A stretch of DNA of 64,000 nucleotides, taken from a virus. The translations under genes and the position numbers were made by a program. Positions 1-64,000 of the stretch are shown one piece after another. How positions within the stretch are numbered: position 1 is the first letter of the stretch; the number at the start of each line of letters is the position of its first letter. The notes beneath the pieces are model-generated. The model was not told the DNA's origin. It worked only from the letters and a program-made list of their open reading frames with translations, and made no database searches. The DNA lies in the IMG/VR virus record IMGVR_UViG_3300017770_000001, positions 1-64,000 of that record. The stretch is one strand, 5' to 3'.

Positions 1-235
1 CTTTTGATTCAAATAAATGAACAGTTTCGTTAACATGTTTTACAAAGTCAATTGCATAAACATCATCAACTCTTTCTTGTGATACTGGTGTACCAACTGG
101 TTGACCGTGTTCGGGGTCGTCATCTTTTACTAGGTGACCTACTCCAAATGTTAGATACCCTAATGAGTCTTCATATATTTCGAGGACTTCACCCTCATGT
201 CTCTTTATCTGTTCCTTCAATAATTCTTGGTTCAT
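1..235 (-). CDS. e: T4-lysozyme-type endolysin (GH24), 3' end outside window
   Basis: The first 78 residues of a muramidase that cleaves peptidoglycan at lysis; the gene runs off the left edge. The translation from the ATG at 235 contains RHEGEVLEIYEDSLGYLTFG. Its Glu14, Asp23 and Thr29 have the same spacing as the T4 lysozyme catalytic triad Glu11, Asp20, Thr26, and the GVGHL after them matches GIGHL of T4. It overlaps the end of the preceding gene by 41 nt, so the two are probably translated together. The identification rests on this N-terminal catalytic segment only; the C-terminal lobe cannot be seen. Confidence 0.85.
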   Translation of the reverse strand, partial: MNQELLKEQIKRHEGEVLEIYEDSLGYLTFGVGHLVKDDDPEHGQPVGTPVSQERVDDVYAIDFVKHVNETVHLFESK

Positions 236-533
236 TTTCTGTGTCCTTCTTAATTTGTGTTTGGATGAGCTCTACCAGTATATCACCCATGGTATTATTT
301 AGTTCTTCGTTCTGTTCAAGTGACTCTAAATCCCACCTTTCATCATCCCATTTTCTAATAGTTCTCTGAAAGTTTAGTTCGGGTTTACCATCTACAAAAT
401 CTACATTACCATATTGATAAATGACACCTGTAAACTCACCATGCATAATTTCTATACCAGCTTCTTTCTCATATGGACTTTCTACAACTCTGTAGAATCC
501 CCCATCAAATAGTGGACTAACCGAAGAACTCAT
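195..533 (-). CDS. hypothetical protein (112 aa)
   Basis: I do not recognise the family. It is a small acidic soluble protein with no signal peptide or membrane segment. Its start overlaps the end of the DpdA-like gene by 17 nt and its end overlaps the endolysin start by 41 nt, so it sits inside a translationally coupled string. The second half is rich in Glu, Asp and Asn. It may be either a modification-cluster accessory or a lysis-cluster gene; sequence does not decide. Confidence 0.6.
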   Translation of the reverse strand: MSSSVSPLFDGGFYRVVESPYEKEAGIEIMHGEFTGVIYQYGNVDFVDGKPELNFQRTIRKWDDERWDLESLEQNEELNNTMGDILVELIQTQIKKDTENEPRIIEGTDKET

Positions 534-1803
534 CTAAATTTCCTCCAAATTCTGTTGGTAGTTTATCTTGTGTACCTTGATATCCTAACCAGTTTTTAAA
601 CATATCCCAATCTTTAATTTGTCTTAGACCTCTGTCATTTACACTTGATGGTTTGTTTGATAGTGTATCAACTCTATCCATGAAGTGTTCAACTACTTGC
701 ATCTGATTGAAGAATGGTAAAAGTTTTGCACCATCTTCTCCTTCGGGACTGTTGTACAGTCTTTCTCTTTCAGTGTTCTTACTAGACCACTTGGTTGACT
801 CCTCGATAAGTGTATCAAAGGAGTTGATTCCGAATGTTAGGAATGCATCCTTATTCTTATTGTAGATATCTCCAATAGACGGAATCAACTGTTCGTTATA
901 AATCTGTTCACTGTTGTAGTTTCTTGATGGTGAATCGATATCGATGTTCACCCAATCTTGTGTTCTGTATCTAGAGAAGAACCAAGAGTTTGCTTGTGTC
1001 GATGAATCATATGATAGATTCTCTACAAATGAAAAGTATTCGGGTGATACAAAGAATGCAGTCATCATCTCATGTGACCCTACACCTAGTAAGTGTATAT
1101 TCTTTTTAAGTTCCATAGGTATCTGAAACTCTGATACTGCATAACACATCTCCATTCTGTTTACAAATCCAGTACCTGAACATGCAGATGATAATGATAT
1201 TGATGCACATCGTTGTAGTTCTTCATCCGTTAAACCATTGACGATAGTTTCAATGTATTGTCTGTATGAATCTACATCTTGACCCTGTACAATCAGTGAC
1301 ACTTTAGTGTCTGACTCCATTGCATCGAACACACTTATCTGTCTCCTAACATTTGCAAGTGTAGAGTTTGCTTTCTGTTGTATCAATTCTTTTGCAAATC
1401 TTCTACCTGTTGTAGAAGTTTTCATTGACCAACCTGTATTACTACCATCAAATTCTGTAGGGATATCATCAAATATCATACCCACATCTGAGTACTGAGC
1501 TTGGTGTCTGTATATCTTATCTTTAATTTCACCAGTGAGTCCTTTCTTTGTCCTTGACAATTGTAGACCACCACTATCTGCAAAAAGATTACACCATGAA
1601 GGCATCAAGTCATGAATACATTCTCCATGTTTTGGTTCACAGTGTGAGTTGAATAACATTGATATATTCTGATTCTTGTACTTGTCATCCATGTATGATA
1701 TCTTATCATTGAACACAGATACATAAGGTTGAAGTGAACTTGGTTTATAGTACAAGTCCCCTGTACCCATTGTCATTCCCGATATTACATATTCAAAATT
1801 CAT
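517..1803 (-). CDS. dpdA: TGT/DpdA-like guanine transglycosylase
   Basis: Queuine tRNA-ribosyltransferase-fold enzyme expected to exchange guanine for a 7-deazaguanine base. Visible TGT landmarks are ADSGGLQL (catalytic-pocket Asp76), MIFDDIP (base-recognition Asp112/113), LIVQGQ (residues 170-175), LLGVGSHE (238-245) and SYDSST with a candidate nucleophile Asp266. The CxCxxC zinc motif found near the C-terminus of tRNA TGTs is not visible, and the last 160 residues contain no cysteine. With four preQ0-synthesis genes just upstream in the same direction, DNA is the likeliest substrate (DpdA role), but a tRNA role cannot be excluded from sequence. Confidence 0.8.
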   Translation of the reverse strand: MNFEYVISGMTMGTGDLYYKPSSLQPYVSVFNDKISYMDDKYKNQNISMLFNSHCEPKHGECIHDLMPSWCNLFADSGGLQLSRTKKGLTGEIKDKIYRHQAQYSDVGMIFDDIPTEFDGSNTGWSMKTSTTGRRFAKELIQQKANSTLANVRRQISVFDAMESDTKVSLIVQGQDVDSYRQYIETIVNGLTDEELQRCASISLSSACSGTGFVNRMEMCYAVSEFQIPMELKKNIHLLGVGSHEMMTAFFVSPEYFSFVENLSYDSSTQANSWFFSRYRTQDWVNIDIDSPSRNYNSEQIYNEQLIPSIGDIYNKNKDAFLTFGINSFDTLIEESTKWSSKNTERERLYNSPEGEDGAKLLPFFNQMQVVEHFMDRVDTLSNKPSSVNDRGLRQIKDWDMFKNWLGYQGTQDKLPTEFGGNLDEFFG

Positions 1804-2042
1804 CTAGTGTAAAACTTCCATAATCCAAACACACTAATAAAAAACCAAAAGAATTCAATCACTAGACTTGCAAGGTTAGGTGTGTAAACTAAACTCACAG
1901 TCACAAGTATTGCAACCATCATATTGTTGAAACTGTACCAAAAACCTTTCGGGTCAATACGGTCTAACTGTAGTAGTGCATAGGTTACTATCAGTAATCC
2001 TACTCCTACAAAACCAATAATATCGGGTATTGTTACTGACAT
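1800..2042 (-). CDS. small membrane protein within the deazaguanine cluster (80 aa)
   Basis: Start chosen at the ATG at 2042 because GGGGGA lies just upstream; the frame is also open to a TTG 12 nt earlier. About three hydrophobic helices (GFVGVGLLIVTYALL, then two more to the C-terminus) make it an inner-membrane protein. It resembles small CBU_0592-type membrane proteins, but I do not assign a function. It overlaps folE by 10 nt and the DpdA-like gene by 4 nt, so it is co-translated with the modification genes. It could be a passenger or a transporter-like accessory. Confidence 0.65.
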   Translation of the reverse strand: MSVTIPDIIGFVGVGLLIVTYALLQLDRIDPKGFWYSFNNMMVAILVTVSLVYTPNLASLVIEFFWFFISVFGLWKFYTR

Positions 2043-2716
2043 CTTTTCCCCCAAACTATTTGCATGAACTCTGTTCTTGTTTTATCATCATCAAAAAATG
2101 CACCACCTAATCTAGATGTGATTGTTGATGACCCTGTATCTTCTACACCTCTACTCTTTACACAGTAGTGTTGTGCATCAACTACGACTGCAACATCTTC
2201 TGTATCAAGAATGTATGATAATGCATGATAGATTTGTTCTGTTAGTCTCTCTTGTATTTGTGGTCTCTTAGAAAAGTATTCTACGATACGATTCATCTTA
2301 CTAAGACCTAAGACTTTTTGTTTTGGTATGTAAGCTACTGTTGCAGTACCATCAATTACTACGAAGTGATGTTCACAGTTTGATTGAACACTTATGTTTG
2401 TTTCAACAATCATGTTCTCATACTTCATCTTGTTATCTACTGCAGTACACTTAGGGAATGCTTCATAGTCAAGACCCCAAAAGATTTCATTGACATACAT
2501 CTTTGCAACTCTTTTTGGTGTATCAATTAGACTGTCATCGGATAAATCTAGACCAAGGGTCTTCATGATTTGTTCCATGTGTCTTTCTATGTTTTCTATT
2601 TTGTCTGTACGACTTAGACCATTCTGTTTCACTGGTGTTTCTACACCAACTTTATCTAGATGGTTGTGAATTTCCAAACCCAATGCTGGGTCTGTTTTGG
2701 TTTTGTTATATGCCAT
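2033..2716 (-). CDS. folE: GTP cyclohydrolase I
   Basis: Converts GTP to 7,8-dihydroneopterin triphosphate, the first step of preQ0 (and folate) synthesis. The zinc site is visible as Cys114 and His117 in SNCEHHFVV, and Cys185 in AQHYCVKSRGVEDTGSSTI, the family signature. The length of 227 residues is normal. It follows queC after a 62-nt interval containing a TATAAATA late-type element, so it can be transcribed both with the queD operon and on its own. The GAGTAAGGAAGG stretch before the start is a good ribosome binding site. Confidence 0.96.
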   Translation of the reverse strand: MAYNKTKTDPALGLEIHNHLDKVGVETPVKQNGLSRTDKIENIERHMEQIMKTLGLDLSDDSLIDTPKRVAKMYVNEIFWGLDYEAFPKCTAVDNKMKYENMIVETNISVQSNCEHHFVVIDGTATVAYIPKQKVLGLSKMNRIVEYFSKRPQIQERLTEQIYHALSYILDTEDVAVVVDAQHYCVKSRGVEDTGSSTITSRLGGAFFDDDKTRTEFMQIVWGKRCQ

Positions 2717-2775
2717 TTTTACCTTCCTTACTCGGTTATGTTTTGTGATATGTTGTTACCTTTGTGTAACACATA

Positions 2776-2783
2776 TATTTATA
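2776..2783 (-). promoter_or_regulatory. T4-type late promoter element before folE
   Basis: TATAAATA on the minus strand, 60 nt upstream of the folE start and overlapping the last codons of queC. It matches the T4 late consensus recognised by gp55-RNA polymerase. This position leaves a normal leader with a Shine-Dalgarno sequence. Confidence 0.5.
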
Positions 2784-3537
2784 TCTTCCAGTCTCCATTA
2801 AGAACCAATGCTCTCTGTATGTCACTGTCTTCTTTACCACGGTATGTTCTATTATACACTGAGTCTTTTATATCGTCAAGCCATTTTGCTTTAATTGGAT
2901 TATTTTCCCAGTAGTCTTCATCAAAAAATATATCGTTGTTCACTAGTGATACCCATTTTCTAAAACATGCTTTACACTGACCACAGTGTTTCAATCTACC
3001 TTCATAACATGAATAGGATTGGAATAGTTCTTTCGTTGCAAAGTCTATACCTTTTACTTCGATAAACTCTTTTACTAATTCTGTTTTTGTTTTGTCTTTG
3101 TATGGTGATTCAATTGTAAATCTTCTTTCCTCAGTCCAGTGTTGTTCTTGCCACATGTGATTAAGTAAGTCCATCATCCTTAGATAGAATACCTCATCTT
3201 TATCATATGACCTGTCACCACTGACTGAACCCATCATGATATGTTCACCATAGTAAGATGCAATCAAAACCAAGTGTGCATTTCTGTTTGGAACTATTGC
3301 ATCGTCTCTTTCAAATTGTCCTAGGTTTAACACATCATCAAGAAATATCATCCTCTCATCCAATCCACTCATAGACATTCTTTCTCTATGGTCATAATTA
3401 GATTTCATACTAATGTTCAGTAAGACATCGGGTTGTAAAAGGTGGTCAATGATTATTGAGTCTTGTCCACCACTATAGAGAAGAACAGTCTTACCTCTGA
3501 CTTTCTCTCTATTATTTGTTATCATATTTACACTCAT
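2779..3537 (-). CDS. queC: 7-cyano-7-deazaguanine (preQ0) synthase
   Basis: ATP-dependent enzyme converting 7-carboxy-7-deazaguanine to preQ0. The PP-loop SGGQDS (residues 22-27), VPNRN (82-86) and a four-cysteine zinc site (Cys177, 185, 188, 191 in SCYEGRLKHCGQCKACF) are all present. The length of 252 residues is close to bacterial QueC. Its start overlaps the end of queE by 4 nt (ATGA type), a sign of coupled translation. No amidotransferase domain is fused, so it is QueC and not the archaeosine-type Gat-QueC. Confidence 0.95.
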   Translation of the reverse strand: MSVNMITNNREKVRGKTVLLYSGGQDSIIIDHLLQPDVLLNISMKSNYDHRERMSMSGLDERMIFLDDVLNLGQFERDDAIVPNRNAHLVLIASYYGEHIMMGSVSGDRSYDKDEVFYLRMMDLLNHMWQEQHWTEERRFTIESPYKDKTKTELVKEFIEVKGIDFATKELFQSYSCYEGRLKHCGQCKACFRKWVSLVNNDIFFDEDYWENNPIKAKWLDDIKDSVYNRTYRGKEDSDIQRALVLNGDWKI

Positions 3538-4373
3538 GTTCCGATTTGGTTACCCCATATGTAACAGTGAACTCTTGCAGATACATTATATCCTCTATCC
3601 ATTGTTTGTTCTGCAATCATAGCTGCATTCTCTTGTTGTGTTTCTTCTAATGCACCTACAGGCATAATCCATATAGGATATCTGACACCAACGTCACGGA
3701 AGGATTGGATTGCATTTTCAATCTCTTCCCATGATTCATCTGTTCCATTACATACAAACTTAAGTTGACCATGTCGTGATAGGTCATGGTATTGTTTTAC
3801 AACTTCGGGTTTGACTGCATCCTTTTCTCCACTAGTATTGAAGATTTTGGGACTGATAGAAAAGAAAAATTCTTTATGTGGGTAGTGACTGATATACGTT
3901 TCTAGTTCTTCACGTATGATTTGTGTACCATTTGTTTCTATGGTAATGTAATTCTGTTTTGGTATTCTGTTGAGTATCTTTACCATGTTCTTCTGTGCAG
4001 CTCTAAGTAATGGTTCTCCACCAGTAAATGCAAGATGCCAGTTGTCTTTTAACAAGTCATCTAATCTATCTGCAACTTCTTCGGGTGTCTCTTTGTGTTG
4101 TAGATGTGCAAACTTCTTTGACCAAGAGTAAGATGAGTCACACCCATACTTAAATACAGGTAACTCTTCTACTTGTGTAATGTCTGTTAAGCTTATCTTT
4201 TCGAAAGGTAATTCGTATGTGGATGGGTCTGTTGGGTCATTCTGACCGAAACCATTGCACTCAAGATTACATCCAAAGAATCTCAACCATGCAGTTGGGA
4301 CTCCAGTGTAATGTCCTTCTCCTTGAATACTTTTAAAAATTTCCGAATATAGCACTGTTTGCTCCATGTTCAA
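3534..4373 (-). CDS. queE: 7-carboxy-7-deazaguanine synthase, radical SAM, with unusual cluster loop
   Basis: Converts 6-carboxytetrahydropterin to 7-carboxy-7-deazaguanine. The N-terminus FKSIQGEG and LRFFGCNLEC are typical of QueE, as are FTGGEPLL and ETNGT further on. The three cluster cysteines appear to be Cys35, Cys39 and Cys78 (YGCDSSYSW). That gives C-x3-C-x38-C, so the usual two-residue gap is replaced by a long insertion rich in Pro and Asp. The start overlaps queD by 41 nt. The function is secure from family and operon; the loop is the odd feature. Confidence 0.92.
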   Translation of the reverse strand: MNMEQTVLYSEIFKSIQGEGHYTGVPTAWLRFFGCNLECNGFGQNDPTDPSTYELPFEKISLTDITQVEELPVFKYGCDSSYSWSKKFAHLQHKETPEEVADRLDDLLKDNWHLAFTGGEPLLRAAQKNMVKILNRIPKQNYITIETNGTQIIREELETYISHYPHKEFFFSISPKIFNTSGEKDAVKPEVVKQYHDLSRHGQLKFVCNGTDESWEEIENAIQSFRDVGVRYPIWIMPVGALEETQQENAAMIAEQTMDRGYNVSARVHCYIWGNQIGT

Positions 4374-4767
4374 AACACTCTACTGAGTGTACTTTTACTC
4401 TGTCATCGTTGTACTCTTGTACACAGTAATCGTAAACATATTTAGCAAACATTTCACATCCTACATTTTCCATCATCACCAATCTGATTAAACCGTCATG
4501 TGATAACTTTCTGAAAGTGTAGATATGAGGGTCGTCTTCTGCGACTGCAGTTGTGTGGTCAAATGTATCCTCTAGGAAGTTCTTAAGTTTAGAGAAATCT
4601 CCAAAGTCAATTACCCAATTTCTAGAGTCTAGTGTGTCTGCTTCGAAAGTGATTTTAAAACCAAGGGAATACCCGTGAATTAAATTACAGTGACTATCTG
4701 CTTTCCATTGTCTGAATGCACAAGATAGACCTCTGTCATTTCCGTAAGTTTTGATTACTCGATACAT
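4333..4767 (-). CDS. queD: 6-carboxytetrahydropterin synthase-like protein
   Basis: First gene of the preQ0 operon; turns dihydroneopterin triphosphate into 6-carboxytetrahydropterin. The catalytic Cys27 (ADSHCNLIHGYS), the Asp70-His71 pair (FDHTTAV) and Glu130 are in place. Of the usual zinc histidines only His31 is evident: the HGH motif reads HGY and the first histidine position reads Trp (AFRQW). This looks like a divergent PTPS/QueD branch and not decay, because the rest is well conserved. The start is exactly 6 nt after a TATAAT box, so the mRNA is probably leaderless. Confidence 0.87.
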   Translation of the reverse strand: MYRVIKTYGNDRGLSCAFRQWKADSHCNLIHGYSLGFKITFEADTLDSRNWVIDFGDFSKLKNFLEDTFDHTTAVAEDDPHIYTFRKLSHDGLIRLVMMENVGCEMFAKYVYDYCVQEYNDDRVKVHSVECFEHGANSAIFGNF

Positions 4768-4773
4768 AGATTC

Positions 4774-4802
4774 ATTATATAATAATCTAGACGTGTTGTC
4801 TA
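4774..4802 (-). promoter_or_regulatory. sigma70-like promoter of the que operon
   Basis: TAGACA, 17-bp spacer, TATAAT on the minus strand. The -10 ends 6 nt before the queD ATG, so the predicted transcription start is at or next to the A of the start codon and no Shine-Dalgarno is possible. Confidence 0.7.
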
Positions 4803-4805
4803 GAT
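4785..4805. promoter_or_regulatory. inverted repeat over the que promoter (candidate operator)
   Basis: Perfect 8-bp arms ATCTAGAC and GTCTAGAT separated by 5 bp, covering the -35 box and part of the spacer of the queD promoter. The position is right for a repressor or activator site; the protein that would bind is unknown. Confidence 0.45.
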
Positions 4806-4810
4806 GTTTT

Positions 4811-4845
4811 TTAAAATAAAAATGGGGGTTGGTAAGAGAACCCCC
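4811..4845 (-). terminator. rho-independent terminator after the 4861-5091 gene
   Basis: On the minus strand GGGGGTT and AACCCCC pair across an 8-nt loop and are followed by ATTTTTATTTT. It closes the hsp20-peroxiredoxin transcript and insulates the que promoter just downstream. Confidence 0.85.
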
Positions 4846-4860
4846 GAGAACTCTTTTAGA

Positions 4861-5091
4861 TTAAGATTGAACAGGTGCTTCTGCTTCTGTTAGAACTTCT
4901 GCTTCACCGTCTTTTGACTCTTCTTTGCCTTCGTTACCCTCTACGTCTGTAAAGAATTCTGATACAAAGTTTACTGCGTCGTCTAATAGACCGTGTACTG
5001 ATAAATGATTAGGAGTTGCCTCTTTATCATCATGTTCAATAACAACTGCATAACCATTTGCTGCTCTTTCGATTGTTGCTCTAAATGCCAT
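4861..5091 (-). CDS. hypothetical protein (76 aa)
   Basis: Not recognised. The N-terminal half (RATIERAANGYAVVIEHDD) looks like a small beta-rich domain; the last 30 residues are almost all Glu, Asp, Lys and Ala. It starts 3 nt after the peroxiredoxin stop and ends just before a strong terminator, so it is the last gene of that transcript. Confidence 0.65.
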   Translation of the reverse strand: MAFRATIERAANGYAVVIEHDDKEATPNHLSVHGLLDDAVNFVSEFFTDVEGNEGKEESKDGEAEVLTEAEAPVQS

Positions 5092-5094
5092 TTT

Positions 5095-5604
5095 TTACTC
5101 CAAGTTTGAAAGGATGTTTTCAGGGTTAGTAACCTTGTATGGGTCATTACTAGCATCTTGAGAGATACCAGGCTCTTCATACCATTGAGTGATTAGTCCG
5201 TCTTCAACGACAGCTGCACATCTCCATGCACGTTTACCAAATCCTAAGTTTAATTTATCAACCAAAATACCAAGTTTATTTGCAAAGGAACCATTTCCAT
5301 CTGCAATCATCTTGACCTTTGTTATATTTAGGTCGTTTGACCATGCGTTCATAACGAAACCATCATTCACTGAAAAACAGTAAATGTTGTCAACACCCTT
5401 ACCTTGGAACTCTTCGAATAATTCTTCATAACGAGGAAGTTGTCTAGTCGAACAAGTTGGTGTGTATGCGCCTGGCAAAGTGAAGAATACATTCTTACCT
5501 GTCTCAAACATTTTCTGAGTGTTGATAACATCAAAGTTATCTTCAACTCTCTGTGTGAGATGGGTCTTCGGTATTCTAGTTTCTCCTGCTGTAACAAAAC
5601 TCAT
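5095..5604 (-). CDS. peroxiredoxin, Prx5-like
   Basis: Thiol peroxidase reducing H2O2 or organic peroxides. The peroxidatic cysteine is in LPGAYTPTCST (about residue 51) with the catalytic Thr and the later Arg in GKRAWRCAAVVEDG, as in the Prx5/AhpC-TSA group. At 169 residues it is a full-length single domain. It is transcribed from its own TTGACT-TATACT promoter and has an upstream GGAGA ribosome site. In a phage it probably protects the infected cell from oxidative stress (inference). The reductant is unknown. Confidence 0.9.
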   Translation of the reverse strand: MSFVTAGETRIPKTHLTQRVEDNFDVINTQKMFETGKNVFFTLPGAYTPTCSTRQLPRYEELFEEFQGKGVDNIYCFSVNDGFVMNAWSNDLNITKVKMIADGNGSFANKLGILVDKLNLGFGKRAWRCAAVVEDGLITQWYEEPGISQDASNDPYKVTNPENILSNLE

Positions 5605-5640
5605 AATTAAGTCTCCATAATATATACGTTAATATACTCT

Positions 5641-5669
5641 AGTATACTACTATCCGTGTATTTAGTCAA
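5641..5669 (-). promoter_or_regulatory. sigma70-like promoter before the peroxiredoxin gene
   Basis: TTGACT, 17-bp spacer, TATACT on the minus strand, 36 nt before the start codon. Here there is a leader with a Shine-Dalgarno, unlike the leaderless cases nearby. A CTAAATA late-like element overlaps the -35. Confidence 0.65.
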
Positions 5670-5678
5670 TACGTTTTC

Positions 5679-6092
5679 TTATTTAATTTTAATTACTTGA
5701 GGTTTTTCTTCTTCGGGAATTTCTCTGTCCAGTGAAATCACTAGTAAACCATTGGTTACTTTTGCACTCTTGATAACAATATGTTCTGCAAGTGTGAATT
5801 TTCTAATGAAGTTTCTTTCTGAGATTCCCTTATGAACAAAATCGACACCATCGACTCTTGGGGATGAATCACCTGTGATAGTTAAAACTCTATCTTTAAA
5901 CTCAATCGATATCTCGTCTTTAGCAAATCCTGCTACTGCAAGTTCAATAAAGAATGAATCTTCATCTACTTTGATTAAGTTGTATGGTGGGTAATTATCT
6001 GATTGAGTTGTTACTCTGTCGAGGTCTTCGAAGAGTCTATCAAATCCGATGGTTAGTGGTCTGAAGCGACCGAAAGCGTCTATACTTGTCAT
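5679..6092 (-). CDS. hsp20: small heat-shock protein (Hsp20/IbpA-like)
   Basis: ATP-independent holdase of the alpha-crystallin family, common in T4-like marine phages. The alpha-crystallin domain spans about residues 38-125 (YNLIKVDEDSFFIELAVAGF through NGLLVISLDREIP), and the C-terminal IKIK resembles the IxI anchor. At 137 residues it is standard length. It is preceded by a 130-nt leader with repeats and hairpins downstream of a strong sigma70-like promoter, so post-transcriptional control is plausible. Confidence 0.92.
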   Translation of the reverse strand: MTSIDAFGRFRPLTIGFDRLFEDLDRVTTQSDNYPPYNLIKVDEDSFFIELAVAGFAKDEISIEFKDRVLTITGDSSPRVDGVDFVHKGISERNFIRKFTLAEHIVIKSAKVTNGLLVISLDREIPEEEKPQVIKIK

Positions 6093-6222
6093 AATTTTCT
6101 CCTTTTTAAAAGCAAGTTAATGTTAATACCTAACCCCTACTGGGCATTAGGTGTAGAGAACCGAGCTCTTTTGAAGATATATCTTCCCGAAGGTCAATAC
6201 CCGAGCTCTTTTGAAGTTCTCA
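6093..6222 (-). promoter_or_regulatory. structured leader of hsp20
   Basis: The 130 nt between the predicted start site and the hsp20 ATG hold two copies of CTTCAAAAGAGCTCGG, a GAAGATATATCTTC palindrome, a GAGAAC/GTTCTC pair bracketing the repeats (6156-6161 and 6216-6221), and a hairpin at 6128-6152. The Shine-Dalgarno AAGGAG is preceded closely by CTTTT. An RNA thermometer is possible but not shown. Confidence 0.4.
6161..6216. repeat. 16-bp direct repeat in the hsp20 leader
   Basis: CCGAGCTCTTTTGAAG occurs at 6161-6176 and again at 6201-6216, exactly 40 bp apart. It lies downstream of the promoter, so it is in the RNA. It could be a protein-binding or folding element. Confidence 0.75.
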
Positions 6223-6228
6223 TACTAT

Positions 6229-6258
6229 ATTATATAGGGACTTTTACATAAAAGTCAA
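6229..6258 (-). promoter_or_regulatory. strong sigma70-like promoter of hsp20
   Basis: TTGACT, 18-bp spacer, perfect TATAAT on the minus strand. The best match to the host consensus in this part of the window; it fits early expression. Confidence 0.75.
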
Positions 6259-6308
6259 GGGGTTTTTTGAAAAAAACCTAATAAATTTCTCTGATTACAT
6301 TCTGTAAT

Positions 6309-6491
6309 CTACCACATTTCATGAGGTTGTGTAGTCGGTCTGCTTGCGTCCTTAGATACTCGGCAGACAATGATGCATAATGTCGCATTGTTATCTCCTG
6401 TTATGTTGAAACTATCTGACACATGGACTTCACTTTCGTTACTTACTCTTTGTGTCGTAATTGTTTCTATTATGTGACAATTGTGTGTCAC
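6309..6491 (-). CDS. possible small ORF (60 aa), doubtful
   Basis: An open frame with a Cys- and Ser-containing translation that I do not recognise. There is no Shine-Dalgarno, but a CTAAATA late-like element ends 3 nt before the ATG. It fills an otherwise empty 250-nt stretch between the hsp20 promoter and the next gene. Coding status is uncertain. Confidence 0.25.
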   Translation of the reverse strand: MTHNCHIIETITTQRVSNESEVHVSDSFNITGDNNATLCIIVCRVSKDASRPTTQPHEMW

Positions 6492-6511
6492 ATTAGTATT
6501 TAGACATTATA

Positions 6512-6718
6512 TCAACTGAATACTATATTTGCAAGACCTTTTTTACTTCTTCTCACTATTTCATTCTTTACCTTCTGACGAAGTTTAGGAATTACTGGTT
6601 TATTGTATGCATCCATGAGTTCTTGATTAGTTTTAGTTTTCATGTAATCATGAACTATGGTTTTCTTTTTTGTATTTCTGTCAATCTGTACAGAAGTTTT
6701 ACCGAATTTCACTGGCAT
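6512..6718 (-). CDS. conserved small phage protein (68 aa)
   Basis: A basic protein beginning MPVKFGKTSVQIDRNTKKKT. The pattern of an N-terminal beta segment followed by KPVIPKLRQKVKNEIVRR resembles a small protein found throughout T4-like cyanophages, with no known function. A GGAGA ribosome site precedes the start and a CTAAATA element lies further upstream, which fits late expression. Nucleic-acid binding is possible from its charge, but unproven. Confidence 0.7.
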   Translation of the reverse strand: MPVKFGKTSVQIDRNTKKKTIVHDYMKTKTNQELMDAYNKPVIPKLRQKVKNEIVRRSKKGLANIVFS

Positions 6719-6751
6719 AATATATCTCCATAATTTGTATATTATTTAGTG

Positions 6752-7033
6752 TTACCTTTTGTTACATCTTTTAGATGCTCTATCTATAACTTTTAAATTA
6801 TGGTGTATAACATATGTCATTAACATGGTAGGGAATATAACATCTCCTTTTTTGAGAAGATTTTCTTTGTCTAGTATCCACACAGGTGATGTGAATACAA
6901 CTTTGTGTAGTATTAGTCTTTCTGTACTTGGGACTCTAGGTAGTAAAGGATTCTGTTCGTACACACATTCATAATCCATTCCCCGTTGTGTCGTCCAAAT
7001 GTCTGCAATCTGCAGTGTGTAATACACTGCCAT
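6752..7033 (-). CDS. small membrane protein at the end of the curli/cyclase operon (93 aa)
   Basis: Start chosen at the ATG at 7033, 7 nt after the cyclase stop. The frame is open 321 nt further into the cyclase gene, but that part would be an unlikely overlap. The N-terminus MAVYYTLQIADIWTTQRGM followed by NPLLP is the kind of short helix seen in DUF5658-like membrane proteins. A second hydrophobic stretch (VIFPTMLMTYVIHH) lies near the C-terminus. Function unknown; it is the last gene of a 12-gene late operon. Confidence 0.55.
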   Translation of the reverse strand: MAVYYTLQIADIWTTQRGMDYECVYEQNPLLPRVPSTERLILHKVVFTSPVWILDKENLLKKGDVIFPTMLMTYVIHHNLKVIDRASKRCNKR

Positions 7034-7040
7034 CAAAGCT

Positions 7041-8903
7041 CTAGATGGTCTTTCTTGAAAGTTCCAGTGGAGTGAAGATACGAACTTTTTCGGATTTACC
7101 TTTAACGAGTATTCTATCGACTTCAGAAAATGCTCTTGATGTACACTGTCTATATGTTTCTTCTGATAACAACACGTCAACCCCATCATAATTTCTCGTT
7201 TGGCCTTCGAGTCTAGCCCCAAGGTTGACGGCATCTCCAATGACGGAATAGTCAAATCTAAGTTCTGAACCCATGTTCCCGACAATACAGGTTCCTGTGG
7301 AAATGCCGATGCCGACATTAATAGGAGGTAGATTGAGAGGAGAAAGTTCTTCATTAAGTTCCTTGGTTGCTTCGAGTATTTCTATTGACGATTTGACTGC
7401 AAGTTCTGAATGGTCGGGACAATCCAAAGGTGCATTCCAAAATGCCATGATGCAGTCGCCCATATACTTGTCAATGGTTCCATTGTTATTTAGGATTATC
7501 TTAGTTTGCATGTCCAAAAACTTATTTACCAATTCAACTAATCCTTCGGGGTCATCATTGTTCTTGTAGTGTTCACTGATTGGAGTAAATCCACAGATGT
7601 CCATGAACATGAAAGTCATTTCTTTTCTCTCTCCACCTAACTTTAATTTTGATGGGTCTTTTGCAAGTTGGTCAACCATGTCGGGGGATAAATACTTTTG
7701 GAACTGTTTCTTAATTTGTTCTTTGAGTTGAAATGTTTTATAGTATTTGTTGAAAGATGCATGTCCAAAAACTATCAAGGAGGCTACCGATGAAAAGAAG
7801 GTATCGAAAAGAACGTAACTTGAAGTCCATAACCAATATCCCCCATACACCTGAAGACCTACTATTCCTAAAGAGACTAGAGCCGCAAGAGTTGTGGGAA
7901 CGTTGTAGACCACAAGAAGAGTCATTAGAAGGACTGTCATTAAAAGAACAATCTCTAAGAATTCAAGATAGTAGGATTGTTGTATTTGAACTCCTGTCAA
8001 AACGGTTTGTAAAAGAGAGGCTTGAACTTCGTGGGGATACATTACACCCACTGGGGTTGAAACTGGATTATTCAGACCCTCTGCAGTTAGACCATAGATT
8101 AGAATCTTATTCTGAACATCAGAACTAGGTAAGTCTGCAAAAGAAATAGAGGGAAACTTATTCCAGTAAGATATCATTACATCTGCAGTGGATGTTGTCT
8201 CAATAGGTTTCTCTCTACCCATTCTAATCCACTCAATACCTGTCTCGGGTGTAACTCTAGTTTGGTAGTTGGGTTGGTCATAAAATGCTCTGAGAGTCTC
8301 TAAAACTACACTCGGATACACTACGTCATTTGCAGTGACTAGGAGTGGTGCAGAACGTACTGTACCGTCAAAATTTGGTGTTCCTGAGATTGATGGAGTT
8401 GCAACCGTTACCCCCACACCATATGTGTTATCCATTAGCGTAGAGACGGGATTTAAAATTCCATCGTAATTCCATGCATGAAGTGTAATATCTCCACCAC
8501 CAAACACACTTGTTCTAACATATGGTGCAGAACCTGTATCTTTTTGTGTAGTGGGTGCAGCTCCTAAAATAGATAATCGATTGACTAATCCATTTGCAAA
8601 TACTTCATCTCCTGAGAACCTATCAGGTTCTGAAAAAATAATTGAAAAAACATGGGTGTTAGTGTGATGAGTGTCCCATAGTGTATCACCATAAACGTTT
8701 CTAGGAAACGGGTATTGACCATACTTCTCTATAGATTTCTCATCTATGTTGACTAGAACAATGTCGTCTACTTGTACTTCTTTGTGTTGTTGATGTAAAA
8801 AATCAAACCATGACCATTGTATATTCTCTACGATGTATGGGTTCCATACTTTAATACCGACTAGTAAACTTATCGTTACTAATACAGTTTTCCAACTATA
8901 CAT
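7041..8903 (-). CDS. transmembrane class III adenylate cyclase with CHASE2 sensor
   Basis: Predicted to make cAMP from ATP at the inner membrane. Order: N-terminal anchor (about 6-20), periplasmic CHASE2 domain (about 40-310), three helices (about 313-334, 337-357, 363-381), coiled linker (392-410) and catalytic domain (about 425-600). All catalytic residues are present: metal-binding Asp435 (MDICGFT) and Asp483 (KYMGDC), ATP-selecting Lys479 and Asp551 (FDYSVIGD), and transition-state Asn560 and Arg564 (VNLGARLE). The Lys/Asp pair argues for ATP and not GTP. Its start overlaps iscU by 8 nt. A phage-encoded sensor cyclase is unusual. Confidence 0.92.
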   Translation of the reverse strand: MYSWKTVLVTISLLVGIKVWNPYIVENIQWSWFDFLHQQHKEVQVDDIVLVNIDEKSIEKYGQYPFPRNVYGDTLWDTHHTNTHVFSIIFSEPDRFSGDEVFANGLVNRLSILGAAPTTQKDTGSAPYVRTSVFGGGDITLHAWNYDGILNPVSTLMDNTYGVGVTVATPSISGTPNFDGTVRSAPLLVTANDVVYPSVVLETLRAFYDQPNYQTRVTPETGIEWIRMGREKPIETTSTADVMISYWNKFPSISFADLPSSDVQNKILIYGLTAEGLNNPVSTPVGVMYPHEVQASLLQTVLTGVQIQQSYYLEFLEIVLLMTVLLMTLLVVYNVPTTLAALVSLGIVGLQVYGGYWLWTSSYVLFDTFFSSVASLIVFGHASFNKYYKTFQLKEQIKKQFQKYLSPDMVDQLAKDPSKLKLGGERKEMTFMFMDICGFTPISEHYKNNDDPEGLVELVNKFLDMQTKIILNNNGTIDKYMGDCIMAFWNAPLDCPDHSELAVKSSIEILEATKELNEELSPLNLPPINVGIGISTGTCIVGNMGSELRFDYSVIGDAVNLGARLEGQTRNYDGVDVLLSEETYRQCTSRAFSEVDRILVKGKSEKVRIFTPLELSRKTI

Positions 8904-9300
8904 TCTCGTTCTTAGATTCCCAATCCTCTATTGCTTTTTTGATTGAGTCTTCTGCAAGGACTGAACAGTGTAATTTGATTGGAGGTAATTCAAGGATTTC
9001 TGCAATCTCTTTATCTTTAATCTGTTTTGCTTCTGCAATCGTTTTACCTTTGAGTAAATCAACGAACAACGAACTGCTTGCAATTGCACTTCCACATCCA
9101 TAGGTTTTGAATTTGACATCTATTATCATCTCTTTTTCGTCAAGTTTGAGTTGCAGTTTCATGACATCACCACATGCTGGGGCTCCTGTCATTCCTGTTG
9201 CAACGTTTGGGTCGTTGGGGTCGAATCTACCAACTGAAAATTGTTCGGGTGCATTGAGAACACCCTCGAATCTGTCTATAACTTTCTGTGAATATGCCAT
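8896..9300 (-). CDS. iscU: Fe-S cluster scaffold IscU/NifU-N
   Basis: Scaffold on which [2Fe-2S] clusters are built before transfer to apoproteins. The three ligand cysteines are present: Cys43 (GAPACGDVMK, with the release-promoting Asp45), Cys69 (KTYGCGSAIASSS) and Cys112 (LPPIKLHCS). The LPPIK chaperone-recognition motif is kept. At 134 residues it is complete. No IscS, HscA or IscA gene is visible nearby, so it must use host partners. It starts on the stop of the previous gene (TAATG) and is coupled to the cyclase downstream. Confidence 0.94.
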   Translation of the reverse strand: MAYSQKVIDRFEGVLNAPEQFSVGRFDPNDPNVATGMTGAPACGDVMKLQLKLDEKEMIIDVKFKTYGCGSAIASSSLFVDLLKGKTIAEAKQIKDKEIAEILELPPIKLHCSVLAEDSIKKAIEDWESKNENV

Positions 9301-9611
9301 TAACTTAATCTCTTTTGAATGTATTTTACTGCAGCGTAAATTGTTAAACCATATATTGCAAATATCGTTAAGGGAACTGCCATATTCAGGATTACACTAA
9401 TATCTAAAAAGAGTAAATCCTTTGTAAAATCAATAATCGCTTCAGCATCACCTTGAGCAGGTTCAATATTTCCTTCCACAGTATATTGCATATTATTATC
9501 TGTAAGCATCAAGTGGAATTCATTCTCAGGAATACACATCATACCTTCAGGACAACCCTCCTCGCCTGGGTATTTAGTTCCTATAGGATTTCCGAACATA
9601 TCTAAATTCAT
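9300..9611 (-). CDS. membrane-anchored hypothetical protein (103 aa)
   Basis: Start taken at the ATG at 9611, just after the curlin-like gene; the frame is open a little further upstream. The N-terminal 70 residues are polar and acidic with a short Cys pair (GCPEGMMC). The C-terminus has one strong membrane helix (ISVILNMAVPLTIFAIYGLTI) ending in AVKYIQKRLS. It may anchor or chaperone the curlin-like product; this is inference from position only. Confidence 0.65.
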   Translation of the reverse strand: MNLDMFGNPIGTKYPGEEGCPEGMMCIPENEFHLMLTDNNMQYTVEGNIEPAQGDAEAIIDFTKDLLFLDISVILNMAVPLTIFAIYGLTIYAAVKYIQKRLS

Positions 9612-9613
9612 AA

Positions 9614-10342
9614 TTATTCCTGTGTAACTGTCACTCCACAACCACCAACTGTCATACAATCAAGACTTAGATTGTATGTTTGATTTGTAGTACTCATTTG
9701 TTTTAGGATTAAATCGGTACCGTATAATCCGTCAAGAGTTATGTTTGCATTATGAGTAGCACCATTACCTTTTTGACGAATGAATACATCGTTATAGTCA
9801 TTGTAAATTGTAAGACCTATATTTTTTGCACCATTACTTTGTTGTTTAATTTTAACTTCGTTATAATCCCCAGCTAAGTGTAAATCAAAATCATGTCCAT
9901 CTGTTGCACCTGTCTGATTAGTTTGTTGGACTGCTAACTTGTTGTAGTCACCATAAAGAGTAATATCTATCTCATGTCCACCTGACTCATAACTATCACC
10001 ATACCAAGTTAAATCAGTATCAGAATCAAGTGTAGTCCATGCAACTCCTTGTGCAAGTTTCATTTGATTATTCGAACCACTGATTTCGTCAAAAGTAATT
10101 GTATTAGGATTAGCATTTGCATTCGTATTTACTTGTACCAAATACATATCTAAACTTGATGCAGTAATGAATGAATTGATATCTAACATTTGTATCTTAT
10201 TATCATATCCAATTTGGTCAATACCCAACTGAAAGTTATCACCTGTCTGTGTGATATTGATTTCATTATCGTCAGCTATAGTAATCATGGGGATGATTAA
10301 CATCCCCACAAATACTGACTTCAATTTAGTTAAAATATCCAT
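9614..10342 (-). CDS. curlin-like (CsgA/CsgB-type) secreted repeat protein 1
   Basis: Signal peptide (about 1-23, ending ITIADD), then curlin-type strands of pattern N-x-I-x-I-x-Q-x-G. Examples are NEINITQTGDNFQLGIDQIG, YNKLAVQQTNQTG, YNEVKIKQQSNGAKN and YNDVFIRQKGNGATHN. Such repeats stack into amyloid beta-solenoids. The regular N/Q ladder at residues 140-210 is the strongest part. It lies two genes after csgG, so export through that pore is likely. A CGGC motif (VGGCGVTV) near the C-terminus is unusual for curlins. Confidence 0.75.
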   Translation of the reverse strand: MDILTKLKSVFVGMLIIPMITIADDNEINITQTGDNFQLGIDQIGYDNKIQMLDINSFITASSLDMYLVQVNTNANANPNTITFDEISGSNNQMKLAQGVAWTTLDSDTDLTWYGDSYESGGHEIDITLYGDYNKLAVQQTNQTGATDGHDFDLHLAGDYNEVKIKQQSNGAKNIGLTIYNDYNDVFIRQKGNGATHNANITLDGLYGTDLILKQMSTTNQTYNLSLDCMTVGGCGVTVTQE

Positions 10343-10368
10343 TGTAATAATAATACCAAAAGGACACC

Positions 10369-10470
10369 TTTACCAAATGCTAACCACATCATGTGATAGT
10401 CATCTAGTCGTAACCCTTTTTGAAAACTGTATAAAGAGTTCTCGTGCCATTCCTTTATCTTACTTAACAT
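10369..10470 (-). pseudogene. tiny ORF, probably frameshifted small membrane protein
   Basis: ATG at 10470 with a clear AGGAGA ribosome site gives 33 residues (MLSKIKEWHENSLYSFQKGL and on to DDYHMMWLSIW). Skipping one A at about 10380 would instead give WLAFGKGVLLVLLLQWIF, a membrane helix ending at 10329 and overlapping the curlin-like start. The hydrophobic alternative looks like the original C-terminus. So this is either a real one-base insertion, programmed frameshifting or a sequence error. Confidence 0.4.
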
Positions 10471-10484
10471 ATATTCTCCTATAT

Positions 10485-11648
10485 TTAGTTTGACTGATTG
10501 ATAAATATTTCAATACTAGGGTCACCGTTACCAAATTGAATAACTCCCTCATATCCATCAACAATCGTTTCAACGTAACCGCTTCCACCTTGTGCAATGA
10601 TTATCTCAATCACTCCGTTTACGTTTCTGAAGAGATATAAATCTCCATCTTGAACAAAAACATTATATTGTGAATCTTTGTTAAATCCTGTTGTTGCACC
10701 CTGTATGTTGAATGCACCACTTCCTGTTTGTGTTTGTGTGTCTCTAAGACTGAGTGTAGTCCTTTCTAATTCTTCGACCACATCTAGTAGGTCGGTTAAG
10801 AAATCAACATCTAACATGTCGATATCTAATTCTGAGTATTCTAAATCAACTGTTGTGTCTGCAAGAGAATCACTCTCAAGGTCATCAAACTCTAGAAAGT
10901 CTATGTCTAATATTCCTTGGTCTTCTTCCAAGTCACTGATTGCTTCTTCTTCGACAACCTTTTGTACTTCCTCGGGGGGATTTACAATAAACATATTGTC
11001 GATTAATGATGTGGTGATATTATTTATAACGACACTTCTACTTGGAGGTGACTCAACTGTTGAAACCATTGTTGCTTCAAAAGCTTTACTAAGTGTAATT
11101 GTTCCACCTTCGTTTGATACATCTATCTCACCTGAAGGTGTCACACCATCTTCATCAGGTAGTAATATCACAAGTGTTCTACCTAATTCATCTATTGTTG
11201 TTGTAAAATTTGTGCCTCTAATGGCAATTTGTGCTGTAGGTGTTGTTACACTTATGTTTGATTTACGTATTCTACTTCCAGTTCCTGATGCAAATCGAGC
11301 TGTACCCTGAACCATATTGATTGCCATCTTAGATTTTGATGGGTCGGGGTCATAGTATGCTTCATCGATATACACTATGGAGTGTTCAGTAAGTGCAAGT
11401 TCTTCTTCGTCTAAGAACTCTATTAACATTCTACCATCTCCAGTACGTGCCTCATCGTATAAGACTACTTCGTACCCTTCGTTTATATCTTGTGGATTAT
11501 CTTCGCGTAGGAGTGTTGCGAATCCTGTCAATTCTTTAACATCACCAATGGGGTTACTTAATGCAACCCCACTGAATAATAAAATGTTAAGAATCGTTAG
11601 CTGAATCTTTTTGATTGATTTGAATAACTGCATTATCACTTGTAACAT
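10485..11648 (-). CDS. FecR-domain periplasmic protein (387 aa)
   Basis: Has a signal peptide (the ATG at 11633, giving MQLFKSIKKIQ, is an equally good start). It then has a FecR-type beta domain at about 30-190, including GTARFASGTGSRIRKSNISV and TPTAQIAIRGTNFTTTI. A very acidic Asp/Glu/Leu linker (about 225-305) and a C-terminal beta region follow. FecR domains occur in periplasmic signalling and in surface-protein export loci. Between two curlin-like genes it may be a periplasmic chaperone or wall-binding component; this is inference. Confidence 0.75.
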   Translation of the reverse strand: MLQVIMQLFKSIKKIQLTILNILLFSGVALSNPIGDVKELTGFATLLREDNPQDINEGYEVVLYDEARTGDGRMLIEFLDEEELALTEHSIVYIDEAYYDPDPSKSKMAINMVQGTARFASGTGSRIRKSNISVTTPTAQIAIRGTNFTTTIDELGRTLVILLPDEDGVTPSGEIDVSNEGGTITLSKAFEATMVSTVESPPSRSVVINNITTSLIDNMFIVNPPEEVQKVVEEEAISDLEEDQGILDIDFLEFDDLESDSLADTTVDLEYSELDIDMLDVDFLTDLLDVVEELERTTLSLRDTQTQTGSGAFNIQGATTGFNKDSQYNVFVQDGDLYLFRNVNGVIEIIIAQGGSGYVETIVDGYEGVIQFGNGDPSIEIFINQSN

Positions 11649-12327
11649 CTAGTGTTATAATACTAGTTGGTGAAGAACACCCTGTAACACCAGTCGGACA
11701 AGTTCCTGTCATCTGATTGATGTCTACATCTGCACTATCACCATCGTGAGTGAATGTTAGTGAAGAGTCACTAGCATCATTCTGTAAAGTGTTTATGTTA
11801 TTAGAAGAACCAGTGACATCAAAATTCCATGTCAAGTTATCTGCTTCCCAATCTATATCAAAAATATTTGAACTACCGATTAATATTAAGTCTGCATCTA
11901 AAGATTCGGAACTCGCTACACTACCTTGGTCTATATCAAAAGTATTACTACTTCCTGTTACATCAAAGTTGATGTCCGATGAATCTGCACTACCTGTATC
12001 ACCAATTTTCCAGTCTATTACGTTAGAATCTCCTGTGAAATCTAACTTGTAAATAGAACTGTCTGCAGTAACAGGCCCGAATAGGACATTATTGTTACCG
12101 TTGAAATCTAAATCAAATTCTAAAGAACTACCAGTAATTGCCATTGCACTTGATACACTACCTGAAGAACCATTGTCTCCACCGATTTTGTTACCAAAAC
12201 CGATTTGGTCGATGTAAAGTTTCAACGTATCACCTGATTGTGTGATTTTAATTTCATTATCATCAGTGGCTTGTGCGAATACGAATGTTGTCGACATTAA
12301 TAATACTAAACTAATTAGTTTATTCAT
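11587..12327 (-). CDS. curlin-like secreted repeat protein 2
   Basis: Signal peptide MNKLISLVLLMSTTFVFAQA, then NEIKITQSGDTLKLYIDQIG, nearly the same opening as curlin-like protein 1, so the two are paralogues. The middle is a repeated GSSNxFDID / GDSNVIDW ladder rich in Ser, Asp and Asn, with a final NAVIQINQK strand. It is acidic overall. A CPTGVTGC loop near the C-terminus mirrors the Cys pair of protein 1. Likely a CsgG substrate and possible fibre subunit or nucleator. Confidence 0.72.
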   Translation of the reverse strand: MNKLISLVLLMSTTFVFAQATDDNEIKITQSGDTLKLYIDQIGFGNKIGGDNGSSGSVSSAMAITGSSLEFDLDFNGNNNVLFGPVTADSSIYKLDFTGDSNVIDWKIGDTGSADSSDINFDVTGSSNTFDIDQGSVASSESLDADLILIGSSNIFDIDWEADNLTWNFDVTGSSNNINTLQNDASDSSLTFTHDGDSADVDINQMTGTCPTGVTGCSSPTSIITLDVTSDNAVIQINQKDSANDS

Positions 12328-13285
12328 TTTCGTTTACCTCTTTTGTTGAATGTAAATCGTTAGTCCCATTAGATTGGTGGGGATGACGATGTCCATCCTC
12401 TATTTTCCAAAAACCTCTATCGTGTCCTTGGTATATTAATTCCAGTACTGCAGCTTCAATAGCTGTACGTACTGCATACGTCACTGATTCATTATTTCCC
12501 ACTCCGTCCTCATATTCAACAAGTTGTGTTCCCTGTTCGATGAATCTAAAAATGTCACCTGAAGAACCGTAAGACAATACAGACTTACGTGTTTGAACGT
12601 TTAATAATACTTCACCCGTGAGAACAGATACTGCTCTCATGCTTATAGTAACAACATCTTTACGATATTGTTTTGCATATCCTATGCCTAGTGTTCGTGC
12701 GCCTCGTCCACCTGACATAAGATTTGTATCATAACCTATAACACCACCTTCAATAATTATTCCTGCGAATAATAAGGGTTGTACACCCTTTGCTGATGTC
12801 TCAGTTGCTGTTGCATAATCCTGTCTTGCAGAACGAATGATTTGTCTTTCTCTTACGAGATTATCTATACCATTTCTTTCCACAACACGAAACCATGTTC
12901 CACCACCTGCTGTCTTGAGTGCATCAATAACCATTTCGGTTGCACCCTGTGTGACTGCAGTTGAAAAGTCTGCAATACCTTCTCTTGCTTTTCTTTGACC
13001 AGTCTTATCTAAAAAATTATATACTGCAACGACTGGTTTGTCTTTTGCTGGTGGTAGTTCTAAAAGTTCTATATACGATGGTAGACTTACTACCTCAGGG
13101 TTGTCGACACAAATATACTTTCGTGCCATGGATTTCTGTATACCCATTTGCAAGTGTCTATTAAAACCTTCAGTGTACTTCCCTGCTGTGTCATTACAGT
13201 CTTGGGGGTTCTCACTCCATTGTGGAAATGATGCACACCCCGTCATTAAAATGACACTTAGTAATACATGCAAACATCGTACCAC
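12320..13285 (-). CDS. csgG: CsgG-like outer-membrane curli secretion lipoprotein
   Basis: Forms the nonameric outer-membrane pore through which curli subunits leave the cell. Start placed at the GTG at 13285, with GGAGG 5 nt upstream and 1 nt after the csgF stop; an ATG 27 nt earlier in frame is less well placed. Lipobox ILMTGC near residue 18. The conserved core includes VVAVYNFLDKTGQRK, TWFRVVERNGIDNLVRERQ, GIIIEGGVIGYDTN and VVTISMRAVSVLTGEVL. At 321 residues it is longer than E. coli CsgG (277), with a His-rich tail. Confidence 0.9.
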   Translation of the reverse strand: MVRCLHVLLSVILMTGCASFPQWSENPQDCNDTAGKYTEGFNRHLQMGIQKSMARKYICVDNPEVVSLPSYIELLELPPAKDKPVVAVYNFLDKTGQRKAREGIADFSTAVTQGATEMVIDALKTAGGGTWFRVVERNGIDNLVRERQIIRSARQDYATATETSAKGVQPLLFAGIIIEGGVIGYDTNLMSGGRGARTLGIGYAKQYRKDVVTISMRAVSVLTGEVLLNVQTRKSVLSYGSSGDIFRFIEQGTQLVEYEDGVGNNESVTYAVRTAIEAAVLELIYQGHDRGFWKIEDGHRHPHQSNGTNDLHSTKEVNENE

Positions 13286-13286
13286 T

Positions 13287-13766
13287 TTACCCTCCATCGG
13301 GGTCTTGACCAAAGTTACCTGTTCCTACAGGTATTTCTATAACTGTTGTTGTTCCGTCACTATCAACAATGGTCATTTTAATAAAATCTGTTCCATCTGC
13401 ACCAGTGATAACTTCCCATGTTATAGTGCTTCCTTCCAAAACAAATGAACCAAAGTTTGATGCATTATCATTACTGAACATTGATTCTACTAATTGTTTT
13501 GATAACTGTGAGTAAATTCTTGATTCTAAATTTCTAATAAATTTTGCAAGTGTAGAATTTTCTTCTTCTCTTAATGCAGCTTTCCTTGCAGCTTCAAGAG
13601 CATCTTTAATTGTTTTTTTTCTTGAGCTTTCTTGATTCTCAATTGTGAGATAATGAGCTCCAGTACCTACCCCACTGAAACTGGGGTTCTTGAATTTGTG
13701 AACTATATCAGAACTTGCACTTATACTGAATAAAAGAAGTCCACTAATTAGAATTATGTTTTTCAT
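13287..13766 (-). CDS. csgF: CsgF-like curli assembly factor
   Basis: Periplasm-exported partner that docks in the CsgG pore and couples secretion to nucleation. Start chosen at the ATG at 13766, giving signal peptide MKNIILISGLLLFSISASS; the longer frame adds basic residues only. The mature N-terminus VHKFKNPSFSGVG matches the CsgF pore-binding segment (FxNPxFGG in E. coli). Asn-containing middle, then TVIEIPVGTGNF at the end. The GGAGGG before its stop codon doubles as the csgG ribosome site. Confidence 0.87.
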   Translation of the reverse strand: MKNIILISGLLLFSISASSDIVHKFKNPSFSGVGTGAHYLTIENQESSRKKTIKDALEAARKAALREEENSTLAKFIRNLESRIYSQLSKQLVESMFSNDNASNFGSFVLEGSTITWEVITGADGTDFIKMTIVDSDGTTTVIEIPVGTGNFGQDPDGG

Positions 13767-14031
13767 TCGTTTTACCTTTTCCCTTTTTTTTCTCATTTTC
13801 TTTATATTCTAACACAACGTCCACTTTTGTTTTCAGTCGTATAAGGTCTTGGTCTAACATCCTTGTTTGGTCGATTACACGAATCAATGCTATATGCATC
13901 TTTTCAATTTCGGGTTCTATGTGTTCACCAATAAACCACCACACATAATATATAAAGTAACCTAAACCAACTGCCATGACGATAGGAAATCCATACTGTG
14001 ATATAAGTTCGACTATGTTTACTTCTTCCAC
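13744..14031 (-). CDS. small holin-like membrane protein (95 aa)
   Basis: One N-terminal membrane helix (YGFPIVMAVGLGYFIYYVWWFI) followed by an amphipathic coiled segment and a Lys-rich tail. This is the layout of BhlA/UviB-type holin-like proteins. It resembles its upstream neighbour (ELISELGFPIAGGIVMG), so the pair arose by duplication. It overlaps csgF by 23 nt and the neighbour by 1 nt. A role in membrane permeabilisation or in anchoring the curli apparatus are both possible. Confidence 0.7.
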   Translation of the reverse strand: MEEVNIVELISQYGFPIVMAVGLGYFIYYVWWFIGEHIEPEIEKMHIALIRVIDQTRMLDQDLIRLKTKVDVVLEYKENEKKKGKGKTNEKHNSN

Positions 14032-14327
14032 TAGTCTCTCCTTACATCTAGTTTCCCATCTTCTATAAAGTTCTCTGCCCTAGCAACCCTTTCAATGTCG
14101 GGTCTTAGTTGGAGAGCTGACGAGACTAACATGTCTATCTTTGTCATTTCATTTGACATGGTTCTTGCACGATTTTCTAATGACGTACAGAACATTGTTA
14201 GTGTTTTAATTTGGTCTACAATGCCTTGTAGTATTTGTTTGATGATAACGAATATAAAAATGCCCATAACAATTCCACCTGCTATAGGAAATCCCAATTC
14301 ACTTATCAATTCAAAAACAAAGTCCAT
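14031..14327 (-). CDS. small holin-like membrane protein, first gene of the late curli operon (98 aa)
   Basis: N-terminal helix (GFPIAGGIVMGIFIFVII) and a coiled-coil tail, paralogous to the next gene. It begins 5 nt after a TATAAATA box, so the predicted late transcript starts at its ATG. Being first behind a terminator and a late promoter, it defines the operon boundary. No enzymatic motif; BhlA/UviB-like topology only. Confidence 0.7.
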   Translation of the reverse strand: MDFVFELISELGFPIAGGIVMGIFIFVIIKQILQGIVDQIKTLTMFCTSLENRARTMSNEMTKIDMLVSSALQLRPDIERVARAENFIEDGKLDVRRD

Positions 14328-14332
14328 ACTGT

Positions 14333-14340
14333 TATTTATA
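14333..14340 (-). promoter_or_regulatory. T4-type late promoter of the curli/cyclase operon
   Basis: TATAAATA on the minus strand, 5 nt before the ATG at 14327. In T4 the box spans -13 to -6, so +1 falls on the A of the start codon. Twelve genes down to about 6752 follow without a terminator that I can see. Confidence 0.65.
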
Positions 14341-14362
14341 AGAATACTCGTTTCTTCGGGAT

Positions 14363-14388
14363 AAAAAAAAGGGACTCATGTGAGTCCC
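14363..14388 (-). terminator. rho-independent terminator after the 14409-14684 gene
   Basis: GGGACTCA and TGAGTCCC form an 8-bp stem around a 2-nt centre, followed by eight T on the minus strand. It insulates the curli operon from upstream transcription. Confidence 0.9.
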
Positions 14389-14408
14389 TCTCTTCAAGTG
14401 TGTTCTTC

Positions 14409-14684
14409 TTATTTTACTGAAGAAATAGTTCTAATGATGTCAGCTTTTGTTTTAGACTTCACAACTTTAATGTTGTTCTTGTCTGCAAACTCGACTAACT
14501 GTTGCTTTGTCATTGTTTTCAAATCTGCAACTGGTGGTACCGTTTTCTTAACTGCAACTTTCCTTTTTACAGGTGTTGGTTTTGATACTGGTACTACACT
14601 AGAACTGGTATCACTTTTACTTAATGATTCATAGACTGCGTATCCTAAGACACCCAATACTATTGCTCCAATTAAATATTCCAT
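14409..14684 (-). CDS. membrane-anchored protein with SAP/HeH-like domain (91 aa)
   Basis: N-terminal membrane helix (YLIGAIVLGVLGYAVYESL), a Lys/Pro/Val linker, and a C-terminal helix-extension-helix MTKQQLVEFADKNNIKVV...KADIIRTI typical of SAP or Rho-N-like DNA/RNA-binding modules. This could tether nucleic acid to the membrane. It ends just before a strong terminator. An AGGAG site precedes the start, with ATAAATA elements further upstream. Confidence 0.65.
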   Translation of the reverse strand: MEYLIGAIVLGVLGYAVYESLSKSDTSSSVVPVSKPTPVKRKVAVKKTVPPVADLKTMTKQQLVEFADKNNIKVVKSKTKADIIRTISSVK

Positions 14685-14709
14685 AATATACTCCTAACGT
14701 TAGTTATAT

Positions 14710-14916
14710 TTATTTATCCAATAATGGATTCTTATCTTTAGCTTTACCTACGGCAAGTGCTAAAATCTCTAAGTATTTATACACCTTTGCCCATACCTTA
14801 TCATCGTGTGGGGTTGGTGTTATTGCTACGACCACTGAACAAATTGAGATAACCACTGGGACTATCATCAACAAATTCCATATACCCATAACAAAATCTA
14901 TTATACCTTGAAACAT
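14710..14916 (-). CDS. small hydrophobic membrane protein (68 aa)
   Basis: Two hydrophobic stretches (IIDFVMGIWNLLMIVPVVISICSVVVAI, split by Pro) followed by TPTPHDDKVWAKVYKYLEILALAVGKAKDKNP, a pattern frequent in small phage membrane proteins of unknown role. A holin function is possible from size and topology but not shown. It sits between regA and the SAP-like gene. Confidence 0.65.
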   Translation of the reverse strand: MFQGIIDFVMGIWNLLMIVPVVISICSVVVAITPTPHDDKVWAKVYKYLEILALAVGKAKDKNPLLDK

Positions 14917-14924
14917 ATTTCCTC

Positions 14925-15329
14925 CTATTCCTTGTTTCCAATACTATACTTGGAGGTGAGTTTCCATTCTCTCTTCTGTTTGAACGGGATAATTTTTATC
15001 TGAGACAAAGGTGTAAGGGGTTCTTTTACCTTATCTTTATCTACTATTGATAATAATTTCCATTGTTCAAGGAGAATTACGATACTGTTTCTTCTACCGA
15101 CATCTGTCTCATCAATTGTACTAGGTTTTCCGTCTAGTTTAAACAACTCTTTGAAGTGTACGATATAATACTTACCTCTTTTGTGTAGTATGTGACAGCT
15201 TTGGAAGAGTTCCTTTTCTCTCCGAGAAGCTACACCTATACGGGTGAGTGTCTCCCTTATCTTTAAGAAGTCATCTTTTTCGGGGAAAGTTATCTCGACT
15301 AGATTGGAAATATCTTCAAAACTATCCAT
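14925..15329 (-). CDS. regA: RegA translational repressor
   Basis: Binds early mRNAs near the start codon and blocks translation; in T4 it also represses its own gene and those of the clamp loader. LKIRETLTRIGVASRREKEL, QSCHILHKRGKYYIVHFKEL and KQKREWKLTSKYSIGN are direct matches to T4 RegA. Start put at the ATG at 15329 (GGTGG 8 nt upstream); a GTG 12 nt earlier also exists. It lies directly after gp62, as in T4. Confidence 0.94.
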   Translation of the reverse strand: MDSFEDISNLVEITFPEKDDFLKIRETLTRIGVASRREKELFQSCHILHKRGKYYIVHFKELFKLDGKPSTIDETDVGRRNSIVILLEQWKLLSIVDKDKVKEPLTPLSQIKIIPFKQKREWKLTSKYSIGNKE

Positions 15330-15729
15330 TATTTGTACCACCTTTATTCATTCTTTTCTTCAATTCTTTTATTTGAGAGTCAGTCAAAATATTTACGTAT
15401 TCGTGTGCTTTGTTGTCATTACACTTATAGTATTCTTTAACTACCTCTATTTTTTTACTTATGTAGGGTTTACTCCATTTGGAGAACCTTTGTTTACTAC
15501 GAAGAGTATTTAGGAAAAAAGAGAACTGTAGACGATTATCTAGGTGGTGATAGGTGTTCATCTCCTGTACAAAATATATAGAATCTCTATGGTACGATAG
15601 AGATTTGTTTGTTAAAAAGGGTGCGTATTGTTTCTCAGATATGTCATCTACCATGATGTCTTTCTTGGTAGATGATACTGCTTTTACATAATCAAACGGA
15701 TTTATCTTCAAGTGTTTCTCCTCTATCAT
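15322..15729 (-). CDS. 62: clamp loader small subunit gp62
   Basis: Partners gp44 to load the gp45 clamp on primer-template junctions. The N-terminus INPFDYVKAVSSTKKDIMVDD and APFLTNKSLSYH are the marine T4-like gp62 signature; the C-terminus ends in LTDSQIKELKKRM. At 135 residues it is shorter than T4 gp62 (187) but like cyanophage versions. It overlaps regA by 8 nt. Confidence 0.92.
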   Translation of the reverse strand: MIEEKHLKINPFDYVKAVSSTKKDIMVDDISEKQYAPFLTNKSLSYHRDSIYFVQEMNTYHHLDNRLQFSFFLNTLRSKQRFSKWSKPYISKKIEVVKEYYKCNDNKAHEYVNILTDSQIKELKKRMNKGGTNNG

Positions 15730-16000
15730 GTAGTTGTCTTGCTACATGATGAATCAAATCATCTCCGAATAGTCCTTCGACCATAGTAATTTTTTCTCTA
15801 GTGGATAAGATTTCTCTAATGACTCTACCGTCCATATATTGAACATCACTCACACCCTTGCCACCTTCAGTGTCTTCGGGTCTGTCGTCATACCACATTG
15901 AGTTTAGACTATGGACATGTATCTGCATAACTGTATCTCTCATTTCTTCAGCTATCAGTAAATGCCGTTGTCTTTCAACTACTTCATCATATTGTCCCAT
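15692..16000 (-). CDS. hypothetical protein between gp44 and gp62 (102 aa)
   Basis: Not recognised. It starts 2 nt after the gp44 stop and overlaps gp62 by 38 nt, so it belongs to the clamp-loader operon. Mainly helical and acidic, with several His (MQIHVHSLN, DDLIHHVARQLHD). No known domain is visible. Confidence 0.6.
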   Translation of the reverse strand: MGQYDEVVERQRHLLIAEEMRDTVMQIHVHSLNSMWYDDRPEDTEGGKGVSDVQYMDGRVIREILSTREKITMVEGLFGDDLIHHVARQLHDRGETLEDKSV

Positions 16001-16002
16001 AT

Positions 16003-16947
16003 CTACTCCTTAAATTTACACTCTGTCATGAGTTCTGTCATACATGCAACAAAGTTAATCTCTGCATCTGCAGAGAAAGCATTCTTATATTGATAGTCTG
16101 CAATCACTAACACTGCTGCTGGTATCGATTCGGGTACTATTCTTTTCTCAAGTGCATCGAATACTTTTCTGAATAACACTGAGAAGTCTTGATTTGAATT
16201 TTGTCCTACCCACTTCCTCATGTCACCCCATCGTTTTTCTTTGATGCATGAGATTAGTGGTGTTAATTTTTCATCTGCAAGTGTAGACAATACTCCACTG
16301 TCAATTACACCTGCCACACTGTATCTTTGTAGTTCATTCAACACTCTTCGGAAATCGGGGAAGAACTTGAATATCAATTCTGCAACTACTGGTGTTTCAA
16401 ACTTAATCTGTTCGTTACCTAGTATATTCTCCACACGTTTCATAAACTGTGATGCAAGAACTGGTTTATCATCGTTTGTAATTTTGAAATCAATGTTTAC
16501 ACATCTTGAGTGTAGTGGTGCAATGATTCTGTTCTTGTAATTACAAGTGAAAATGAATCTACAGTTATTACTAAATTCTTCAATAAAATTTCGAAGAGCG
16601 GGTTGAACAGAATCTGCATTGATGTAGTCTGCTTCGTCCAGTATTACTACCTTTGGGGAATTGGATAAAGACACTGTTGATGCAAAGTTCTTGATTTTAA
16701 CTCGTAAGGTTTCGATAAGTCTTCCCTCATCTGAACCATTTATTACGATAAAATCTGCACCTAGTTCATTACATAAAGCTTTTGCAACTGTTGTCTTACC
16801 GACTCCTGCTGTACCACTCAATAAAAGATTAGGTATCTGATTCTGTCCAACGAACTCTTGGAAACTTTTTTTGATTGATTCGGGTAAAATACATTCCTCA
16901 ATATTTTGAGGTCTATACTTTTCTACCCATAGAAATTCTGTATTCAT
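16003..16947 (-). CDS. 44: clamp loader large subunit gp44 (AAA+ ATPase)
   Basis: ATPase of the gp44/62 loader. Walker A SGTAGVGKTT (44-53), Walker B VVILDEADY (100-108), and the SRC arginine-finger motif LHSRC (145-149) are intact. At 314 residues it equals T4 gp44 (319). It is preceded by the split clamp gene and a possible small ORF whose stop overlaps its ATG. Confidence 0.97.
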   Translation of the reverse strand: MNTEFLWVEKYRPQNIEECILPESIKKSFQEFVGQNQIPNLLLSGTAGVGKTTVAKALCNELGADFIVINGSDEGRLIETLRVKIKNFASTVSLSNSPKVVILDEADYINADSVQPALRNFIEEFSNNCRFIFTCNYKNRIIAPLHSRCVNIDFKITNDDKPVLASQFMKRVENILGNEQIKFETPVVAELIFKFFPDFRRVLNELQRYSVAGVIDSGVLSTLADEKLTPLISCIKEKRWGDMRKWVGQNSNQDFSVLFRKVFDALEKRIVPESIPAAVLVIADYQYKNAFSADAEINFVACMTELMTECKFKE

Positions 16948-17063
16948 AATAGGTGTAAACTCCCCACCGAATTTACTGTGCCACTAACCCTAGAGGTTTG
17001 ATGAGATATAGTGACTCCCGTGGGTATTACAGAGACTGGCATAACACTCACACTTATTTTCAT
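16944..17063 (-). CDS. possible small ORF between gp45 and gp44 (39 aa)
   Basis: ATG at 17063, 8 nt after a TATAAATA element, reading MKISVSVMPVSVIPTGVTIS and ending in a TGA that overlaps the gp44 start (ATGA). The Val/Ser/Pro/Thr-rich content resembles short virion beta-repeats of marine phages. It has no clear ribosome site. It fills the 130-nt gap; coding status is uncertain. Confidence 0.33.
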   Translation of the reverse strand: MKISVSVMPVSVIPTGVTISHQTSRVSGTVNSVGSLHLL

Positions 17064-17071
17064 CTTAATAC

Positions 17072-17079
17072 TATTTATA
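17072..17079 (-). promoter_or_regulatory. T4-type late promoter element upstream of gp44
   Basis: TATAAATA on the minus strand right at the end of the clamp gene, able to start late transcription into the gp44-62-regA genes or the small ORF before them. Confidence 0.5.
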
Positions 17080-17436
17080 TTAGATGTCATATTTTGAATC
17101 GGGTTCCAATGCAATAAAATATTCAAGGTCGATGTCTTTGTTCTTAAAGTGTGATACACCTTTAGATGATACTTGAACATCATAGTTACCTTGTAGTATT
17201 TTCAGATTCTCAATTTTGAAATACATCTCAAATCTTTTACCGTTTCCTTGTCCAACGATTCTAGAAAATGCATTCGATGTTGAATTCTTTTTGTCTCTCA
17301 CTGTAAGTGTAAGATTAGTTCCATCTGATTCTAGGATTAAATCTGTTACACCCAATACACTTGCAGCTTTCTGCAAATCCTGTAGTAAGTCTACATTGAT
17401 ACTAAGACTAATTTCAGTCTCGGGCATAGTCACCAT
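17080..17436 (-). CDS. 45: sliding clamp gp45, C-terminal half (after in-frame stop)
   Basis: Second domain of the T4-type clamp, starting at an ATG 24 nt downstream of an in-frame TAA that ends the N-terminal half. The translation matches gp45 from ISLSINVDLLQDLQKAAS to the end LEYFIALEPDSKYDI. T4 gp45 ends VVALEADSTHDF. No good Shine-Dalgarno is seen (GAGAAG only). Readthrough, re-initiation or a sequence error would each explain the arrangement. Confidence 0.75.
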   Translation of the reverse strand: MVTMPETEISLSINVDLLQDLQKAASVLGVTDLILESDGTNLTLTVRDKKNSTSNAFSRIVGQGNGKRFEMYFKIENLKILQGNYDVQVSSKGVSHFKNKDIDLEYFIALEPDSKYDI

Positions 17437-17460
17437 CTTCTCGGGGGTGGTAGTCTCTTC

Positions 17461-17745
17461 TTAACAAGCATAGAAGTAAGACATAGATGAGTCTGTATCT
17501 GACACACTCAAATTAGTTTCGTTAAATTGAAAATCGGGGTCTTCCAGTAAGGAAGTTGCACCCAAGAATTCTTGTAGGTTATAGATAGAAAACCCTTGTG
17601 GGAACTCTTCACTTATTGATGCTCTTGCAAGAACATTTTTCATTGCAGAGATTGTTTTAATCTCATTACCTTCTGACACTTTGATACCACTGTTGATGGT
17701 TGCAAAGTTTTTGAGTATATCTTTCGTTTGATTAGATAACTTCAT
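17461..17745 (-). CDS. 45: sliding clamp gp45, N-terminal half (ends at premature TAA)
   Basis: MKLSNQTKDILKNFATINSG and IYNLQEFLGATSLL match the first domain of gp45, the trimeric processivity clamp that also activates late transcription. The frame ends in SYFYAC then TAA at 17461-17463, and continues in the same frame through eight sense codons into the C-terminal ORF. The combined 221 codons match the normal gp45 length (T4 228). The stop falls at the start of the linker between the two clamp domains. Confidence 0.78.
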   Translation of the reverse strand: MKLSNQTKDILKNFATINSGIKVSEGNEIKTISAMKNVLARASISEEFPQGFSIYNLQEFLGATSLLEDPDFQFNETNLSVSDTDSSMSYFYAC

Positions 17746-18064
17746 TTTTCACTTTCTCCATTATAATTTCACGGTCATGCACATGCAACATAAACAAAGC
17801 ATAGTGCATAACCTTTAAAATGTCTGCTCTGTTTTTTCCGTTTTTCTTACCGTATCTTTGTGCATACTTGAGTATGTTTCCGACACAGAATCCTTCACCA
17901 TGACCACTGTCTATAATAAACTCAGTAGATTGATACTTGTTCAAACTATAGTGTTGGTCATAAGTTTTGTCAATGTACTTGGAGAACTCATTTAAGAGTT
18001 CTCCCTCATTGTACTTGTAGTCTATATTTTTCATAGGTACTGACATTGTACTATTAAACTTCAT
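17732..18064 (-). CDS. DUF3310-type protein (110 aa)
   Basis: Start taken at the ATG at 18064 (MKFNSTMSVP), which overlaps the AAA+ gene by 11 nt; the frame is open further upstream. The core STEFIIDSGHGEGFCVGNILKYAQRYGKK with NRADILKVMHYALFML is the DUF3310 pattern seen in many phages. Proposed roles of the family are unproven. It precedes gp45 in the replication block. Confidence 0.75.
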   Translation of the reverse strand: MKFNSTMSVPMKNIDYKYNEGELLNEFSKYIDKTYDQHYSLNKYQSTEFIIDSGHGEGFCVGNILKYAQRYGKKNGKNRADILKVMHYALFMLHVHDREIIMEKVKNEVI

Positions 18065-19289
18065 TTGAGTCAATAGGGTTTTCGTAATCATCATCACCCA
18101 TGCTGACACCTGCGTCAACCTTAGTGTAGAGGTCAAGGAAACTATCTCTAGTTTCTTCATCGAACCTTGAAATACATAGTTGGATTGACTTCATTCTGTC
18201 ACCAAACATTTTCCATGCATTGACAATGTGAACCAACCTTCTTGTAGTAATGACATCATCGATTGCACCTTCATAGAAAGTCTTTCTGATAACTGATGCC
18301 CAGTCAACAAGATTCTCAACGAACTCCTTGTCAACCTCATGACCATTGAGAGCCATTTCTTTCTCAACGATTTTTCTCTCAGTAACTAATGGTGGGTATT
18401 CCTGTTGCATAGTAATTGCAAACCTTTCCAACATTGCTTCGTTCATCAACTGAGTCCCGATGAATTTACCATCGTCTGACCCTTGACCTTTAGTGTTTGC
18501 AGTACCGATGATAGTGAACCCTTCTTTAGGTGTCACGTACTCACCAGTCTTCTTGATAAGGTATCCTTTACCTTCAAGAACTGACTGTAGACACATCAAC
18601 TTGTTAGAACCCAAATCAACTTCGTCTAGAAGAAGGACTGCACCTTTTCTCATTGCTTTGAGGACAGGGCCTTCTCTGAACATTAAGTCCCCACCTTTGA
18701 GAGTGTGTCCACCCATCAAATCATCTTCATCAGTCTCGATGGTGACGTTGACTCTGTAACACTCTCTCTTGAGTTGAGCACAAACTTGTTCGACCATCAG
18801 TGTCTTCCCGTTACCACTTAGACCAGTGACAAAGACAGGGAAGAAGATTTTAGACTTGATGATACTTTTGACATCTTTGAAATGGCCAAAAGGAACATAG
18901 TTGCTCATCTTCTCGGGGATAACTTTTACACTATCCTCAATGATATTCATTGAAGATGCTTCAGTTGCAACTGCAACTGGTGAATTAAATCCTACGTTAG
19001 TCTGACTAGGTTTAGTCATTTTGACTGTGGACACTGGAATAGAACTTCCTGTGTAACCACCAACTACTGCCTGTAAATTAAAGACACCATTGTCTCTAAA
19101 GTTGTACCTTGCAGACTTTACCCAGTAAGGTACATGTCCAAGGTTCTTCAAGTCCTCTGCAGTAAACGAGGTCTTGTTGGGGTATGTGCCAGTAAGGGTT
19201 GCTAAGAACTCCTTCCTGTCGGGGGTGAAATGAAACATCTTCCCATTGATGTCAATCGACTCATTTCTATCGTAACTTCTTTTATCCAT
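18054..19289 (-). CDS. cobS: CobS/MoxR-like AAA+ ATPase
   Basis: AAA+ ATPase related to the cobaltochelatase subunit CobS and to MoxR chaperones. Start set at the ATG at 19289 with AAAGGAGA before it. Walker A GLSGNGKT (about 156-163), Walker B LLLDEVD (about 219-225), and a sensor segment IIGTANTKG are present. N-terminal CobS-like region at about 35-65. It pairs with the VWA protein encoded two genes upstream in transcription. No other cobalamin gene is visible, so a remodelling role on a phage or host target fits better than B12 synthesis. Confidence 0.9.
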   Translation of the reverse strand: MDKRSYDRNESIDINGKMFHFTPDRKEFLATLTGTYPNKTSFTAEDLKNLGHVPYWVKSARYNFRDNGVFNLQAVVGGYTGSSIPVSTVKMTKPSQTNVGFNSPVAVATEASSMNIIEDSVKVIPEKMSNYVPFGHFKDVKSIIKSKIFFPVFVTGLSGNGKTLMVEQVCAQLKRECYRVNVTIETDEDDLMGGHTLKGGDLMFREGPVLKAMRKGAVLLLDEVDLGSNKLMCLQSVLEGKGYLIKKTGEYVTPKEGFTIIGTANTKGQGSDDGKFIGTQLMNEAMLERFAITMQQEYPPLVTERKIVEKEMALNGHEVDKEFVENLVDWASVIRKTFYEGAIDDVITTRRLVHIVNAWKMFGDRMKSIQLCISRFDEETRDSFLDLYTKVDAGVSMGDDDYENPIDSNEV

Positions 19290-19324
19290 AATATAGTCTC
19301 CTTTGGTTTTTCTCATCAGTTATT

Positions 19325-19354
19325 AGTATACAAAAAAGTGTGACCCATTGTCAA
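19325..19354 (-). promoter_or_regulatory. conserved-spacer promoter P1 (before cobS)
   Basis: TTGACA, 18-bp spacer ATGGGTCACACTTTTTTG, TATACT on the minus strand. The spacer is nearly the same as in three other promoters here, which goes beyond sigma70 needs. Confidence 0.75.
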
Positions 19355-19356
19355 CC

Positions 19357-19587
19357 CTATTTCACAGGTTTCATTATTCTTTGTAATTTATCTTCTTTAA
19401 ACTTTCCAGTGTTCACCCAAATCCTAAATGCAAAACACTCTTCAGCTTTGGTTGCACATGTACTTACTTTGTCACACTTGAACTTCTCACAGGGAGATGG
19501 GCCCACGTTTTGAATTGCATCTGCAAAACTCATTGTGGGTGTTGAAGTGTAATACACTGGTGTTAAATCTATTGTGTTAATTCTCAT
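19357..19587 (-). CDS. cysteine-rich conserved small phage protein (76 aa)
   Basis: Four cysteines in CEKFKCDKVSTCATKAEEC could bind zinc or a cluster. The stretch YYTSTPTMSFADAIQNVG is typical of a protein conserved in T4-like marine phages, function unknown. It lies between the cobS-like and VWA genes and overlaps the latter by 4 nt, so it is likely part of the same machine or co-regulated. Confidence 0.72.
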   Translation of the reverse strand: MRINTIDLTPVYYTSTPTMSFADAIQNVGPSPCEKFKCDKVSTCATKAEECFAFRIWVNTGKFKEDKLQRIMKPVK

Positions 19588-21929
19588 GCTATCTCCTGTA
19601 TAAATTGATTCATTAAGTATCTAGAAGTCGACTTGTTCATCTGATTTCTTTTGAATGCAGTGGTCAATTTTGCTCTTGACTCACCTACCATTTCATCTGA
19701 GAGTTCATCATCCCCAGTGACTTCTAAAACTTTTGATTGTGCAACGAACAGTTTACCATATCCGTGACATGGTATAACCGAACCTGTTTTTTTGATATCT
19801 TTCCACTCTTCGTCACACTGTGTGTAAGAATAGTAACCATCATTGATACAACTTTTTAGGTTGTTGAATTCTTGCTTCTTACCTAGAATGAAGTACCCAT
19901 TTACTTTTGTACCTGTCTCTGATTTCATCCAGTCAATTAGATTACATGTTCTTAAGAAGTTACTTTCATTACTGATATCATACTTGTAGGTTCTTCTTGA
20001 AACTGTATCAGTGATATATTTGTCTCTACCATAACCACCTTCGAACTTGAATCCATCGTAGACATGTGAATAACCATCCGTAATGAACGTTGCATTCATG
20101 AGGTCAACACCCCATGCTTTTTGTAACTTGGGTAATGTGTATCTTGCCCAAACAATACTTGCATCTAGAGGTGTTCCACCTAGTCCAAGTTTTCTTGGAG
20201 TCCACCAGTCTAATTCTTTTAGACCTAGGTCACTGCTGTATGGGTCATAGTACTCAAACCCTTCATGGTCAATATCAAACCAATCAATGATTTCATTGTA
20301 TTTCTTTTCGTTTAACCAACCGTATGCAGAGTCAGCTTTCTTTGCATTGTAAATTGCACCGAATACTTTACCTGCTTTTAGGTATTGTGATTTGGACATG
20401 TCACTTGAGAACCACTCAAGTAGTCTGACAGTATCAGTTCTAAACCAACTTCTCTCTTCATCAGTTTCGTTATTGTCGTCACCGTAAACATCTGAGAATG
20501 ATAGAATCTTGAATGGGATGTTAACTTTTTTACAGAACATCATTAGAATGAATGCCTGTTCTAGTAAGTCACATAGTGTATCTGCAATTGAACCACTGTG
20601 GTCAATGAAGACAACGAGACCGTGATTCTTACCTTGAGGTAAGTAAGTCATTCTCTTGAAGATGTCTTCTGAGATTTGATACTTAGAAAGTTTTGTTAGG
20701 TCAATTCTTCCAGTCTTAGAAGACATTGCTCTCTTAGAAAGATATGCAGACTTCTTCATCTCAAATTCTTTTGCCATGTGATTGACAATCTTTTTGTTCT
20801 TTGCTTCTAACTTCTTGAAAGATGATGATGCAAAATTCCAGTATGAATCAGATTTAGATTTGTCTTGATAATCTTTAAGACTTTCATCAATTGACTTTTG
20901 GATATCTTTTTCCATATCATCTACACTGACGATTGCATTCTTTAAAAAGTATTGTAGTTGTTCATCAGTCTTGACATCCATGTTAGTATAGAGTCTGTCG
21001 TTGACTTTCCAGTTCTCTTTGTCAACTTGGAATATTTGTTCGTTATTGTGTGCATTTCTTTCAGTAATAGACTTCCTTGCAGTCGGGGATGCTTTACCAC
21101 CCTCATTACCATCATCTGCATCTTCAAACAGGGGTTCCTGTCCATCATTATCATTGTTTGATATATCGGGTAGGGTATCTTCTGAAGTCTCTTCAGAGGT
21201 CTCTCCGTTCCCTCTAGAGGGGGTTTCTGAGTCACTCTCTTCTTCTACTTCGTCACCATCTCCACCACCACTAGGTGCATTGTTTTCATAGTCTCCGTCT
21301 TCGTTTTCTTCCCAATCGAAGTCGTCTAAATCAGTGATATTAACAATTTCTTCTTCATCACCCTTCTCGTTTTCTGCAGACCAGTCATATAGTTCTTGTG
21401 CAATTGATACAACCTCTTCGAAGGTTTTTGCATTGAAAGACCTGTCATAGAAGTCTTGTTCTATATCATTTAGAACAACGTTTGAACTCATACCTACTTT
21501 AGAATAGAGATTGATTCTATCAATTGCAGATAGTTCTTCTAGATTCTTACCACTGATACCAAAGAAATCTTTCTGCATCAACTCATCGTATGCTTTGAAG
21601 AAAGACTTCCTCAAGCCTGGGAACTTACTCTTAATCATCTTCTCAATTCTGATATCCTCAATCACATTGAGATAGTCTTTAAGAACTCTATTGTCAATAA
21701 GTGTAGAGTGTAACCCCTCATATGGAGTGTGCAATGCATGAGACACTTCGTGACCCATGAATAAATCATACAACTCTGCAGATATATCCTCTTTAAATAT
21801 AGGACAAGTAAGTACCCTGTTCTTAACATCGAATGATGCAGTAGGTACCTTCTTGTGTTGGATTGATATGTTCTCTGATGCCATTAGTTTTGCAAGAGAG
21901 TCTTTTTGGTTTCTTAGTAAATTTGTCAT
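19584..21929 (-). CDS. cobT: CobT-like protein with metallopeptidase-type HExxH and VWA domain
   Basis: Start set at the ATG at 21929 (MTNLLRNQKD), 6 nt after a TATACT box; the longer frame runs into the promoter. Residues 60-64 read HEVSH within MGHEVSHALHTP, a zinc-peptidase-like motif. An acidic low-complexity linker covers about 190-285. A VWA domain begins near 435 with the metal-ion-dependent adhesion site DHSGS (443-447). CobT and other VWA partners of MoxR ATPases have this layout. Probably a substrate adaptor for the CobS-like ATPase. Confidence 0.87.
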   Translation of the reverse strand: MTNLLRNQKDSLAKLMASENISIQHKKVPTASFDVKNRVLTCPIFKEDISAELYDLFMGHEVSHALHTPYEGLHSTLIDNRVLKDYLNVIEDIRIEKMIKSKFPGLRKSFFKAYDELMQKDFFGISGKNLEELSAIDRINLYSKVGMSSNVVLNDIEQDFYDRSFNAKTFEEVVSIAQELYDWSAENEKGDEEEIVNITDLDDFDWEENEDGDYENNAPSGGGDGDEVEEESDSETPSRGNGETSEETSEDTLPDISNNDNDGQEPLFEDADDGNEGGKASPTARKSITERNAHNNEQIFQVDKENWKVNDRLYTNMDVKTDEQLQYFLKNAIVSVDDMEKDIQKSIDESLKDYQDKSKSDSYWNFASSSFKKLEAKNKKIVNHMAKEFEMKKSAYLSKRAMSSKTGRIDLTKLSKYQISEDIFKRMTYLPQGKNHGLVVFIDHSGSIADTLCDLLEQAFILMMFCKKVNIPFKILSFSDVYGDDNNETDEERSWFRTDTVRLLEWFSSDMSKSQYLKAGKVFGAIYNAKKADSAYGWLNEKKYNEIIDWFDIDHEGFEYYDPYSSDLGLKELDWWTPRKLGLGGTPLDASIVWARYTLPKLQKAWGVDLMNATFITDGYSHVYDGFKFEGGYGRDKYITDTVSRRTYKYDISNESNFLRTCNLIDWMKSETGTKVNGYFILGKKQEFNNLKSCINDGYYSYTQCDEEWKDIKKTGSVIPCHGYGKLFVAQSKVLEVTGDDELSDEMVGESRAKLTTAFKRNQMNKSTSRYLMNQFIQEIA

Positions 21930-21935
21930 GTTTAT

Positions 21936-21965
21936 AGTATACAAAAAAGTGAGACCCATTGTCAA
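21936..21965 (-). promoter_or_regulatory. conserved-spacer promoter P2 (before the CobT-like gene)
   Basis: TTGACA, 18-bp spacer ATGGGTCTCACTTTTTTG, TATACT, then 6 nt to the ATG at 21929. Predicted leaderless transcript. Confidence 0.75.
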
Positions 21966-22147
21966 CTTTTTATTTGTACGAACTTCCTCCTTGCTTTTGA
22001 AAATTGTTTCATAGGGGATTTAAAAATTATCTCTTCTTTAGTTCCACTCTTGATGTACCCTACAAGTTCAGTTTTTTTATTTACAATGTAGGTGTGGTTA
22101 GAAACATTACTATCCCATTCTGTTATTTCTTTAAGATAAGTATTCAT
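21962..22147 (-). CDS. hypothetical protein (61 aa)
   Basis: Small basic protein, MNTYLKEITEWDSNVSNHTY, with the ending SKARRKFVQIK. Not recognised. It begins on the last base of the preceding gene and its stop overlaps promoter P2, so it ends that short operon. Confidence 0.6.
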   Translation of the reverse strand: MNTYLKEITEWDSNVSNHTYIVNKKTELVGYIKSGTKEEIIFKSPMKQFSKARRKFVQIKS

Positions 22148-22446
22148 TATGCAACCAACCTAGTGTATGGTTCATAACAACCACTGACACCAATTGCAGA
22201 GTTATCACATCCTCTACCGTCCATCCATATCTCTAGGTTGATATATTCATAACATTCTGAAGAGAATGTCTGTCCTATAAACGTAGTGTCTAAATTAGTC
22301 TCATAGACATTCTTACCCATTCTACTGATGGGTTTTACTGAGATTTCATGGGGTGTAACCTCTGTGATTATTGCAGTAGTTGTTACACCATTTAAAGTAT
22401 ATTGACAGGTATCTAACCCAGTTTCAATGTAATCCATATCTAACAT
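22147..22446 (-). CDS. hypothetical protein (99 aa)
   Basis: Start at the ATG at 22446, which overlaps the stop of the gene before it (TAATG) and has GAGG upstream. Several cysteines (YCQ-type Cys14 region, CYEY, GCDN, GCYEP) suggest metal or disulfide use, but no family is recognised. Beta-rich by appearance. Confidence 0.6.
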   Translation of the reverse strand: MLDMDYIETGLDTCQYTLNGVTTTAIITEVTPHEISVKPISRMGKNVYETNLDTTFIGQTFSSECYEYINLEIWMDGRGCDNSAIGVSGCYEPYTRLVA

Positions 22447-22643
22447 TAAATGCACCTCGCTTCATATCTAAGTTCAAAAAGTTTTGCAATGAACCCGTGT
22501 TCACCACCCTCAGGGTTTGGTAATTTCTCAATACCAAATTCGTTTTGAATTGCAAAGATTACATTCCAAATATCTTTATCTGCCATATCATAGATATCTG
22601 AAAGAATCTCTTCTTTAATGTTGTCGTTGTGAATGTTTGACAT
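22446..22643 (-). CDS. hypothetical protein (65 aa)
   Basis: Start at the ATG at 22643 (MSNIHNDNIKEEIL), with AAAGGAGA before it; the longer frame runs into promoter P3. Helical, acidic, no known domain. First gene behind P3, coupled to the two genes after it. Confidence 0.62.
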   Translation of the reverse strand: MSNIHNDNIKEEILSDIYDMADKDIWNVIFAIQNEFGIEKLPNPEGGEHGFIAKLFELRYEARCI

Positions 22644-22670
22644 TTTATCTCCTTTCTTTATTACTCTTAT

Positions 22671-22700
22671 AGTATACAAAAAAGTGAGACCCATTGTCAA
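22671..22700 (-). promoter_or_regulatory. conserved-spacer promoter P3
   Basis: TTGACA, 18-bp spacer identical to P2 (ATGGGTCTCACTTTTTTG), TATACT. P2 and P3 share more than 30 bp, showing duplication of the whole element. Confidence 0.75.
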
Positions 22701-22703
22701 GTT

Positions 22704-23135
22704 TTAGTTATGCCAAAAAGTTTCATACACCCAATCTTCTTTTCGGTATGCTTCTCGTTCCCATGGGGTTCTTGAATATGGTACACCCTCATAATCTTTG
22801 GTCTTCCATCTAAAGTTTGTAGGACTGAGTTGTCCTAACAGAAATTGTTTTGCATGTATCAACTCATGTGCAAGGTTGAGCATCATATAATCTAAGTCAA
22901 AATCAATCTCAGATGTACCTCTTGCAAGTTCTATATCAATGTGGTTCTTACCACCACTACAGAATCCATAACATTCATTATCTAATAGGTTGTGAATATA
23001 GATATCCACATCGACTATTCTTCTCATTCTAGGACAATAATGATGTATTACATTCTTGACATATTTTTCAATACGAGATTTTTGTGCAATTCTCCCATGA
23101 AAATCAATCAATATGTTCTTTTTAAAGTCCTTCAT
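22704..23135 (-). CDS. SprT-like zinc metallopeptidase
   Basis: A 143-residue protein with LNLAHELIHAKQFLLG; His90, Glu91 and His94 form the HExxH site. The context (helix before, Gly-rich region, WERxA-like PWEREAYRKED later) fits SprT/WLM-type peptidases, some of which cut DNA-protein crosslinks. The start lies 7 nt after the -10 of P4, so again no leader. Substrate unknown. Confidence 0.75.
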   Translation of the reverse strand: MKDFKKNILIDFHGRIAQKSRIEKYVKNVIHHYCPRMRRIVDVDIYIHNLLDNECYGFCSGGKNHIDIELARGTSEIDFDLDYMMLNLAHELIHAKQFLLGQLSPTNFRWKTKDYEGVPYSRTPWEREAYRKEDWVYETFWHN

Positions 23136-23142
23136 GGTTTGT

Positions 23143-23172
23143 ATATTAACAAAAAGTGTGACCCACTGTCAA
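23143..23172 (-). promoter_or_regulatory. conserved-spacer promoter P4 (before the SprT-like gene)
   Basis: TTGACA, 18-bp spacer GTGGGTCACACTTTTTGT, -10 TAATAT, then 7 nt to the ATG at 23135. It sits just downstream of the tRNA genes. Confidence 0.68.
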
Positions 23173-23180
23173 CACGAAAG

Positions 23181-23270
23181 TGGCGGAAGATGAAGGATTC
23201 GAACCTTCGATACCGATAAAGGTATGCTGGTTTTCAAGACCAGTGCATTCAACCACTCTGCCAATCTTCC
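23181..23270 (-). tRNA. tRNA-Ser (anticodon UGA)
   Basis: A 90-nt tRNA with acceptor GGAAGAT/ATCTTCC, discriminator G and encoded CCA. The anticodon stem CTGGT/ACCAG carries loop CTTGAAA, so the anticodon is TGA. A long variable arm, as required for serine, is present. The T-arm GGTTCGAATCC is normal. It reads UCA and UCN codons, common in this AT-rich genome. Confidence 0.95.
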
Positions 23271-23275
23271 TTAAG

Positions 23276-23351
23276 TGGTGGAGCTAGAGGGAATCGAACC
23301 CACGACCTACTGATTGCAAACCAGTCGCTCTCCCAACTGAGCTATAGCCCC
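23276..23351 (-). tRNA. tRNA-Ala (anticodon UGC)
   Basis: A 76-nt tRNA with acceptor GGGGCTA/TAGCTCC and encoded CCA. Anticodon stem ACTGG/TCAGT with loop TTTGCAA, anticodon TGC. It lies 5 nt upstream of tRNA-Ser, and its first base is the last base of the oxygenase stop codon. Confidence 0.95.
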
Positions 23352-24028
23352 TAAGTTATTCTATTAAATGATGTGTAATCATCATCACCCACATCCATGG
23401 GTTGGTCGGGTCTCATGTCCATAGGGTTGGACGTGAACCACATAGGTATAGTGTACCTATCTGCCTTATAAACTTTCTTTACACCATGTTCAAAAGTTAA
23501 TCCTTCAAAGATTACCATCTCTCCTGCTACAGGTGTATATACAAATTCTTCTTCAATACCTTCTTGTTTTGGAAACCACAGTTCACCACCACCATAGTTA
23601 TCATTGAGATAACATATTGCAGCCCATTCTGTTTGTGGATATACGGGTGGTGCATCGGGGTCGTCTGAACTTAAATCAGAGTAGGTATCAATGTGGGTAG
23701 GTTGGTGACTTCCTAATGGGAATCTCATCAGTTCCGTCTGTTCGGGATACATGATATTCTTTGCGTGTTTTGCAACTTCATTGAGTGCAACCATTTCCAC
23801 ATATCTCATACAATCACGAACCATGTGTGTTCTGACATTACATAAATCTATCTTACGATTATTGTAATGTTCTGCAGTGTCGTAATTACTTAGAAGATTC
23901 GGATGAGTCTTGTGGAAGTGTATTAGGTTCTTCCTCTGAGTGTAACTCAGTACGTTCACTTTCTTGATGAACTTTAGCTTCTTCGGCTCTTCTTCTGATT
24001 TCTTCAACAACTTTAAGTCTGGCTTCAT
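23351..24028 (-). CDS. 2-oxoglutarate/Fe(II) dioxygenase (prolyl-4-hydroxylase-like)
   Basis: Double-stranded beta-helix oxygenase. Iron ligands are His and Asp in PTHIDTYS and a later His in FEHGVKKV; the 2-oxoglutarate Arg is in ADRYTIPMWF. GGGELWFPKQ is the typical strand before the second His. It overlaps the deformylase gene by 143 nt, so the true start may be further in, but no better ATG is seen. Substrate unknown; proteins, nucleic acids or small molecules are all possible. Confidence 0.82.
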   Translation of the reverse strand: MKPDLKLLKKSEEEPKKLKFIKKVNVLSYTQRKNLIHFHKTHPNLLSNYDTAEHYNNRKIDLCNVRTHMVRDCMRYVEMVALNEVAKHAKNIMYPEQTELMRFPLGSHQPTHIDTYSDLSSDDPDAPPVYPQTEWAAICYLNDNYGGGELWFPKQEGIEEEFVYTPVAGEMVIFEGLTFEHGVKKVYKADRYTIPMWFTSNPMDMRPDQPMDVGDDDYTSFNRIT

Positions 24029-24527
24029 ATTCTAATCTCTTTCTTTGTTCTTTAGGACGAGCTTTCAATGCACGTTCTAGTTTTAATCTTGATGCACGTT
24101 GGAGAAATACTATTCCATTCAAATGGTCAATCTCATGCTGTATACATCTTGATGCAAGTCCTTGTAGTTGTTCACTTTGTGTTTCACCATTCACATCTTG
24201 ATATTCTACTTCGACTATTTTTGGTCTTTTGATAGAGACATAGATGTCGGGAAATGATAGACATCCTTCTTTCTCTAACTCTGTTTCTTGTGACACTGCT
24301 TTCAACTCGGGGTTAAAGAATATCTTTGCACCTTCTGTTGTCATCATGACACAACACTTCACGGGTAATCCCACTTGATTTGCAGATAATCCTATACCGT
24401 TATACTGTGTACATAACTCAATCAGTTTGTCTGATATTTCCTTTGGGTCATGAGACGGATTGTCGAAATCAAATTGTGGTGGTGGGGTTCGTAAAACTTT
24501 ACTAGCTTCTTCTACTAATTCATACAT
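23886..24527 (-). CDS. def: peptide deformylase with charged C-terminal extension
   Basis: Removes the formyl group from nascent N-terminal methionine. All three motifs are intact: GIGLSANQ (44-51), EGCLSFP (87-93, metal Cys89) and QHEIDH (130-135). The catalytic body ends near residue 150; the remaining 60 residues are a Lys/Arg/Glu helix and an acidic tail, absent from typical phage deformylases, that overlap the next gene. Phage deformylases are common in marine viruses and probably keep up with high protein synthesis. Confidence 0.94.
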   Translation of the reverse strand: MYELVEEASKVLRTPPPQFDFDNPSHDPKEISDKLIELCTQYNGIGLSANQVGLPVKCCVMMTTEGAKIFFNPELKAVSQETELEKEGCLSFPDIYVSIKRPKIVEVEYQDVNGETQSEQLQGLASRCIQHEIDHLNGIVFLQRASRLKLERALKARPKEQRKRLEYEARLKVVEEIRRRAEEAKVHQESERTELHSEEEPNTLPQDSSESSK

Positions 24528-24530
24528 AAT

Positions 24531-26012
24531 TTACATTAGGGGATATTTTCCTCCCCCATTCACTTTTACTGTTTTAATATCTAATCCAAAGAAATTCATT
24601 AATCCTCGGATTGCCATCTTTCCAAGTTTCTTAATATAGTTGAATGCCATCTTGACTCTTGCCATGATAGCTTCCCATACTTTTTTAATTTTATTAAGTA
24701 CATTGGATGCAACGTTTTTGACTTTGTTTGCAAGTTTCGAAAAGATTGCAAACTCGTCTAGTTGCTGTAGTTCTTCTGTTAAGAAGATACCACTATTATT
24801 TATCTCTTCATTTATAATCTGTTTGAATGACTTAGTTTCTTCATTCATTCTTGCAAGGTCTTTCTTAGTCATCTTAGAAGTCCTTAGTGCAAGATATGGT
24901 TTAGACCCACTACTAGATTTAAATGAAACATAAAACTTGTTTCCCTTTGCAAGAACCATTCCTGCTTTATCTGCATTGTCAAGTGTAAGTGTATCAGACA
25001 CTTTACCAGTATCTTTAAATACTACCATCATGTTCGATGCACCCTCAGGTGAATCCATAAACTTAATGTTACCAGTTGCAGCTTCGAAACAGAAATGTGA
25101 TTTGAATTTTAAATCAGTAAAAATATCATCTAATTTATTATTGATATCGTTTGCTTTAAGGTGTCCGTCTTCTAGTTCTGCAATTCTATCTAGTTCTCTT
25201 TGTGTTAGATTACTCTTACCTTTCAAGGCTTCAATACTTCCTACGGTACCTTTCTCAGAAAGTTTAACCATTTTTTCTTCTAGGGTATCGATGACTGATG
25301 AAATTTTAACCTTACCTGCTTTGGTCTGACCAAATGTCATCATAGCTGCATTGACGGTTGCAATTGCTTCTTCTTTACCAGCAGACATCAACTGTGAACC
25401 ACCTGCTTTCTTTAATGATATCTTATGTTTGTCTTGTAGTAAGTCTGTCTTTGGTGTCTTATTTGTTGCACCATACTTAGTCCAGTGTGTTGATGTTGGA
25501 AGTGTAGATGAACCTAATTGATTTAGGTCATTGATTTTAAATCTCTTGATGAACTCATTACCAATTTTGATTGCACTGTCACCCCAGTCTCCCCAATACT
25601 TTGAAATTCTATTCCACTCATCTGTCTCTACGAATGTTCTTCCACTTTCTTTTTTAACTGCAACTGCAATTAGAGCTTCCCAGTCTTCACCACTTGGGTT
25701 ACCCGACTCGCCTGGAGAAAAACCATTGAGGTCTTTACTGATATCTGATATCTTATCAACACCCCAATTTGATTTGATGTGTTTTCTGATATTTCCTATC
25801 TCAGGTTTTAAATCACCAACATCACTTACACTCATGATTTTTTCTAGAGCATAATCATCTTTACCTAGGGGTAACATTTTACCACCATTCTCTAGTTCTA
25901 GTTCACCCGACAATGCTTTCTTATTAAAGTTATCTTTGTTTTTTCTCTTATAGATATCTTCAAAGTTTGAATTGAGTGGTGTCTCTGTTAGGTATTCGTT
26001 AAAACTCTTCAT
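24531..26012 (-). CDS. probable co-packaged head protein with PD-(D/E)xK-like nuclease core
   Basis: The first ten residues MKSFNEYLTE closely resemble the T4 capsid-targeting sequence MKTYQEFIAE, which directs internal proteins into the prohead; YLTE fits the gp21 cut rule (L/I-x-E). Inside are Glu112, Asp190 (TPKTD) and SLK at 199-201 followed by KAGGSQLMSAG, a layout like a PD-(D/E)xK nuclease site. The C-terminal 60 residues are basic amphipathic helices. No exact family is recognised. A late promoter places +1 at its ATG. It may be injected with the DNA. Confidence 0.6.
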   Translation of the reverse strand: MKSFNEYLTETPLNSNFEDIYKRKNKDNFNKKALSGELELENGGKMLPLGKDDYALEKIMSVSDVGDLKPEIGNIRKHIKSNWGVDKISDISKDLNGFSPGESGNPSGEDWEALIAVAVKKESGRTFVETDEWNRISKYWGDWGDSAIKIGNEFIKRFKINDLNQLGSSTLPTSTHWTKYGATNKTPKTDLLQDKHKISLKKAGGSQLMSAGKEEAIATVNAAMMTFGQTKAGKVKISSVIDTLEEKMVKLSEKGTVGSIEALKGKSNLTQRELDRIAELEDGHLKANDINNKLDDIFTDLKFKSHFCFEAATGNIKFMDSPEGASNMMVVFKDTGKVSDTLTLDNADKAGMVLAKGNKFYVSFKSSSGSKPYLALRTSKMTKKDLARMNEETKSFKQIINEEINNSGIFLTEELQQLDEFAIFSKLANKVKNVASNVLNKIKKVWEAIMARVKMAFNYIKKLGKMAIRGLMNFFGLDIKTVKVNGGGKYPLM

Positions 26013-26017
26013 AGTAC

Positions 26018-26025
26018 TATTTATA
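26018..26025 (-). promoter_or_regulatory. T4-type late promoter of the head-targeted gene
   Basis: TATAAATA, 5 nt, ATG at 26012 on the minus strand. Predicted start site is the start codon. Late timing agrees with a virion protein. Confidence 0.65.
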
Positions 26026-27741
26026 CTATTCTGCTATACGACTGAAGTTTTTATGTTTCTCAAATCGTAGTACGTTCTCAAACTTATCATAGAGTGCATC
26101 ACCTTTATGTGAAATGATAAATGCATTTGTTTTCTCTGTAAGTGTTGTAAGAAGTTTTAGAAATTCATCTGTACCATTGACATCAAGGGAACTGTCAAAC
26201 ACTTCATCAAGAACAAGAAGGTTGGTGTTTACACTGTTCTTCATTCTTGCAATACCTCTCCAAGTAAACAAAAGTGCAAGGTCGATTCTCATCTTCTCAC
26301 CTTGAGAGAAGTTATCGTATTTGAATTCGTCTCTGTGTCTTGACTTGATAGTCTCTTCGAAACCTTCGTCTATTTCAAACCCGACATAGAATTCCATTTG
26401 TGCAAGATACTTATTGATTAGTTTGTTCATGATTGGAATATACTGTTTGATAATCTTTTCTTTCACACCTTGGTCTTTAAGAAGTAGACCAGCTATGTCA
26501 AAGTAATGACCTTGTTCAACAAGTGTCTTCTTTTTACCTTCTAGGATTTCTAGTTTATCCTCACTGTCTGATATCTTTGTTTCTGTATCAGAAGATGCAC
26601 TGACTTCACTTTTCAATAAATCAATTTCTTTTTGTATCTTCGTAATGTATTTTTGATTGGATACGACTTCTGTTTGAGTAACACCAATTTCTTTTTGGAC
26701 TTGGTTTATCTCATCTTGTACTATTCCGATTTCTTCGAGTCGTTCTCTTGTTTCTTTAATAGTTTTGTCGAGTGAAACCACTGCCTCCTTGACCTCTGTA
26801 ACCTTTGCTGATTTCTCTTCAATGTGTTTCTTCTTGTGTTCCTCATCTAACCCCTGTTTACATGTTGGACAATTGTCATGGTCTTCATAGAATTTTACTT
26901 CTTGAAGTGCTTTCTTTCTTGCAGCTTCTAGTTGTCTTGTAACGTCTTCTGCTTGTTTTAATCTGTCTTTCTGTGGGTCGACATCACTAATTGTTTTTCT
27001 TAGAGATGTGATGTGGTCATTGTTAGACCCAATCTTTGTCATCAAGTCTTCGATGTTGTCTTGTGTTTCTTTTACTGTACTCTCATATCTAGTGATTTTA
27101 GATTCTCGATTGACTCTCAATGCTTCTAGTTGTTCGTTAAGACCATGAAGTCTTTCCTCTAGAATCTTTACCTCATAGTCTGTGTCTCTTAGTTCAACTG
27201 TATGATTCGATATCTTCTTTCTAAGTATATCTCTCATGGTACTGAATATAGAAATGTCTAATAAGTCTTCTACTAACTTACGTCTGTCTCTTGCTTTCAA
27301 TTGCATAAAAGGTGTGAAGTTTGCAGAACCTAGAATTGCAACCTGTGTAAAAGACCTGTAACTCATCTTCAAGATGTTCTTCTCTAACATCTCTTGGTAG
27401 TCTCTTTGGTTTGCCTCTTGGTTGATGAGTGTGTCATTCAGATACAATTCAAATCGATTTGGTTTTGCACCCCTCACTACCTTATACTTTTTTCTACCAA
27501 CCGAGAATTCTACCTCTACAAGTAATTCTCTCTGATTGATAGAGTTGATAAGTAAATCTTTTTTTAGATTCCTGAACCCTTTACCATAGAGTCCAAAGCA
27601 TAATGCATCTAACATGGTGGATTTACCAGCACCATTCTCACCAATAACCAATGTGGTTTGATGTGTGTCTAAATTAATTTCTGTAAATGTGTTTCCCGAA
27701 GATAGTAAATTCTTGTATCTTACCTTTTCAAATTTTATCAT
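26026..27741 (-). CDS. 46: recombination endonuclease subunit gp46 (Rad50/SbcC-like)
   Basis: ATPase of the gp46/47 complex for end resection and recombination-dependent replication. Walker A GENGAGKS (34-41), ABC signature FSQGEKMRIDLALLF, and Walker B LLVLDEVFD are near the C-terminus. The zinc hook CPTC is at 291-294 between two coiled coils. At 571 residues it is normal (T4 560). The stop overlaps the neighbour gp47 arrangement by 4 nt. Confidence 0.96.
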   Translation of the reverse strand: MIKFEKVRYKNLLSSGNTFTEINLDTHQTTLVIGENGAGKSTMLDALCFGLYGKGFRNLKKDLLINSINQRELLVEVEFSVGRKKYKVVRGAKPNRFELYLNDTLINQEANQRDYQEMLEKNILKMSYRSFTQVAILGSANFTPFMQLKARDRRKLVEDLLDISIFSTMRDILRKKISNHTVELRDTDYEVKILEERLHGLNEQLEALRVNRESKITRYESTVKETQDNIEDLMTKIGSNNDHITSLRKTISDVDPQKDRLKQAEDVTRQLEAARKKALQEVKFYEDHDNCPTCKQGLDEEHKKKHIEEKSAKVTEVKEAVVSLDKTIKETRERLEEIGIVQDEINQVQKEIGVTQTEVVSNQKYITKIQKEIDLLKSEVSASSDTETKISDSEDKLEILEGKKKTLVEQGHYFDIAGLLLKDQGVKEKIIKQYIPIMNKLINKYLAQMEFYVGFEIDEGFEETIKSRHRDEFKYDNFSQGEKMRIDLALLFTWRGIARMKNSVNTNLLVLDEVFDSSLDVNGTDEFLKLLTTLTEKTNAFIISHKGDALYDKFENVLRFEKHKNFSRIAE

Positions 27742-28805
27742 AGATAGTTGTGTTCATCCAAAGCTTCATTATATAATGTTTTCATTAAATCGTTTAGAGG
27801 TCTCTTCTTTCCTTGGATGTCCATACTGTCAACATATTTGTTTAGTATTGTGAGAGTATCCTCTACGTTCTCGATTTCATCATCGTCCAGTAAGTCGATG
27901 TTCTTGTGGTCATCGACTACTGATAAGTGCAATGGTTCTTGTTTGTGTACTTCATCTAAGAATACATCGAACCAATACGGGTTGTCTTTATTGACAACAA
28001 TAATTTTTACAAACTTTTCTTTTAAGTGTGAATAGTCTTTGTCTTTGATAGTGTCGAATGTTTCATCTGTGTCATCATAGAATATCTTTTCAAACATTGT
28101 AAGTGGATTTAATATAGGAGATAACTCTTGTGTATCCGTATCAAATATGTGGAAGTATTTGTTGTCCCCAAAATCTGACCACGTGAACTGCATCTGTGAA
28201 CCCAAGTATTTGATATTCTGAACTTCTGATTTCTGATGGAAGTGACCACTCAAAACCTTTTCAAACCTTTTCAAATGTACATGGTCAAAACCATGAGTAC
28301 ATGCAACGCCAGGCATCATCAATGCACCTTCGATTTCAAAGTGACCCATACACCATGTTGCAGTACAGTTTCGTAAGTAATCAATTGTGTCTGCAAAATT
28401 TTCGGGATTAATCCACGGAACTAATGATAACTCAAACCCATCATACTCTTTAGTAGTGGGTTCACTGATGATGTTTATATTACTCTCTTGGAACAATAAC
28501 AACTCGGGTGCATTTACATCATTGGTATTCTTATAGTAAGTGTCATGGTTACCTAAGATTAAATCCATAGTAATACCACGTTCAATCATAGGTTCAATGA
28601 AGTGTTCTTTGTTTGCTTTGAGACTTGCAAAGTTTACGTACTTACGTCTATCAAAATAATCACCTAAGTGAATTATGTTTTTGATATTATGTTCATCTAG
28701 ATATGGGAAGAATACCTCTTCATAGAAACGTCCTTGGTACTCGGACATTGCAACCATATCTCCACGGACACCAGCATGGGTGTCATTCAATAGAGCTATT
28801 TTCAT
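27738..28805 (-). CDS. 47: recombination endonuclease subunit gp47 (Mre11/SbcD-like)
   Basis: Metallophosphoesterase nuclease partner of gp46. Motifs NDTH (7-10), LGDYFD (48-52), GNHD (85-88) and SGHFH (186-190) supply the two-metal site. At 355 residues it is complete. It overlaps gp46 and gp55 by 4 nt each, so the three genes are co-translated. Confidence 0.96.
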   Translation of the reverse strand: MKIALLNDTHAGVRGDMVAMSEYQGRFYEEVFFPYLDEHNIKNIIHLGDYFDRRKYVNFASLKANKEHFIEPMIERGITMDLILGNHDTYYKNTNDVNAPELLLFQESNINIISEPTTKEYDGFELSLVPWINPENFADTIDYLRNCTATWCMGHFEIEGALMMPGVACTHGFDHVHLKRFEKVLSGHFHQKSEVQNIKYLGSQMQFTWSDFGDNKYFHIFDTDTQELSPILNPLTMFEKIFYDDTDETFDTIKDKDYSHLKEKFVKIIVVNKDNPYWFDVFLDEVHKQEPLHLSVVDDHKNIDLLDDDEIENVEDTLTILNKYVDSMDIQGKKRPLNDLMKTLYNEALDEHNYL

Positions 28806-29368
28806 TCTGTAAATTTATCTAGGTTGTTTTTAGTTTTCTTTTTGGTTGTTGTTGTTTTTTTGTCTTTTCTAGGTTTGTAGTCGACTGGATTCATATTTTC
28901 TTGCATCCATTCGATATTAGTATTGACGAGTGAAGGGTCGTGTTGACCATCGATTGTGGTAAATCCACTCCCCTCGATTCCTACTTTCTCAATTGTTTTC
29001 TGTTTGATGTATACTTGTTTCTTTTCTTTTTGTATACTTCTTAAGAATGCATAGTAACATATCTGTGTAATGTATGCAAATGCATTACTGGATTTTTCGG
29101 GATTGAAATTGTTGATGTACTGTAGACAGTTCTCAATTGCATCACAAATCATTTCATCTCTATAGGTATAGTTGATAAAGTTTGGACGTGTCGATAGACG
29201 GGTTGCAATCTTATAGATGCATTCACCAATGTATTCTGACATTTGAGGTTTTTCTTCTTCTCTGTCTAGAGCTTCTTTAACTTGTTGATTGTACTCAGTA
29301 ACAGCTGCTGTGAACTCTTTGTTATTCACATAGTGTTCTTGTTGTTGTGCTTTAGTTTTAGTAGTCAT
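28802..29368 (-). CDS. 55: late sigma factor gp55
   Basis: Sigma-like protein that directs RNA polymerase to TATAAATA late promoters with the gp45 clamp as activator. Region 2-like core YIGECIYKIATRLSTRPNF, then DEMICDAIENCLQYINNFNP and AFAYITQICYYAFLRSIQKEKK. At 188 residues it equals T4 gp55 (185). Its own promoter is TAGACA-17-TATTAT with the ATG 6 nt after the -10. The Lys/Thr-rich C-terminal tail may carry the clamp-binding end. Confidence 0.93.
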   Translation of the reverse strand: MTTKTKAQQQEHYVNNKEFTAAVTEYNQQVKEALDREEEKPQMSEYIGECIYKIATRLSTRPNFINYTYRDEMICDAIENCLQYINNFNPEKSSNAFAYITQICYYAFLRSIQKEKKQVYIKQKTIEKVGIEGSGFTTIDGQHDPSLVNTNIEWMQENMNPVDYKPRKDKKTTTTKKKTKNNLDKFTE

Positions 29369-29374
29369 GTAACT

Positions 29375-29403
29375 ATAATACTGTATATTTGTCTCTGTGT
29401 CTA
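29375..29403 (-). promoter_or_regulatory. sigma70-like promoter of gp55
   Basis: TAGACA, 17-bp spacer, TATTAT, then 6 nt to the gp55 ATG. Same -35 and spacing as the que promoter and also predicted leaderless. The rest of 29404-29506 is an AT-rich stretch with no gene. Confidence 0.6.
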
Positions 29404-29506
29404 GAGGTTTTTGAAGTTTTTTTAATTTAATTTATTTTAAAAAGTCTATTGACAGTATCAAAATCTCATGATATCATAATTATGTCCCACAAGGAGACTC
29501 TTAGTA

Positions 29507-29674
29507 TTATAAAAAGAGATTATTTACTAGAAGAATTAGACATACAATTATACTCATAAATGATGTTCCCAAAAATAAACTGAATAGAAATACTTCATTG
29601 GGTGTGAATTCATATTCTGTCTCTTTTCCAAGACCCATCAATAATCGAATTGTTGTTTTAAAAAGTTTTACCAT
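29507..29674 (-). CDS. tiny membrane protein 3 (55 aa)
   Basis: MVKLFKTTIRLLMGLGKETE then FLFSLFLGTSFMSIIVCLILLV: a basic N-terminus and one long hydrophobic segment. Overlaps the previous gene by 17 nt. Together with the next two it forms a run of three tiny membrane proteins. Function unknown. Confidence 0.55.
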   Translation of the reverse strand: MVKLFKTTIRLLMGLGKETEYEFTPNEVFLFSLFLGTSFMSIIVCLILLVNNLFL

Positions 29675-29852
29675 TTATAAAGAAGATAACTAACATTAAT
29701 CCTAACATAAAAAGTTGGATGAGGGAAGGGAATAATACGAAAACTTTCATCACATCGAAATCACCTTTGGAAAAGAAATCCTTTTCTCTCCATTCCTCTA
29801 CTTCCTTAGGAGTAGCATCTCTACATTTATTTAGGGGTAGGGGAAGTTGCAT
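29658..29852 (-). CDS. tiny membrane protein 2 (64 aa)
   Basis: Polar N-terminus (KCRDATPKEVEEWREKDFF) then VFVLFPSLIQLFMLGLMLVIFFI at the C-terminus. It begins directly after the stop of the upstream tiny ORF. Single-pass topology; function unknown. Confidence 0.6.
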   Translation of the reverse strand: MQLPLPLNKCRDATPKEVEEWREKDFFSKGDFDVMKVFVLFPSLIQLFMLGLMLVIFFINGKTF

Positions 29853-29978
29853 TTATACGATGGGTGCAATAGCTAATACACAAACTGCAAAGATAACAGA
29901 GAGCAAAAGCATCTCAAAGAAGTTATCTACGTCTTGCGTATCGATTTTACGGATTTTTCTTTTAATTAATTCAGTCAT
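29853..29978 (-). CDS. tiny membrane protein 1 (41 aa)
   Basis: MTELIKRKIRKIDTQDVDNF followed by a hydrophobic helix LLLSVIFAVCVLAIAPIV. It is the first of three abutting tiny membrane ORFs. A GGAACC stretch and a TATAAT-like run precede it. The size and basic N-terminus resemble phage membrane micro-proteins that modify host functions, but no match is recognised. Confidence 0.5.
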   Translation of the reverse strand: MTELIKRKIRKIDTQDVDNFFEMLLLSVIFAVCVLAIAPIV

Positions 29979-30072
29979 TATAATATAGGTTCCAGTGATA
30001 ATTTAATATAGGGTAGGGTTATTACACCCATATTTAGACAAATAGAAAACCTAAGATATTGATTTTATTAAA

Positions 30073-30558
30073 TTAATGTATTATTTTTTTGGACACATCT
30101 TCGACATCGAAATCATCGAACTCTTCATCTAATATGTCATCGTATTCACCACTAGCTTGCATTTCTTCCATGAGTGATGAGACGCGGTCATGAATACTTC
30201 TACTGTCCACGGGTTCTCTATCGATGACTGGAATAGTTTCGGTCTCTACCCAATTACTCCATCTCACACATGCTTGGTCATACATAGGAATGTATTGTTT
30301 TGCAAGAGATACCGTTGCCATGATTGTTTCTTTTTCAATTGATACGACTGGTTCATCAGTCATAGGGATGTAAGGATAAAATTGACACACCGTATGACCC
30401 TGTTGATACTTAGAAGGTAACAGTGAACAATGCATAGGAAGTGTAACACTAATACTGTCTCCCTTATCCACAGTCATACCTACTATTTCTAGTCCGTTTT
30501 TAAGTTTTACAACTTGATATTTTTCGGGTGTTTTAATTAAGTCTTTTGGTGATACCAT
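30073..30558 (-). CDS. conserved hypothetical phage protein, Sm-like fold possible (161 aa)
   Basis: The N-terminal KYQVVKLKNGLEIVGMTVDK followed by SISVTLP and later strands resembles an Sm/LSm beta-barrel. The C-terminus is strongly acidic (ILDEEFDDFDVED). It overlaps uvsW by 1 nt. In T4-like marine phages a gene of this type often accompanies uvsW; its function is not known. Confidence 0.65.
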   Translation of the reverse strand: MVSPKDLIKTPEKYQVVKLKNGLEIVGMTVDKGDSISVTLPMHCSLLPSKYQQGHTVCQFYPYIPMTDEPVVSIEKETIMATVSLAKQYIPMYDQACVRWSNWVETETIPVIDREPVDSRSIHDRVSSLMEEMQASGEYDDILDEEFDDFDVEDVSKKIIH

Positions 30559-31955
30559 TACTTTAAGTTAATTGTATGCATGTTGTATACAAATTTCTCC
30601 TCGTTATAGATATTTATTCTTTCTTTCAAGTGGTTAAGTGTATAATTCTCACATTGTAAATCATCTGCAATGTCAAAAAGTTTCAAGTCCTTCTTATCAT
30701 CTGACACTCTAAGACCACGTCCTATAGACTGTAGATTTCTAATCCTTGATTTAGTAGGACTTGCAAATACAATATTATTTATCTTTTTAATATTGACCCC
30801 TGTAGAGAAGACACCGTATGATGCAAGTATTACACTGTTATTACTTTTCTCTACTTTCTCTCTGACTTCTTCACGGTCTACTGCATCTGTACCACCGTAA
30901 ACATAGTGTAAGTTCTTCACCCGTTTATCTAACATAGGATATAAAACTTGTCCGTGTTTTTCTACATATTGAAATAACACTAGTGTGTTCCCTTTCAGAC
31001 TGAACACTAAATTACATAAGAACTCATTTCTCTTCTGATTGGAAACAATGTAATCCATTTCGTCTTGATACTTCATCTTCTTTTGTTTTGGATGTTTAAG
31101 TATCAGACAATCTATCTCTAACTTTGCAACGGTACCTTTCTGCATTAATTCATCAGTACTGATAACCTTCTTTGCTTCACCAAACAATCCTTCTAGTTGT
31201 AACTTATGTACCTCTGAACCATCAAGTGTACCTGTAGTACCGAATCTGTACTTTACATTTTTCATCTTTTCAAGGATACCCTTCAGAACATTAGCTTTAA
31301 ATAAATGAGCTTCATCTCCGAAAACCACATCAAATGTATTGTAATATTCTTTTGGTAATCTACTCAATGACTGCCATGTAGTAATAGTTACATTTGATTC
31401 AAAAATATCTTGACCACTATAGACCTTACAAATTTTTTCTTTGAAACCATAGTCTGCAAAATCTTTAGTCATCTGTTCTACTAGAGATGTTGTTGGTACT
31501 ATGATTAATGATTTTTTTTGATACCATCTATGTAATAGATAGATGATGAATGACTTACCACTTGCAGTTGGTGATACTAGTAGTTTACGTTCTGAGTTTA
31601 TACAGTCTAGAACAGAATCGAATTGATAATCACGAGGACTAAAAGGAACGTTAAGAGAACTGATGTGTTTCTCAAGAACCTCCTTTGTCGTCTCCTTAGA
31701 CTTTCGAATATCAGTTTTGTAAGCATACCCTCTCTCCTCACAGAATAATTCTAAGTATTTATGAAGTCCTAGGTAGAGTTTACCTGTCTTGATTGAAAAT
31801 AAGTATATCTTCCCATCCCACCATTTGTTTTTATATGATGGCATGAACTTTGCATTAGGGACGTTGAATGAAAAGAACTGATGAAGTTCCTTTGCAATGG
31901 ATGGTTCACAAGATACTTGTAGATATACTTCGTCTAGTTTTGCTGATACGACCAT
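30558..31955 (-). CDS. uvsW: UvsW DNA/RNA helicase (SF2)
   Basis: Branch-migrating helicase needed for the switch from origin to recombination replication and fork repair. N-terminal substrate-binding region (1-100), Walker A SPTASGKS (128-135), DEAH box GDEAH (213-217), motif III GTTGTL, and motif VI QSIGRGLRV. At 465 residues it is near T4 UvsW size. Confidence 0.95.
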   Translation of the reverse strand: MVVSAKLDEVYLQVSCEPSIAKELHQFFSFNVPNAKFMPSYKNKWWDGKIYLFSIKTGKLYLGLHKYLELFCEERGYAYKTDIRKSKETTKEVLEKHISSLNVPFSPRDYQFDSVLDCINSERKLLVSPTASGKSFIIYLLHRWYQKKSLIIVPTTSLVEQMTKDFADYGFKEKICKVYSGQDIFESNVTITTWQSLSRLPKEYYNTFDVVFGDEAHLFKANVLKGILEKMKNVKYRFGTTGTLDGSEVHKLQLEGLFGEAKKVISTDELMQKGTVAKLEIDCLILKHPKQKKMKYQDEMDYIVSNQKRNEFLCNLVFSLKGNTLVLFQYVEKHGQVLYPMLDKRVKNLHYVYGGTDAVDREEVREKVEKSNNSVILASYGVFSTGVNIKKINNIVFASPTKSRIRNLQSIGRGLRVSDDKKDLKLFDIADDLQCENYTLNHLKERINIYNEEKFVYNMHTINLK

Positions 31956-31958
31956 GAA

Positions 31959-32633
31959 TTACACATATGGTTGTCCACATGCCCACCCTACTAAAGAAGT
32001 TCTTGTCCCCATGGTTACTGGTGTTACTTGGTGGTATACAAATGATGGAAATACAATCATAGTACCTATTGCCTTTGCACTGAAAGGTGCAGTATGTATC
32101 ATCTTATGTACATCAACTACCCTCTCATTTGTCAACTGATTGAATTCATTCACAGGTTCTAACCATTGAAAATGACCACCGTTATATTCATCGGGTTCTG
32201 TTAGTTGTATGGTAATTGATAATTTTCTTATAGTACCATCTTGATTTTTCATTCCACCATGGTCTGTGTGCCATGTGTAGAATCCAGGCTTACCTCTATC
32301 TGCAGTGTACGATGTGTATTGGAAGTTTTCGAAATAATCTATATTCACATTCCAATCTGCATTTTGATTTGCAATCTGTAATCCTTCAATAATTTTGTTG
32401 TTAATGTCCTGTGGAATGAAGTGGTCTCTGTCGAACCACTTAATTTGAGATACTCTCAAGTCTTCGTTTAACCCATGTTCATCTTCTGTTTCTCCTGATG
32501 CATCGGGGTCATCTTGATTACCACCTGTTCTTCCCTCATCCCATGGAATAGTATCAGAAGATGCATGTATTCTTGCAACTTCTTCGGGTGTTAAGTATTC
32601 ATTTAAGATGATACAATTGTTTTCTAAAATCAT
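31959..32633 (-). CDS. 2-oxoglutarate/Fe(II) dioxygenase, PKHD-type
   Basis: Start taken at the ATG at 32633 (MILENNCIILNEYL), just after uvsY. Iron ligands are His and Asp in YTWHTDHGGM and the later His in FVYHQVTPV; the 2-oxoglutarate-binding Arg is in GTRTSLVGWACG. The GGHFQW strand is typical. PKHD hydroxylases such as PiuC/YbiX share this arrangement. Substrate unknown. Confidence 0.86.
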   Translation of the reverse strand: MILENNCIILNEYLTPEEVARIHASSDTIPWDEGRTGGNQDDPDASGETEDEHGLNEDLRVSQIKWFDRDHFIPQDINNKIIEGLQIANQNADWNVNIDYFENFQYTSYTADRGKPGFYTWHTDHGGMKNQDGTIRKLSITIQLTEPDEYNGGHFQWLEPVNEFNQLTNERVVDVHKMIHTAPFSAKAIGTMIVFPSFVYHQVTPVTMGTRTSLVGWACGQPYV

Positions 32634-32634
32634 T

Positions 32635-33078
32635 TTATTGACCTGCCATAAATTTTCTCCAATCAATCGTGTTCTTGATTGTTTGGTGTCTCCAAGTGAT
32701 GTTCTCCATACACTTTTGTAAGAATTGTATACAGACGTTTAGGTATTCGATTTTACCATTCAAGTTTTGAATATCCTCATCTGCATTGAAGTAATAGTTG
32801 TAGTCTGACTTCATTACTTTAAGACCATCGAATGGGTCATTTTCCCATCCCAATGTTTTTATTTCTTCTTGTGAAAGTTTACCACTGTACCATAACCATT
32901 TCAGTTTGGTAATTTTGGATAATTCGAATTGTATTTTCTTAAGTGTAATTAGTTTGTCTGATAACAGACTTGAGTATTTTGCATGAAGTTTGGGAATCTC
33001 AAGACTTGATTTATCTAATTCGATGTCATCAATCTGAGTATCTTTGTTCCATTCTTCTTTTAATTGTTCTAGATTCAT
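32635..33078 (-). CDS. uvsY: UvsY recombination mediator
   Basis: Loads UvsX recombinase on single-stranded DNA covered by gp32. NLEQLKEEWNKDTQIDDIEL, LEIPKLHAKYSSLL, and WRHQTIKNTIDWRKF at the end match marine T4-like UvsY. At 147 residues it is close to T4 (137). The -10 of a weak sigma70-like promoter lies 6 nt before the ATG. Confidence 0.93.
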   Translation of the reverse strand: MNLEQLKEEWNKDTQIDDIELDKSSLEIPKLHAKYSSLLSDKLITLKKIQFELSKITKLKWLWYSGKLSQEEIKTLGWENDPFDGLKVMKSDYNYYFNADEDIQNLNGKIEYLNVCIQFLQKCMENITWRHQTIKNTIDWRKFMAGQ

Positions 33079-33084
33079 AATATA

Positions 33085-33113
33085 ATTATACCCTAAAAGG
33101 TGTATTTTGTATA
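33085..33113 (-). promoter_or_regulatory. weak sigma70-like promoter of uvsY
   Basis: TATACA, 17-bp spacer, TATAAT, then 6 nt to the uvsY ATG. The -35 matches only four of six consensus positions. Confidence 0.45.
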
Positions 33114-33118
33114 GGTAT

Positions 33119-33646
33119 TTATGACTTTGTTTCTATGGTATATCTACCTATTCTAAAGGTTACATCACATACTACAGCTTCACCATCTGCACCTGATTGG
33201 AACTCTACACCACTTAAAGATGTAGGGAATATGTCATGAAATCTGATAAACTTATTTGCAACATTTTTGTTTGTGTTTACAACTAATGATGCATCCGATA
33301 TTTCATTTAAGAATTCATTTGAAGTGTAACGATTAAGTGTATCGGTCTCAGCAGATTTTGCTGGGTTATAGTTCTTTGGGTCTAACGGGACGATAGATGT
33401 CATCCAGTTATACAACTCAGTGAAGTTTGCCATATCCTCATCGACTAAGAATTGCACTTGAAGTGTTTCGAATTCTAACTTGTCGCCTGGAAAATATGCA
33501 TCTAATCCAACCCCAGCAGCTTGTATTGTTTCTGTGAATGACAAGCCTGGTAATTGTACAGTCCTACAAAAGTATTCCACGTTTGGAATTCTGTCGATTA
33601 GAAATCGAAAATTATTTCGATTAAGAACTGATGTGTTTATTGTCAT
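33119..33646 (-). CDS. 3: tail tube terminator gp3-like protein
   Basis: Located between gp23 and uvsY, where marine T4-like phages keep gp3, and 175 residues long against 176 in T4. NRNNFRFLIDRIPNVEYFCR with LPGLSFTETIQAAG is the pattern of the tail-tube superfamily (gp19, gp3, gp54). It would cap the tail tube in assembly. It could also be another tube-fold protein; the choice of gp3 is by place and length. Confidence 0.62.
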   Translation of the reverse strand: MTINTSVLNRNNFRFLIDRIPNVEYFCRTVQLPGLSFTETIQAAGVGLDAYFPGDKLEFETLQVQFLVDEDMANFTELYNWMTSIVPLDPKNYNPAKSAETDTLNRYTSNEFLNEISDASLVVNTNKNVANKFIRFHDIFPTSLSGVEFQSGADGEAVVCDVTFRIGRYTIETKS

Positions 33647-33857
33647 TTAGTTTGATTACCCTAATGTTCTTTGTGGTGTCATGATAGTCACCATCTCTGT
33701 ATTCACGGTCTACTATAGACTCACACAAATATCCATCTTGAACATAGATTGTTTTCATCTGTCTAGATAAAACATTTTTGGTTTCAACTCCATTAGGAAA
33801 TCCAATTCTTTCGAACGGCCCTTCACTAATAGTAACTTGTTTTTTGTATTTGTCCAT
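33621..33857 (-). CDS. hypothetical protein, late (78 aa)
   Basis: Small basic beta-rich protein, not recognised. Starts 5 nt after a TATAAATA box and overlaps gp3-like by 26 nt. Likely a virion or assembly protein because of late control and place. Confidence 0.6.
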   Translation of the reverse strand: MDKYKKQVTISEGPFERIGFPNGVETKNVLSRQMKTIYVQDGYLCESIVDREYRDGDYHDTTKNIRVIKLNDNKHISS

Positions 33858-33862
33858 AGTAG

Positions 33863-33870
33863 TATTTATA
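33863..33870 (-). promoter_or_regulatory. T4-type late promoter before the 78-aa gene
   Basis: TATAAATA, 5 nt, ATG at 33857 on the minus strand. Same geometry as three other late starts in this window. Confidence 0.65.
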
Positions 33871-33871
33871 G

Positions 33872-34090
33872 TTACTTCTCGGTTACAAACTCATTTAACA
33901 TTCTTGCAGTTTGTATAACTTCTTCACCAGTGATTTCTCTTAGTGGTAAAGGTTTCTTATTATTAGGATTGTTTTCGTTATGCATATAGATAGCGTCAAC
34001 CTCCCTCTGATAATTAAGAGACAATAGTCCTTCTGCTTGTGATAATAAGTCGGCTCTGATTTCGAACCCCGATTTTCCTGAATTACTCAT
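33872..34090 (-). CDS. conserved small phage protein downstream of gp23 (72 aa)
   Basis: SGKSGFEIRADLLSQAEGLL at the start and TARMLNEFVTEK at the end resemble a small protein common next to gp23/gp3 in T4-like marine phages. Function unknown. An AGGAG ribosome site and a CTAAATA element (about 34141-34147) precede it. Confidence 0.68.
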   Translation of the reverse strand: MSNSGKSGFEIRADLLSQAEGLLSLNYQREVDAIYMHNENNPNNKKPLPLREITGEEVIQTARMLNEFVTEK

Positions 34091-34148
34091 ATTTTTCTCC
34101 TGTGTGTGTATGTGTAATGTAAAGATTATTCCTTACCTTGTATTTAGG

Positions 34149-34178
34149 TTGACAATGTACCTAACTTTTTGGTATACT
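34149..34178 (+). promoter_or_regulatory. plus-strand promoter of the conserved-spacer family
   Basis: TTGACA, 18-bp spacer ATGTACCTAACTTTTTGG, TATACT on the plus strand. The spacer keeps the ACTTTTT core of P1-P4. It is the only clear plus-strand promoter in the window and points into the gene-free region. Confidence 0.65.
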
Positions 34179-34184
34179 AGTAAA

Positions 34185-34505
34185 GTAGGAAATCGAGACG
34201 GAAGTAAGTTGGTTGTGAGAGGTTGTTCCGTATAGAAAAGGTGTTCACACTGTTAAAGTCAATTAAGACGTGGCATATAATCGTGAGGTGTGGATAGAAT
34301 CCGAACAGAGAAGTACTTGAAATTTTTGACGAATTGGGAAAGTATGGTAAACGAATTTCTTTATGGTCACTACCTATTGACCTAGATAAAATTGGGGTAA
34401 GGCCTCACTAGAAGGACACGGTGTAAAGAATTGGGTTAATCCCCAAGACATTGAACGATTAGAGTCACTAAACAAAAAAAAAGGACTCCGAAGAGTCCTT
34501 TTAAA
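34185..34505 (+). ncRNA. candidate plus-strand non-coding RNA (or decayed plus-strand gene)
   Basis: About 320 nt bounded by a plus-strand promoter and a terminator hairpin, with no long ORF on either strand. On the plus strand, broken frames such as EVLEIFDELGKYGKRISLWS suggest either a degraded gene or chance. It runs against the rest of the genome. A small regulatory RNA is the simplest reading if the promoter is active. Confidence 0.45.
34474..34504. terminator. bidirectional terminator after gp23 and the plus-strand unit
   Basis: AAGGACTC CGAA GAGTCCTT hairpin. On the minus strand it is followed by nine T (end of the gp23 transcript); on the plus strand by TTTT (end of the candidate RNA). 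Confidence 0.88.
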
Positions 34506-34521
34506 AAGTCTAAACTTTTAA

Positions 34522-35832
34522 TTATAGAATATTGCTTACAGCCATTTTTCTATAGTAGAAGTTAGAACCATTTGATGCAAGACCACTTGAAGGTGTATCA
34601 CCTACGAATGGATTTGAAATCATTCCATATCTAGTTTTGAAACCGATTTTTGGTTGGAATGTGTTCTCACCAACTGCACGTACCATTTGTAATGGAACGT
34701 AAGGGCAATAGAACATACCTGCGTCGTATGGGTTTGAACCTCTGTAACCAACTGTTAGGTAGTTAACAGATGCATAAGGGTCTATATAGACCTTTACTCT
34801 TCCGTTAAGAACACCAGCAAATGTATTACCTGTGTCGTCTACGTTTAAGTTAGTTGCTAAAGCTGGTGCATAATCTAATACTCCTGCCATAGAAAGAGCA
34901 GATGCTACGTCTGAAGAACATAGGATAAAGTTACCTTTACCTCTTCTTGATTCTTTAGCAATCTTGTTTGATTCTCTTTCGATTTGGAATAATAGACCTT
35001 TGAACTTCTCTACTGACCATCTTCCGTTAGCATCAACGTCTAGGTTGAATGTACCGGCTGATGCAGTATCTTCTGCTCCAGTTTTTGCTTGAAGGTTAAC
35101 ACTTCTTACAACTTCTCTATTAATTTCTGCTAAAATTTCTGATGAAAGAATGTTAGCAAGTTCTGACTCAGCGTCAAGACCATGAATTGCTTTAAGGTCT
35201 TGTGCTAATTCTAATGTGTATTCAGCTTTAAGTGCTCTTGATTTCGCAGTAACAGTTGCTTTCTCAATTGTGAAAGACATTTCTGCAAAACTATTTGATG
35301 AACTATCACCTAATGCTTCAGCTGTTGCTGTAGACATTCCTGAACCAGTTGTTGATTCGTATGATGGTGATGATGTATCAAATGGGTCACCGATTGCAGC
35401 TTGCTGTGCGCCTGCTGCTGATGATTGTGCTGCACTTGAATATGATGAAACGGGTTCGTTGATTCCTAATGCTTCTGATTTACCCTCTCTACCCACTGAT
35501 GGATAGTCGTTATATCTTGCTTTCATAGCGAAGATAAGACCTGTCGGGCCAGTCATTGGTTGAACACCGCAAATGTCGTAAGCTACGAGATTTGGCATTG
35601 CTCTTCTAACCAATGATATAAGGATTGGCTCCCAGTTGCTAATTGCACTTGAACCAGTTGCATTCAATGGAGCTGCTTCTGATAAGGTTGCTCTATCTTC
35701 GTTAAGTGCATTCTCTTGGTTCTCCAAGATAACAGCTGTGACTGCTCTCTTGTAGTTATCCTCGATTTTTGGTAAATCGGAATGCTCTAAGATAGGTTCC
35801 CATTTCTTTTGTAAATCTTCTGATAAGAACAT
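34522..35832 (-). CDS. 23: major capsid protein gp23
   Basis: Main head protein. MFLSEDLQKKWEPILEHSDL, then NWEPILISLVRRAMPNLVAYDICGVQPM are hallmark gp23 sequences. A gp21 cut site (L-x-E) is visible at TLSE, after Glu52, giving a mature form of about 384 residues. The total of 436 is short against T4 (521), as in marine T4-like phages. Followed by a strong terminator. Confidence 0.98.
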   Translation of the reverse strand: MFLSEDLQKKWEPILEHSDLPKIEDNYKRAVTAVILENQENALNEDRATLSEAAPLNATGSSAISNWEPILISLVRRAMPNLVAYDICGVQPMTGPTGLIFAMKARYNDYPSVGREGKSEALGINEPVSSYSSAAQSSAAGAQQAAIGDPFDTSSPSYESTTGSGMSTATAEALGDSSSNSFAEMSFTIEKATVTAKSRALKAEYTLELAQDLKAIHGLDAESELANILSSEILAEINREVVRSVNLQAKTGAEDTASAGTFNLDVDANGRWSVEKFKGLLFQIERESNKIAKESRRGKGNFILCSSDVASALSMAGVLDYAPALATNLNVDDTGNTFAGVLNGRVKVYIDPYASVNYLTVGYRGSNPYDAGMFYCPYVPLQMVRAVGENTFQPKIGFKTRYGMISNPFVGDTPSSGLASNGSNFYYRKMAVSNIL

Positions 35833-35851
35833 TTTTTATTTCTCCTTGAAA

Positions 35852-37228
35852 TTAACCTAATGGTTTTAGTTTACTTAATGCGCTAGCATATCTAGACATT
35901 GAAGGGTCAAGTACTGGTTCTGAAGATTCCTCTTCAAGAGTACCCATACCTTCTACTTCTAGGGTTTCTTCTGAAATACTTTCTGTTTCAGTAGCAGGGA
36001 AGTAAGCTTCTTTCAACTCGTTAACTTTATCACTAAAGTCTTCGATGCTTTTGAAGTCTACACCTTCTGCTAATGCAGATAGTTTTTCAGCTTGTGAATC
36101 GGATAGACTATCACTAGTTTCTCTGACCACGTTAGCTCGTTTTAATGAATCCATCTCTTCTGAAATATCCATATTCTTAGATACTTCTGCATCGAGTTTT
36201 AGTTCCATGTCATCGAGTTTATTTGCAAGTTCGTCAATAACGTTATACTTGTCTTCAGGTACGTCAACATAATGTTCAGTGAACAATGTTTTCAGACCTT
36301 CGATAAAGTTTTCAGTCATTTCCGCTCTTAGTCCACGTTCAATTGCAAGTTCATTTTCAGATGCCCACTCTTCAGCGACATATGAAAGGTACTTATCAAC
36401 TGCTTCAGTCAAATCAGATTTGACGGAATCAACCGTGGTTTTCAACTCTTGCTCGTATTGAGACTTGAGTTGTTCGTTGATTTCTGCTGCCTTCGAGTTG
36501 ATTGCAGCTTTGAAAATTGTTTTTGCTTTTTCTGTATTCTCTTCAGAAAGTTCTAGAGATTCAGATATTGCAGCTAGGTCTTCATCGACTTCGATGTCTA
36601 CGAGAGATGATTCAACTTCGACTTCTTCTTTCTTAGTTGATTCTTTTTTCTCATCTTCATCTTCGTCTTCGTCCTCTTCTTCTTTGTCTTCTTCTTCGAC
36701 AAATAAAGAGTTGAATGACTCTTCTACGTCATCTTCGTCTTTCTTCTTCATCATTTCAACGAATGCTCTAGCAATTTCTGCTTTAGTAGAATCTTCAGAT
36801 ACTTCGACTTCTTCTTCCATATCTTTAGATGACTTCATATACATTGCCATGAGTTTTTCTTTATCCATTGATTTCATTGATGAAACCATAGACTTAATCA
36901 TTTCCATTTTTGAAGGTTTTGACTCTTCAGAATCTTCTTCTTCTTTTACTTTCTTTAATTGAACTGGTTTTTCGGCAGGTGCTTCACCCTTCTGTTGTGG
37001 GTCTCCTGAAATTTCCTTTGACCCAGCCTCAGCACCTTTTACGGATTTAACAGCTTTGTCAACAGGATTTTCTTCAGGCTTAACAATCTCGCCCTTACCT
37101 GAACCAATTACAGCAGCGTCTGATGAACCTTGTTTGACTGGTTTTGCATCACCCTTCTCGGCTTTCGCCACAGGTGCAGAACTGTCTTTTTTCATCTCCT
37201 CTGCTATCATTTTTTCTAAGTTAGACAT
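35852..37228 (-). CDS. 22: prohead core scaffold gp22
   Basis: Scaffold degraded by gp21 during head maturation. Almost entirely charged, with acidic runs (EEEDKEEEDEDEDEDE) and long helices predicted to coil, beginning MSNLEKMIAEEM. At 458 residues it is longer than T4 gp22 (269). Position between gp21 and gp23 and composition identify it; similarity to T4 is otherwise low. Confidence 0.88.
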   Translation of the reverse strand: MSNLEKMIAEEMKKDSSAPVAKAEKGDAKPVKQGSSDAAVIGSGKGEIVKPEENPVDKAVKSVKGAEAGSKEISGDPQQKGEAPAEKPVQLKKVKEEEDSEESKPSKMEMIKSMVSSMKSMDKEKLMAMYMKSSKDMEEEVEVSEDSTKAEIARAFVEMMKKKDEDDVEESFNSLFVEEEDKEEEDEDEDEDEKKESTKKEEVEVESSLVDIEVDEDLAAISESLELSEENTEKAKTIFKAAINSKAAEINEQLKSQYEQELKTTVDSVKSDLTEAVDKYLSYVAEEWASENELAIERGLRAEMTENFIEGLKTLFTEHYVDVPEDKYNVIDELANKLDDMELKLDAEVSKNMDISEEMDSLKRANVVRETSDSLSDSQAEKLSALAEGVDFKSIEDFSDKVNELKEAYFPATETESISEETLEVEGMGTLEEESSEPVLDPSMSRYASALSKLKPLG

Positions 37229-37256
37229 AATTTCTCCTGTTATGGTCTGTTTATTG

Positions 37257-37273
37257 TATTTATATTATTTATA
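37257..37273 (-). promoter_or_regulatory. tandem T4-type late promoters before gp22
   Basis: Two TATAAATA boxes at 37257-37264 and 37266-37273 on the minus strand, 28 and 37 nt before the gp22 start, which has an AGGAGA ribosome site. They should drive gp22-gp23 at high level. Confidence 0.65.
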
Positions 37274-37275
37274 TC

Positions 37276-37923
37276 TTACAAACTTTCAACAAACTTTTTC
37301 CATATAATTAACTTTGTTTCCTCTAATTTATTCAGTTTTGCAGACATAAGTTGGTCTCTCATCTTTTCTGCTTCCACTGCTTTTAGTACACCGTTTTCGA
37401 AAATCCATTCAACACCTTCCATTATCCCTTCGACAAATGCCTCGGGAGCGGATGGGTCAGCAACAATGTCTCCAGCTGTTGCTAATTGAAAGTCATCTTT
37501 AACGTATTGAGCTCCATTCTTTTGTTCTAGGGAACCTAGACCACGAGATGAAACACCAAGTTTAGCACCGTCATCAATGAGGTTTCTGACGATTTGCCCG
37601 TTTGGTGTAGATAAAACTTTTGCACGTCCTACATAATTGTTACCATCTTCTTCTAATGATTGAATTAAGTGGGACACTTTGTCCAAATTGATTGTTGGGC
37701 CATCGGGATGACCTAACTCTCCGAATGCACGTTGTTTCTGTACGAACTCTTTATTGTAACGTGCAACTTCTTCTTTGATTACTTCTTTTGGATATACTCT
37801 TCCATTTCTGTTTTTAATCTCTGACTGAATAAAAATCCCTTCAATGAAGTAATCCTTACTCCCATCTTCTTTTGATTCACAGATAGGTGTAACTATATCG
37901 TTAAACTCTGAAATTAATTTCAT
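37276..37923 (-). CDS. 21: prohead protease gp21
   Basis: Serine protease that matures the head and cuts after (L/I)-x-E. FGELGHPDGPTINLDKVSHL holds His72 and His85, and GVSSRGLGS (123-131) holds the catalytic serine, as in T4 gp21. At 215 residues it equals T4 (212). It overlaps the core gene before it by 23 nt. Confidence 0.95.
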   Translation of the reverse strand: MKLISEFNDIVTPICESKEDGSKDYFIEGIFIQSEIKNRNGRVYPKEVIKEEVARYNKEFVQKQRAFGELGHPDGPTINLDKVSHLIQSLEEDGNNYVGRAKVLSTPNGQIVRNLIDDGAKLGVSSRGLGSLEQKNGAQYVKDDFQLATAGDIVADPSAPEAFVEGIMEGVEWIFENGVLKAVEAEKMRDQLMSAKLNKLEETKLIIWKKFVESL

Positions 37924-38197
37924 TGAAAATCTCCTCTATTTTTACTCCCTCAAAGTTCATTTGTTTGAACAGTTTAGACATTTCTTTTACTGACTTCTCT
38001 GCTTCTTTCATGTTCCTATAGGGGCCTGTTTCGTTATCGTTGACGTATGCAAATACCTCACGACCCTTTTGTGAATAGGTGATATCATAATTCTTACCAC
38101 CAACTCTCATCTTCTCTACTTTAACTTCTTTATGACCTGTGGGTAAAGACATCTTTACCTCATATAAGTCTCTTGTAAGTTGAGAGAACGTTTTCAT
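37901..38197 (-). CDS. putative prohead core protein in gp68 position (98 aa)
   Basis: T4 order is 20-67-68-21, and this gene occupies the gp68 place. MKTFSQLTRDLYEV at the N-terminus resembles a head-targeting sequence. The middle is basic (KEVKVEKMRVGGKNYDITYS). Assignment rests on place and the N-terminal pattern only. Confidence 0.6.
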   Translation of the reverse strand: MKTFSQLTRDLYEVKMSLPTGHKEVKVEKMRVGGKNYDITYSQKGREVFAYVNDNETGPYRNMKEAEKSVKEMSKLFKQMNFEGVKIEEIFNEINFRV

Positions 38198-38382
38198 TAG
38201 TCTTCTGACTCTAATGGTACTTCTTGATTTTCAGATGCATTCATCCAATCCATAGATTGTTCGACTCTTTTCATATCAACCACTTCTGCAGCTTTCTGAC
38301 TAAGTGTCTGATTGATGAGTTCTCTTGCATCATTTAATTCACCACGTTCTATTCCATTAACAATTTCTTTTACATTACTCAT
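38197..38382 (-). CDS. putative prohead core protein in gp67 position (61 aa)
   Basis: Small acidic helical protein (MSNVKEIVNGIERGELNDAR, tail VPLESED) directly after gp20, the place of gp67 (Pip) in T4. It overlaps neighbours by 1 nt on each side. Sequence likeness to T4 gp67 is weak; place is the main evidence. Confidence 0.62.
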   Translation of the reverse strand: MSNVKEIVNGIERGELNDARELINQTLSQKAAEVVDMKRVEQSMDWMNASENQEVPLESED

Positions 38383-39905
38383 TAGTACTCCTCGTCATCT
38401 CCGTAAAGACCTAATTCTTTTTCTGACTCTATCTGTTTATTAATTTTCTCAATTTCTTGTTCTGATTGCATGAGAATATTCTTTCTAACATAATCGATAG
38501 AGTAATATTTACCTACGAGTTCTGACATATTCTGCATAGTGTCAATCCTCTCTCTTATGATTTCTGAATCTTTCAACTCTGTAAAGTGGTTGTCTGATGC
38601 AAAATCATACTTAATAAAATCTGAAACACCGTCAAATTCATCGGGTTTCATTATGTTCTTTAGTATCAACTGAGTCCTTAGGATATCAGTGAAACATCTA
38701 GAAAACTTCATTTGAAGTCTGTTGGTGAACTTGTTAAATTTAAGTTCATCCCTATTAATCTCTGATGCTCTTCCTAGAGAGAAACCAGCATCGGATTCTA
38801 ATCTAGATATTGGTACACTTAAAGACTTGTATAACTTCTTCTTAAAGTATTCAACATCTTCAATCTCTGCAAGGTTCTGACCGCCAGGCAAAGTTGTTAT
38901 CTCTGTACCTCTACCACCTTCTCTACGTGGTAACCAGTAATCTTCCATCATCGACATATGTTTTCTGTCGTCTTTGATTTCCCCTGTAGCTGCATTGTAA
39001 ACAAGTTTATTTCTATACTTGTTCATCACATCTGCAAGGTACTGTTCTGCTTTTGCTTTCGGAAGGTTACCTACATCAATGTAATAAATTCTTCTCTCAG
39101 GAGCTCTTGTGATTCTGTATATTACAAGTGCATCCTCCATCATTGATAACTGATTTGCAGTCTTCAATGCTTTATGAAGATATCCTATCACTACATTTTT
39201 ACTATAGTCTAATAGTCCCGATGTTGTATATGTTACTGCCTCGGGTGCAATCCTCATAGTTGTACCATCACTGGTACCTGTCTTGTTGAATCCTTTATCA
39301 TTGAACATAAAGAACTCTTCAACTTTCTTAATCTTTTCGATTTTGGTTTTTGCGTCTTTTTCTTTCTCAACGTTTCTGACCTTCTTAATTTTGAGAGGGT
39401 CGATGTTTCTCAAGTCCACAATACCTTTCTTGACATTATTTTTGTCCACGACTTTATGGAAGTATATTCTTCCATCAACGTACCATTTTCTGAATAGTTC
39501 ATGAGAGTTCTGAGGGAACTTCATTAGGTGTAGAAGATAATCAAATTCTTCTTGTATCTTTGACTTTATACTTGCAGTCAACTTTACTTTACCCAAATCA
39601 AGTGATACTATATTATCCTTGACATCAGAAGTGATACACTCGTTGACAATGTCTTCAATAGCAGAGTCACATTCGGGTATCAATGATACTTCACGATACC
39701 TTCTAATGAGGTCAACCTCATTTTTGATACCACCTTCCATGTCCACATATGCACCATAAGCTGCACCTGAGACATACCCTGCTTGTTGTTGAATAACGGG
39801 TGTTCCGTCATCCTCAACTGGTGGTACGAATGAAGGGGCTGAGATTTTCTCTTTCCCCTGTTGTGTTTCTGTTTTACGAGTTATCTCGAATCCAAATAAT
39901 TCCAT
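38382..39905 (-). CDS. 20: portal vertex protein gp20
   Basis: Dodecameric portal for DNA entry and exit. MELFGFEITRKTE start, EVDLIRRYREVSLIPECDSA and the ERRIYYIDVGNLPKAKAEQY block are typical gp20. At 507 residues it is near T4 (524). A late promoter lies 8 nt before the start. Confidence 0.97.
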   Translation of the reverse strand: MELFGFEITRKTETQQGKEKISAPSFVPPVEDDGTPVIQQQAGYVSGAAYGAYVDMEGGIKNEVDLIRRYREVSLIPECDSAIEDIVNECITSDVKDNIVSLDLGKVKLTASIKSKIQEEFDYLLHLMKFPQNSHELFRKWYVDGRIYFHKVVDKNNVKKGIVDLRNIDPLKIKKVRNVEKEKDAKTKIEKIKKVEEFFMFNDKGFNKTGTSDGTTMRIAPEAVTYTTSGLLDYSKNVVIGYLHKALKTANQLSMMEDALVIYRITRAPERRIYYIDVGNLPKAKAEQYLADVMNKYRNKLVYNAATGEIKDDRKHMSMMEDYWLPRREGGRGTEITTLPGGQNLAEIEDVEYFKKKLYKSLSVPISRLESDAGFSLGRASEINRDELKFNKFTNRLQMKFSRCFTDILRTQLILKNIMKPDEFDGVSDFIKYDFASDNHFTELKDSEIIRERIDTMQNMSELVGKYYSIDYVRKNILMQSEQEIEKINKQIESEKELGLYGDDEEY

Positions 39906-39913
39906 AATATATA

Positions 39914-39921
39914 TATTTATA
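39914..39921 (-). promoter_or_regulatory. T4-type late promoter of gp20, embedded in a hairpin arm
   Basis: TATAAATA on the minus strand, 8 nt before the portal ATG. Its first bases are the 3' arm of the stem ATACTCCCC/GGGGAGTAT at 39919-39950 that separates gp19 from gp20. Confidence 0.6.
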
Positions 39922-39950
39922 CTCCCCGAAACATGTGTCTAGGGGAGTAT
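39919..39950. other. intergenic hairpin between gp19 and gp20
   Basis: 9-bp perfect arms ATACTCCCC and GGGGAGTAT with a 14-nt loop. No T-run follows on the minus strand, so it looks more like a processing or mRNA-stability hairpin at the end of the gp19 message than a terminator. Confidence 0.55.
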
Positions 39951-39962
39951 AATCCTTCTAAA

Positions 39963-40460
39963 TTAAACGACTCTCTGCCAGTGTGAATATGAGAATGTGA
40001 CATCAAATGTCTCCAACTGGTCGGTTGTATCGTAATCTAATGCGATTTCACCAATATTGTTAGGGAACATGTTGAAGAACTCATATCTTGCCAACACAGT
40101 ATCGTCTTTGTTTAATTGTTCAACGAAAGCCCTATCTAATAGATAATCTAGTGATGTTAAACCTTCTCCTGAATCTAGTTCTTGGATATCTCTCTGCCAT
40201 GCTTCTAGAGCTGTTCTTGCAGAGAACTCCACATCATTGATGATTGAAACAGTCCAATCTTCAAATGTTCTATCACCTGCGATTTTAAGTTTTGAACCTC
40301 TAAAGTTCACCTCAAATGCTGGGATAGTTGATGCTGGTATCTGAGCTGCCTTACAAAGGAACTCAATCTTACCACCTGACCTAGGTAGGAAAACCTTAAA
40401 TCTATTTGCTCTTGGGCCTCCACCGAGTAATTGTGCTTTAAAACTGTCTATACTTGCCAT
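39963..40460 (-). CDS. 19: tail tube protein gp19
   Basis: Inner tube subunit. ASIDSFKAQLLGGGPRANRF, then AAQIPASTIPAFEVNFRGSK and SYSHWQRVV at the end match gp19. At 165 residues it equals T4 (163). It lies 10 nt downstream of gp18. Confidence 0.96.
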   Translation of the reverse strand: MASIDSFKAQLLGGGPRANRFKVFLPRSGGKIEFLCKAAQIPASTIPAFEVNFRGSKLKIAGDRTFEDWTVSIINDVEFSARTALEAWQRDIQELDSGEGLTSLDYLLDRAFVEQLNKDDTVLARYEFFNMFPNNIGEIALDYDTTDQLETFDVTFSYSHWQRVV

Positions 40461-40470
40461 TGTTTACTCC

Positions 40471-42477
40471 TTAGATTGCACCATAAAGTTCTTCAAACTC
40501 AACACCTGACCTTGCAGCCACGAAGTTAAGAGTGATGAAATTAATAGATTTAGCTGGTTTAATGAAGATAGATGCGACAAACTCATTTCTATCTACCACC
40601 GAATCAGTATTGTTAGACTCATCACATACTACTGAGAAGTCGTAAATACCTTTTCTATTTTTAACATCTCTTAGGAAAGGTTCAATTGCACTTCTAAACT
40701 GAGCTCTTGTGAATCCGTCATTGAATTCAAAGAGTCTACCTTTAGCTGCTGCTGAAATTGCTTTCTCTAATACGATGAATAGTCTTCGTACGTTAATTCT
40801 ATCGAACGCTGATGGTTGTGTTAGTCCTGTTTTATCTCCAAACAACACGGTTCCTTGGCCAGGGAATGTTACCACTGGATTAACTCTTGCTCTATACAAG
40901 TCATCTCTTGATGCCTTCTTAGGATTAAATGCAAGTTTGGTTACTCCTAGGTATTGTCCTCTGTTGAAACCTGCTGGTGAGAACCATGGGTCATTCAATA
41001 AGTCTGACCTTGCCATAATTCCACCTGTGTGTCCGTTAGCAGGAACATAAACGTATCTATCATTGTACTTATCATAGACATATAACCAACCTGAGTCAAA
41101 GACACAGAATGAAGAACTTGATGCAGTATTAACGTCTGCTAGTACGTTTGACAATTGGGTCGCTTCTGATGAAACGTTAACAACTGATGCTCTTCTTGGT
41201 GATGCTAATAATAGACAATCCTTACGTTTTTCACAAACCAATATACCCTGATTAACGATTGTTGTCCAATCTGCAAGGGTATCTTGTTCTGTTCCACTTC
41301 CGTTATCAGTTCTTGTTGAACCTACGATAAGGAATGAAATGTCTGATGTTTCTCCATCTTCGAAATGGTCTTGCCATGCACCGTACTTTTGTCCTGCTGT
41401 AGGAAGGTTACCATCATTACCAGCACCGAATGCTGTTTTCTGTGGTAAGTCGGGTGTTAGGTTATTTGAACCTAAAGATGAAGATGTGTATATAGTACTT
41501 GTGTTTGACACAATTGCTGCCAAGTGTGAAGTAACATATACCCATTGTGAGTCTCTCTCTAATACATCTCTGTAAAAGTTTGAATCTCCGTTTAAATTTT
41601 TTGCGTCTGATGCTAATGAAACAAATCCATATGATTCAAGAACTGTATTTTTAGTTCCTGATATATCTCCGTCTTCGTCTACGATTACTATATGAATTTC
41701 ATCGTTAGATGAACCATTAGCAGCTGCTAGTGCAGATGTGCCAGGTGCTTTTTCAAAATATGATTGCCATTCCCACTTACGAGTAATACCTACTGCTGCA
41801 CCTGAACCTGAACCATCAACTGCAGATGTTAAACCTGTTCCAGCTGGTTGGTTAAGTGCTTCAATAGTTAGTGAAGTTCCTGCTACTGCAGTTACTTTAT
41901 ACTCTTGAGTGTGATTGTCAAACACGATAACGTCACCAACAACAAATAGTGTTGATGCGTTTGTGACACCAGTGATAGACGTTGCATTTAGAGCGTTGTC
42001 TGCAGTTGTGTTACCTGCTGAAGCTTCCTGCCATGCATTTGAAGATGCACAAACATGAACACTTAATGAATTACCCAATGCACCTGCGAACTTAGCAACA
42101 TATGCTCCAACACTTCCTGAATTACTCAAGTCTCTGTAAGACTCTATGTATTCTGAACCGTTCTTAATAATTTGTGAAGCGGTTGAAGAAGCGTTTGCGT
42201 TTGCAAGGTTTGTTGAGTTAACTCTAACTACTCTTAATGATGAACCATATCTTAGGAAACCCTCTGCAGTAAAGAAATCTTCTGCACCTGCGTTATTATT
42301 TGCTGGTGAATTAAAAACCTCTACTAACTCTTGTTGACCTGATACGGTTACAACCTCATCAACTGGGCCCCATGAAAAAGTTCCAGCAAATGCACCACTT
42401 GTCCCTGCTACTGCAGGTACTACATTTGTAAGGTCAACTTCTTTAACCTGTACGCCTGGTGATACTTGAAATGCCAT
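40471..42477 (-). CDS. 18: contractile tail sheath protein gp18
   Basis: MAFQVSPGVQVKEVDLTNVV start, KTAFGAGNDGNLPT and the C-terminal FVASIFIKPAKSINFITLNF are characteristic. At 668 residues it equals T4 gp18 (659). The variable middle, rich in Ala, Ser and Thr, forms the outer domain. A late promoter precedes it at about 40 nt with an AGGAG site. Confidence 0.97.
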   Translation of the reverse strand: MAFQVSPGVQVKEVDLTNVVPAVAGTSGAFAGTFSWGPVDEVVTVSGQQELVEVFNSPANNNAGAEDFFTAEGFLRYGSSLRVVRVNSTNLANANASSTASQIIKNGSEYIESYRDLSNSGSVGAYVAKFAGALGNSLSVHVCASSNAWQEASAGNTTADNALNATSITGVTNASTLFVVGDVIVFDNHTQEYKVTAVAGTSLTIEALNQPAGTGLTSAVDGSGSGAAVGITRKWEWQSYFEKAPGTSALAAANGSSNDEIHIVIVDEDGDISGTKNTVLESYGFVSLASDAKNLNGDSNFYRDVLERDSQWVYVTSHLAAIVSNTSTIYTSSSLGSNNLTPDLPQKTAFGAGNDGNLPTAGQKYGAWQDHFEDGETSDISFLIVGSTRTDNGSGTEQDTLADWTTIVNQGILVCEKRKDCLLLASPRRASVVNVSSEATQLSNVLADVNTASSSSFCVFDSGWLYVYDKYNDRYVYVPANGHTGGIMARSDLLNDPWFSPAGFNRGQYLGVTKLAFNPKKASRDDLYRARVNPVVTFPGQGTVLFGDKTGLTQPSAFDRINVRRLFIVLEKAISAAAKGRLFEFNDGFTRAQFRSAIEPFLRDVKNRKGIYDFSVVCDESNNTDSVVDRNEFVASIFIKPAKSINFITLNFVAARSGVEFEELYGAI

Positions 42478-42517
42478 ATTTTTCTCCTTTTTGCGACCTT
42501 AGTCAATTCTTTTAATG

Positions 42518-42525
42518 TATTTATA
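42518..42525 (-). promoter_or_regulatory. T4-type late promoter of gp18
   Basis: TATAAATA on the minus strand, 40 nt before the gp18 ATG, in the short gap after gp17. Leaves room for the AGGAGA ribosome site. Confidence 0.65.
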
Positions 42526-42536
42526 TTTTTTTGAAC

Positions 42537-44126
42537 TTAGTCGTTCTCTTGTAAATACCATCGGTCTCCACTCGTGTCTACAAATGAGTGAGACTCTTTA
42601 TCCAGTTCTCCAAAAACTCCTACTGGTAAGACATCGTCATATATTTCCTGTTGTTGTCCTGCGTATAGTAAGTCTTTAACTTTATTGTTTGTTAGGTGTT
42701 CAAAAAATTGAGTTGTTAAAAACCAACTAAACACCACACAATTCATAACTAAATCATCATGATAACCTCTATCTGCTTCAAAAGACATTCCTTTATTCAC
42801 ATAAGTTAAGAGTTCTTTTATCAACTCCCTATCACAAATTTTCAATTTATTTTCTTCTAACACTTCCTTAAGTGTAGAAGTTCCTATTCTTTTAATCTTT
42901 CGGGTCATTGTTACCCCGATGTCTTCTAATCTTAAACCACCCTGAACGAATACATTATCATATTCTAAATCATAATGCATCTGTTGTGCAACCACAGCTC
43001 CCTCTGCATTGTTTTCTATAATTACTAATGCAGTGTTATAGTGTGAACAATATTTTGCAATTACATCGGGATACAGTAATGGAGATATCATATTGTCTCT
43101 ATATACTGCAACCTGTTCAAATGGTTCAGTGGATACATCGAAAATTGTAAAGGTTGAATAGTCAAAACCTCTCCCTTTCGATACATCTACAGTACATATA
43201 TAGGTGTGAGTCTTCTCTGGCTTTTTATAAACACTAAAACCTTCCTTGTGCCAGATAGGATTTGATGAACGTAATCCTAACAGTGTATCAGATGCAATAA
43301 GTGTATTACCCGTTCCTAAGAAACTATTACCATACTCTTGTTGAAACTGTAACTCAGAAGTGTTTGCAATAGTTTGTTTCTTCCATTCTTCATCACGGCC
43401 TGGAACATCATACCAGTTTATCAGAAACGATTTGTATTCTGATTCACCTACAGTTGCACTTTCATATATTTTGTGGAACATATTACCCACACCGTTTGCA
43501 GTAGAAGTGATAATTACCTTAGAATCTCTACCTGAAGTAACCACGGGATATGTTGCAGTGTAGAACTCTTCTGCATTTTCAACGAATGCAAACTCATCTA
43601 GGTACAACATATTAATAGAAAGTCCACGAATTGATGATGATGATGTTGCAGCTGCAACTAGTTTACTATCATTACCAAATTCTATATTACCTTTGTTTAG
43701 AATCTTAACCCCAGGCTGTAAAAAGAAAGGAACAGATTCTAACATAGTAGTTATCCTTGCAACCATCTCTCTTGCAATTGCACCTTTGTTTGCAAGAACA
43801 GCTACTGTAACTTCGGGTGTAAACAATAGATACCATAGTAAATATGCACAAGACGTAATAGACTTACCACTTTGTCTCGATGCAAGTACTATACTGAATC
43901 TTTCTTCATTATAATGTGTTATTAAACTTTCTTGATATCCACGTAACTTAAAAGGAACCATACCCTCATCAAGAGAGATAATCTGTGTATAAGATTCAAT
44001 AAAATAACAAGGGTCTTGTTGACACTTGAGATATTCGTCTAGTTCTTCTTTGGTATACTTCGTCTCAACGTTTGCACGTTTGATTTGAGTGTTACCTAGA
44101 TAACCTTCATTCTTCGGATTTACCAT
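42537..44126 (-). CDS. 17: terminase large subunit gp17
   Basis: DNA packaging motor. ATPase motifs: LASRQSGKS (81-89), Walker B NMLYLDEF (172-179), coupling TSTANG (208-212). Nuclease domain begins at TVDVSKGRGFDYS with catalytic Asp314. At 529 residues it is shorter than T4 (610). It overlaps gp16 by 20 nt. Confidence 0.97.
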   Translation of the reverse strand: MVNPKNEGYLGNTQIKRANVETKYTKEELDEYLKCQQDPCYFIESYTQIISLDEGMVPFKLRGYQESLITHYNEERFSIVLASRQSGKSITSCAYLLWYLLFTPEVTVAVLANKGAIAREMVARITTMLESVPFFLQPGVKILNKGNIEFGNDSKLVAAATSSSSIRGLSINMLYLDEFAFVENAEEFYTATYPVVTSGRDSKVIITSTANGVGNMFHKIYESATVGESEYKSFLINWYDVPGRDEEWKKQTIANTSELQFQQEYGNSFLGTGNTLIASDTLLGLRSSNPIWHKEGFSVYKKPEKTHTYICTVDVSKGRGFDYSTFTIFDVSTEPFEQVAVYRDNMISPLLYPDVIAKYCSHYNTALVIIENNAEGAVVAQQMHYDLEYDNVFVQGGLRLEDIGVTMTRKIKRIGTSTLKEVLEENKLKICDRELIKELLTYVNKGMSFEADRGYHDDLVMNCVVFSWFLTTQFFEHLTNNKVKDLLYAGQQQEIYDDVLPVGVFGELDKESHSFVDTSGDRWYLQEND

Positions 44127-44529
44127 GTTTGTTTTTCTTCAAATATTTTTGTAAGTCTGATGTTGACCCAACGTATAAGTGATTATGAGTATCACCTTCT
44201 TTTGCAATTTCTTCTTTGTTGATACTTTTCATTTTGACCTGAAGGTCTAAAAGTTTTTCTGCAATCTCTGAGGTGGTTTTAAGTATCTGTCCTGCCACTT
44301 CATATGCACGAGGATTCTCCATCTCTTTAGATAGGTCTAGGATACCGTCTAATGCATCCTGTCCCCTCTCTACAAGGTCGTAAAGATTTTCCCTTGCATA
44401 TCTATAGTCTGTCTCTAAAGACTCCTTAGAGAGGTCTGTACGGACTGTAGGGACTTTCTTTAAGTCCTTCTTCATGTCCGTGTTTATATCTAATACTTGA
44501 TTTAATTTATCGTCAACATTGTCTGTCAT
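44107..44529 (-). CDS. 16: terminase small subunit gp16
   Basis: Ring-forming regulator of gp17. Helical, with SLETDYRYARENLYDLVERG and YEVAGQILKTTSEIAEKLLDLQVKMK as the oligomerisation coil. At 140 residues it is a little shorter than T4 (164). Place next to gp17 confirms it. Confidence 0.92.
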   Translation of the reverse strand: MTDNVDDKLNQVLDINTDMKKDLKKVPTVRTDLSKESLETDYRYARENLYDLVERGQDALDGILDLSKEMENPRAYEVAGQILKTTSEIAEKLLDLQVKMKSINKEEIAKEGDTHNHLYVGSTSDLQKYLKKNKHGKSEE

Positions 44530-44538
44530 AATTTTTCA

Positions 44539-45573
44539 CTAGTCTGTGGTTGAAGCTTCATTACCACCATATCCCTCATCAAAGAATGATACATCTTCTG
44601 ATATAACATAATTGTCCTCTGCAGATGCACTTCCTGTGAAGTATACTTTATCACCTTGGGACAAAGTAACGTTACTAGAAACCACTACAGACAGTCTGTC
44701 TCCTGCTATAGAAGAGACTGTTGGGTCGGGATTAGTAGATGAACCTTCCATAGTATCATTTACAGATACATTACTATCTATTGCAGCTGAGAAAGTCACT
44801 GTAGTGTTATTAGACACTGCACTTGCAACTGTTCCTTCAAATGCTGGTTCGTAAAACTTAACGTCCTTTACGATGCCTGATGTAGTAAGTTCTGATGATG
44901 TGAAACCATGTCTTCCATCATTTATAAATGTTTTCTCTCTAACCTTAGTAATAACTTTACCTTTATATACTGGGCCAAAGAAATAAGTTTTCATTGTAAA
45001 ATCTAGAGTAAAGTTAATTACTCTCTTGTCTTCAAACGACCCTTCGAATTGGTCGTCCATATTTACACCTGTTAAAATGATAGGTACGTCTCTTACTTCT
45101 GACATATCATCAATCATTTTCATTGCAACCGTATATTCGGGTTGAAAATACGGTAGTATTTGTTCTACTATTTGTAAACCATCTGTCATGTTCTTTGCAT
45201 AGATGGATAGTGTAAAGTTTATATCATATGGTGTGGGTTGATATTGAAACTTTCTACTAACATTATCTGACTCCATAGTAGTTTTAGTGGAACGGATAAG
45301 TTTATTTTGTTGTCTATTTTGGTCGTAGGTGAAACCACTGACTTCAAATCCCATTCTAGGAAGTGATATTGCACTTCTTAAGTTGTCATTCAAATCGGGT
45401 TCTTCTTTTAATCTCTGTAAGAACTTCTGTCTTTGACCATACGACAAAGGAACTTTAATACTGTTTACAACTGTCCCATCTGATTTAGTCTGTTTAACTG
45501 TGATATTATTAAACATGGTACCAAACACAGATACTGAACGTCTTATTGTTTCATTGTAAAAATATGTAAACAT
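44539..45573 (-). CDS. 15: tail terminator / sheath stabiliser gp15
   Basis: MFTYFYNETIRRSVSVFGTM, VPLSYGQRQKFLQRL and ISLPRMGFEVSGFTYD are the gp15 signature. It caps the finished tail for head joining. At 344 residues it carries about 70 more than T4 gp15 (272), in a Ser/Thr/Val-rich C-terminal extension (about 245-320), possibly a decorating beta domain. Confidence 0.93.
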   Translation of the reverse strand: MFTYFYNETIRRSVSVFGTMFNNITVKQTKSDGTVVNSIKVPLSYGQRQKFLQRLKEEPDLNDNLRSAISLPRMGFEVSGFTYDQNRQQNKLIRSTKTTMESDNVSRKFQYQPTPYDINFTLSIYAKNMTDGLQIVEQILPYFQPEYTVAMKMIDDMSEVRDVPIILTGVNMDDQFEGSFEDKRVINFTLDFTMKTYFFGPVYKGKVITKVREKTFINDGRHGFTSSELTTSGIVKDVKFYEPAFEGTVASAVSNNTTVTFSAAIDSNVSVNDTMEGSSTNPDPTVSSIAGDRLSVVVSSNVTLSQGDKVYFTGSASAEDNYVISEDVSFFDEGYGGNEASTTD

Positions 45574-45575
45574 GA

Positions 45576-46445
45576 TTAACTATTATTTCCTATCTCACCG
45601 AAAGGGTTTGTTTCACTGAAGTCTATGTAATTATCAGCTGCATCTTCGAATTCTTTATTTTGTGCATTCGGGTCATTTGGCATATCAAGTGCATCGGTAA
45701 TTGTTTGTATCTGTCTAGTTGCACCTGACACTGCACCTACTAATCTGTCACCCACTGCAAGTGGTGTATTGTTGTGTATGATTGTAAGAGTTCTGTTAGA
45801 CCTTTTATATGTAGACACTTCACCAATAACATTATCACCAATCTTAAGTTCTTCATTTTCTGTGTAATTACCTGAGTCTCCTGAACCAGCAGTCATTGTT
45901 GCACTTATAGTGTATGTTCTTTCTGCTTCAACCAAGTCTGCATTAGTACCAGTGTCAAAATCTTCTCCTCTATATTCAAATAATTCACATCTACACTTGA
46001 ATACAAAGAGCTTACCGACTTGATAGAATGGGTCTTCATGTTCAACAAACTTAATTTCAAATAAAGAACCACTGAGAGGGAAGTGTATTACATCACCTTC
46101 GTTTGGTCTGAATGATGAGGTGAGGTTATTATCTAGAGATACGAATCTTTCCCATGTTCTAAGTGCAATCACAAAGGTTGCTTGGTCTCTTATCTCTACA
46201 CCAAACTTAGAATATAAGTCTCCTTCTCCTTCAAATCCTTCTACGTTTTCTAGATATGCTTCAATCTCATATGCATCTCCAAATTTTGATGCAACATCTT
46301 CTCCTAAAATGGTGTCTTCTTCTATTATCTCCCTAGGAAGATAGTAGATGTTGTGACCATACATTCTAAGTGACTCAACAACTAAGTCTTCATACAGGTG
46401 TTGTTCAGACGATACTGCATGATTGAAAAATACATTTGTTGGCAT
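45576..46445 (-). CDS. 14: neck protein gp14
   Basis: Part of the head-to-tail connector. VESLRMYGHNIYYLPREIIE and FRPNEGDVIHFPLSGSLFEI are conserved in T4-like gp14. At 289 residues, T4 256. An inserted Thr/Ser/Gly segment at about 180-245 (YTISATMTAGSG) is the extra length. Confidence 0.93.
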   Translation of the reverse strand: MPTNVFFNHAVSSEQHLYEDLVVESLRMYGHNIYYLPREIIEEDTILGEDVASKFGDAYEIEAYLENVEGFEGEGDLYSKFGVEIRDQATFVIALRTWERFVSLDNNLTSSFRPNEGDVIHFPLSGSLFEIKFVEHEDPFYQVGKLFVFKCRCELFEYRGEDFDTGTNADLVEAERTYTISATMTAGSGDSGNYTENEELKIGDNVIGEVSTYKRSNRTLTIIHNNTPLAVGDRLVGAVSGATRQIQTITDALDMPNDPNAQNKEFEDAADNYIDFSETNPFGEIGNNS

Positions 46446-46447
46446 AA

Positions 46448-47263
46448 TTAACCTATCATATCTATAGGAGGTAATTCATAGTTCAATCTTGATTCCTCTT
46501 CTAGTCTTCGAATCTCCTCCTGTGCTTGTGTCATTATTTCATTTCCGTTTAACTCAACTCCGCCAGGCAATTGCATCCCACCGAATTTGGAAAGGTTTGA
46601 ACCCCATTGATATTTAACTAATGCAGTTGTATATCTTTTTAACCACATGTCATTGTATATGTCTGTATAAGTCGTAGGGTCTAGTTTTCTAAAACACTCA
46701 ATCAAGATAAACTCACCAGCAGTAACAGAATCTTTATCCATATCTAGGTATAACCTGTTAGTAACTTGTTTATATCTTATAGGTATTTCACCCACTAACA
46801 TATGGTCTAATAGACTGATGTGTTGTTGCACTTGTTCGTAGTACAATACATTAGTTGCAGTTAGGTCATATACATCATTCAATCTTAGTTGATATCTAAG
46901 GTCAAACATATTGAGGTTGTGTTTATCGTTGAAAGGAAATATTCGTACTACTGATAATACTGATTCGGGTAACACTACATATGATTGTTCTTCTTTGAAC
47001 TCTTGACTTTGATATGCATTACTGGAACTATTAACACCAGTATGTGTTTCGTTAGTCTTCATGGTATCAATTTGACTTTGAGTCAATTGATGTTTTAGAT
47101 AGGTACGAATAGAACCATCGTAATGGTATTCGTTGTAGTATTGCAAGGCTTCATCTATTCTATCATCTACTTGGTCATCATCCACGTTGATTTCAATCAC
47201 TGGAGCTCCAAGACTTCTTAGAATATATTCTTTAAATGATGCCCTTGAGTTTGGTATTGCCAT
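46448..47263 (-). CDS. 13: neck protein gp13
   Basis: Head completion protein binding the portal. AIPNSRASFKEYILRSLGAP, DEALQYYNEYHYDG and YTTALVKYQWGSNLSKF match marine gp13. At 271 residues, T4 309. The start follows a degenerate box (TGGAAATA, 5 nt, ATG), while a full TATAAATA lies 33 nt upstream. Confidence 0.94.
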   Translation of the reverse strand: MAIPNSRASFKEYILRSLGAPVIEINVDDDQVDDRIDEALQYYNEYHYDGSIRTYLKHQLTQSQIDTMKTNETHTGVNSSSNAYQSQEFKEEQSYVVLPESVLSVVRIFPFNDKHNLNMFDLRYQLRLNDVYDLTATNVLYYEQVQQHISLLDHMLVGEIPIRYKQVTNRLYLDMDKDSVTAGEFILIECFRKLDPTTYTDIYNDMWLKRYTTALVKYQWGSNLSKFGGMQLPGGVELNGNEIMTQAQEEIRRLEEESRLNYELPPIDMIG

Positions 47264-47296
47264 AGTACTATTTCCATTTTTTTAAATGTTCAATAC

Positions 47297-47304
47297 TATT
47301 TATA
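47297..47304 (-). promoter_or_regulatory. T4-type late promoter of the gp13-14-15 block
   Basis: TATAAATA on the minus strand, 33 nt before gp13, right after the small membrane gene. Confidence 0.62.
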
Positions 47305-47308
47305 ACAA

Positions 47309-47575
47309 TTATTCTTGGAAGTAAGTGCGAGATTGGAGTCTGTCGAGTTTTTCGTCAATTCTTTCCATAGAATCTATTAATCTATCCATAGATTGTTGGA
47401 ATTCATCTTTAGATACGTATTCCTTTGCTAACTCTTCTCTTGTTTTGTTTAGAAGTATATCGATTCTTTTTTGTTCGTTCAAAGCACTACGCACGAAAAA
47501 ACCCACTGGTAGTAACACCATTGTTAAAAAAAGATTCCATATAAGATGGGGGTCGATGAATATTCCTTGTTCCAT
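47309..47575 (-). CDS. membrane-anchored coiled-coil protein (88 aa)
   Basis: One N-terminal helix (LIWNLFLTMVLLPVGFFVRSA) followed by a charged coiled coil (NEQKRIDILLNKTREELAKE, MDRLIDSMERIDEKLDRL). A common small phage protein of unknown role. Spanin- or holin-like behaviour is possible, but no lipobox is seen. Confidence 0.68.
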   Translation of the reverse strand: MEQGIFIDPHLIWNLFLTMVLLPVGFFVRSALNEQKRIDILLNKTREELAKEYVSKDEFQQSMDRLIDSMERIDEKLDRLQSRTYFQE

Positions 47576-47583
47576 ACGATTAT

Positions 47584-48336
47584 TTAGGTAATCGTATCGT
47601 CCTCAAGGGGTTCGAGTGGTGGCATATTTCCAGTTATATCTTGATAATTTAAGGGATACCCCTCTTGGTCTAATTCAAATATCCATGGATAATATCTATT
47701 TGATAATGACTCACCAATCTTTATTTGATTGTTCATCTGATAATTGATGTTAAAGGATATACTGTATCTCTCTTTCTGTGTCATGTTGGGTTCTACCATA
47801 TGCATCAAACCACTTGGGAACAATATCAATTTACCTGTAGTCGGTTGTTGATGTGATGACATCTGTATCATGGGTGATGGTGGCATGTCGTGTACCACTT
47901 TTTCATCTGTGTCTATGAAATCAATATCTCCCTCGTCACCGTCTGCATGTATATAAAACACTCCACTATACCAACAACCATTATGTAAGTGAGGAGAGTT
48001 CCAACACATGTGACCATTAATGTTTGCCCAAGAATTACCAATCTGTACACTGACATCTCCTTTGTTAAACCCATAGAAGGGTAAAACTTCATCATCAAAC
48101 ATACGTATAATTCTATTCATCAATTTTTGAAATCTAGGATTTGATTCACACCCATCATTAGATTGCCATCCATTTCTGTTAGATACCGACCTACCTTCAT
48201 CTCTAGCTCTCATTCCATCCATTTCATCTTTCAACGACTGTAGATAGTCAAAAGATACACCCTGTCTGTCGTGTAAGTTTTCAGCGGTTAGTTGTCTATG
48301 AAAAACATAGTTTGGGAATAGTAATTCTACTGCCAT
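47584..48336 (-). CDS. putative 2-oxoglutarate/Fe(II) oxygenase, TIGR02466-like
   Basis: WNSPHLHNGCWYSGVFYIHA gives the His pair region; GDIDFIDT follows, then LILFPSGLMHMVEPNMTQKERYSISFN with the distal His and Arg. This is the arrangement of the uncharacterised oxygenase family common in marine phages. Probable substrates are unknown; its place in the tail region suggests modification of virion or surface components. Confidence 0.75.
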   Translation of the reverse strand: MAVELLFPNYVFHRQLTAENLHDRQGVSFDYLQSLKDEMDGMRARDEGRSVSNRNGWQSNDGCESNPRFQKLMNRIIRMFDDEVLPFYGFNKGDVSVQIGNSWANINGHMCWNSPHLHNGCWYSGVFYIHADGDEGDIDFIDTDEKVVHDMPPSPMIQMSSHQQPTTGKLILFPSGLMHMVEPNMTQKERYSISFNINYQMNNQIKIGESLSNRYYPWIFELDQEGYPLNYQDITGNMPPLEPLEDDTIT

Positions 48337-48339
48337 AAT

Positions 48340-49215
48340 TTAATCCTCAATTTTCTCTCTTAGAGATTTTGCATTCCTAACTTCTTTTGATATTTTTCTT
48401 TCTTGTTCAAGTTCTTCTTCAGTCGGAATAATATTGAATGGGTCAAAAATATCCTTTTCAAAGAGTGGTGATTTTGGAACCCATTTCTTTTCTATTCCAC
48501 CACCTTTCTTAAAGGGTGTTGAATCATCTGTTGCAAACTTATGATATAGAAATGCATCATGGTCTTTTTGATATTGTTCGGTACTAATCAAATCGATACT
48601 AGCTTTCCACGACTCTCTTCTATATGGAACTATCTGTGCTATAGGTGTTCCTGCTGGAATAACAAACTCTTCTCTTGTCTTAGGATACAGAATAATTAAA
48701 CCATTTAAGTCTCCACCTGTATATTTATCGGTGTCCATAACCCCCTGCCAAGTCTGAAAGAATCTATTTTGAAATAGAAATGGGTCTAGATATAAACAAG
48801 AATAACCCAATGGTGTTGTTACACTCCATGGAACTCTAATTTTGACTGCATTATTTTTTTCTAGATTTTCTTCTACATCTGCCTTTGCATACTCGAAGTT
48901 AGGGAATTGTTCTCTAGGGTGACCAGTAGTTTCATAATTAGGATTGTGTGGACACTTTGCAAATTGTCCCAGTTCATATTTGGGTGAACCATCTAAATCA
49001 TTTTTAGGGTATTCTATTTTAATATCTTCAACACATGTAATGTAGTAACCACTACCCAACACATCTAACATTGAAGGACACATCTTAATATTGTCTCGTC
49101 CATTAGCTGAAACACTCATCTCTTTCCACCAATTAGGATGTATATGTTTTGCAACTACAGGACGATATTCTTTAAATGCTTTTTCGTTTGTTGTGTTAAA
49201 TTCTATCGTTGGCAT
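48340..49215 (-). CDS. hypothetical protein (291 aa)
   Basis: Not assigned with confidence. The central part (GYSCLYLDPFLFQNRFFQTW, then TGGDLNGLIILYP and FVIPAGTPIAQIVPYRRESW) reads like a compact beta-barrel of the kind listed as DUF6065 in phages. The C-terminus is a charged helix. It overlaps the next oxygenase by 20 nt. Confidence 0.6.
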   Translation of the reverse strand: MPTIEFNTTNEKAFKEYRPVVAKHIHPNWWKEMSVSANGRDNIKMCPSMLDVLGSGYYITCVEDIKIEYPKNDLDGSPKYELGQFAKCPHNPNYETTGHPREQFPNFEYAKADVEENLEKNNAVKIRVPWSVTTPLGYSCLYLDPFLFQNRFFQTWQGVMDTDKYTGGDLNGLIILYPKTREEFVIPAGTPIAQIVPYRRESWKASIDLISTEQYQKDHDAFLYHKFATDDSTPFKKGGGIEKKWVPKSPLFEKDIFDPFNIIPTEEELEQERKISKEVRNAKSLREKIED

Positions 49216-49885
49216 AATAATCTAATTCATTCTCTAGTCGACATGCATCACCTCGTATAACTAGAGACTGTCTACATGCATATTCACATGCATCATTTGG
49301 AGCATCTGCATTGTGTGGTATACTCCCATCAAACATTAGTAATCTATTTGGTTTATAATCAACCTGTGCAATCTGATGTTTTAAATACTCTTCTTTATAA
49401 CCATCTATATGTTTTGCTTCTTCGTTATAAAATTTAAGTGGGCCACCCCATTCTTTTTCCCAATACTCAGTGTTGTACCATAAGAAAGATATATTAGTTG
49501 TATTTTCAGGAGAACTATCTTCGTGTATAGTCCCTTGAAGACCAGTGGTCTGACCATTCATACCAGCATACTGAAATTTTTCCCATCTAAAACCAAACTC
49601 TGATTGAAGTTTCCAATCTAGATATCTGATAAGATAGGTGTCTTGCATATGATAAGTATGGTCTCTAATTTTTTTATCTTTGCCCTCATAGAATGTTGCA
49701 CCCCAAAACAGATGACGTATCTTACCGTTTCTATTTACCTGATTGTTTTGAGCCCATATAGTTCTTGAGGTTAGTCTCCTCATGTTATACATGATTTCGT
49801 ATGTTACCCAATCGTCTAAGACATAGATTTTATCTAAGGGGAATTTCTGTATCTTAAAGGGTTTATCTAGATATACAACTTCCAT
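49196..49885 (-). CDS. 2-oxoglutarate/Fe(II) dioxygenase (prolyl hydroxylase-like)
   Basis: Iron ligands: His and Asp in GTIHEDSSPENT, and His in FDGSIPHNADAPND; the Arg for 2-oxoglutarate is in ACRQSLVIRG. GGPLKFYNEE is the strand between. At 229 residues it is a single catalytic domain. It neighbours a glycosyltransferase and tail genes, so protein hydroxylation or glycan work are possible. Confidence 0.82.
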   Translation of the reverse strand: MEVVYLDKPFKIQKFPLDKIYVLDDWVTYEIMYNMRRLTSRTIWAQNNQVNRNGKIRHLFWGATFYEGKDKKIRDHTYHMQDTYLIRYLDWKLQSEFGFRWEKFQYAGMNGQTTGLQGTIHEDSSPENTTNISFLWYNTEYWEKEWGGPLKFYNEEAKHIDGYKEEYLKHQIAQVDYKPNRLLMFDGSIPHNADAPNDACEYACRQSLVIRGDACRLENELDYYANDRI

Positions 49886-49888
49886 ACA

Positions 49889-50455
49889 TTACTGCTGACC
49901 TTGGAATTGTTGTACAGGTGGTAACTGCAACAAGTCATCACAATAATCTTCAAAGTCTTTAAGTTGGTCTTCTCGGGTTCTACTTAGAGAACTACAAACT
50001 TGTTCTAGTACACTGTAAGAACTATCTGCAAATTCTAACACTCTTCGTGCATCTGACCTAAAAGGATGATTTGAATCTTCTCTACCAATGTATGTAGCTT
50101 CATATAGATTTTCAATTCTCATTTCAACACATAATTGATATACATTTTTTGAAACAACATCATACAAATCATCGATGTATTGGTTGTTTAGGTTTGTACC
50201 ATCGGGTGCTTCTGCATCATCGATAAATTTTTCAATCTTATCTCTGTCTGAATCAGTTAACGGAAGTTTTTCCGATGCATCCCAATTAGATGGATTTACT
50301 TCTAAGATTTTGAATTCATCTTGGTCGTATACGAGTCCTTCGTATTCGAAACCTAATTCGGGTTTGTCTACATTTTGATAAACAATTCTTAACCCTGTTT
50401 CTTTGATAATAACTAACGTATTAGTTGCATCATATATTAAAGCTCTATTTGCCAT
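49889..50455 (-). CDS. hypothetical protein (188 aa)
   Basis: Not recognised. An N-terminal beta part (ANRALIYDATNTLVIIKETG) and a helical C-terminus ending in LQLPPVQQFQGQQ. It is situated between a glycosyltransferase and an oxygenase. Could be a tail-fibre assembly helper; no direct evidence. Confidence 0.55.
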   Translation of the reverse strand: MANRALIYDATNTLVIIKETGLRIVYQNVDKPELGFEYEGLVYDQDEFKILEVNPSNWDASEKLPLTDSDRDKIEKFIDDAEAPDGTNLNNQYIDDLYDVVSKNVYQLCVEMRIENLYEATYIGREDSNHPFRSDARRVLEFADSSYSVLEQVCSSLSRTREDQLKDFEDYCDDLLQLPPVQQFQGQQ

Positions 50456-51899
50456 TTTCTTTCACCTTTTTGTTGTCAATCTCTACGAGATTTTTATAAT
50501 AATTATATCTACCAATTTGTTGAACACTATCATTGAAGTTTTCAATCCATGGGCCCCCATTTGTGTAATGAATCATTCTATGTTTCTTTACGTTATATGG
50601 TTCATCAGAGTAACCTTCAGTCCAACAACAATCGTCTTGAAGTTTGACTACATTATCTGTCCATTTAAATTGATGTAGATATTGACCCGATTGTGTGTTT
50701 ACCACCTCGGGTGTTAGTTTTCTACAATCCTTATGACCGTTGTTAAATATCATAAGACTTGACCATAGTTTTTTAGGATACCATACATTCTTTTCTCCAC
50801 CTAATTTTTCTGTAATACCTTTATCAGAAAAGTCATGATGGAAACATGCAACGGAATCAGTATGTCCTAGTGAATAAAATAAGTGTAACATATCTTCTGT
50901 GAAGATAAAGTCATCATCCACAAACATACTGACACCTTGATATTTCTCTAAGTATGGTATCATGAATCTACTATACGTAAACTCTGTTGATTGGTTTGCA
51001 TACTCTCTAGTATACTCGGGAATCTTTGAAACGTCAAGTTTTTTAATATTAACGAATGCATTCCACGGAACACTTGATAAGTCTCCCATTTTGTTATTGT
51101 ATCTTTCAATAGAATGTTGTATACTCTTTATACAAACATCTGAAACTTCACCATGTCTACCATCATATCCAACGTATATAGTTGGTATCTCACCATTGAA
51201 TAGTGTATAATGTAAGTAGTCATTTGCTTCAGTATAGTCACCTCTCATGTCTCTATTTTGGTGTGCTTCTATGATACCTTGATTCCAACAATAAGACACA
51301 TGATTCATATCGGGATATAGATTATTTTTAAAAGTGTGAACTATCCATTCAGAGTAAGACATTGGTTTATGGTCATAACATACGTCATATGCATCCCATA
51401 CCAAACACTCAGTATCCCATTTTTGTAAATATTTGATTGCAGAATATCTTCCAGTGCCGGGATGTACAAAGTATCTAATCTCATCTGCATCTGCAGTAGG
51501 AGGCCAATACAATACACCTTGAGGGCCGTATTCAATTCCTTTGTCTCGGATATCTTGAATTAAGAAATGTAATTTAGTTGCATGATAGAGACGAGAAGAG
51601 TTCTCATCACCATTTATTCTTTCAAAGTCTTCTGCATCAACAGCTGCTTCTCCAACTTGTAATGCACGAAAGAAATCCCTAATTTTATGTGAGGAGTCTT
51701 CTTGGTAACTTACACCATACTTTTTGTGCAAGTCACCAAGTGAAACTATTTTAGGTTTGTATATACGTGAGATTTCATCAAACTTTTCTTTGATTTTAAT
51801 CATCACTTCTTTCTTGGGTTTTGTTTTATTCAATCCACCAAGATGGTCGTTGAAAGAACTTTTCACACTCACTGGGTCGGGTAAATCAATATACTTCAT
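50445..51899 (-). CDS. glycosyltransferase (GT-A, GT8-like) with extra N-terminal domain
   Basis: C-terminal half (about 235-460) has IPTIYVGYDGRHGE, SRFMIPYL, the metal-binding MFVDDDF (Asp328-330), WSSLMIFNNG and a late MIHYTNGGPW, a GT8-like layout. The N-terminal 200 residues hold HPGTGRYSAIKYL, reminiscent of a ParB-like fold. It may glycosylate virion or host surface targets. A good sigma70-like promoter precedes it, in contrast with its late-region neighbours. Confidence 0.75.
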   Translation of the reverse strand: MKYIDLPDPVSVKSSFNDHLGGLNKTKPKKEVMIKIKEKFDEISRIYKPKIVSLGDLHKKYGVSYQEDSSHKIRDFFRALQVGEAAVDAEDFERINGDENSSRLYHATKLHFLIQDIRDKGIEYGPQGVLYWPPTADADEIRYFVHPGTGRYSAIKYLQKWDTECLVWDAYDVCYDHKPMSYSEWIVHTFKNNLYPDMNHVSYCWNQGIIEAHQNRDMRGDYTEANDYLHYTLFNGEIPTIYVGYDGRHGEVSDVCIKSIQHSIERYNNKMGDLSSVPWNAFVNIKKLDVSKIPEYTREYANQSTEFTYSRFMIPYLEKYQGVSMFVDDDFIFTEDMLHLFYSLGHTDSVACFHHDFSDKGITEKLGGEKNVWYPKKLWSSLMIFNNGHKDCRKLTPEVVNTQSGQYLHQFKWTDNVVKLQDDCCWTEGYSDEPYNVKKHRMIHYTNGGPWIENFNDSVQQIGRYNYYKNLVEIDNKKVKENGK

Positions 51900-51907
51900 A
51901 ATACTCC

Positions 51908-51936
51908 ATTATAACATCTAATCATGTTTTAGTCAA
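51908..51936 (-). promoter_or_regulatory. sigma70-like promoter of the glycosyltransferase
   Basis: TTGACT, 17-bp spacer, TATAAT on the minus strand, with GGAG between the -10 and the ATG at 51899. Suggests expression independent of gp55. Confidence 0.6.
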
Positions 51937-51955
51937 TAATATTTAGTCCTTTTAT

Positions 51956-54900
51956 TTAAGAGGATATTGGTTGTGCAGGCCAAGACGTTGTACCATCCCA
52001 TTTCTGAACTGTATTTCTATACGGTTGTTGATATGCATATGGTTGTATACCAACTGTAACCTTCTGACGGGATGACTGTGCTGGTCTCTGTCTTGAAACT
52101 CTTTGCAATACCTGTACCCTAGTAGGTCTCTGTCTTGAAACTCTCTGCAATACCTGTGTTCTAGCAGGTCTTTGTCTAGTTACATTCTGTAGAACCTGAA
52201 CTCTTGCTGGTCTTTGTCTAGACTCAATATTATTATATTGATAACCCTGTTGCACTGGTCTTCTTCTAGACTCAATATTATTATATTGATAACCCTGTTG
52301 CACTGGTCTTTGTCTGTTTTCAGTATTATTATACTGGTAACCTTGTTGCACTGGTCTCTGTCTATTTTCAGTATTATTATATTGATAATTCTGTTGTGTT
52401 GGACGTTGTCTAGTTACAATATTATTGTACTGGTAACTTTGCTGTGCTGGTCTTCTTCTAGTTTCTTGTATATTTACCTGAACTCTAGCAGGTCTTTGTC
52501 TAGAAACACGTTGCAACTGTTGTACTCTTGCTGGTCTTCTTCTAGTCTCAACATTATTATACTGGTAACCTTGTTGTACAGGACGTTGTCTAGTCTCAAT
52601 ATTATTATACTGATAACCTTGTTGTACTGGTCTCTGTCTGTTCTCAGTACTATTATACTGATAACTCTGTTGAACAGGTCTTCTTCTAGGAGAAGGTTGG
52701 TTCACCTGTACTCTAGTTGGTCTTCTTCTAGTCTCAGTATTATTATATTGATAACCCTGTTGCACTGGTCTTCTTCTAGACTCAATATTATTATATTGAT
52801 AACCTTGTTGTACAGGACGTTGTCTAGTTACAATATTATTGTACTGGTAACTTTGTTGTACTGGTCTTCTTCTTGTTTCTTGAATGTTAACCTGTACTCT
52901 TGCTGGTCTTTGTCTAGAGACACGTTGCAACTGTTGTACTCTTGTTGGTCTACGTCTTGATACACGTTGTAAAGCTTGTACTCTTGCTGGTCTCTGTCTT
53001 GACACCCTCTGTAATGTTTGTACTCTAGTTGGTCTTCTTCTAGGTACCTGATTATGATACTGATAACTTTGTTGTACAGGTCTACGTCTTGGTATTCTAT
53101 TATGATAAGTATACGTCTGTTGAACTGGTCTTCTTCTAGATTCAGTATTATTGTACTGATAAGACGATTGCACTGGTCTTCTTCTAGTCTCAGTATTATT
53201 GTACTGATAAGATTGTTGCACTGGTCTACGTCTCGGTATTCTATTATGATAGGTATACGTCTGTTGTACTGGTCTTCTTCTAGGAGTAGGTTGGTTGACT
53301 CGATAGTCTGACCTAGCAGGTCTTCTCCTAGTCTCAGTATTATTGTACTGGTAACTTTGTTGTACTGGTCTTCTTCTAGACTCTTGATTGTTGTACTGGT
53401 AACTTTGTTGTACAGGTCTACGTCTTGGTACCTGATTATGATAAGTGTACGCTTGTTGCACAGGTCTTCTTCTAGGTACCTGATTATGATAAGTGTATGC
53501 CTGTTGTACTGGTCTTCTTCTAGGTACCCTATTATGATAAGTGTACGGTTGTTGTGTTGGTCTACGTCTTTGTACCCTATTATGATAAGTGTACGGTTGG
53601 TTCTGTTGACCAGGCTGTTGCATCTCGTTCATCTGACCTTGAGGCCATGTCACACCAGCACTATTACTGAAAGTTACTTGGTGAACATGAGACAAATCTC
53701 TACTTCTAACGAATACATCACCTTTGTTTCTGACAAATAGTGGGAATCCTCCACCTCCACCGCCGGGTGATTGTGACTGCATCTGACCATCTTGTGACCA
53801 TTTAAATGTTGCAGTCTGTCCACTCGTTATTTTTGCACCATATTGAGAATTAGTTGGTGCTTGTCCTGTAATAGGTATTGAACCTTGTCTCTGTGGGTTA
53901 GGTATACTTTGAACAGATTGAGCAGCTGGCCCTGCAACGAAATCAGCACCAAATTCCATGTTCGCACCAACAAATCTTAACACACCCTGCCACTGTCTTT
54001 GTCCACCAAAGTAACTTCTATAGTGCCAACTCTTCGGTGATGTTGATTGGTTTTGTGGGCCACTACCAGTAAAGAATGGTGATTGTGTACCTGACATTTG
54101 TAACGAAGGCCCTCTGAACATCATGTTTCCTCTAAAGGAATCTCTTTCATGTCCTTTTCCATCAGGTCTTCCTGCAAAACCAAATGGACTTGCAGTACCT
54201 GTATTCTGAGCATTCATTGGGAAACCCGAGAACTCAAAAGATGGTATATAGGAAGTTCTTTGTCCGTATGGAGTTTCTACCTTAATAACAGATGTATCAC
54301 CACCACCACCATAGATATTTCCATAATGGATGTAAGCTGTGTGTGCGCTATTCCTTACTGTAGTCTGTCTTGTCCTAGATGTAGGTTGGTTAAACTGGTA
54401 TGTTTGTTGTACAGGTCTTCTTCTAGGTGTAGGTTGGTTAAACTGATAAGACTGTTGTGTTGGTCTACGTCTTGGCTCTTGATTATTGTACTGATAAGAC
54501 TGTTGAACTGGTCTACGTCTTGACTCTTGATTATTGTACTGATAAGACTGTTGAACTGGTCTACGTCTTGGAACCTGATTATGATAAGTGTATGCTTGTT
54601 GCACAGGTCTACGTCTTGGTACCTGATTGTGATAACTATAAGGTTGTTGGTAACTATACCTAGCTTGAAGTCTATTATGATACGTATAAGACTGTTGTGC
54701 TGGTCTACGTCTTGTCTCTTGATTATTGTACTGGTAACTTTGTTGTACAGGTCTACGTCTTGGTACCTGATTATGATAGGTATACGTCTGTTGTACAGGT
54801 CTTCTTCTAGGTACCTGATTATGATACTGGTATACCTGTTGTACTGGTCTTCTTCTAGACTCTTGATTGTTGTACTGGTAACTTTGTTGTACAGGTCTTC

Positions 54901-56104
54901 TTCTTGATTCAGTATTGTTGTACTGGTAATTCTGTTGTGTACTTACCTGTACTCTATTATGGTATTGGTATGATTGTTGTACACTAGTCTGAACCCTATT
55001 ATGATACTGGTAACTCTGTTGAGTAGAAGCTTGAACTCTGTTATGATATTGATAAGTCTGTTGAGTTGATGCTTGTCCTCTATTATGATAAGTATACCCT
55101 TGTTGTACTGGTCTTCTTCTAGGTACTCTATTATGGTACTGATACGACTGTTGAACAGGTCTTCTTCTCTGCACCCTATTGTGGTACTGGTATGCCTGTT
55201 GGACTGGTCTTCTTCTAGGTACCCTATTGTGATAAGTGTATGCCTGTTGAGTACTTGTTTGTATCCTATTGTGATAAGTGTATGCCTGTTGTACTGGTCT
55301 ACGTCTTGGTATTCTATGATGATAGGTATACGTCTGTTGAACAGGTCTTCTTCTTTGTACTCTATTATGGTACTGATACGACTGTTGTACAGGTCTTCTT
55401 CTAGGTACCCTATTATGATAAGTGTAAGGTTGTTGAGTACTTGTTTGAACTCTGTTATGATACTGGTAAGTCTGTTGGGTAGAAGCTTGTCCTCTATTGT
55501 GATAAGTATAACCCTGTTGTACTACACGTTGTCTACCAACTCTATTATGGTATTGATATGATTGTTGTGTAGGTCTACGTCTTGGTACCTGATTATGATA
55601 GACGTACGTCTGTTGTACTGGTCTACGTCTTGGTACCTGATTGTGATAACTATAAGTCTGTTGTACTGGTCTACGTCTAGGTACTCTATTATGATAGGTA
55701 TATGCTTGTTGTACTGGTCTTCTTCTTTGTACTCTATTATGATAGGTATATGTCTGTTGAGTATTTTGTTGAACACGGTTGTGATAAGTGTAATCTTGTT
55801 GAACACTTGTTTGAACCCTGTTATGATACTGATATGACTGTTGTGTAGATGCCTGTACCCTATTATGATACTGATACGACTGTTGCACAGTGAATTGATA
55901 AGATTGTTGGAAGTTGTAAGGTCTTGTCCCAACTGCTGGTCTTGTTGCAACTACTTGAGCTGGCATTTGTCCTGATGACTTTACCCACCCAGTAGGTGTC
56001 TTTGAATAGATAGAATCTACTGCCGACCATTCAGTTGGAGATGTTTTTACCCAGCTTCCTGTTGTGTTTACCCACCCCGTAGGGTTCTTTATTCGTTGCG
56101 CCAT
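51956..56104 (-). CDS. giant Arg/Tyr/Gln-rich repeat protein (1,382 aa), virion adhesin candidate
   Basis: N-terminal cap with GWVNTTGSWVKTSPTEW, then two repeat arrays around a unique core (about 570-830, Gly/Ser-rich, with SFEFSGFPMNAQNTG and GGGGGGFPLFVRNKGD). Repeat units of 14-16 residues are of the type RRRPVQQTYTYHNRVP, QASTQQSYQYHNRV, and SRQRPARVQVLQRV, roughly 70 in all. Strongly basic and aromatic. Between fibre genes, it is likely a virion structural or adhesive protein. Related Tyr/Asn/Gln repeats occur in marine phage structural proteins; exact homology is not claimed. Confidence 0.75.
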   Translation of the reverse strand: MAQRIKNPTGWVNTTGSWVKTSPTEWSAVDSIYSKTPTGWVKSSGQMPAQVVATRPAVGTRPYNFQQSYQFTVQQSYQYHNRVQASTQQSYQYHNRVQTSVQQDYTYHNRVQQNTQQTYTYHNRVQRRRPVQQAYTYHNRVPRRRPVQQTYSYHNQVPRRRPVQQTYVYHNQVPRRRPTQQSYQYHNRVGRQRVVQQGYTYHNRGQASTQQTYQYHNRVQTSTQQPYTYHNRVPRRRPVQQSYQYHNRVQRRRPVQQTYTYHHRIPRRRPVQQAYTYHNRIQTSTQQAYTYHNRVPRRRPVQQAYQYHNRVQRRRPVQQSYQYHNRVPRRRPVQQGYTYHNRGQASTQQTYQYHNRVQASTQQSYQYHNRVQTSVQQSYQYHNRVQVSTQQNYQYNNTESRRRPVQQSYQYNNQESRRRPVQQVYQYHNQVPRRRPVQQTYTYHNQVPRRRPVQQSYQYNNQETRRRPAQQSYTYHNRLQARYSYQQPYSYHNQVPRRRPVQQAYTYHNQVPRRRPVQQSYQYNNQESRRRPVQQSYQYNNQEPRRRPTQQSYQFNQPTPRRRPVQQTYQFNQPTSRTRQTTVRNSAHTAYIHYGNIYGGGGDTSVIKVETPYGQRTSYIPSFEFSGFPMNAQNTGTASPFGFAGRPDGKGHERDSFRGNMMFRGPSLQMSGTQSPFFTGSGPQNQSTSPKSWHYRSYFGGQRQWQGVLRFVGANMEFGADFVAGPAAQSVQSIPNPQRQGSIPITGQAPTNSQYGAKITSGQTATFKWSQDGQMQSQSPGGGGGGFPLFVRNKGDVFVRSRDLSHVHQVTFSNSAGVTWPQGQMNEMQQPGQQNQPYTYHNRVQRRRPTQQPYTYHNRVPRRRPVQQAYTYHNQVPRRRPVQQAYTYHNQVPRRRPVQQSYQYNNQESRRRPVQQSYQYNNTETRRRPARSDYRVNQPTPRRRPVQQTYTYHNRIPRRRPVQQSYQYNNTETRRRPVQSSYQYNNTESRRRPVQQTYTYHNRIPRRRPVQQSYQYHNQVPRRRPTRVQTLQRVSRQRPARVQALQRVSRRRPTRVQQLQRVSRQRPARVQVNIQETRRRPVQQSYQYNNIVTRQRPVQQGYQYNNIESRRRPVQQGYQYNNTETRRRPTRVQVNQPSPRRRPVQQSYQYNSTENRQRPVQQGYQYNNIETRQRPVQQGYQYNNVETRRRPARVQQLQRVSRQRPARVQVNIQETRRRPAQQSYQYNNIVTRQRPTQQNYQYNNTENRQRPVQQGYQYNNTENRQRPVQQGYQYNNIESRRRPVQQGYQYNNIESRQRPARVQVLQNVTRQRPARTQVLQRVSRQRPTRVQVLQRVSRQRPAQSSRQKVTVGIQPYAYQQPYRNTVQKWDGTTSWPAQPISS
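52080..55930. repeat. coding tandem repeats of 42-48 bp
   Basis: Two arrays (about 52080-53620 and 54380-55930) encode the 14-16-residue units. The DNA copies differ at many synonymous sites (AGAAGAAGACC against AGACGTAGACC) while the amino acids stay the same, and the opposite strand stays open by chance of composition. Confidence 0.85.
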
Positions 56105-56118
56105 ATTATATTAAACTC

Positions 56119-58422
56119 TTATGAGTAAGTTATCCATACATCACCGACTTGTCCATCACTTCCTGATGGGCCTGCTGAATGTATGAAAGTATTTCTAAAT
56201 GCTCCGTCTGAACTACCGATTGTTGTAAAATCTGTAGTACCTTTACCAGTAACTGATAATGCATCACCGATAGTTACATCATCGGGTAGACCTATTGTTA
56301 CTGTTGCATTTTCACTACCTGAACCTGAGATTGTAATCTCATTTGAGGTTCCTGATATTCCTGATACGTAATTTCCTGTTGTGTTTGAACCTAATGCAAC
56401 TGCATTTGAACCAACTGTTGCATTAAGTGTTGCGTTTGCACTACCATCTATAGATACGGAACCTGTAAGGTCACCACCTAAAGAGATAGTTCTTGCATCT
56501 GCCCATGCAGAAGCTGTGTCTGCATTACCAGTTACGTTACCTGTAACAGCACCGTAAAGTCTTCCTGCTTGTATGTTTGCATTAGTAAGTGTTAATGCAC
56601 CACTGGATGAACCTGTTGCTGTTGTAGTTGCAAATCTAACTCTATCTGAACTTTCGTCCCAACCCATGAATACATTATCACCAGTTGAACCTCTTTCGAG
56701 GATAAGACCTAAGTCATTAGAGTTTGAACCTGTGTTACCTGAACCAAGTTCAATCAATGCATCTTCGATTGTTGTATTTGATGCACTGTTGGTAACTGTT
56801 GACCCATTAACTGTTAAGTCACCTGTGACTACTAAATCACCACTTGCATTTACATCTGCAAATGTTACATTACTGTTTGTTGCGACTGCCTGACCGATAC
56901 TAAATGCACCACCTGAGAATCCAACACCAGTTCCAGCACTTAGATGAGCTCGAACTTCTGATGCACTTGGGCCTGTGTATGTGATAACACCAGTAGAAGA
57001 ATTATATGCAAGTGAACCGTCTCCACCTGAGTCTGTTACTGATATAGCTCCTCTTGCATCTGAGTCTGCATACATTGTAGGTTCACTGTATGAGATAACA
57101 CCAGTACTTGAATTGTATGCTAAATCACCACCTGCTGAAATTGAACTTCTTGCATTTGCAGTTGTGAATTTTGTTACACTAAATGCACCTGTTGTGCTGT
57201 TGTATGCTAAGTCACCACCTGCTGAGAATAAACCTCTTACTTCTGCATTTGTTCTTTCTGTGAATGAGAATGCACCTGTAGTACTGTTGTATGATAAATC
57301 TCCAGTTGCAGATAATAAACCTCTGATATCTCCATTTGATAAACCAGCAAGTGTAAGTGTACCATTTGTATCATCGTATGTAGAAGTGATGTTTGTTCCA
57401 CCAACTACTAAACCATTTACGATGTCTTCTATTTGTTCTTGTGTTTTACCTGAAGAGTTAATTGTAAGTGTACCAGCTGCATCATCATATGATGTTGTTA
57501 TATTGGTACCAGCAGTAATTAATGCATTGACTCTATCGTCAACTCTTTCTGATGTATGGTATAGATTTCCATTTTCTGAAATATCACCAGTGTCTAAAGT
57601 AACAGAACCACCAAGGGATACGGAAGTTGAGTTAACTGATATTGAATTGTTTGCAAGTTTTCCATTTACAATAGAACCTGCTAACATATCATTAGTGATA
57701 CCACCTGCTTTTACTTGAACTGTATCTGATGCAAGTTCTAATGAACTGTCATCAACTTGAACTGCAAGTGACACTGCACCTGAAGTTCCACCACCAGTCA
57801 AACCATTTCCTGCTGTTACTGCTGTAATATCTGCAGAGTTTGTATTTGCAACTGTAAGTGTGTTAGCTGTATCATCATATGTTAATGATATACCACTTCC
57901 TTCGGTAAGTAATGAACTTACTCTGTCATCTACTCTTTCATTTGTATAGTAGAGGTTTGAACTTCCTTCTGTAATTTCGTCTGTGTTGTCTTTACTTGAT
58001 ACTTGGGAATCTACATATGCTTTAATTGATTGTTGTGTTGCAGCGTGTATTGCACTGTTTGAAGACATGTTGTCTTCGTCTTTAAAGTTGATTGCAATGT
58101 CATCTGCATTTACAGTAATACCTGTACCAGCACCAATGTTTAATGTTGCATCACCTGAAGTTGCAGTACCTGTTAAACCAGCACCTGCGTTAACACCAGT
58201 GATATCACCAACATTACCTGTGATTGTTAATTGGTTATTTGCATCATCGTATGATAATCCAATACCAGCTCCTGCTTGTAAGAGGTTTGCAACTCTATCG
58301 TCTACACTTTCGTTAAGTGCAGTTGCAGAAATGGAACCTACATAAGTTCCATCTGTTTGAATGACTTCTGTTCCAGCAACCGATAGACCATTCTTGACGT
58401 TAAAATTCTTTTCACCTGCCAT
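56119..58422 (-). CDS. tail fibre protein with repeated beta segments (767 aa)
   Basis: Repeats of the type SSNLYYTNERVDDRVSSLL, SGISLTYDDTANTLTV, GDLAYNSTTGAFSV along about 130-480, then the usual LGLILERGSTGDNVFMGWDE fold used in marine T4-like fibre proteins. It ends in GSDGQVGDVWITYS. Adhesin or fibre shaft role, host recognition. It overlaps the next gene by one base. Confidence 0.85.
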   Translation of the reverse strand: MAGEKNFNVKNGLSVAGTEVIQTDGTYVGSISATALNESVDDRVANLLQAGAGIGLSYDDANNQLTITGNVGDITGVNAGAGLTGTATSGDATLNIGAGTGITVNADDIAINFKDEDNMSSNSAIHAATQQSIKAYVDSQVSSKDNTDEITEGSSNLYYTNERVDDRVSSLLTEGSGISLTYDDTANTLTVANTNSADITAVTAGNGLTGGGTSGAVSLAVQVDDSSLELASDTVQVKAGGITNDMLAGSIVNGKLANNSISVNSTSVSLGGSVTLDTGDISENGNLYHTSERVDDRVNALITAGTNITTSYDDAAGTLTINSSGKTQEQIEDIVNGLVVGGTNITSTYDDTNGTLTLAGLSNGDIRGLLSATGDLSYNSTTGAFSFTERTNAEVRGLFSAGGDLAYNSTTGAFSVTKFTTANARSSISAGGDLAYNSSTGVISYSEPTMYADSDARGAISVTDSGGDGSLAYNSSTGVITYTGPSASEVRAHLSAGTGVGFSGGAFSIGQAVATNSNVTFADVNASGDLVVTGDLTVNGSTVTNSASNTTIEDALIELGSGNTGSNSNDLGLILERGSTGDNVFMGWDESSDRVRFATTTATGSSSGALTLTNANIQAGRLYGAVTGNVTGNADTASAWADARTISLGGDLTGSVSIDGSANATLNATVGSNAVALGSNTTGNYVSGISGTSNEITISGSGSENATVTIGLPDDVTIGDALSVTGKGTTDFTTIGSSDGAFRNTFIHSAGPSGSDGQVGDVWITYS

Positions 58423-58757
58423 TAGAATGTACCTCCATCAACTGTTGGTAATGATAGTTCACCACTTGTGCTGTTATAAGATAAATTGGTTTCACCTGAT
58501 GCTAAAGATATAGAACCTCTCGCTCTAGTATCTGTGAAGTAAAGGTTTGATGACCCTTCTGATAAATCGTCTGTGTCTTTAGAAGCAAAAGATGTATTAA
58601 ACTGTGAACCTGTAAAATACAGATTTGTCGACCCCTGTGTTAAATTATCAGTTGTCAAAGTTGATACTGCAGCTGCCACTACTTTACCACTAGATGTGAT
58701 TACTTCAGATGAACCAACTGTCAAACCATAATCGATTGTAAAGTTTGCTGTTGCCAT
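58422..58757 (-). CDS. short tail-fibre-type protein ending in DGGTF (111 aa)
   Basis: One copy of the same STNLYFTGSQFN / SSNLYFTDTRARGSI repeat as the long fibre protein, and the C-terminal VDGGTF shared with two other proteins here. Starts MATANFTIDYGLTVGSSEVI. Probably a fibre module or hinge. Confidence 0.78.
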   Translation of the reverse strand: MATANFTIDYGLTVGSSEVITSSGKVVAAAVSTLTTDNLTQGSTNLYFTGSQFNTSFASKDTDDLSEGSSNLYFTDTRARGSISLASGETNLSYNSTSGELSLPTVDGGTF

Positions 58758-58812
58758 TAAAAATCCCCTGTTTGTATGAATGTATTTAGGAGAACCAATC
58801 CCCTAAAGGTTA

Positions 58813-59559
58813 TCATACTGTTAATAAATTTCTACTTATTTTGAATACTGTTGAACTCGATGATGATGGTGTAACTTTGACTCTGACATCTCCTGAATTT
58901 GTATCTACTGATGTTGTAAACAACTCTCCATTTGTGGTTACACTTCCATACACTTGGTGTGATGCACTTGATGAATCATGTATTACCATAATTTCACATG
59001 CATGAAAATTTGTTCCTTGTGAAGCTTGTACATGATATTTTCCACTTCTATATGATAACAATGGAAAACTATCTAGTTCTACCTCATCTGTTGCAGTAGT
59101 AGTCAATGTATTGTTTGCATCCATTCTTAAATTCTGTAAGTTGAGTGGCCCTACTGCAGTTAATGTTCCTGTCGATTCTAAATCACCTACCTTTAGGTCT
59201 GCAAAAGACCATCCAGTTCCTTCAGTGTCTACTGTTGTTGTCGGTTCTATTTCTAGTCCATCAAATAATTTCCATGTGGAATCAGTTGCATCTCTAAACA
59301 AACCTGAAAACTCACTTGCACCTCCATCTGATAGACCGTCATTATAGTTACCGTATATACCAAAGTCAATCAAGTCTTGGGATGTATTTGCATTAGCAAG
59401 TTCAAACATAGATGTATCAACCGATTTGGTAACCGAATCTATAGTAGTCGTTGTTCCTAATATTGTCAAACCACCTGACACAGAAACATCTCCAGTAACA
59501 TCTAAGTCACCATGTATTTCTTCACCGTAGTCTGCTAAAAATTTCTTCTTTATTCCCAT
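58813..59559 (-). CDS. virion surface protein with shared C-terminal beta domain (248 aa)
   Basis: N-terminus KKKFLADYGEEIHGDLDVTG is a fibre-type repeat. The last 75 residues (YHVQASQGTNFHACEIMVIH ... GDVRVKVTPSSSSST) recur in the two following proteins. Probably a fibre or baseplate adhesin. Confidence 0.75.
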   Translation of the reverse strand: MGIKKKFLADYGEEIHGDLDVTGDVSVSGGLTILGTTTTIDSVTKSVDTSMFELANANTSQDLIDFGIYGNYNDGLSDGGASEFSGLFRDATDSTWKLFDGLEIEPTTTVDTEGTGWSFADLKVGDLESTGTLTAVGPLNLQNLRMDANNTLTTTATDEVELDSFPLLSYRSGKYHVQASQGTNFHACEIMVIHDSSSASHQVYGSVTTNGELFTTSVDTNSGDVRVKVTPSSSSSTVFKISRNLLTV

Positions 59560-59612
59560 TTAATATAATCCATAATGTTGAATCTAATACTATTTATGCA
59601 TTTTGTAAGGGC

Positions 59613-59638
59613 AAAAAAAAGGGGAACCTAAGTTCCCC
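59613..59638 (-). terminator. rho-independent terminator after the 59660-60070 gene
   Basis: GGGGAAC CTAA GTTCCCC hairpin followed by eight T on the minus strand. Separates the two halves of the fibre region. Confidence 0.9.
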
Positions 59639-59659
59639 CTTAATTAGTTCTCTGAACTG

Positions 59660-60070
59660 TTACGCGTCTACTACTGTTCTGTCAAATTTGAACGTTGTAC
59701 TAGCATTTGATGCTGGGGTCACACGTAATCTTACGTCATCTCCCGAAATATCTGCGTCAAATGTAGCTAACGGTGTTGACTTCAATGTACCGTACTGAGT
59801 TAAAGTAACTGTAGTACCATCATGTACTAACATAACTTCTGTAGAATGGTAATCCGTACCTTTAGACATTACTACAATATATCTTGCAGCCCTGTAGGTT
59901 GCTTTTGCAAAGGTATCTAATGAGAATGCATCTGTCGATGTTGTCGTAGATGACTCTCTCTTAGTATTTTTGGTTTCAACTTTTTTCGCTGTAACAATTT
60001 TATCATTGTCAACATCGAATTGAATCCCACGGATTAGTTCAGCTAATTTAAATGCATTTGATTTTGCCAT
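59660..60070 (-). CDS. virion surface protein with shared C-terminal beta domain (136 aa)
   Basis: Short N-terminus (AKSNAFKLAELIRGIQFDVD), then the 75-residue domain YIVVMSKGTDYHSTEVMLVH ... DDVRLRVTPASNASTTF, paralogous to its neighbours. Followed by a strong terminator. Confidence 0.75.
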   Translation of the reverse strand: MAKSNAFKLAELIRGIQFDVDNDKIVTAKKVETKNTKRESSTTTSTDAFSLDTFAKATYRAARYIVVMSKGTDYHSTEVMLVHDGTTVTLTQYGTLKSTPLATFDADISGDDVRLRVTPASNASTTFKFDRTVVDA

Positions 60071-60083
60071 GTTCTAATCCTCC

Positions 60084-60908
60084 TTATGAATGTCTAATTT
60101 GGAACGTGTCTATTGTGGTATTAGTGTTAGCAGGAGTTACGAGTAATCTCATATTTCCTGAATTAACATCTACACTCAATGTAAACAAAGAGTTACCAGT
60201 ATGGACATCACCAAACTGTGAATAATATGCATTAGTACCATCATTTGCAATGATAACATCACAAGAGTGAGTTCCTGCTGAAGCGTGTGTTGCTGTCACA
60301 AAAAATCTTATACTCTTAATTGATGTTGAAACTGACTGTAAAAGTTGGTCAGCTGTCGTTGCAGTGAACGATGATTCTGTATGGTTACCTTCAACTAAAT
60401 CACTAGTGTTAGAGATATTATTAATTACTAATGTATCTCCACTTACTGCGTTTTCTGTTAAAGTGATAGTGGTTGAGTTAGTAGTTGTATAATCTGTACC
60501 ACCCCCAATCAACTTAACACCGTTTAAGTATACGTTTTCACCACCTGATGTATATGATAATGAATTACCATTGTCATCATTTCCAGTAAATACTGTTTGG
60601 TTTCCTGTTACACTATATGTGAACGTGGAATACACATTACCTGCGTTAGCAAATGTTAATGTACCACTTCCATCGGTTTTAAGTACTTGGTTTGCCGAAC
60701 CATCACTGGTTGGAAAAGAGTAAGCATCATTGAGTGTCAAACTCGTTGGGTTTGAACCTAATTCGACTACAGATGCAGAACCGTCATTCTTCTCAGTGTA
60801 AAACCTACCGTGATAAGTGTTTACAGCTAATTCCCCTAGTGATAAATCACCAGTATTAGGAACAGCGTTCTGAGTAGCTGAACGTTTAAACTGAATTACT
60901 GTTGCCAT
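60084..60908 (-). CDS. tail fibre-type protein with shared C-terminal beta domain (274 aa)
   Basis: MATVIQFKRSATQNAVP start, shared with the next gene, then a fibre N-domain (LSLGELAVNTYHGRFYTEK) and the C-terminal 75-residue domain (FFVTATHASAGTHSCDVIIA ... NMRLLVTPANTN). Probable fibre part. Confidence 0.78.
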   Translation of the reverse strand: MATVIQFKRSATQNAVPNTGDLSLGELAVNTYHGRFYTEKNDGSASVVELGSNPTSLTLNDAYSFPTSDGSANQVLKTDGSGTLTFANAGNVYSTFTYSVTGNQTVFTGNDDNGNSLSYTSGGENVYLNGVKLIGGGTDYTTTNSTTITLTENAVSGDTLVINNISNTSDLVEGNHTESSFTATTADQLLQSVSTSIKSIRFFVTATHASAGTHSCDVIIANDGTNAYYSQFGDVHTGNSLFTLSVDVNSGNMRLLVTPANTNTTIDTFQIRHS

Positions 60909-60933
60909 GCTTCCTCCAAGTTATAACTACTAA

Positions 60934-62535
60934 TTAAAATGTACCACCGTCAATTGCAGTAACGGTTACAGCACCACTTGAAACAGTGAAGTTATTACTT
61001 GAGAAAGATGCAACACCTTTATTAGATGTAGTTGCGTCTTCAGCAGCTAGTGTAATTGCACCAGCACCATTAGTAATAGTTATTGCTTCACCAGCTGTCA
61101 ATGTAGCTGCATCGAATACTCCACCTGAAGTGTCACCAATTAAGATTTGACCGTCTGTTGGAGCTGACCCTGCGTATGATGAGATAGAACCACTTAATGA
61201 TAAAGCTGCTACTTCGGCATTACCGAATGCAACGTTACCTAGTGAACCTGAGAATACTGAACTTGTGTCTGTTGCATCTGCAATAAACTTAAATTTAGCA
61301 TCTGTATCGTCCATACCAAAGAACCCAAGTTTAGTACCACCTGAGTTGTACTTAAATTTGATACCTCTGTCTAGATTATCATCTGAACTATCATCACCAA
61401 TTTCAAAAATTGGGTCTGCAATTGATACTGTTGTTGAATTAACAGTTGTTGTTGTACCGTTAACACTTAAGTTACCTGTTACTGTAAGGTTACCTGAAGT
61501 TGTTAATGTTGCAGTTGTAATATCGTCTGATATTAAGTTTCCTGAAACTGTTAAGTTATTTGAAATAGTTACATCGTTAGGTAGACCAACTGTTAAAGTT
61601 TGTCCACTTGCACTTGTTTCAATTTCGTTATTTGTACCTTGAATTGTAAGTGATTGTGAATCTAAATCGACTGCACCTGTTCCTGAATCACCAGCAAAGT
61701 CTACATCTTGTGCTGTTACGTTAGTATCAACATAGTTTTTTACTGCCGCTGAAGTAGGAATTGTTGTGTCGTTATCGTTTGAACCGATACCTTCTGATTC
61801 GATTACAACCGCTGCAGCTGCAAGTTTACCAAATGTTACTTGTCCATTTGCAATGTGAGCTGTATCGATTGAACCATCTGCAAGATGTTCTGAATCAATA
61901 GCGTCGTCTGCGATTTTAGCACCTGTTACTGCGTCTGCAGCTATCATGCCATTTTCAACTACACCTGAACCGATTGTCATTGCACCATTAGATGCAAGTG
62001 TTACGTCACCTGAAACTGCTACGTTATCAAATGAGTCTGAACCGTCATGGACAAGAATGTGTCCTGATGCTGGTGCTGAAATATCTGTATCAGATGCACC
62101 TGCGATTGATGAAGTTGTTGATACGAAAGACAATGCTCCTGAACCATCGGTTCCAAGTACTTGTCCGTTTGAACCATCTGAAGATGGTAATGTTAATGTG
62201 AGGTTTGAACCCAATGTGTCGGGTGATTTTAGAGCAACGAAATTTGTTCCGTTGTCTGAATCTTCTCTCAACTTAATAGATGCACCAGCTGTTGCACCGT
62301 TACCTACTATGAAGTCTGAAGGTGTTGGTGTTGAACCAGCCAACATGTCTGTATAGTACTTACCACCGATTTCGTGAATAACTGCACTTGTACCGTCATG
62401 TGATTCTATGAAGAGAGTTGCGTTCGCACCAGTTCCTGACCTATCCTGAACGTAGGCTAATTCACTTTCTGCTAAATCAGAAATTGCGGGATTAGCACTA
62501 CCAGTAGACCTTTTAATTTGAATTACTGTTGCCAT
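60934..62535 (-). CDS. tail fibre-type protein ending in DGGTF (533 aa)
   Basis: MATVIQIKRSTGSANPAISD start and fibre N-domain as in the gene after it, followed by repeats (GDVTLASNGAMTIGSGVVEN, NLTVSGNLISDDI), an FEIGDDSSDDNLDRGIKFKY fold, and the C-terminal IDGGTF. Long leader with hairpins upstream. Confidence 0.82.
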   Translation of the reverse strand: MATVIQIKRSTGSANPAISDLAESELAYVQDRSGTGANATLFIESHDGTSAVIHEIGGKYYTDMLAGSTPTPSDFIVGNGATAGASIKLREDSDNGTNFVALKSPDTLGSNLTLTLPSSDGSNGQVLGTDGSGALSFVSTTSSIAGASDTDISAPASGHILVHDGSDSFDNVAVSGDVTLASNGAMTIGSGVVENGMIAADAVTGAKIADDAIDSEHLADGSIDTAHIANGQVTFGKLAAAAVVIESEGIGSNDNDTTIPTSAAVKNYVDTNVTAQDVDFAGDSGTGAVDLDSQSLTIQGTNNEIETSASGQTLTVGLPNDVTISNNLTVSGNLISDDITTATLTTSGNLTVTGNLSVNGTTTTVNSTTVSIADPIFEIGDDSSDDNLDRGIKFKYNSGGTKLGFFGMDDTDAKFKFIADATDTSSVFSGSLGNVAFGNAEVAALSLSGSISSYAGSAPTDGQILIGDTSGGVFDAATLTAGEAITITNGAGAITLAAEDATTSNKGVASFSSNNFTVSSGAVTVTAIDGGTF

Positions 62536-62684
62536 TTTTTTCTCCTGAAAAAATTAATATATTGTTTTAAAATTTACGTAAATTCTATTTGTATAGAATT
62601 AGATTATCATTATATTGCAGTCCACTCACAATGTGGGTCGTGTCTCACTGTCTGACACCTTGATTTGTGTAAGTATTTATAATA
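62536..62684 (-). promoter_or_regulatory. structured leader with late promoter before the 533-aa fibre gene
   Basis: TATAAATA at 62674-62681, then about 130 nt holding GTGTC/GACAC and CCAC/GTGG hairpins, an AATTCTAT/ATAGAATT stem (62581-62600), and the 14-bp palindrome AATTTACGTAAATT (62571-62584). No ORF of note. Confidence 0.55.
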
Positions 62685-62936
62685 CTAGAATGTTCCACCA
62701 TCAATAACTGTAGTGGTTTCCCATCTATCTGTTTCAGCATTATAGTTTAGTAAACCTTTATCGGTTTCTGTTGCATTCACGTCTGCGATATCACTTATCG
62801 AATTTACACTACTACCTCCTCCAGTAGAAGAGTCTCCGATTGCAACTTGCTTTGCTTTAATGCCTGTTGATTGTAATAGTCTTGATTTTAATGTCACGTT
62901 ACTTGCGTTCCCTGATATCTTTGCTTTTATAGCCAT
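62685..62936 (-). CDS. small fibre-type protein ending in DGGTF (83 aa)
   Basis: MAIKAKISGNASNVTLKSRL start, then SISDIADVNATETDKGLLNY and VIDGGTF end, the same C-terminal motif as two other fibre-type proteins. Probably a fibre adaptor. Confidence 0.72.
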   Translation of the reverse strand: MAIKAKISGNASNVTLKSRLLQSTGIKAKQVAIGDSSTGGGSSVNSISDIADVNATETDKGLLNYNAETDRWETTTVIDGGTF

Positions 62937-62946
62937 TTTATAAACC

Positions 62947-63279
62947 CTACCTTGTTACGCCGGGTGTTATTATTGCTTGTCCCTCAATGACTCTAGTCTT
63001 TGTTCCTGAGGCATCTGTTATTACTAAATCATAAACATATCTACCACTTTTCAAACCAGTGGTTTGAGTATCCGTAAGAGTAAGTGTTACCTTACCATTT
63101 GATGCAGTTATGGATGTACCAAAAGTTTCTGCAATGGTTTCAGAACCATATGTTTTTCTTATTTGTGCAGAGGCAGTGTACCCTGATAAGTCTATGATAT
63201 TGTCACTGGTATCAGAGACATCGATAGTAACTTCGAAATCGGTACCTTGGTCTATAAATATGTTTGCTATGATTGCCAT
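62947..63279 (-). CDS. virion beta-sandwich protein, BppU-N-like (110 aa)
   Basis: MAIIANIFIDQGTDFEVTID, then LSGYTASAQIRKTYGSETIA and LKSGRYVYDLVITDASG fit the small Ig-like domains at the base of phage receptor-binding assemblies. A late promoter is placed for a start at its ATG. Confidence 0.72.
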   Translation of the reverse strand: MAIIANIFIDQGTDFEVTIDVSDTSDNIIDLSGYTASAQIRKTYGSETIAETFGTSITASNGKVTLTLTDTQTTGLKSGRYVYDLVITDASGTKTRVIEGQAIITPGVTR

Positions 63280-63284
63280 ATAAC

Positions 63285-63292
63285 TATTTATA
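63285..63292 (-). promoter_or_regulatory. T4-type late promoter of the 110-aa virion gene
   Basis: TATAAATA, 5 nt, ATG at 63279 on the minus strand. Fourth copy of this exact geometry. Confidence 0.65.
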
Positions 63293-63297
63293 CAACT

Positions 63298-64000
63298 TTA
63301 AGTGTTCGGGTCTGTTAATTGAGAAGTTGGTACACTTTGATGAGTCTTTTTCAATGTTCCACTATCATTTAAGTACACTTCATCCATTTTTCTTAACACT
63401 CCACCTTCATTAATCCAAATTTGTTTAACCTTTGCAAGAGGCCCTATAGGTCTTGTTGAAGGGAATGGTTGTCTCACTGGTCTACGTCTTGGAACCTGAT
63501 TATGATAATTATAAGTCTGTTGTACTGGTCTACGTCTTGGAACCTGATTATGATAACTATAAGTCTGTTGTAAATTCTTTTGTCTTGTTACTCTGTTATG
63601 ATAACTATAAGTCTGTTGTACAGATTTTCTTCTAGGAACCTGATTGTGATAAGAATATGTTTGTTGCAAATTCTTTTGTCTAGAAACTCTTTGTAATACT
63701 GCAACCCTAGCAGGTCTTTGTCTAGTCACATCTTCATTAACTTGATTTCTAACAGGTCTTTGTCTAGTCTCAACATTATTATATGGATAAGTTTGTTGTA
63801 CAGGACGTTGTTTAGTTACAATATTATTATACTGATATGTTTGTTGTATATTTCTTTGTTGTTCATTAGCCTGATTGACTTGATTTCTAACTGGTCTTCG
63901 TCTAGATACACGTTGTAATTGTTGTACTGTAGTTGGTCTACGTTTTGTTTCAGATGAAAGTGTTTGTACTCTTACTGGTCTTTGTCTATCTGAATCTTCG
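63298..64000 (-). CDS. second Arg/Tyr/Gln repeat protein, 5' end outside window
   Basis: Open from the right edge to the stop at 63298 (at least 233 residues). Carries the same units as the 1,382-residue protein (TKRRPTTVQQLQRVSRRRP, RRKSVQQTYSYHNRV) and then a non-repeat end (IWINEGGVLRKMDEVYLNDS, GTLKKTHQSVP). That end resembles a small motif often found at the end of virion proteins. A paralogue or domain-sharing partner of the long repeat protein. Confidence 0.72.
   Translation of the reverse strand, partial: EDSDRQRPVRVQTLSSETKRRPTTVQQLQRVSRRRPVRNQVNQANEQQRNIQQTYQYNNIVTKQRPVQQTYPYNNVETRQRPVRNQVNEDVTRQRPARVAVLQRVSRQKNLQQTYSYHNQVPRRKSVQQTYSYHNRVTRQKNLQQTYSYHNQVPRRRPVQQTYNYHNQVPRRRPVRQPFPSTRPIGPLAKVKQIWINEGGVLRKMDEVYLNDSGTLKKTHQSVPTSQLTDPNT

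Follow-up and report, generated by a model that had tools for sequence, protein, structure and literature searches.

The early promoters of T4-like phages are sigma70-like and carry an A-rich stretch at −40 to −44, with details that differ from phage to phage (PMC1524935; PMC2988021). In T4, RB49, RB43, RB69, 44RR and Aeh1 they precede prereplicative genes and small novel ORFs, and the extra conserved letters are phage-specific. T4-like phages are also known to carry promoter-terminator composites, according to work cited in PMC4503421; the PeSL cassettes (Arbiol 2010; Comeau 2014), in so far as PMC4503421 outlines them, are repeated strong early promoters, some of which could form a stem-loop or terminator, and their copies bear signs of exchange with one another. 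By capsid protein, the nearest sequenced phages to the virus described here are Mosig and HTVC008M of Pelagibacter and Melnitz of Methylophilales (63–65% identical). The early promoters of Melnitz have been predicted with a generic tool only (PMC9004378). No match was found for the phage tRNA-Ser, which was considered as a clue to the host.

The window analysed was a stretch of 64,000 nucleotides from a virus record of 135,072 bp, the remaining stretches of which were also searched. Its promoters and associated features are given in Table 1. The original prediction placed four promoters (P1–P4) in this window as members of a family with a constant 18-bp spacer, and all four were confirmed at their positions on the minus strand, each with TTGACA and a spacer of 18 bp; the −10 box is TATACT in P1–P3 and TAATAT in P4. 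The family was also borne out by hexamer pairs across the genome and by the relatives of the CobS-like gene described below. It should be noted that P4 begins 8 bp behind a tRNA-Ser gene on the same strand (23181–23270). Elsewhere in the window, an identical 30-bp stretch occurs twice, 510 bp apart, within the long gene at 51956–56104 (52238–52267 and 52748–52777, plus strand).

Table 1. Coordinates in the window of the promoters, their targets and the features near the fifth copy
Feature	Position	Strand	Sequence or evidence	Remark
P1	19325..19354	−	TTGACA-ATGGGTCACACTTTTTTG-TATACT	promoter of CobS-like gene
P2	21936..21965	−	TTGACA-ATGGGTCTCACTTTTTTG-TATACT	promoter of CobT-like gene; predicted start is the ATG
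P3	22671..22700	−	30 bp identical to P2	promoter of 65-aa protein gene, AGGAG leader
P4	23143..23172	−	TTGACA-GTGGGTCACACTTTTTGT-TAATAT	promoter of SprT-like gene; predicted start is the ATG
Fifth copy	34149..34178	+	TTGACA-ATGTACCTAACTTTTTGG-TATACT	promoter of non-coding RNA
CobS-like AAA+ ATPase gene	18054..19289	−	PF07728 and phrog_249	target of P1
CobT-like protein gene	19584..21929	−	phrog_459; translation	target of P2
65-aa protein gene	22446..22643	−	ORF	target of P3; function unknown
SprT-like protein gene	22704..23135	−	HELIH motif (HExxH)	target of P4
Structured non-coding RNA, ~290 nt	34185..34475	+		start predicted 7 nt past −10; 3' end uncertain
Terminator-like hairpin	34480..34503		AAAGGACTC-CGAA-GAGTCCTTT; sequence and fold

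A chance origin of this family was ruled out by shuffle counts and by the spacing of hexamer pairs. The string TTGACANNGGGTCNCACTTTTT, which joins the −35 box to the spacer, occurs four times without mismatch in the window, against an expectation of 0.04 in dinucleotide shuffles even with up to three mismatches allowed. For GGGTCnCACTTTTT alone at up to three mismatches no excess over chance was seen in the window (22 found, 20.9 expected), so that it is the exact copies that carry weight. Perfect pairs of TTGACA with TATACT, TATAAT or TATTAT were then counted in the whole 135-kb genome at nine spacer lengths (14–22 bp). Thirteen pairs were detected, compared with about 2.9 expected under a first-order Markov model for the nine lengths together, and the spacer was 18 bp in 13 of 13. 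The genome-wide search for more copies, which the original prediction had suggested, found them beyond the window at 103026, 103387 and 113995 (all minus strand), together with looser copies at 113895, 111474, 113249 and 122602 (minus). The T-tract CACTTTTT occurs ten times in the genome, seven of them in these promoters at the same position. Behind the copy at 113249 lies a stretch of about 400 nt without an ORF on the same strand (112811–113217; L058:8811–9217, minus), which folds well (z about −2) and for which no match was found among the collected related loci. A second promoter type was also observed in the window at 4802, 6258 and 29403 and in the genome at 101023 and 103676 (all minus); it is CAAAAA-rich, with ACCTC or ACCCC directly before T[AT]GAC or TTTACA and a spacer mostly of 17–18 bp.

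The expected targets, namely a CobS/CobT pair and a SprT-like protease, were recovered: an AAA+ ATPase of the CobS type, a VWA protein resembling CobT and a SprT-like protein with HExxH. The CobT-like translation contains HEVSH near its N-terminus and DHSGS, a VWA-type MIDAS, further on. The PHROG matches of the SprT-like protein are to families of unknown function only; the HTVC008M record includes an annotated SprT-like family protein. The 65-aa protein had no match in Pfam or PHROG.

Relatives of the CobS-like gene were gathered by CobS protein alone, giving 80 loci (72–100% identity), 77 of them with sufficient upstream DNA. A promoter with exactly 18 bp was present before CobS in 74 of these 77, with all 12 hexamer letters in 71 and TTGACT in three; the remaining three relatives keep TTGACAATGCCCCTCACTTTTTGT and have lost TATACT. 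Among loci that had not been picked for a promoter, the 18-bp spacer was present in 50 of 54 distinct contexts. TTGACAA, CACTTTTT (−22 to −15) and TATA[CA]T are nearly constant among the CobS relatives. In the 27 distinct CobS promoters that passed a filter requiring the hexamers and the T run, TTGAC at −36 to −32, A at −30 and CACTTTTT are invariant, the T run itself being part of the filter. The upstream region is A-rich: all 27 have A at −42, and 24 of the 27 have it at −43. Positions −27 to −23 are highly variable in these 27 yet GC-rich, and across 73 distinct spacers of the clade the G+C content at −28 to −24 is 55–82%, against 36% for the genome. GGGTCn is exchanged for other GC-rich words in the CobS relatives and is thus the local version of a variable word. 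Conservation of the spacer therefore stands for its 18-bp length and for TTGACAAT and CACTTTTT, and does not extend to GGGTCn; GGGTCnCACTTTTT was ruled out as the conserved core since its first part varies among relatives.

The layout is that of sigma70-type promoters, in which TTGACA and TATAAT-like hexamers lie 16–18 bp apart upstream of genes. The layout of the MotA-dependent middle promoters of T4, where the −35 element is replaced by a MotA box near −30, is absent, a perfect TTGACA being found at −36 to −31 in nearly all. The promoters share with the T4-type early promoters the sigma70-like −35 and −10 boxes, the A-rich stretch, a place before prereplicative genes and small novel ORFs, and additional conserved letters that change from one phage to the next. 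They differ from them in having a rigid 18-bp spacer with CACTTTTT at −22 to −15 and in lacking a general TGn extended −10 as in T4, since G at −14 occurs in 28 of 73 distinct spacers. Melnitz resembles the clade as a relative (capsid 64% identical) in which at least five promoters share the form TTGACA-spacer-TATACT/TATAAT. The 18-bp rule is followed by none of Mosig, HTVC008M and Melnitz, and in Melnitz 13 of 16 hexamer pairs are at 17 bp. At five Melnitz positions (MZ577096: 3952, 6198, 33499, 38992 and 67247) the 17-bp spacer is near-palindromic (TTTGTT....AACA.G), operator-like and, unlike that of the clade, without the T-tract.

To compare copies within genomes, pattern searches were run over 100 contigs, and for each phage the CobS promoter (P1) was compared with that of CobT (P2) and with the one before the small P3 gene. 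The three promoters often carry the same word in one phage and other words elsewhere (CCCCGC, GCCCC, GGGCC, GACCC/T, GGGTC), although this is not universal and some genomes are mixed. With triplets assigned to P1–P3 by hand from spacing and flanks, and most genomes being fragments, word agreement reached z 8.8 (25 genomes) and z 7.1 (16 thinned genomes) against a null in which genomes were shuffled inside each gene class. When divided into blocks with the flanks added, agreement was highest at the word (−28 to −23, z 7.2; 7–9 overall), followed by −14/−13 (z 4.1) and −42 to −37 (z 3.2), with no significant excess among P1, P2 and P3 within genomes in the flanks −66 to −43 and −6 to +24. Agreement is thus confined to about −42 to −13. 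Short recombination is favoured because free letters within the spacer agree too and letters outside do not, and it appears from this similarity that the copies are homogenised within each genome. Duplication of a mobile promoter cassette, as originally proposed, gains support from the agreement of the variable word; no direct exchange event was seen.

The fifth copy fits the family only in part: its hexamers are perfect and its spacer is 18 bp long, but GGGTC is missing and only 13 of the 18 spacer letters are those of P2. No ORF was found behind it. It is predicted to drive a conserved, structured RNA (Table 1), which the original prediction had not mentioned; the terminator-like hairpin separates this RNA from the major capsid gene, which converges on it. 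About 39 contig stretches carry the RNA at 91–99% identity. In the divergent L036 and L039 the identity is 77%, and the RNA lies together with its promoter at a different site, flanked by the SprT-like gene and the P3 gene (L036:9836–10104). The consensus fold has 62 pairs with 97.4% of cells paired. Pairs changed on both sides numbered 17, against 4.3 in shuffles and 0–5 in slid controls, with many of the changed pairs supplied by L036, the most divergent sequence, and the fold derived from the same alignment. At the gathering score Rfam matched only two tRNAs and not this RNA, which ruled out a known RNA family. Nothing was detected in Mosig, Melnitz or HTVC008M with a covariance model built on the 3' part of the RNA, and blastn with the RNA found nothing in named phages. 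The RNA promoters keep TTGACAAT, the 18 bp and TATACT, with words of their own and a less strict T-tract.

Several promoters may also yield leaderless mRNAs, as is suggested by the predicted starts. The first ATG lies 6–8 nt past the −10 box, the distance at which transcripts are expected to begin, in 19 of 66 cases and is otherwise mostly at least 19 nt away. The CobT and SprT-like genes belong to the 6–8 nt class in the window (21929, 23135) and in several relatives. The same distance was observed at L016, L019, L026 and L083, before CobT-like, SprT-like and other genes.

It is proposed that these promoters represent a sigma70-type early promoter cassette of a clade of marine T4-like phages which is homogenised by recombination, a reading of the sequence to which a probability of about 0.58 is given. 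Such a cassette would consist of an A-rich −43/−42, TTGACAAT, a GC-rich word of 5–6 bp, CACTTTTT, two free letters and TATACT, and would provide strong prereplicative promoters transcribed by the host RNA polymerase, the fixed letters probably being kept for promoter strength at the 18-bp spacing. The 30-bp repeats would convert or replace each other, PeSL-like, leaving one word per phage. Confined as it is to about −42 to −13, the agreement of P1, P2 and P3 looks as it should if conversion tracts were limited by the 30-bp homology. Recombination between copies has reportedly been proposed for the T4-type PeSL cassettes. Against this reading, GGGTC and its reverse complement GACCC share the same position, at times in one genome, which conversion alone does not explain, and the promoters of the non-coding RNA lack the word of the other promoters. 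The strict architecture seen across the clade adds a further form to the T4-type early promoters, and the clade promoters are probably a variant of T4-type mobile cassettes, differing from PeSL, as presented in PMC4503421, in that the T-tract is inside the spacer, the −35 box would lie in the loop and a stem is found in a subset only.

The peak of agreement at the word is also what would be seen if the word were an operator, bound between −35 and −10 by a phage-coded factor whose specificity shifts between lineages, every site in a given phage shifting along, as in heteroimmune lambdoid phages. GGGTC and GACCC would then be one duplex in two orientations, and a separate family of near-palindromic 17-bp spacers, TTTGTTATnATAACATG, occurs in Melnitz. 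The letters at −14/−13 agree within genomes too, however, the RNA promoter of the same genome has a different word, no candidate factor was found, and no inverted repeat of the kind bound by a dimeric repressor is shared in the spacers of this clade, so that an operator is considered doubtful. It is very improbable that the letters reflect promoter strength alone, with host polymerases preferring exact sequences and the agreement arising because different hosts select across whole lineages. Promoter strength and the response to supercoiling do depend on the length, GC content and sequence of the spacer (PMC8695583; PMC2613000), but exact words such as CCCCGC and GGGCC, common to three promoters, go beyond what composition alone would require.

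The GC-rich word could instead pair with the flank upstream of −35, the T-tract serving as the U-tract, such that upstream transcription stops at the next unit in a composite promoter-terminator of the kind cited for T4-like phages in PMC4503421. Complementarity between the flank −46 to −37 and the spacer exceeds that of swapped flanks (p 0.001–0.04, depending on thinning), with no excess for displaced flanks (p 0.28–0.62), and at 34149, 103387, L017, L244 and L215 a good hairpin was found whose stem runs directly into the T-tract as in an intrinsic terminator. In a stricter homology-thinned test the signal was weaker (p 0.018, displaced-flank controls 0.06–0.13), a stem of at least 5 bp is present in only 16 of 48 thinned promoters, and the stem is not kept in the CobS relatives, where CACTTTTT is. 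A universal promoter-terminator hairpin was therefore ruled out and this account of the family is quite unlikely, while the signal suggests that some promoter copies may double as terminators.

It is unlikely, although it would be of consequence, that the word particular to each genome is bound by a rapidly evolving phage regulator, which would control the early genes of these lytic marine T4-like phages; each lineage would then have its own promoter code, resembling the immunity specificity of temperate phages. Few studies have dealt with early transcription in the marine T4-like phages that infect heterotrophs. The promoters described here offer a clear case of short promoter repeats that agree within genomes, along with early mRNAs predicted to be leaderless and a structured RNA, itself conserved, under the same promoter class. 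They also provide an exact early-promoter signature which is searchable in metagenomes.

What the first reader, a model, noticed from the sequence alone, without database searches (positions are those of the whole stretch)
24531..26012. Nuclease-like protein with a T4-type head-targeting tag: candidate injected effector
MKSFNEYLTE matches the T4 internal-protein tag MKTYQEFIAE and has the gp21 cut rule. The body holds a Glu-Asp-SxK pattern (112, 190, 199-201) like PD-(D/E)xK nucleases, and the tail is basic amphipathic helices that could touch membranes. T4 injects internal proteins that counter host defence; a nuclease in this slot would be new. Late control with a leaderless start fits virion use.
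Basis: partly seen in the sequence, partly recalled or inferred. Interest (0 to 1): 0.66.

Follow-up and report, generated by a model that had tools for sequence, protein, structure and literature searches.

The report
Swappable head-packaged phage nuclease cassette
A marine T4-like phage carries a gene that looks like a restriction-type DNA-cutting enzyme fitted with the address tag T4 uses to load proteins into its head, and related phages swap different tagged proteins in and out of this same spot, which suggests (not yet shown in virions) that the enzyme is injected into the host with the phage DNA.

Summary
The ORF is real: 493 aa, minus strand. Its N-terminus matches the T4 capsid-targeting sequence at the four positions that matter (F4, Y7, L8, E10); a T4-type late promoter motif ends 5 nt upstream; the phage encodes the prohead protease. 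The core (97-384) folds confidently (pLDDT 92.6) and its only standout solved matches are the restriction enzymes HinP1I and MspI (Z 8.5-9.0; next 4.1). E112, D190, S199, K201 and Q207 are invariant in 44 aligned proteins. Gp21-type (L/I)xE motifs cluster at the tag and before the basic tail and are depleted in the core, so the tail is more likely a removable propeptide than a membrane toucher.

The larger finding is the locus. Between gene 46 and peptide deformylase, 64 of 68 relatives carry a tagged late gene with one of three bodies (this nuclease 23, B 29, C 12); 4 are empty. Promoter and leader are shared between families; B and C show no detectable similarity to the nuclease but keep a D-X13-S-x-K motif. 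Packaging, injection and activity are unproven, and some cultured relatives lack the tag. A tempting link to the genome's total lack of GATC was tested and not supported.

The parts
24531..26012 (-). whole gene, 493 aa, tagged nuclease-like protein (stop codon included)
26018..26025 (-). T4-type late promoter motif TATAAATA, 5 nt before the ATG, at the end of gene 46
   Evidence: ATAAATA within 16 nt of the ATG in 63 of 64 slot genes of relatives, 17 of 875 control ORFs
25983..26012 (-). capsid-targeting-like tag, residues 1-10, predicted cut after Glu10
   Evidence: T4 IPIII rules in PMC9026906; family-wide tag
24861..25724 (-). nuclease-like core, residues 97-384 (E112 at 25677-25679, D190 at 25443-25445, S199-L200-K201 at 25410-25418)
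   Evidence: AlphaFold core model pLDDT 92.6, pTM 0.89; HinP1I/MspI match; invariant residues
24753..24815 (-). junction with three (L/I)xE motifs (I400-N-E402, L411-T-E413, L418-D-E420), predicted prohead-protease sites
24534..24752 (-). basic amphipathic helical tail, residues 421-493, predicted C-terminal propeptide
   Evidence: tail profile scores clearly only in this family among slot genes
37276..37923 (-). prohead core serine protease (gp21 type), the enzyme expected to cut the tag
   Evidence: PF03420 E 4.1e-37; phrog_207 E 4.5e-78
35852..37228 (-). head scaffolding protein (gp22 type), expected partner of the tag in the prohead core
   Evidence: phrog_237 E 3.5e-71
26026..27741 (-). 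gene 46-type recombination ATPase, upstream border of the cassette slot
   Evidence: AAA_23/SMC_N; the gene 46 name is by recall
23886..24527 (-). peptide deformylase, downstream border of the cassette slot
   Evidence: PF01327 E 1.1e-39

Best explanation
It is a head-cargo nuclease. Late in infection the precursor is made from the late promoter next to its start codon; the N-terminal tag (aromatic residues 4 and 7) docks it in the prohead core; the phage's gp21-type protease cuts after Glu10 and at the (L/I)xE sites before the basic tail; the mature roughly 390-410-residue HinP1I/MspI-like enzyme stays in the head with the DNA, is injected with it, and cuts DNA that is not the phage's own in the new host (host chromosome, plasmids, prophages or a competing phage). 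The gene lies in a slot where phages of this group exchange tagged cargo genes behind a constant promoter and leader. Shown by computation: tag, protease gene, promoter motif, fold, conserved active-site-like residues, cut motifs, cassette exchange. Inferred: packaging, processing, injection, nuclease activity, target.
For: Tag: F4, Y7, L8, E10 coincide with the IPIII positions for targeting (4, 7) and processing (8, 10), and gp21 cuts after L/I-X-E (PMC9026906). Strict tag in 22 of 53 distinct family genes against 29 of 451 other genes in the same loci, several of those others being tagged enzymes too. (L/I)xE: at least one in the N-terminal columns (which hold long inserts in some rows) in 44 of 44 rows and in the junction in 41 of 44 (one of the misses is cut by a contig end); 87 and 96 sites against shuffled means 40.7 and 43.8, 0 of 1000 shuffles reaching; core depleted, 77 against 104. 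Fold: HinP1I 2fkc Z 9.0 (187 residues, rmsd 4.0), MspI 1sa3 Z 8.6 (190, 4.3), HinP1I 1ynm Z 8.5 (180, 3.8), next row 4.1; the full-length model gave the same two enzymes first. Protease and scaffold genes present. Cassette: slot content B 29, nuclease 23, C 12, empty 4 of 68; promoter plus first 24 nt as alike between families (0.78) as within (0.79), leader 0.67 against 0.69, bodies 0.59 between families against 0.60 for shuffled sequence; L194 (B) and L196 (C) have 96% identical flanks and unrelated bodies. Precedent that nucleases can ride in T4 heads: tag fusions of EcoRI and staphylococcal nuclease (PMC9026906, PMC3012670).
Against: No virion proteomics. Relatives without the tag exist: family C homologues in cyanophages S-RIM2 and S-SSM7, and the nuclease homologue of Microcystis phage Mel-JY01, which also lacks the tail; two BFVD relatives (S-RIM50, S-IOM18) are only 276 aa. 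Some family members lack a clear tag: 31 of 53 fail the strict pattern and 17 of 53 the loose one. Foldseek itself gave no PDB hit at E<=0.001, sequence searches found no PDB nuclease, and Z near 9 is only just above what unmatched models typically reach (note). The canonical acidic residue of the (D/E)xK half is Ser. How the phage's own DNA is spared is unknown: no DNA methyltransferase of three Pfam families, and the site-avoidance idea failed. Shuffle tests ignore shared ancestry.
Confidence: 0.6

Rival explanations
1. Packaged but not a weapon: the protein works in the head or at entry on the phage's own DNA (end processing, packaging or head completion), or is a catalytically dead DNA-binding core protein.
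For: Tag and cut motifs only speak for the head. Basic tail and DNA-enzyme fold would suit DNA contact in the head.
Against: Gene is accessory: slot empty in 4 of 68 loci and in the 140-kb record G003, and replaced by unrelated bodies in close relatives, which does not fit a head-building role. Active-site-like residues are invariant in 44 sequences.
Confidence: 0.15
2. Anti-defence binder: like T4 Ip1-Ip3, the injected protein acts by binding a host defence enzyme; the nuclease fold is borrowed.
For: Same tag logic and same hotspot logic as T4 Ip1-3, which inhibit type IV restriction enzymes and share only the leader (PMC12373910, passages).
Against: A binder would not need invariant E112, D190, S199, K201 and Q207; the core is about 290 residues with a full enzyme fold, whereas mature IPI has 76 residues (PMC3012670).
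Confidence: 0.12
3. Ordinary intracellular late nuclease (or selfish endonuclease gene) whose MKSF start is a coincidence of the lineage, not packaged.
For: Untagged homologues in cyanophages and a Microcystis phage; many family members have weak tags.
Against: Leader shared across three families whose bodies differ, motif enrichment at two places where a prohead protease would cut, late promoter motif at the start codon in 63 of 64 slot genes against 17 of 875 control ORFs.
Confidence: 0.13

Closest known systems
T4 internal proteins IPI, IPII, IPIII and Alt (capsid-targeting-sequence cargo)
   Same: N-terminal 10-residue tag with aromatic residues at 4 and 7 and L/I-x-E cut rule, late promoter motif, prohead protease in the genome, variable bodies behind a constant leader; Alt is also processed at the C-terminus by gp21 (PMC9026906).
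   Different: T4 IPs are restriction-enzyme inhibitors and Alt is an ADP-ribosyltransferase; here the body is restriction-endonuclease-like, 493 aa, with a basic tail of its own.
HinP1I and MspI restriction endonucleases (PD-(D/E)xK)
   Same: Predicted core fold over most of its length (187-190 aligned residues, Z 8.6-9.0); Asp, then S-x-K on the next strand.
   Different: About 10% identity; no cognate methyltransferase found; phage-borne and tagged; recognition site unknown.
Phage polyvalent and ejected effector proteins (P1 Dar/DdrB, N4 virion RNA polymerase; PMC5512222, passages)
   Same: Enzymes that ride, or are proposed to ride, in heads and act on the host at entry.
   Different: No T4-type tag mentioned and different domains in the passages I saw.
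phrog_22045 (unknown function) and core-only cyanophage proteins of S-RIM50 and S-IOM18
   Same: Weak sequence match to the PHROG (E 8.9e-5); same predicted fold for the cyanophage proteins (BFVD E 6.2e-10 and 7.9e-8).
   Different: 276-277 aa, so hardly room for leader and tail; not annotated as nucleases.

Membership tests
T4-type capsid-targeting-sequence cargo (internal proteins) | short N-terminal propeptide with residues 4, 7 (targeting) and 8, 10 (processing), L/I-x-E cut | tested here: met
   sequence match only:
T4-type capsid-targeting-sequence cargo (internal proteins) | late expression | tested here: inconclusive
   promoter motif in place; expression not measured
T4-type capsid-targeting-sequence cargo (internal proteins) | gp21-type prohead protease in the same phage | tested here: met
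   PF03420
T4-type capsid-targeting-sequence cargo (internal proteins) | present, processed, in virions and injected | not testable with these tools
   needs virion mass spectrometry
PD-(D/E)xK nucleases, HinP1I/MspI-like | fold | tested here: met
   AlphaFold plus VIA-align; Foldseek alone not significant
PD-(D/E)xK nucleases, HinP1I/MspI-like | conserved Asp and (D/E)xK-type motif | tested here: inconclusive
   D190 and K201 invariant, but Ser at the D/E place; that HinP1I and MspI also depart there (Gln, Asn) is recalled
PD-(D/E)xK nucleases, HinP1I/MspI-like | DNA cleavage | not testable with these tools
   needs assay
Type II restriction-modification system | cognate DNA methyltransferase | tested here: not met
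   none of PF00145, PF02086, PF01555 in the 135-kb record, control genomes ring; record may be incomplete and other methyltransferase families were not tried
Type II restriction-modification system | own recognition site absent or protected | tested here: inconclusive
   GATC absent but not linked to the nuclease; the site is unknown

The most novel reading that the evidence does not exclude
Marine T4-like phages carry a rotating set of restriction-like nucleases as head cargo, exchanged as cassettes behind one late promoter and one head-targeting leader. Each virion thus delivers a ready-made restriction enzyme at entry that cuts host, prophage or rival-phage DNA, and the striking loss of 4-bp palindromes in this phage group is partly the scar of such phage-against-phage restriction.
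Probability: 0.12. Interest if true: 0.9.

Novelty: new variant of a known kind. Interest (0 to 1): 0.68.

Why it matters
T4 taught that phages load proteins into their heads with a ten-residue tag, but the cargo described in the papers I saw is restriction inhibitors and an ADP-ribosyltransferase. A natural restriction-like nuclease as cargo, in an exchangeable slot, would add an attack enzyme to that list and give a sequence rule (late promoter, MKSF leader, L/I-x-E cut) for finding head cargo in abundant marine T4-like phages. Two cultured phages with tagged homologues (HTVC008M, Melnitz) make it testable at once.

Tried and rejected
Site avoidance. The record has 0 GATC (537 expected) and 6 CCGG (67 expected), and the loci of many close relatives also lack GATC. 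I asked whether the nuclease's own site had been purged. Not supported: GATC depletion in 18 of 23 loci with the nuclease in the slot and 38 of 45 without, p 0.52; GATC near normal or only about halved beside the nuclease in L195, L214, L224, L256 and in L011, whose nuclease is 68% identical to that of GATC-free L010; depletion with an empty slot in G003 (4 against 82 expected in its 21-kb locus L094); close pairs with different slot genes mostly share the same avoidance. GTAC depletion looked linked to the nuclease (10 of 23 against 2 of 45) but follows lineage in the close pairs.

Sequence searches for the fold: Pfam, PHROGs and PDB sequence searches gave nothing decisive. Profile comparison of the nuclease with families B and C was not significant (E 0.1 and 0.089), so their nuclease nature rests on the D-X13-S-x-K motif only; B and C are related to each other (E 8.3e-17). 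Absence of other nuclease families from the fold list is not evidence against them.

The tail as a module shared by other slot proteins: not supported, the tail profile scores at E<=3e-6 only in the nuclease family. DUF6267 partner in this genome: no match, which by itself shows little.

Literature: nine answered searches listed no paper whose title or abstract start describes a tagged nuclease in T4-like heads; the library is partial. Passages seen: PMC3012670, PMC9026906 (plus one section), PMC5694885, PMC12373910, PMC5512222, PMC4081073. The HinP1I/MspI similarity paper was seen only as a reference and is not held.

Dropped rows: A2 holds this protein and 43 of 49 deduplicated relatives (two annotated-phage proteins left out for the folding rule, four further relatives left out by hand); A3 drops one truncated row more. 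The slot tally uses 68 of 80 gene-46 loci: seven were left out for under 1.1 kb after gene 46 (L181, L202, L208, L209, L215, L252, L253), and five more (L068, L230, L241, L242, L250), all with the nuclease, were not in my list. The nuclease was found in 30 of all 80.

Full report
What was claimed and what is there. The finding lies on the minus strand: ATG at 26012, stop ending at 24531, 493 residues. The window is part of a 135,072-base virus record with T4-type genes: head maturation protease, scaffold and major head protein, a gene 46-like ATPase, UvsW- and Gp44-type proteins. The protein has no Pfam match worth noting and a weak match to phrog_22045 of unknown function. Among 50,697 phage records tblastn finds it at E<=1e-5 only in Pelagibacter phage HTVC008M (two records) and four Melnitz phages, as hypothetical proteins. 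A profile search of IMG/VR found 243 relatives, of which the best 80 were fetched.

The tag. The review PMC9026906 (passages; one section read) states that gp21 cuts C-terminal to Glu after L/I-X-E, that residues 4 and 7 of the IPIII tag matter for targeting and 8 and 10 for processing, and that Alt is processed at both ends. MKSFNEYLTE has F4, Y7, L8, E10. In the two cultured phages the relatives begin MLSFTGYSNLSE and MQGFKTFLSE. In 53 distinct family genes 22 match a strict tag pattern, against 29 of 451 other genes in the same loci. Those 29 include DUF6267 proteins, cytidylyltransferase-like proteins, a Zeta-toxin/AAA_33-like protein and a DnaJ-like protein, so tagged enzymes seem to be a general habit of these phages. 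In this record only two of 171 called ORFs carry the strict tag.

Two sets of cut motifs. Over 44 aligned proteins, (L/I)xE occurs in the N-terminal columns in 44 of 44 and in the stretch before the C-terminal helices in 41 of 44, at about twice the shuffled number (87 against 40.7, 96 against 43.8; 0 of 1000 shuffles each), while the core has fewer than shuffled (77 against 104) and residues 31-99 have 2 against 17.7 expected. The tail itself has 48 against 18.8 expected, many of them at its very start. In this protein the junction motifs end at E402, E413 and E420. Related sequences are not independent, so the numbers overstate significance, but the alignment spans relatives down to 23% identity. 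I read the tail as a C-terminal propeptide, removed with the tag.

The fold. With 44 sequences AlphaFold gave pLDDT 84 overall and above 90 in most of the core; the core alone (residues 97-384, 43 sequences) gave pLDDT 92.6 and pTM 0.89. Foldseek against the PDB gave nothing at E<=0.001. The VIA-align second look put MspI and HinP1I first for the whole protein (Z 8.5 and 8.4; next 5.4) and HinP1I, MspI, HinP1I first for the core (Z 9.0, 8.6, 8.5; next 4.1). That three chains of two enzymes stand alone over most of the domain, and that a 2005 paper title records the similarity of HinP1I and MspI to each other (seen as a reference in PMC4081073), makes the match credible although Z near 9 is modest. 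E112, T186-P-K-T-D190, S199, K201, Q207, S210 and E215 are invariant in 44 rows. The acidic residue of the classic motif is Ser; that HinP1I and MspI also depart there (Gln, Asn) is recalled. In BFVD the fold matches proteins of cyanophages S-RIM50, S-IOM18 and S-RIM8.

The cassette slot. I fetched 80 loci around gene 46 relatives. In 68 of them examined behind gene 46, 64 have a gene of one of three families ahead of peptide deformylase: family B 29, this nuclease 23, family C 12; 4 are empty. In some (for example L227, L232) another gene, AurF-like by Pfam in L232 (PF11583), stands between gene 46 and the slot gene. The nuclease was found in 30 of all 80 loci. Of the 64, 62 begin MK[STRN][FYL], and 63 of 64 have ATAAATA within 16 nt of the ATG, against 17 of 875 control ORFs in the same loci; since that stretch mostly lies at the end of gene 46, these are not independent. 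Promoter and leader are as alike between families as within (0.78 and 0.79 for -24 to +24; 0.67 and 0.69 for the first 78 nt), whereas bodies between families are at the shuffled level (0.59 against 0.60) (34 loci chosen from the 64). L194 and L196 have 96% identical sequence on both sides and different bodies, B and C; three further pairs behave alike with 82-90% identical flanks. B and C are distant relatives of each other, but the same holds for nuclease-to-B and nuclease-to-C exchanges among those pairs. This is cassette exchange behind a constant leader, as described for T4 Ip1-3, which share only the leader and lie in a hotspot (PMC12373910, passages).

Are the other bodies nucleases too? 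B and C are not detectably related to this family. Both keep an invariant Asp followed 14 residues later by S-x-K (D222 and S236-N-K238 in B; D221 and S235-L-K237 in C). This suggests, and does not show, more PD-(D/E)xK enzymes. Neither has a Pfam or PDB match worth noting.

Results against. Family C homologues in cultured cyanophages S-RIM2 and S-SSM7 lie behind gp41 and mazG and lack the tag; the Microcystis phage Mel-JY01 homologue of the nuclease lacks tag and tail. So these enzymes can exist without the leader. In S-RIM2 and S-SSM7 the neighbouring cytidylyltransferase is the tagged one. Nothing here shows packaging.

How is the phage's own DNA spared? The record has no match to three DNA methyltransferase families. 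It has no GATC at all in 135 kb (537 expected) and 6 CCGG (67 expected), but GATC loss is as common without the nuclease as with it, occurs with the slot empty, and follows lineage in most close pairs. So the recognition site, if any, is unknown. T4 precedent shows that a nuclease can sit in an active phage's head and digest the DNA only when its metal is added (staphylococcal nuclease with calcium, PMC3012670).

Variation inside the family. In L008, L010, L012, L013, L015 and a few more the protein has about 700-730 residues; in L010 and L015 the extra domain between tag and nuclease is PAP2-like by Pfam (E 6.1e-6 and 3.6e-5, both just under the curated cut-off) and is followed by motifs such as LDE and LQE. 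That reads as a two-enzyme precursor for head delivery.

Verdict. The kind (tagged head cargo) is known; the cargo and the exchangeable nuclease slot are, as far as the searches named show, not described.

Noticed in passing
whole record G000 (window plus L085-L088): GATC is completely absent (0, 537 expected) and CCGG nearly so (6, 67 expected); related marine T4-like loci lack GATC, ACGT, GTAC, CATG or TCGA in lineage-wise combinations.
   Followed up: partly
L008, L010, L012, L013, L015, L031, L035, L036: Family members of about 700-730 aa; in L010 and L015 a PAP2-phosphatase-like domain lies between the tag and the nuclease, as if two enzymes were delivered as one precursor.
   Followed up: partly
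L011, L042, L058, L060, L062, L063, L064, L077-L080; S-RIM2 and S-SSM7 (L257, L258): Other tagged proteins: DUF6267-like, cytidylyltransferase-like, Zeta-toxin/AAA_33-like, DnaJ-like; possibly a wider set of head-delivered enzymes. The KWDGAP motif in DUF6267 recalls nucleotidyltransferases (recall only).
   Followed up: no
G000 132953-133390 (L088:10953-11390): Second strictly tagged gene of this genome, 145 aa, MKNFKEYISE..., no Pfam or PHROG match.
   Followed up: no
window 14333, 26018, 33863, 63285 and record position 83424: TATAAATA ends exactly 5 nt before the start codon in five genes, so leaderless or near-leaderless late mRNAs may be common in this phage.
   Followed up: no
L227, L228, L231-L239: In some loci another conserved gene (AurF-like di-iron protein, PF11583, in L232) sits between gene 46 and the tagged slot gene.
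   Followed up: no
L223 (11728 onward): The nuclease reads as two ORFs (196 and 303 aa), apparently interrupted in that contig.
   Followed up: no
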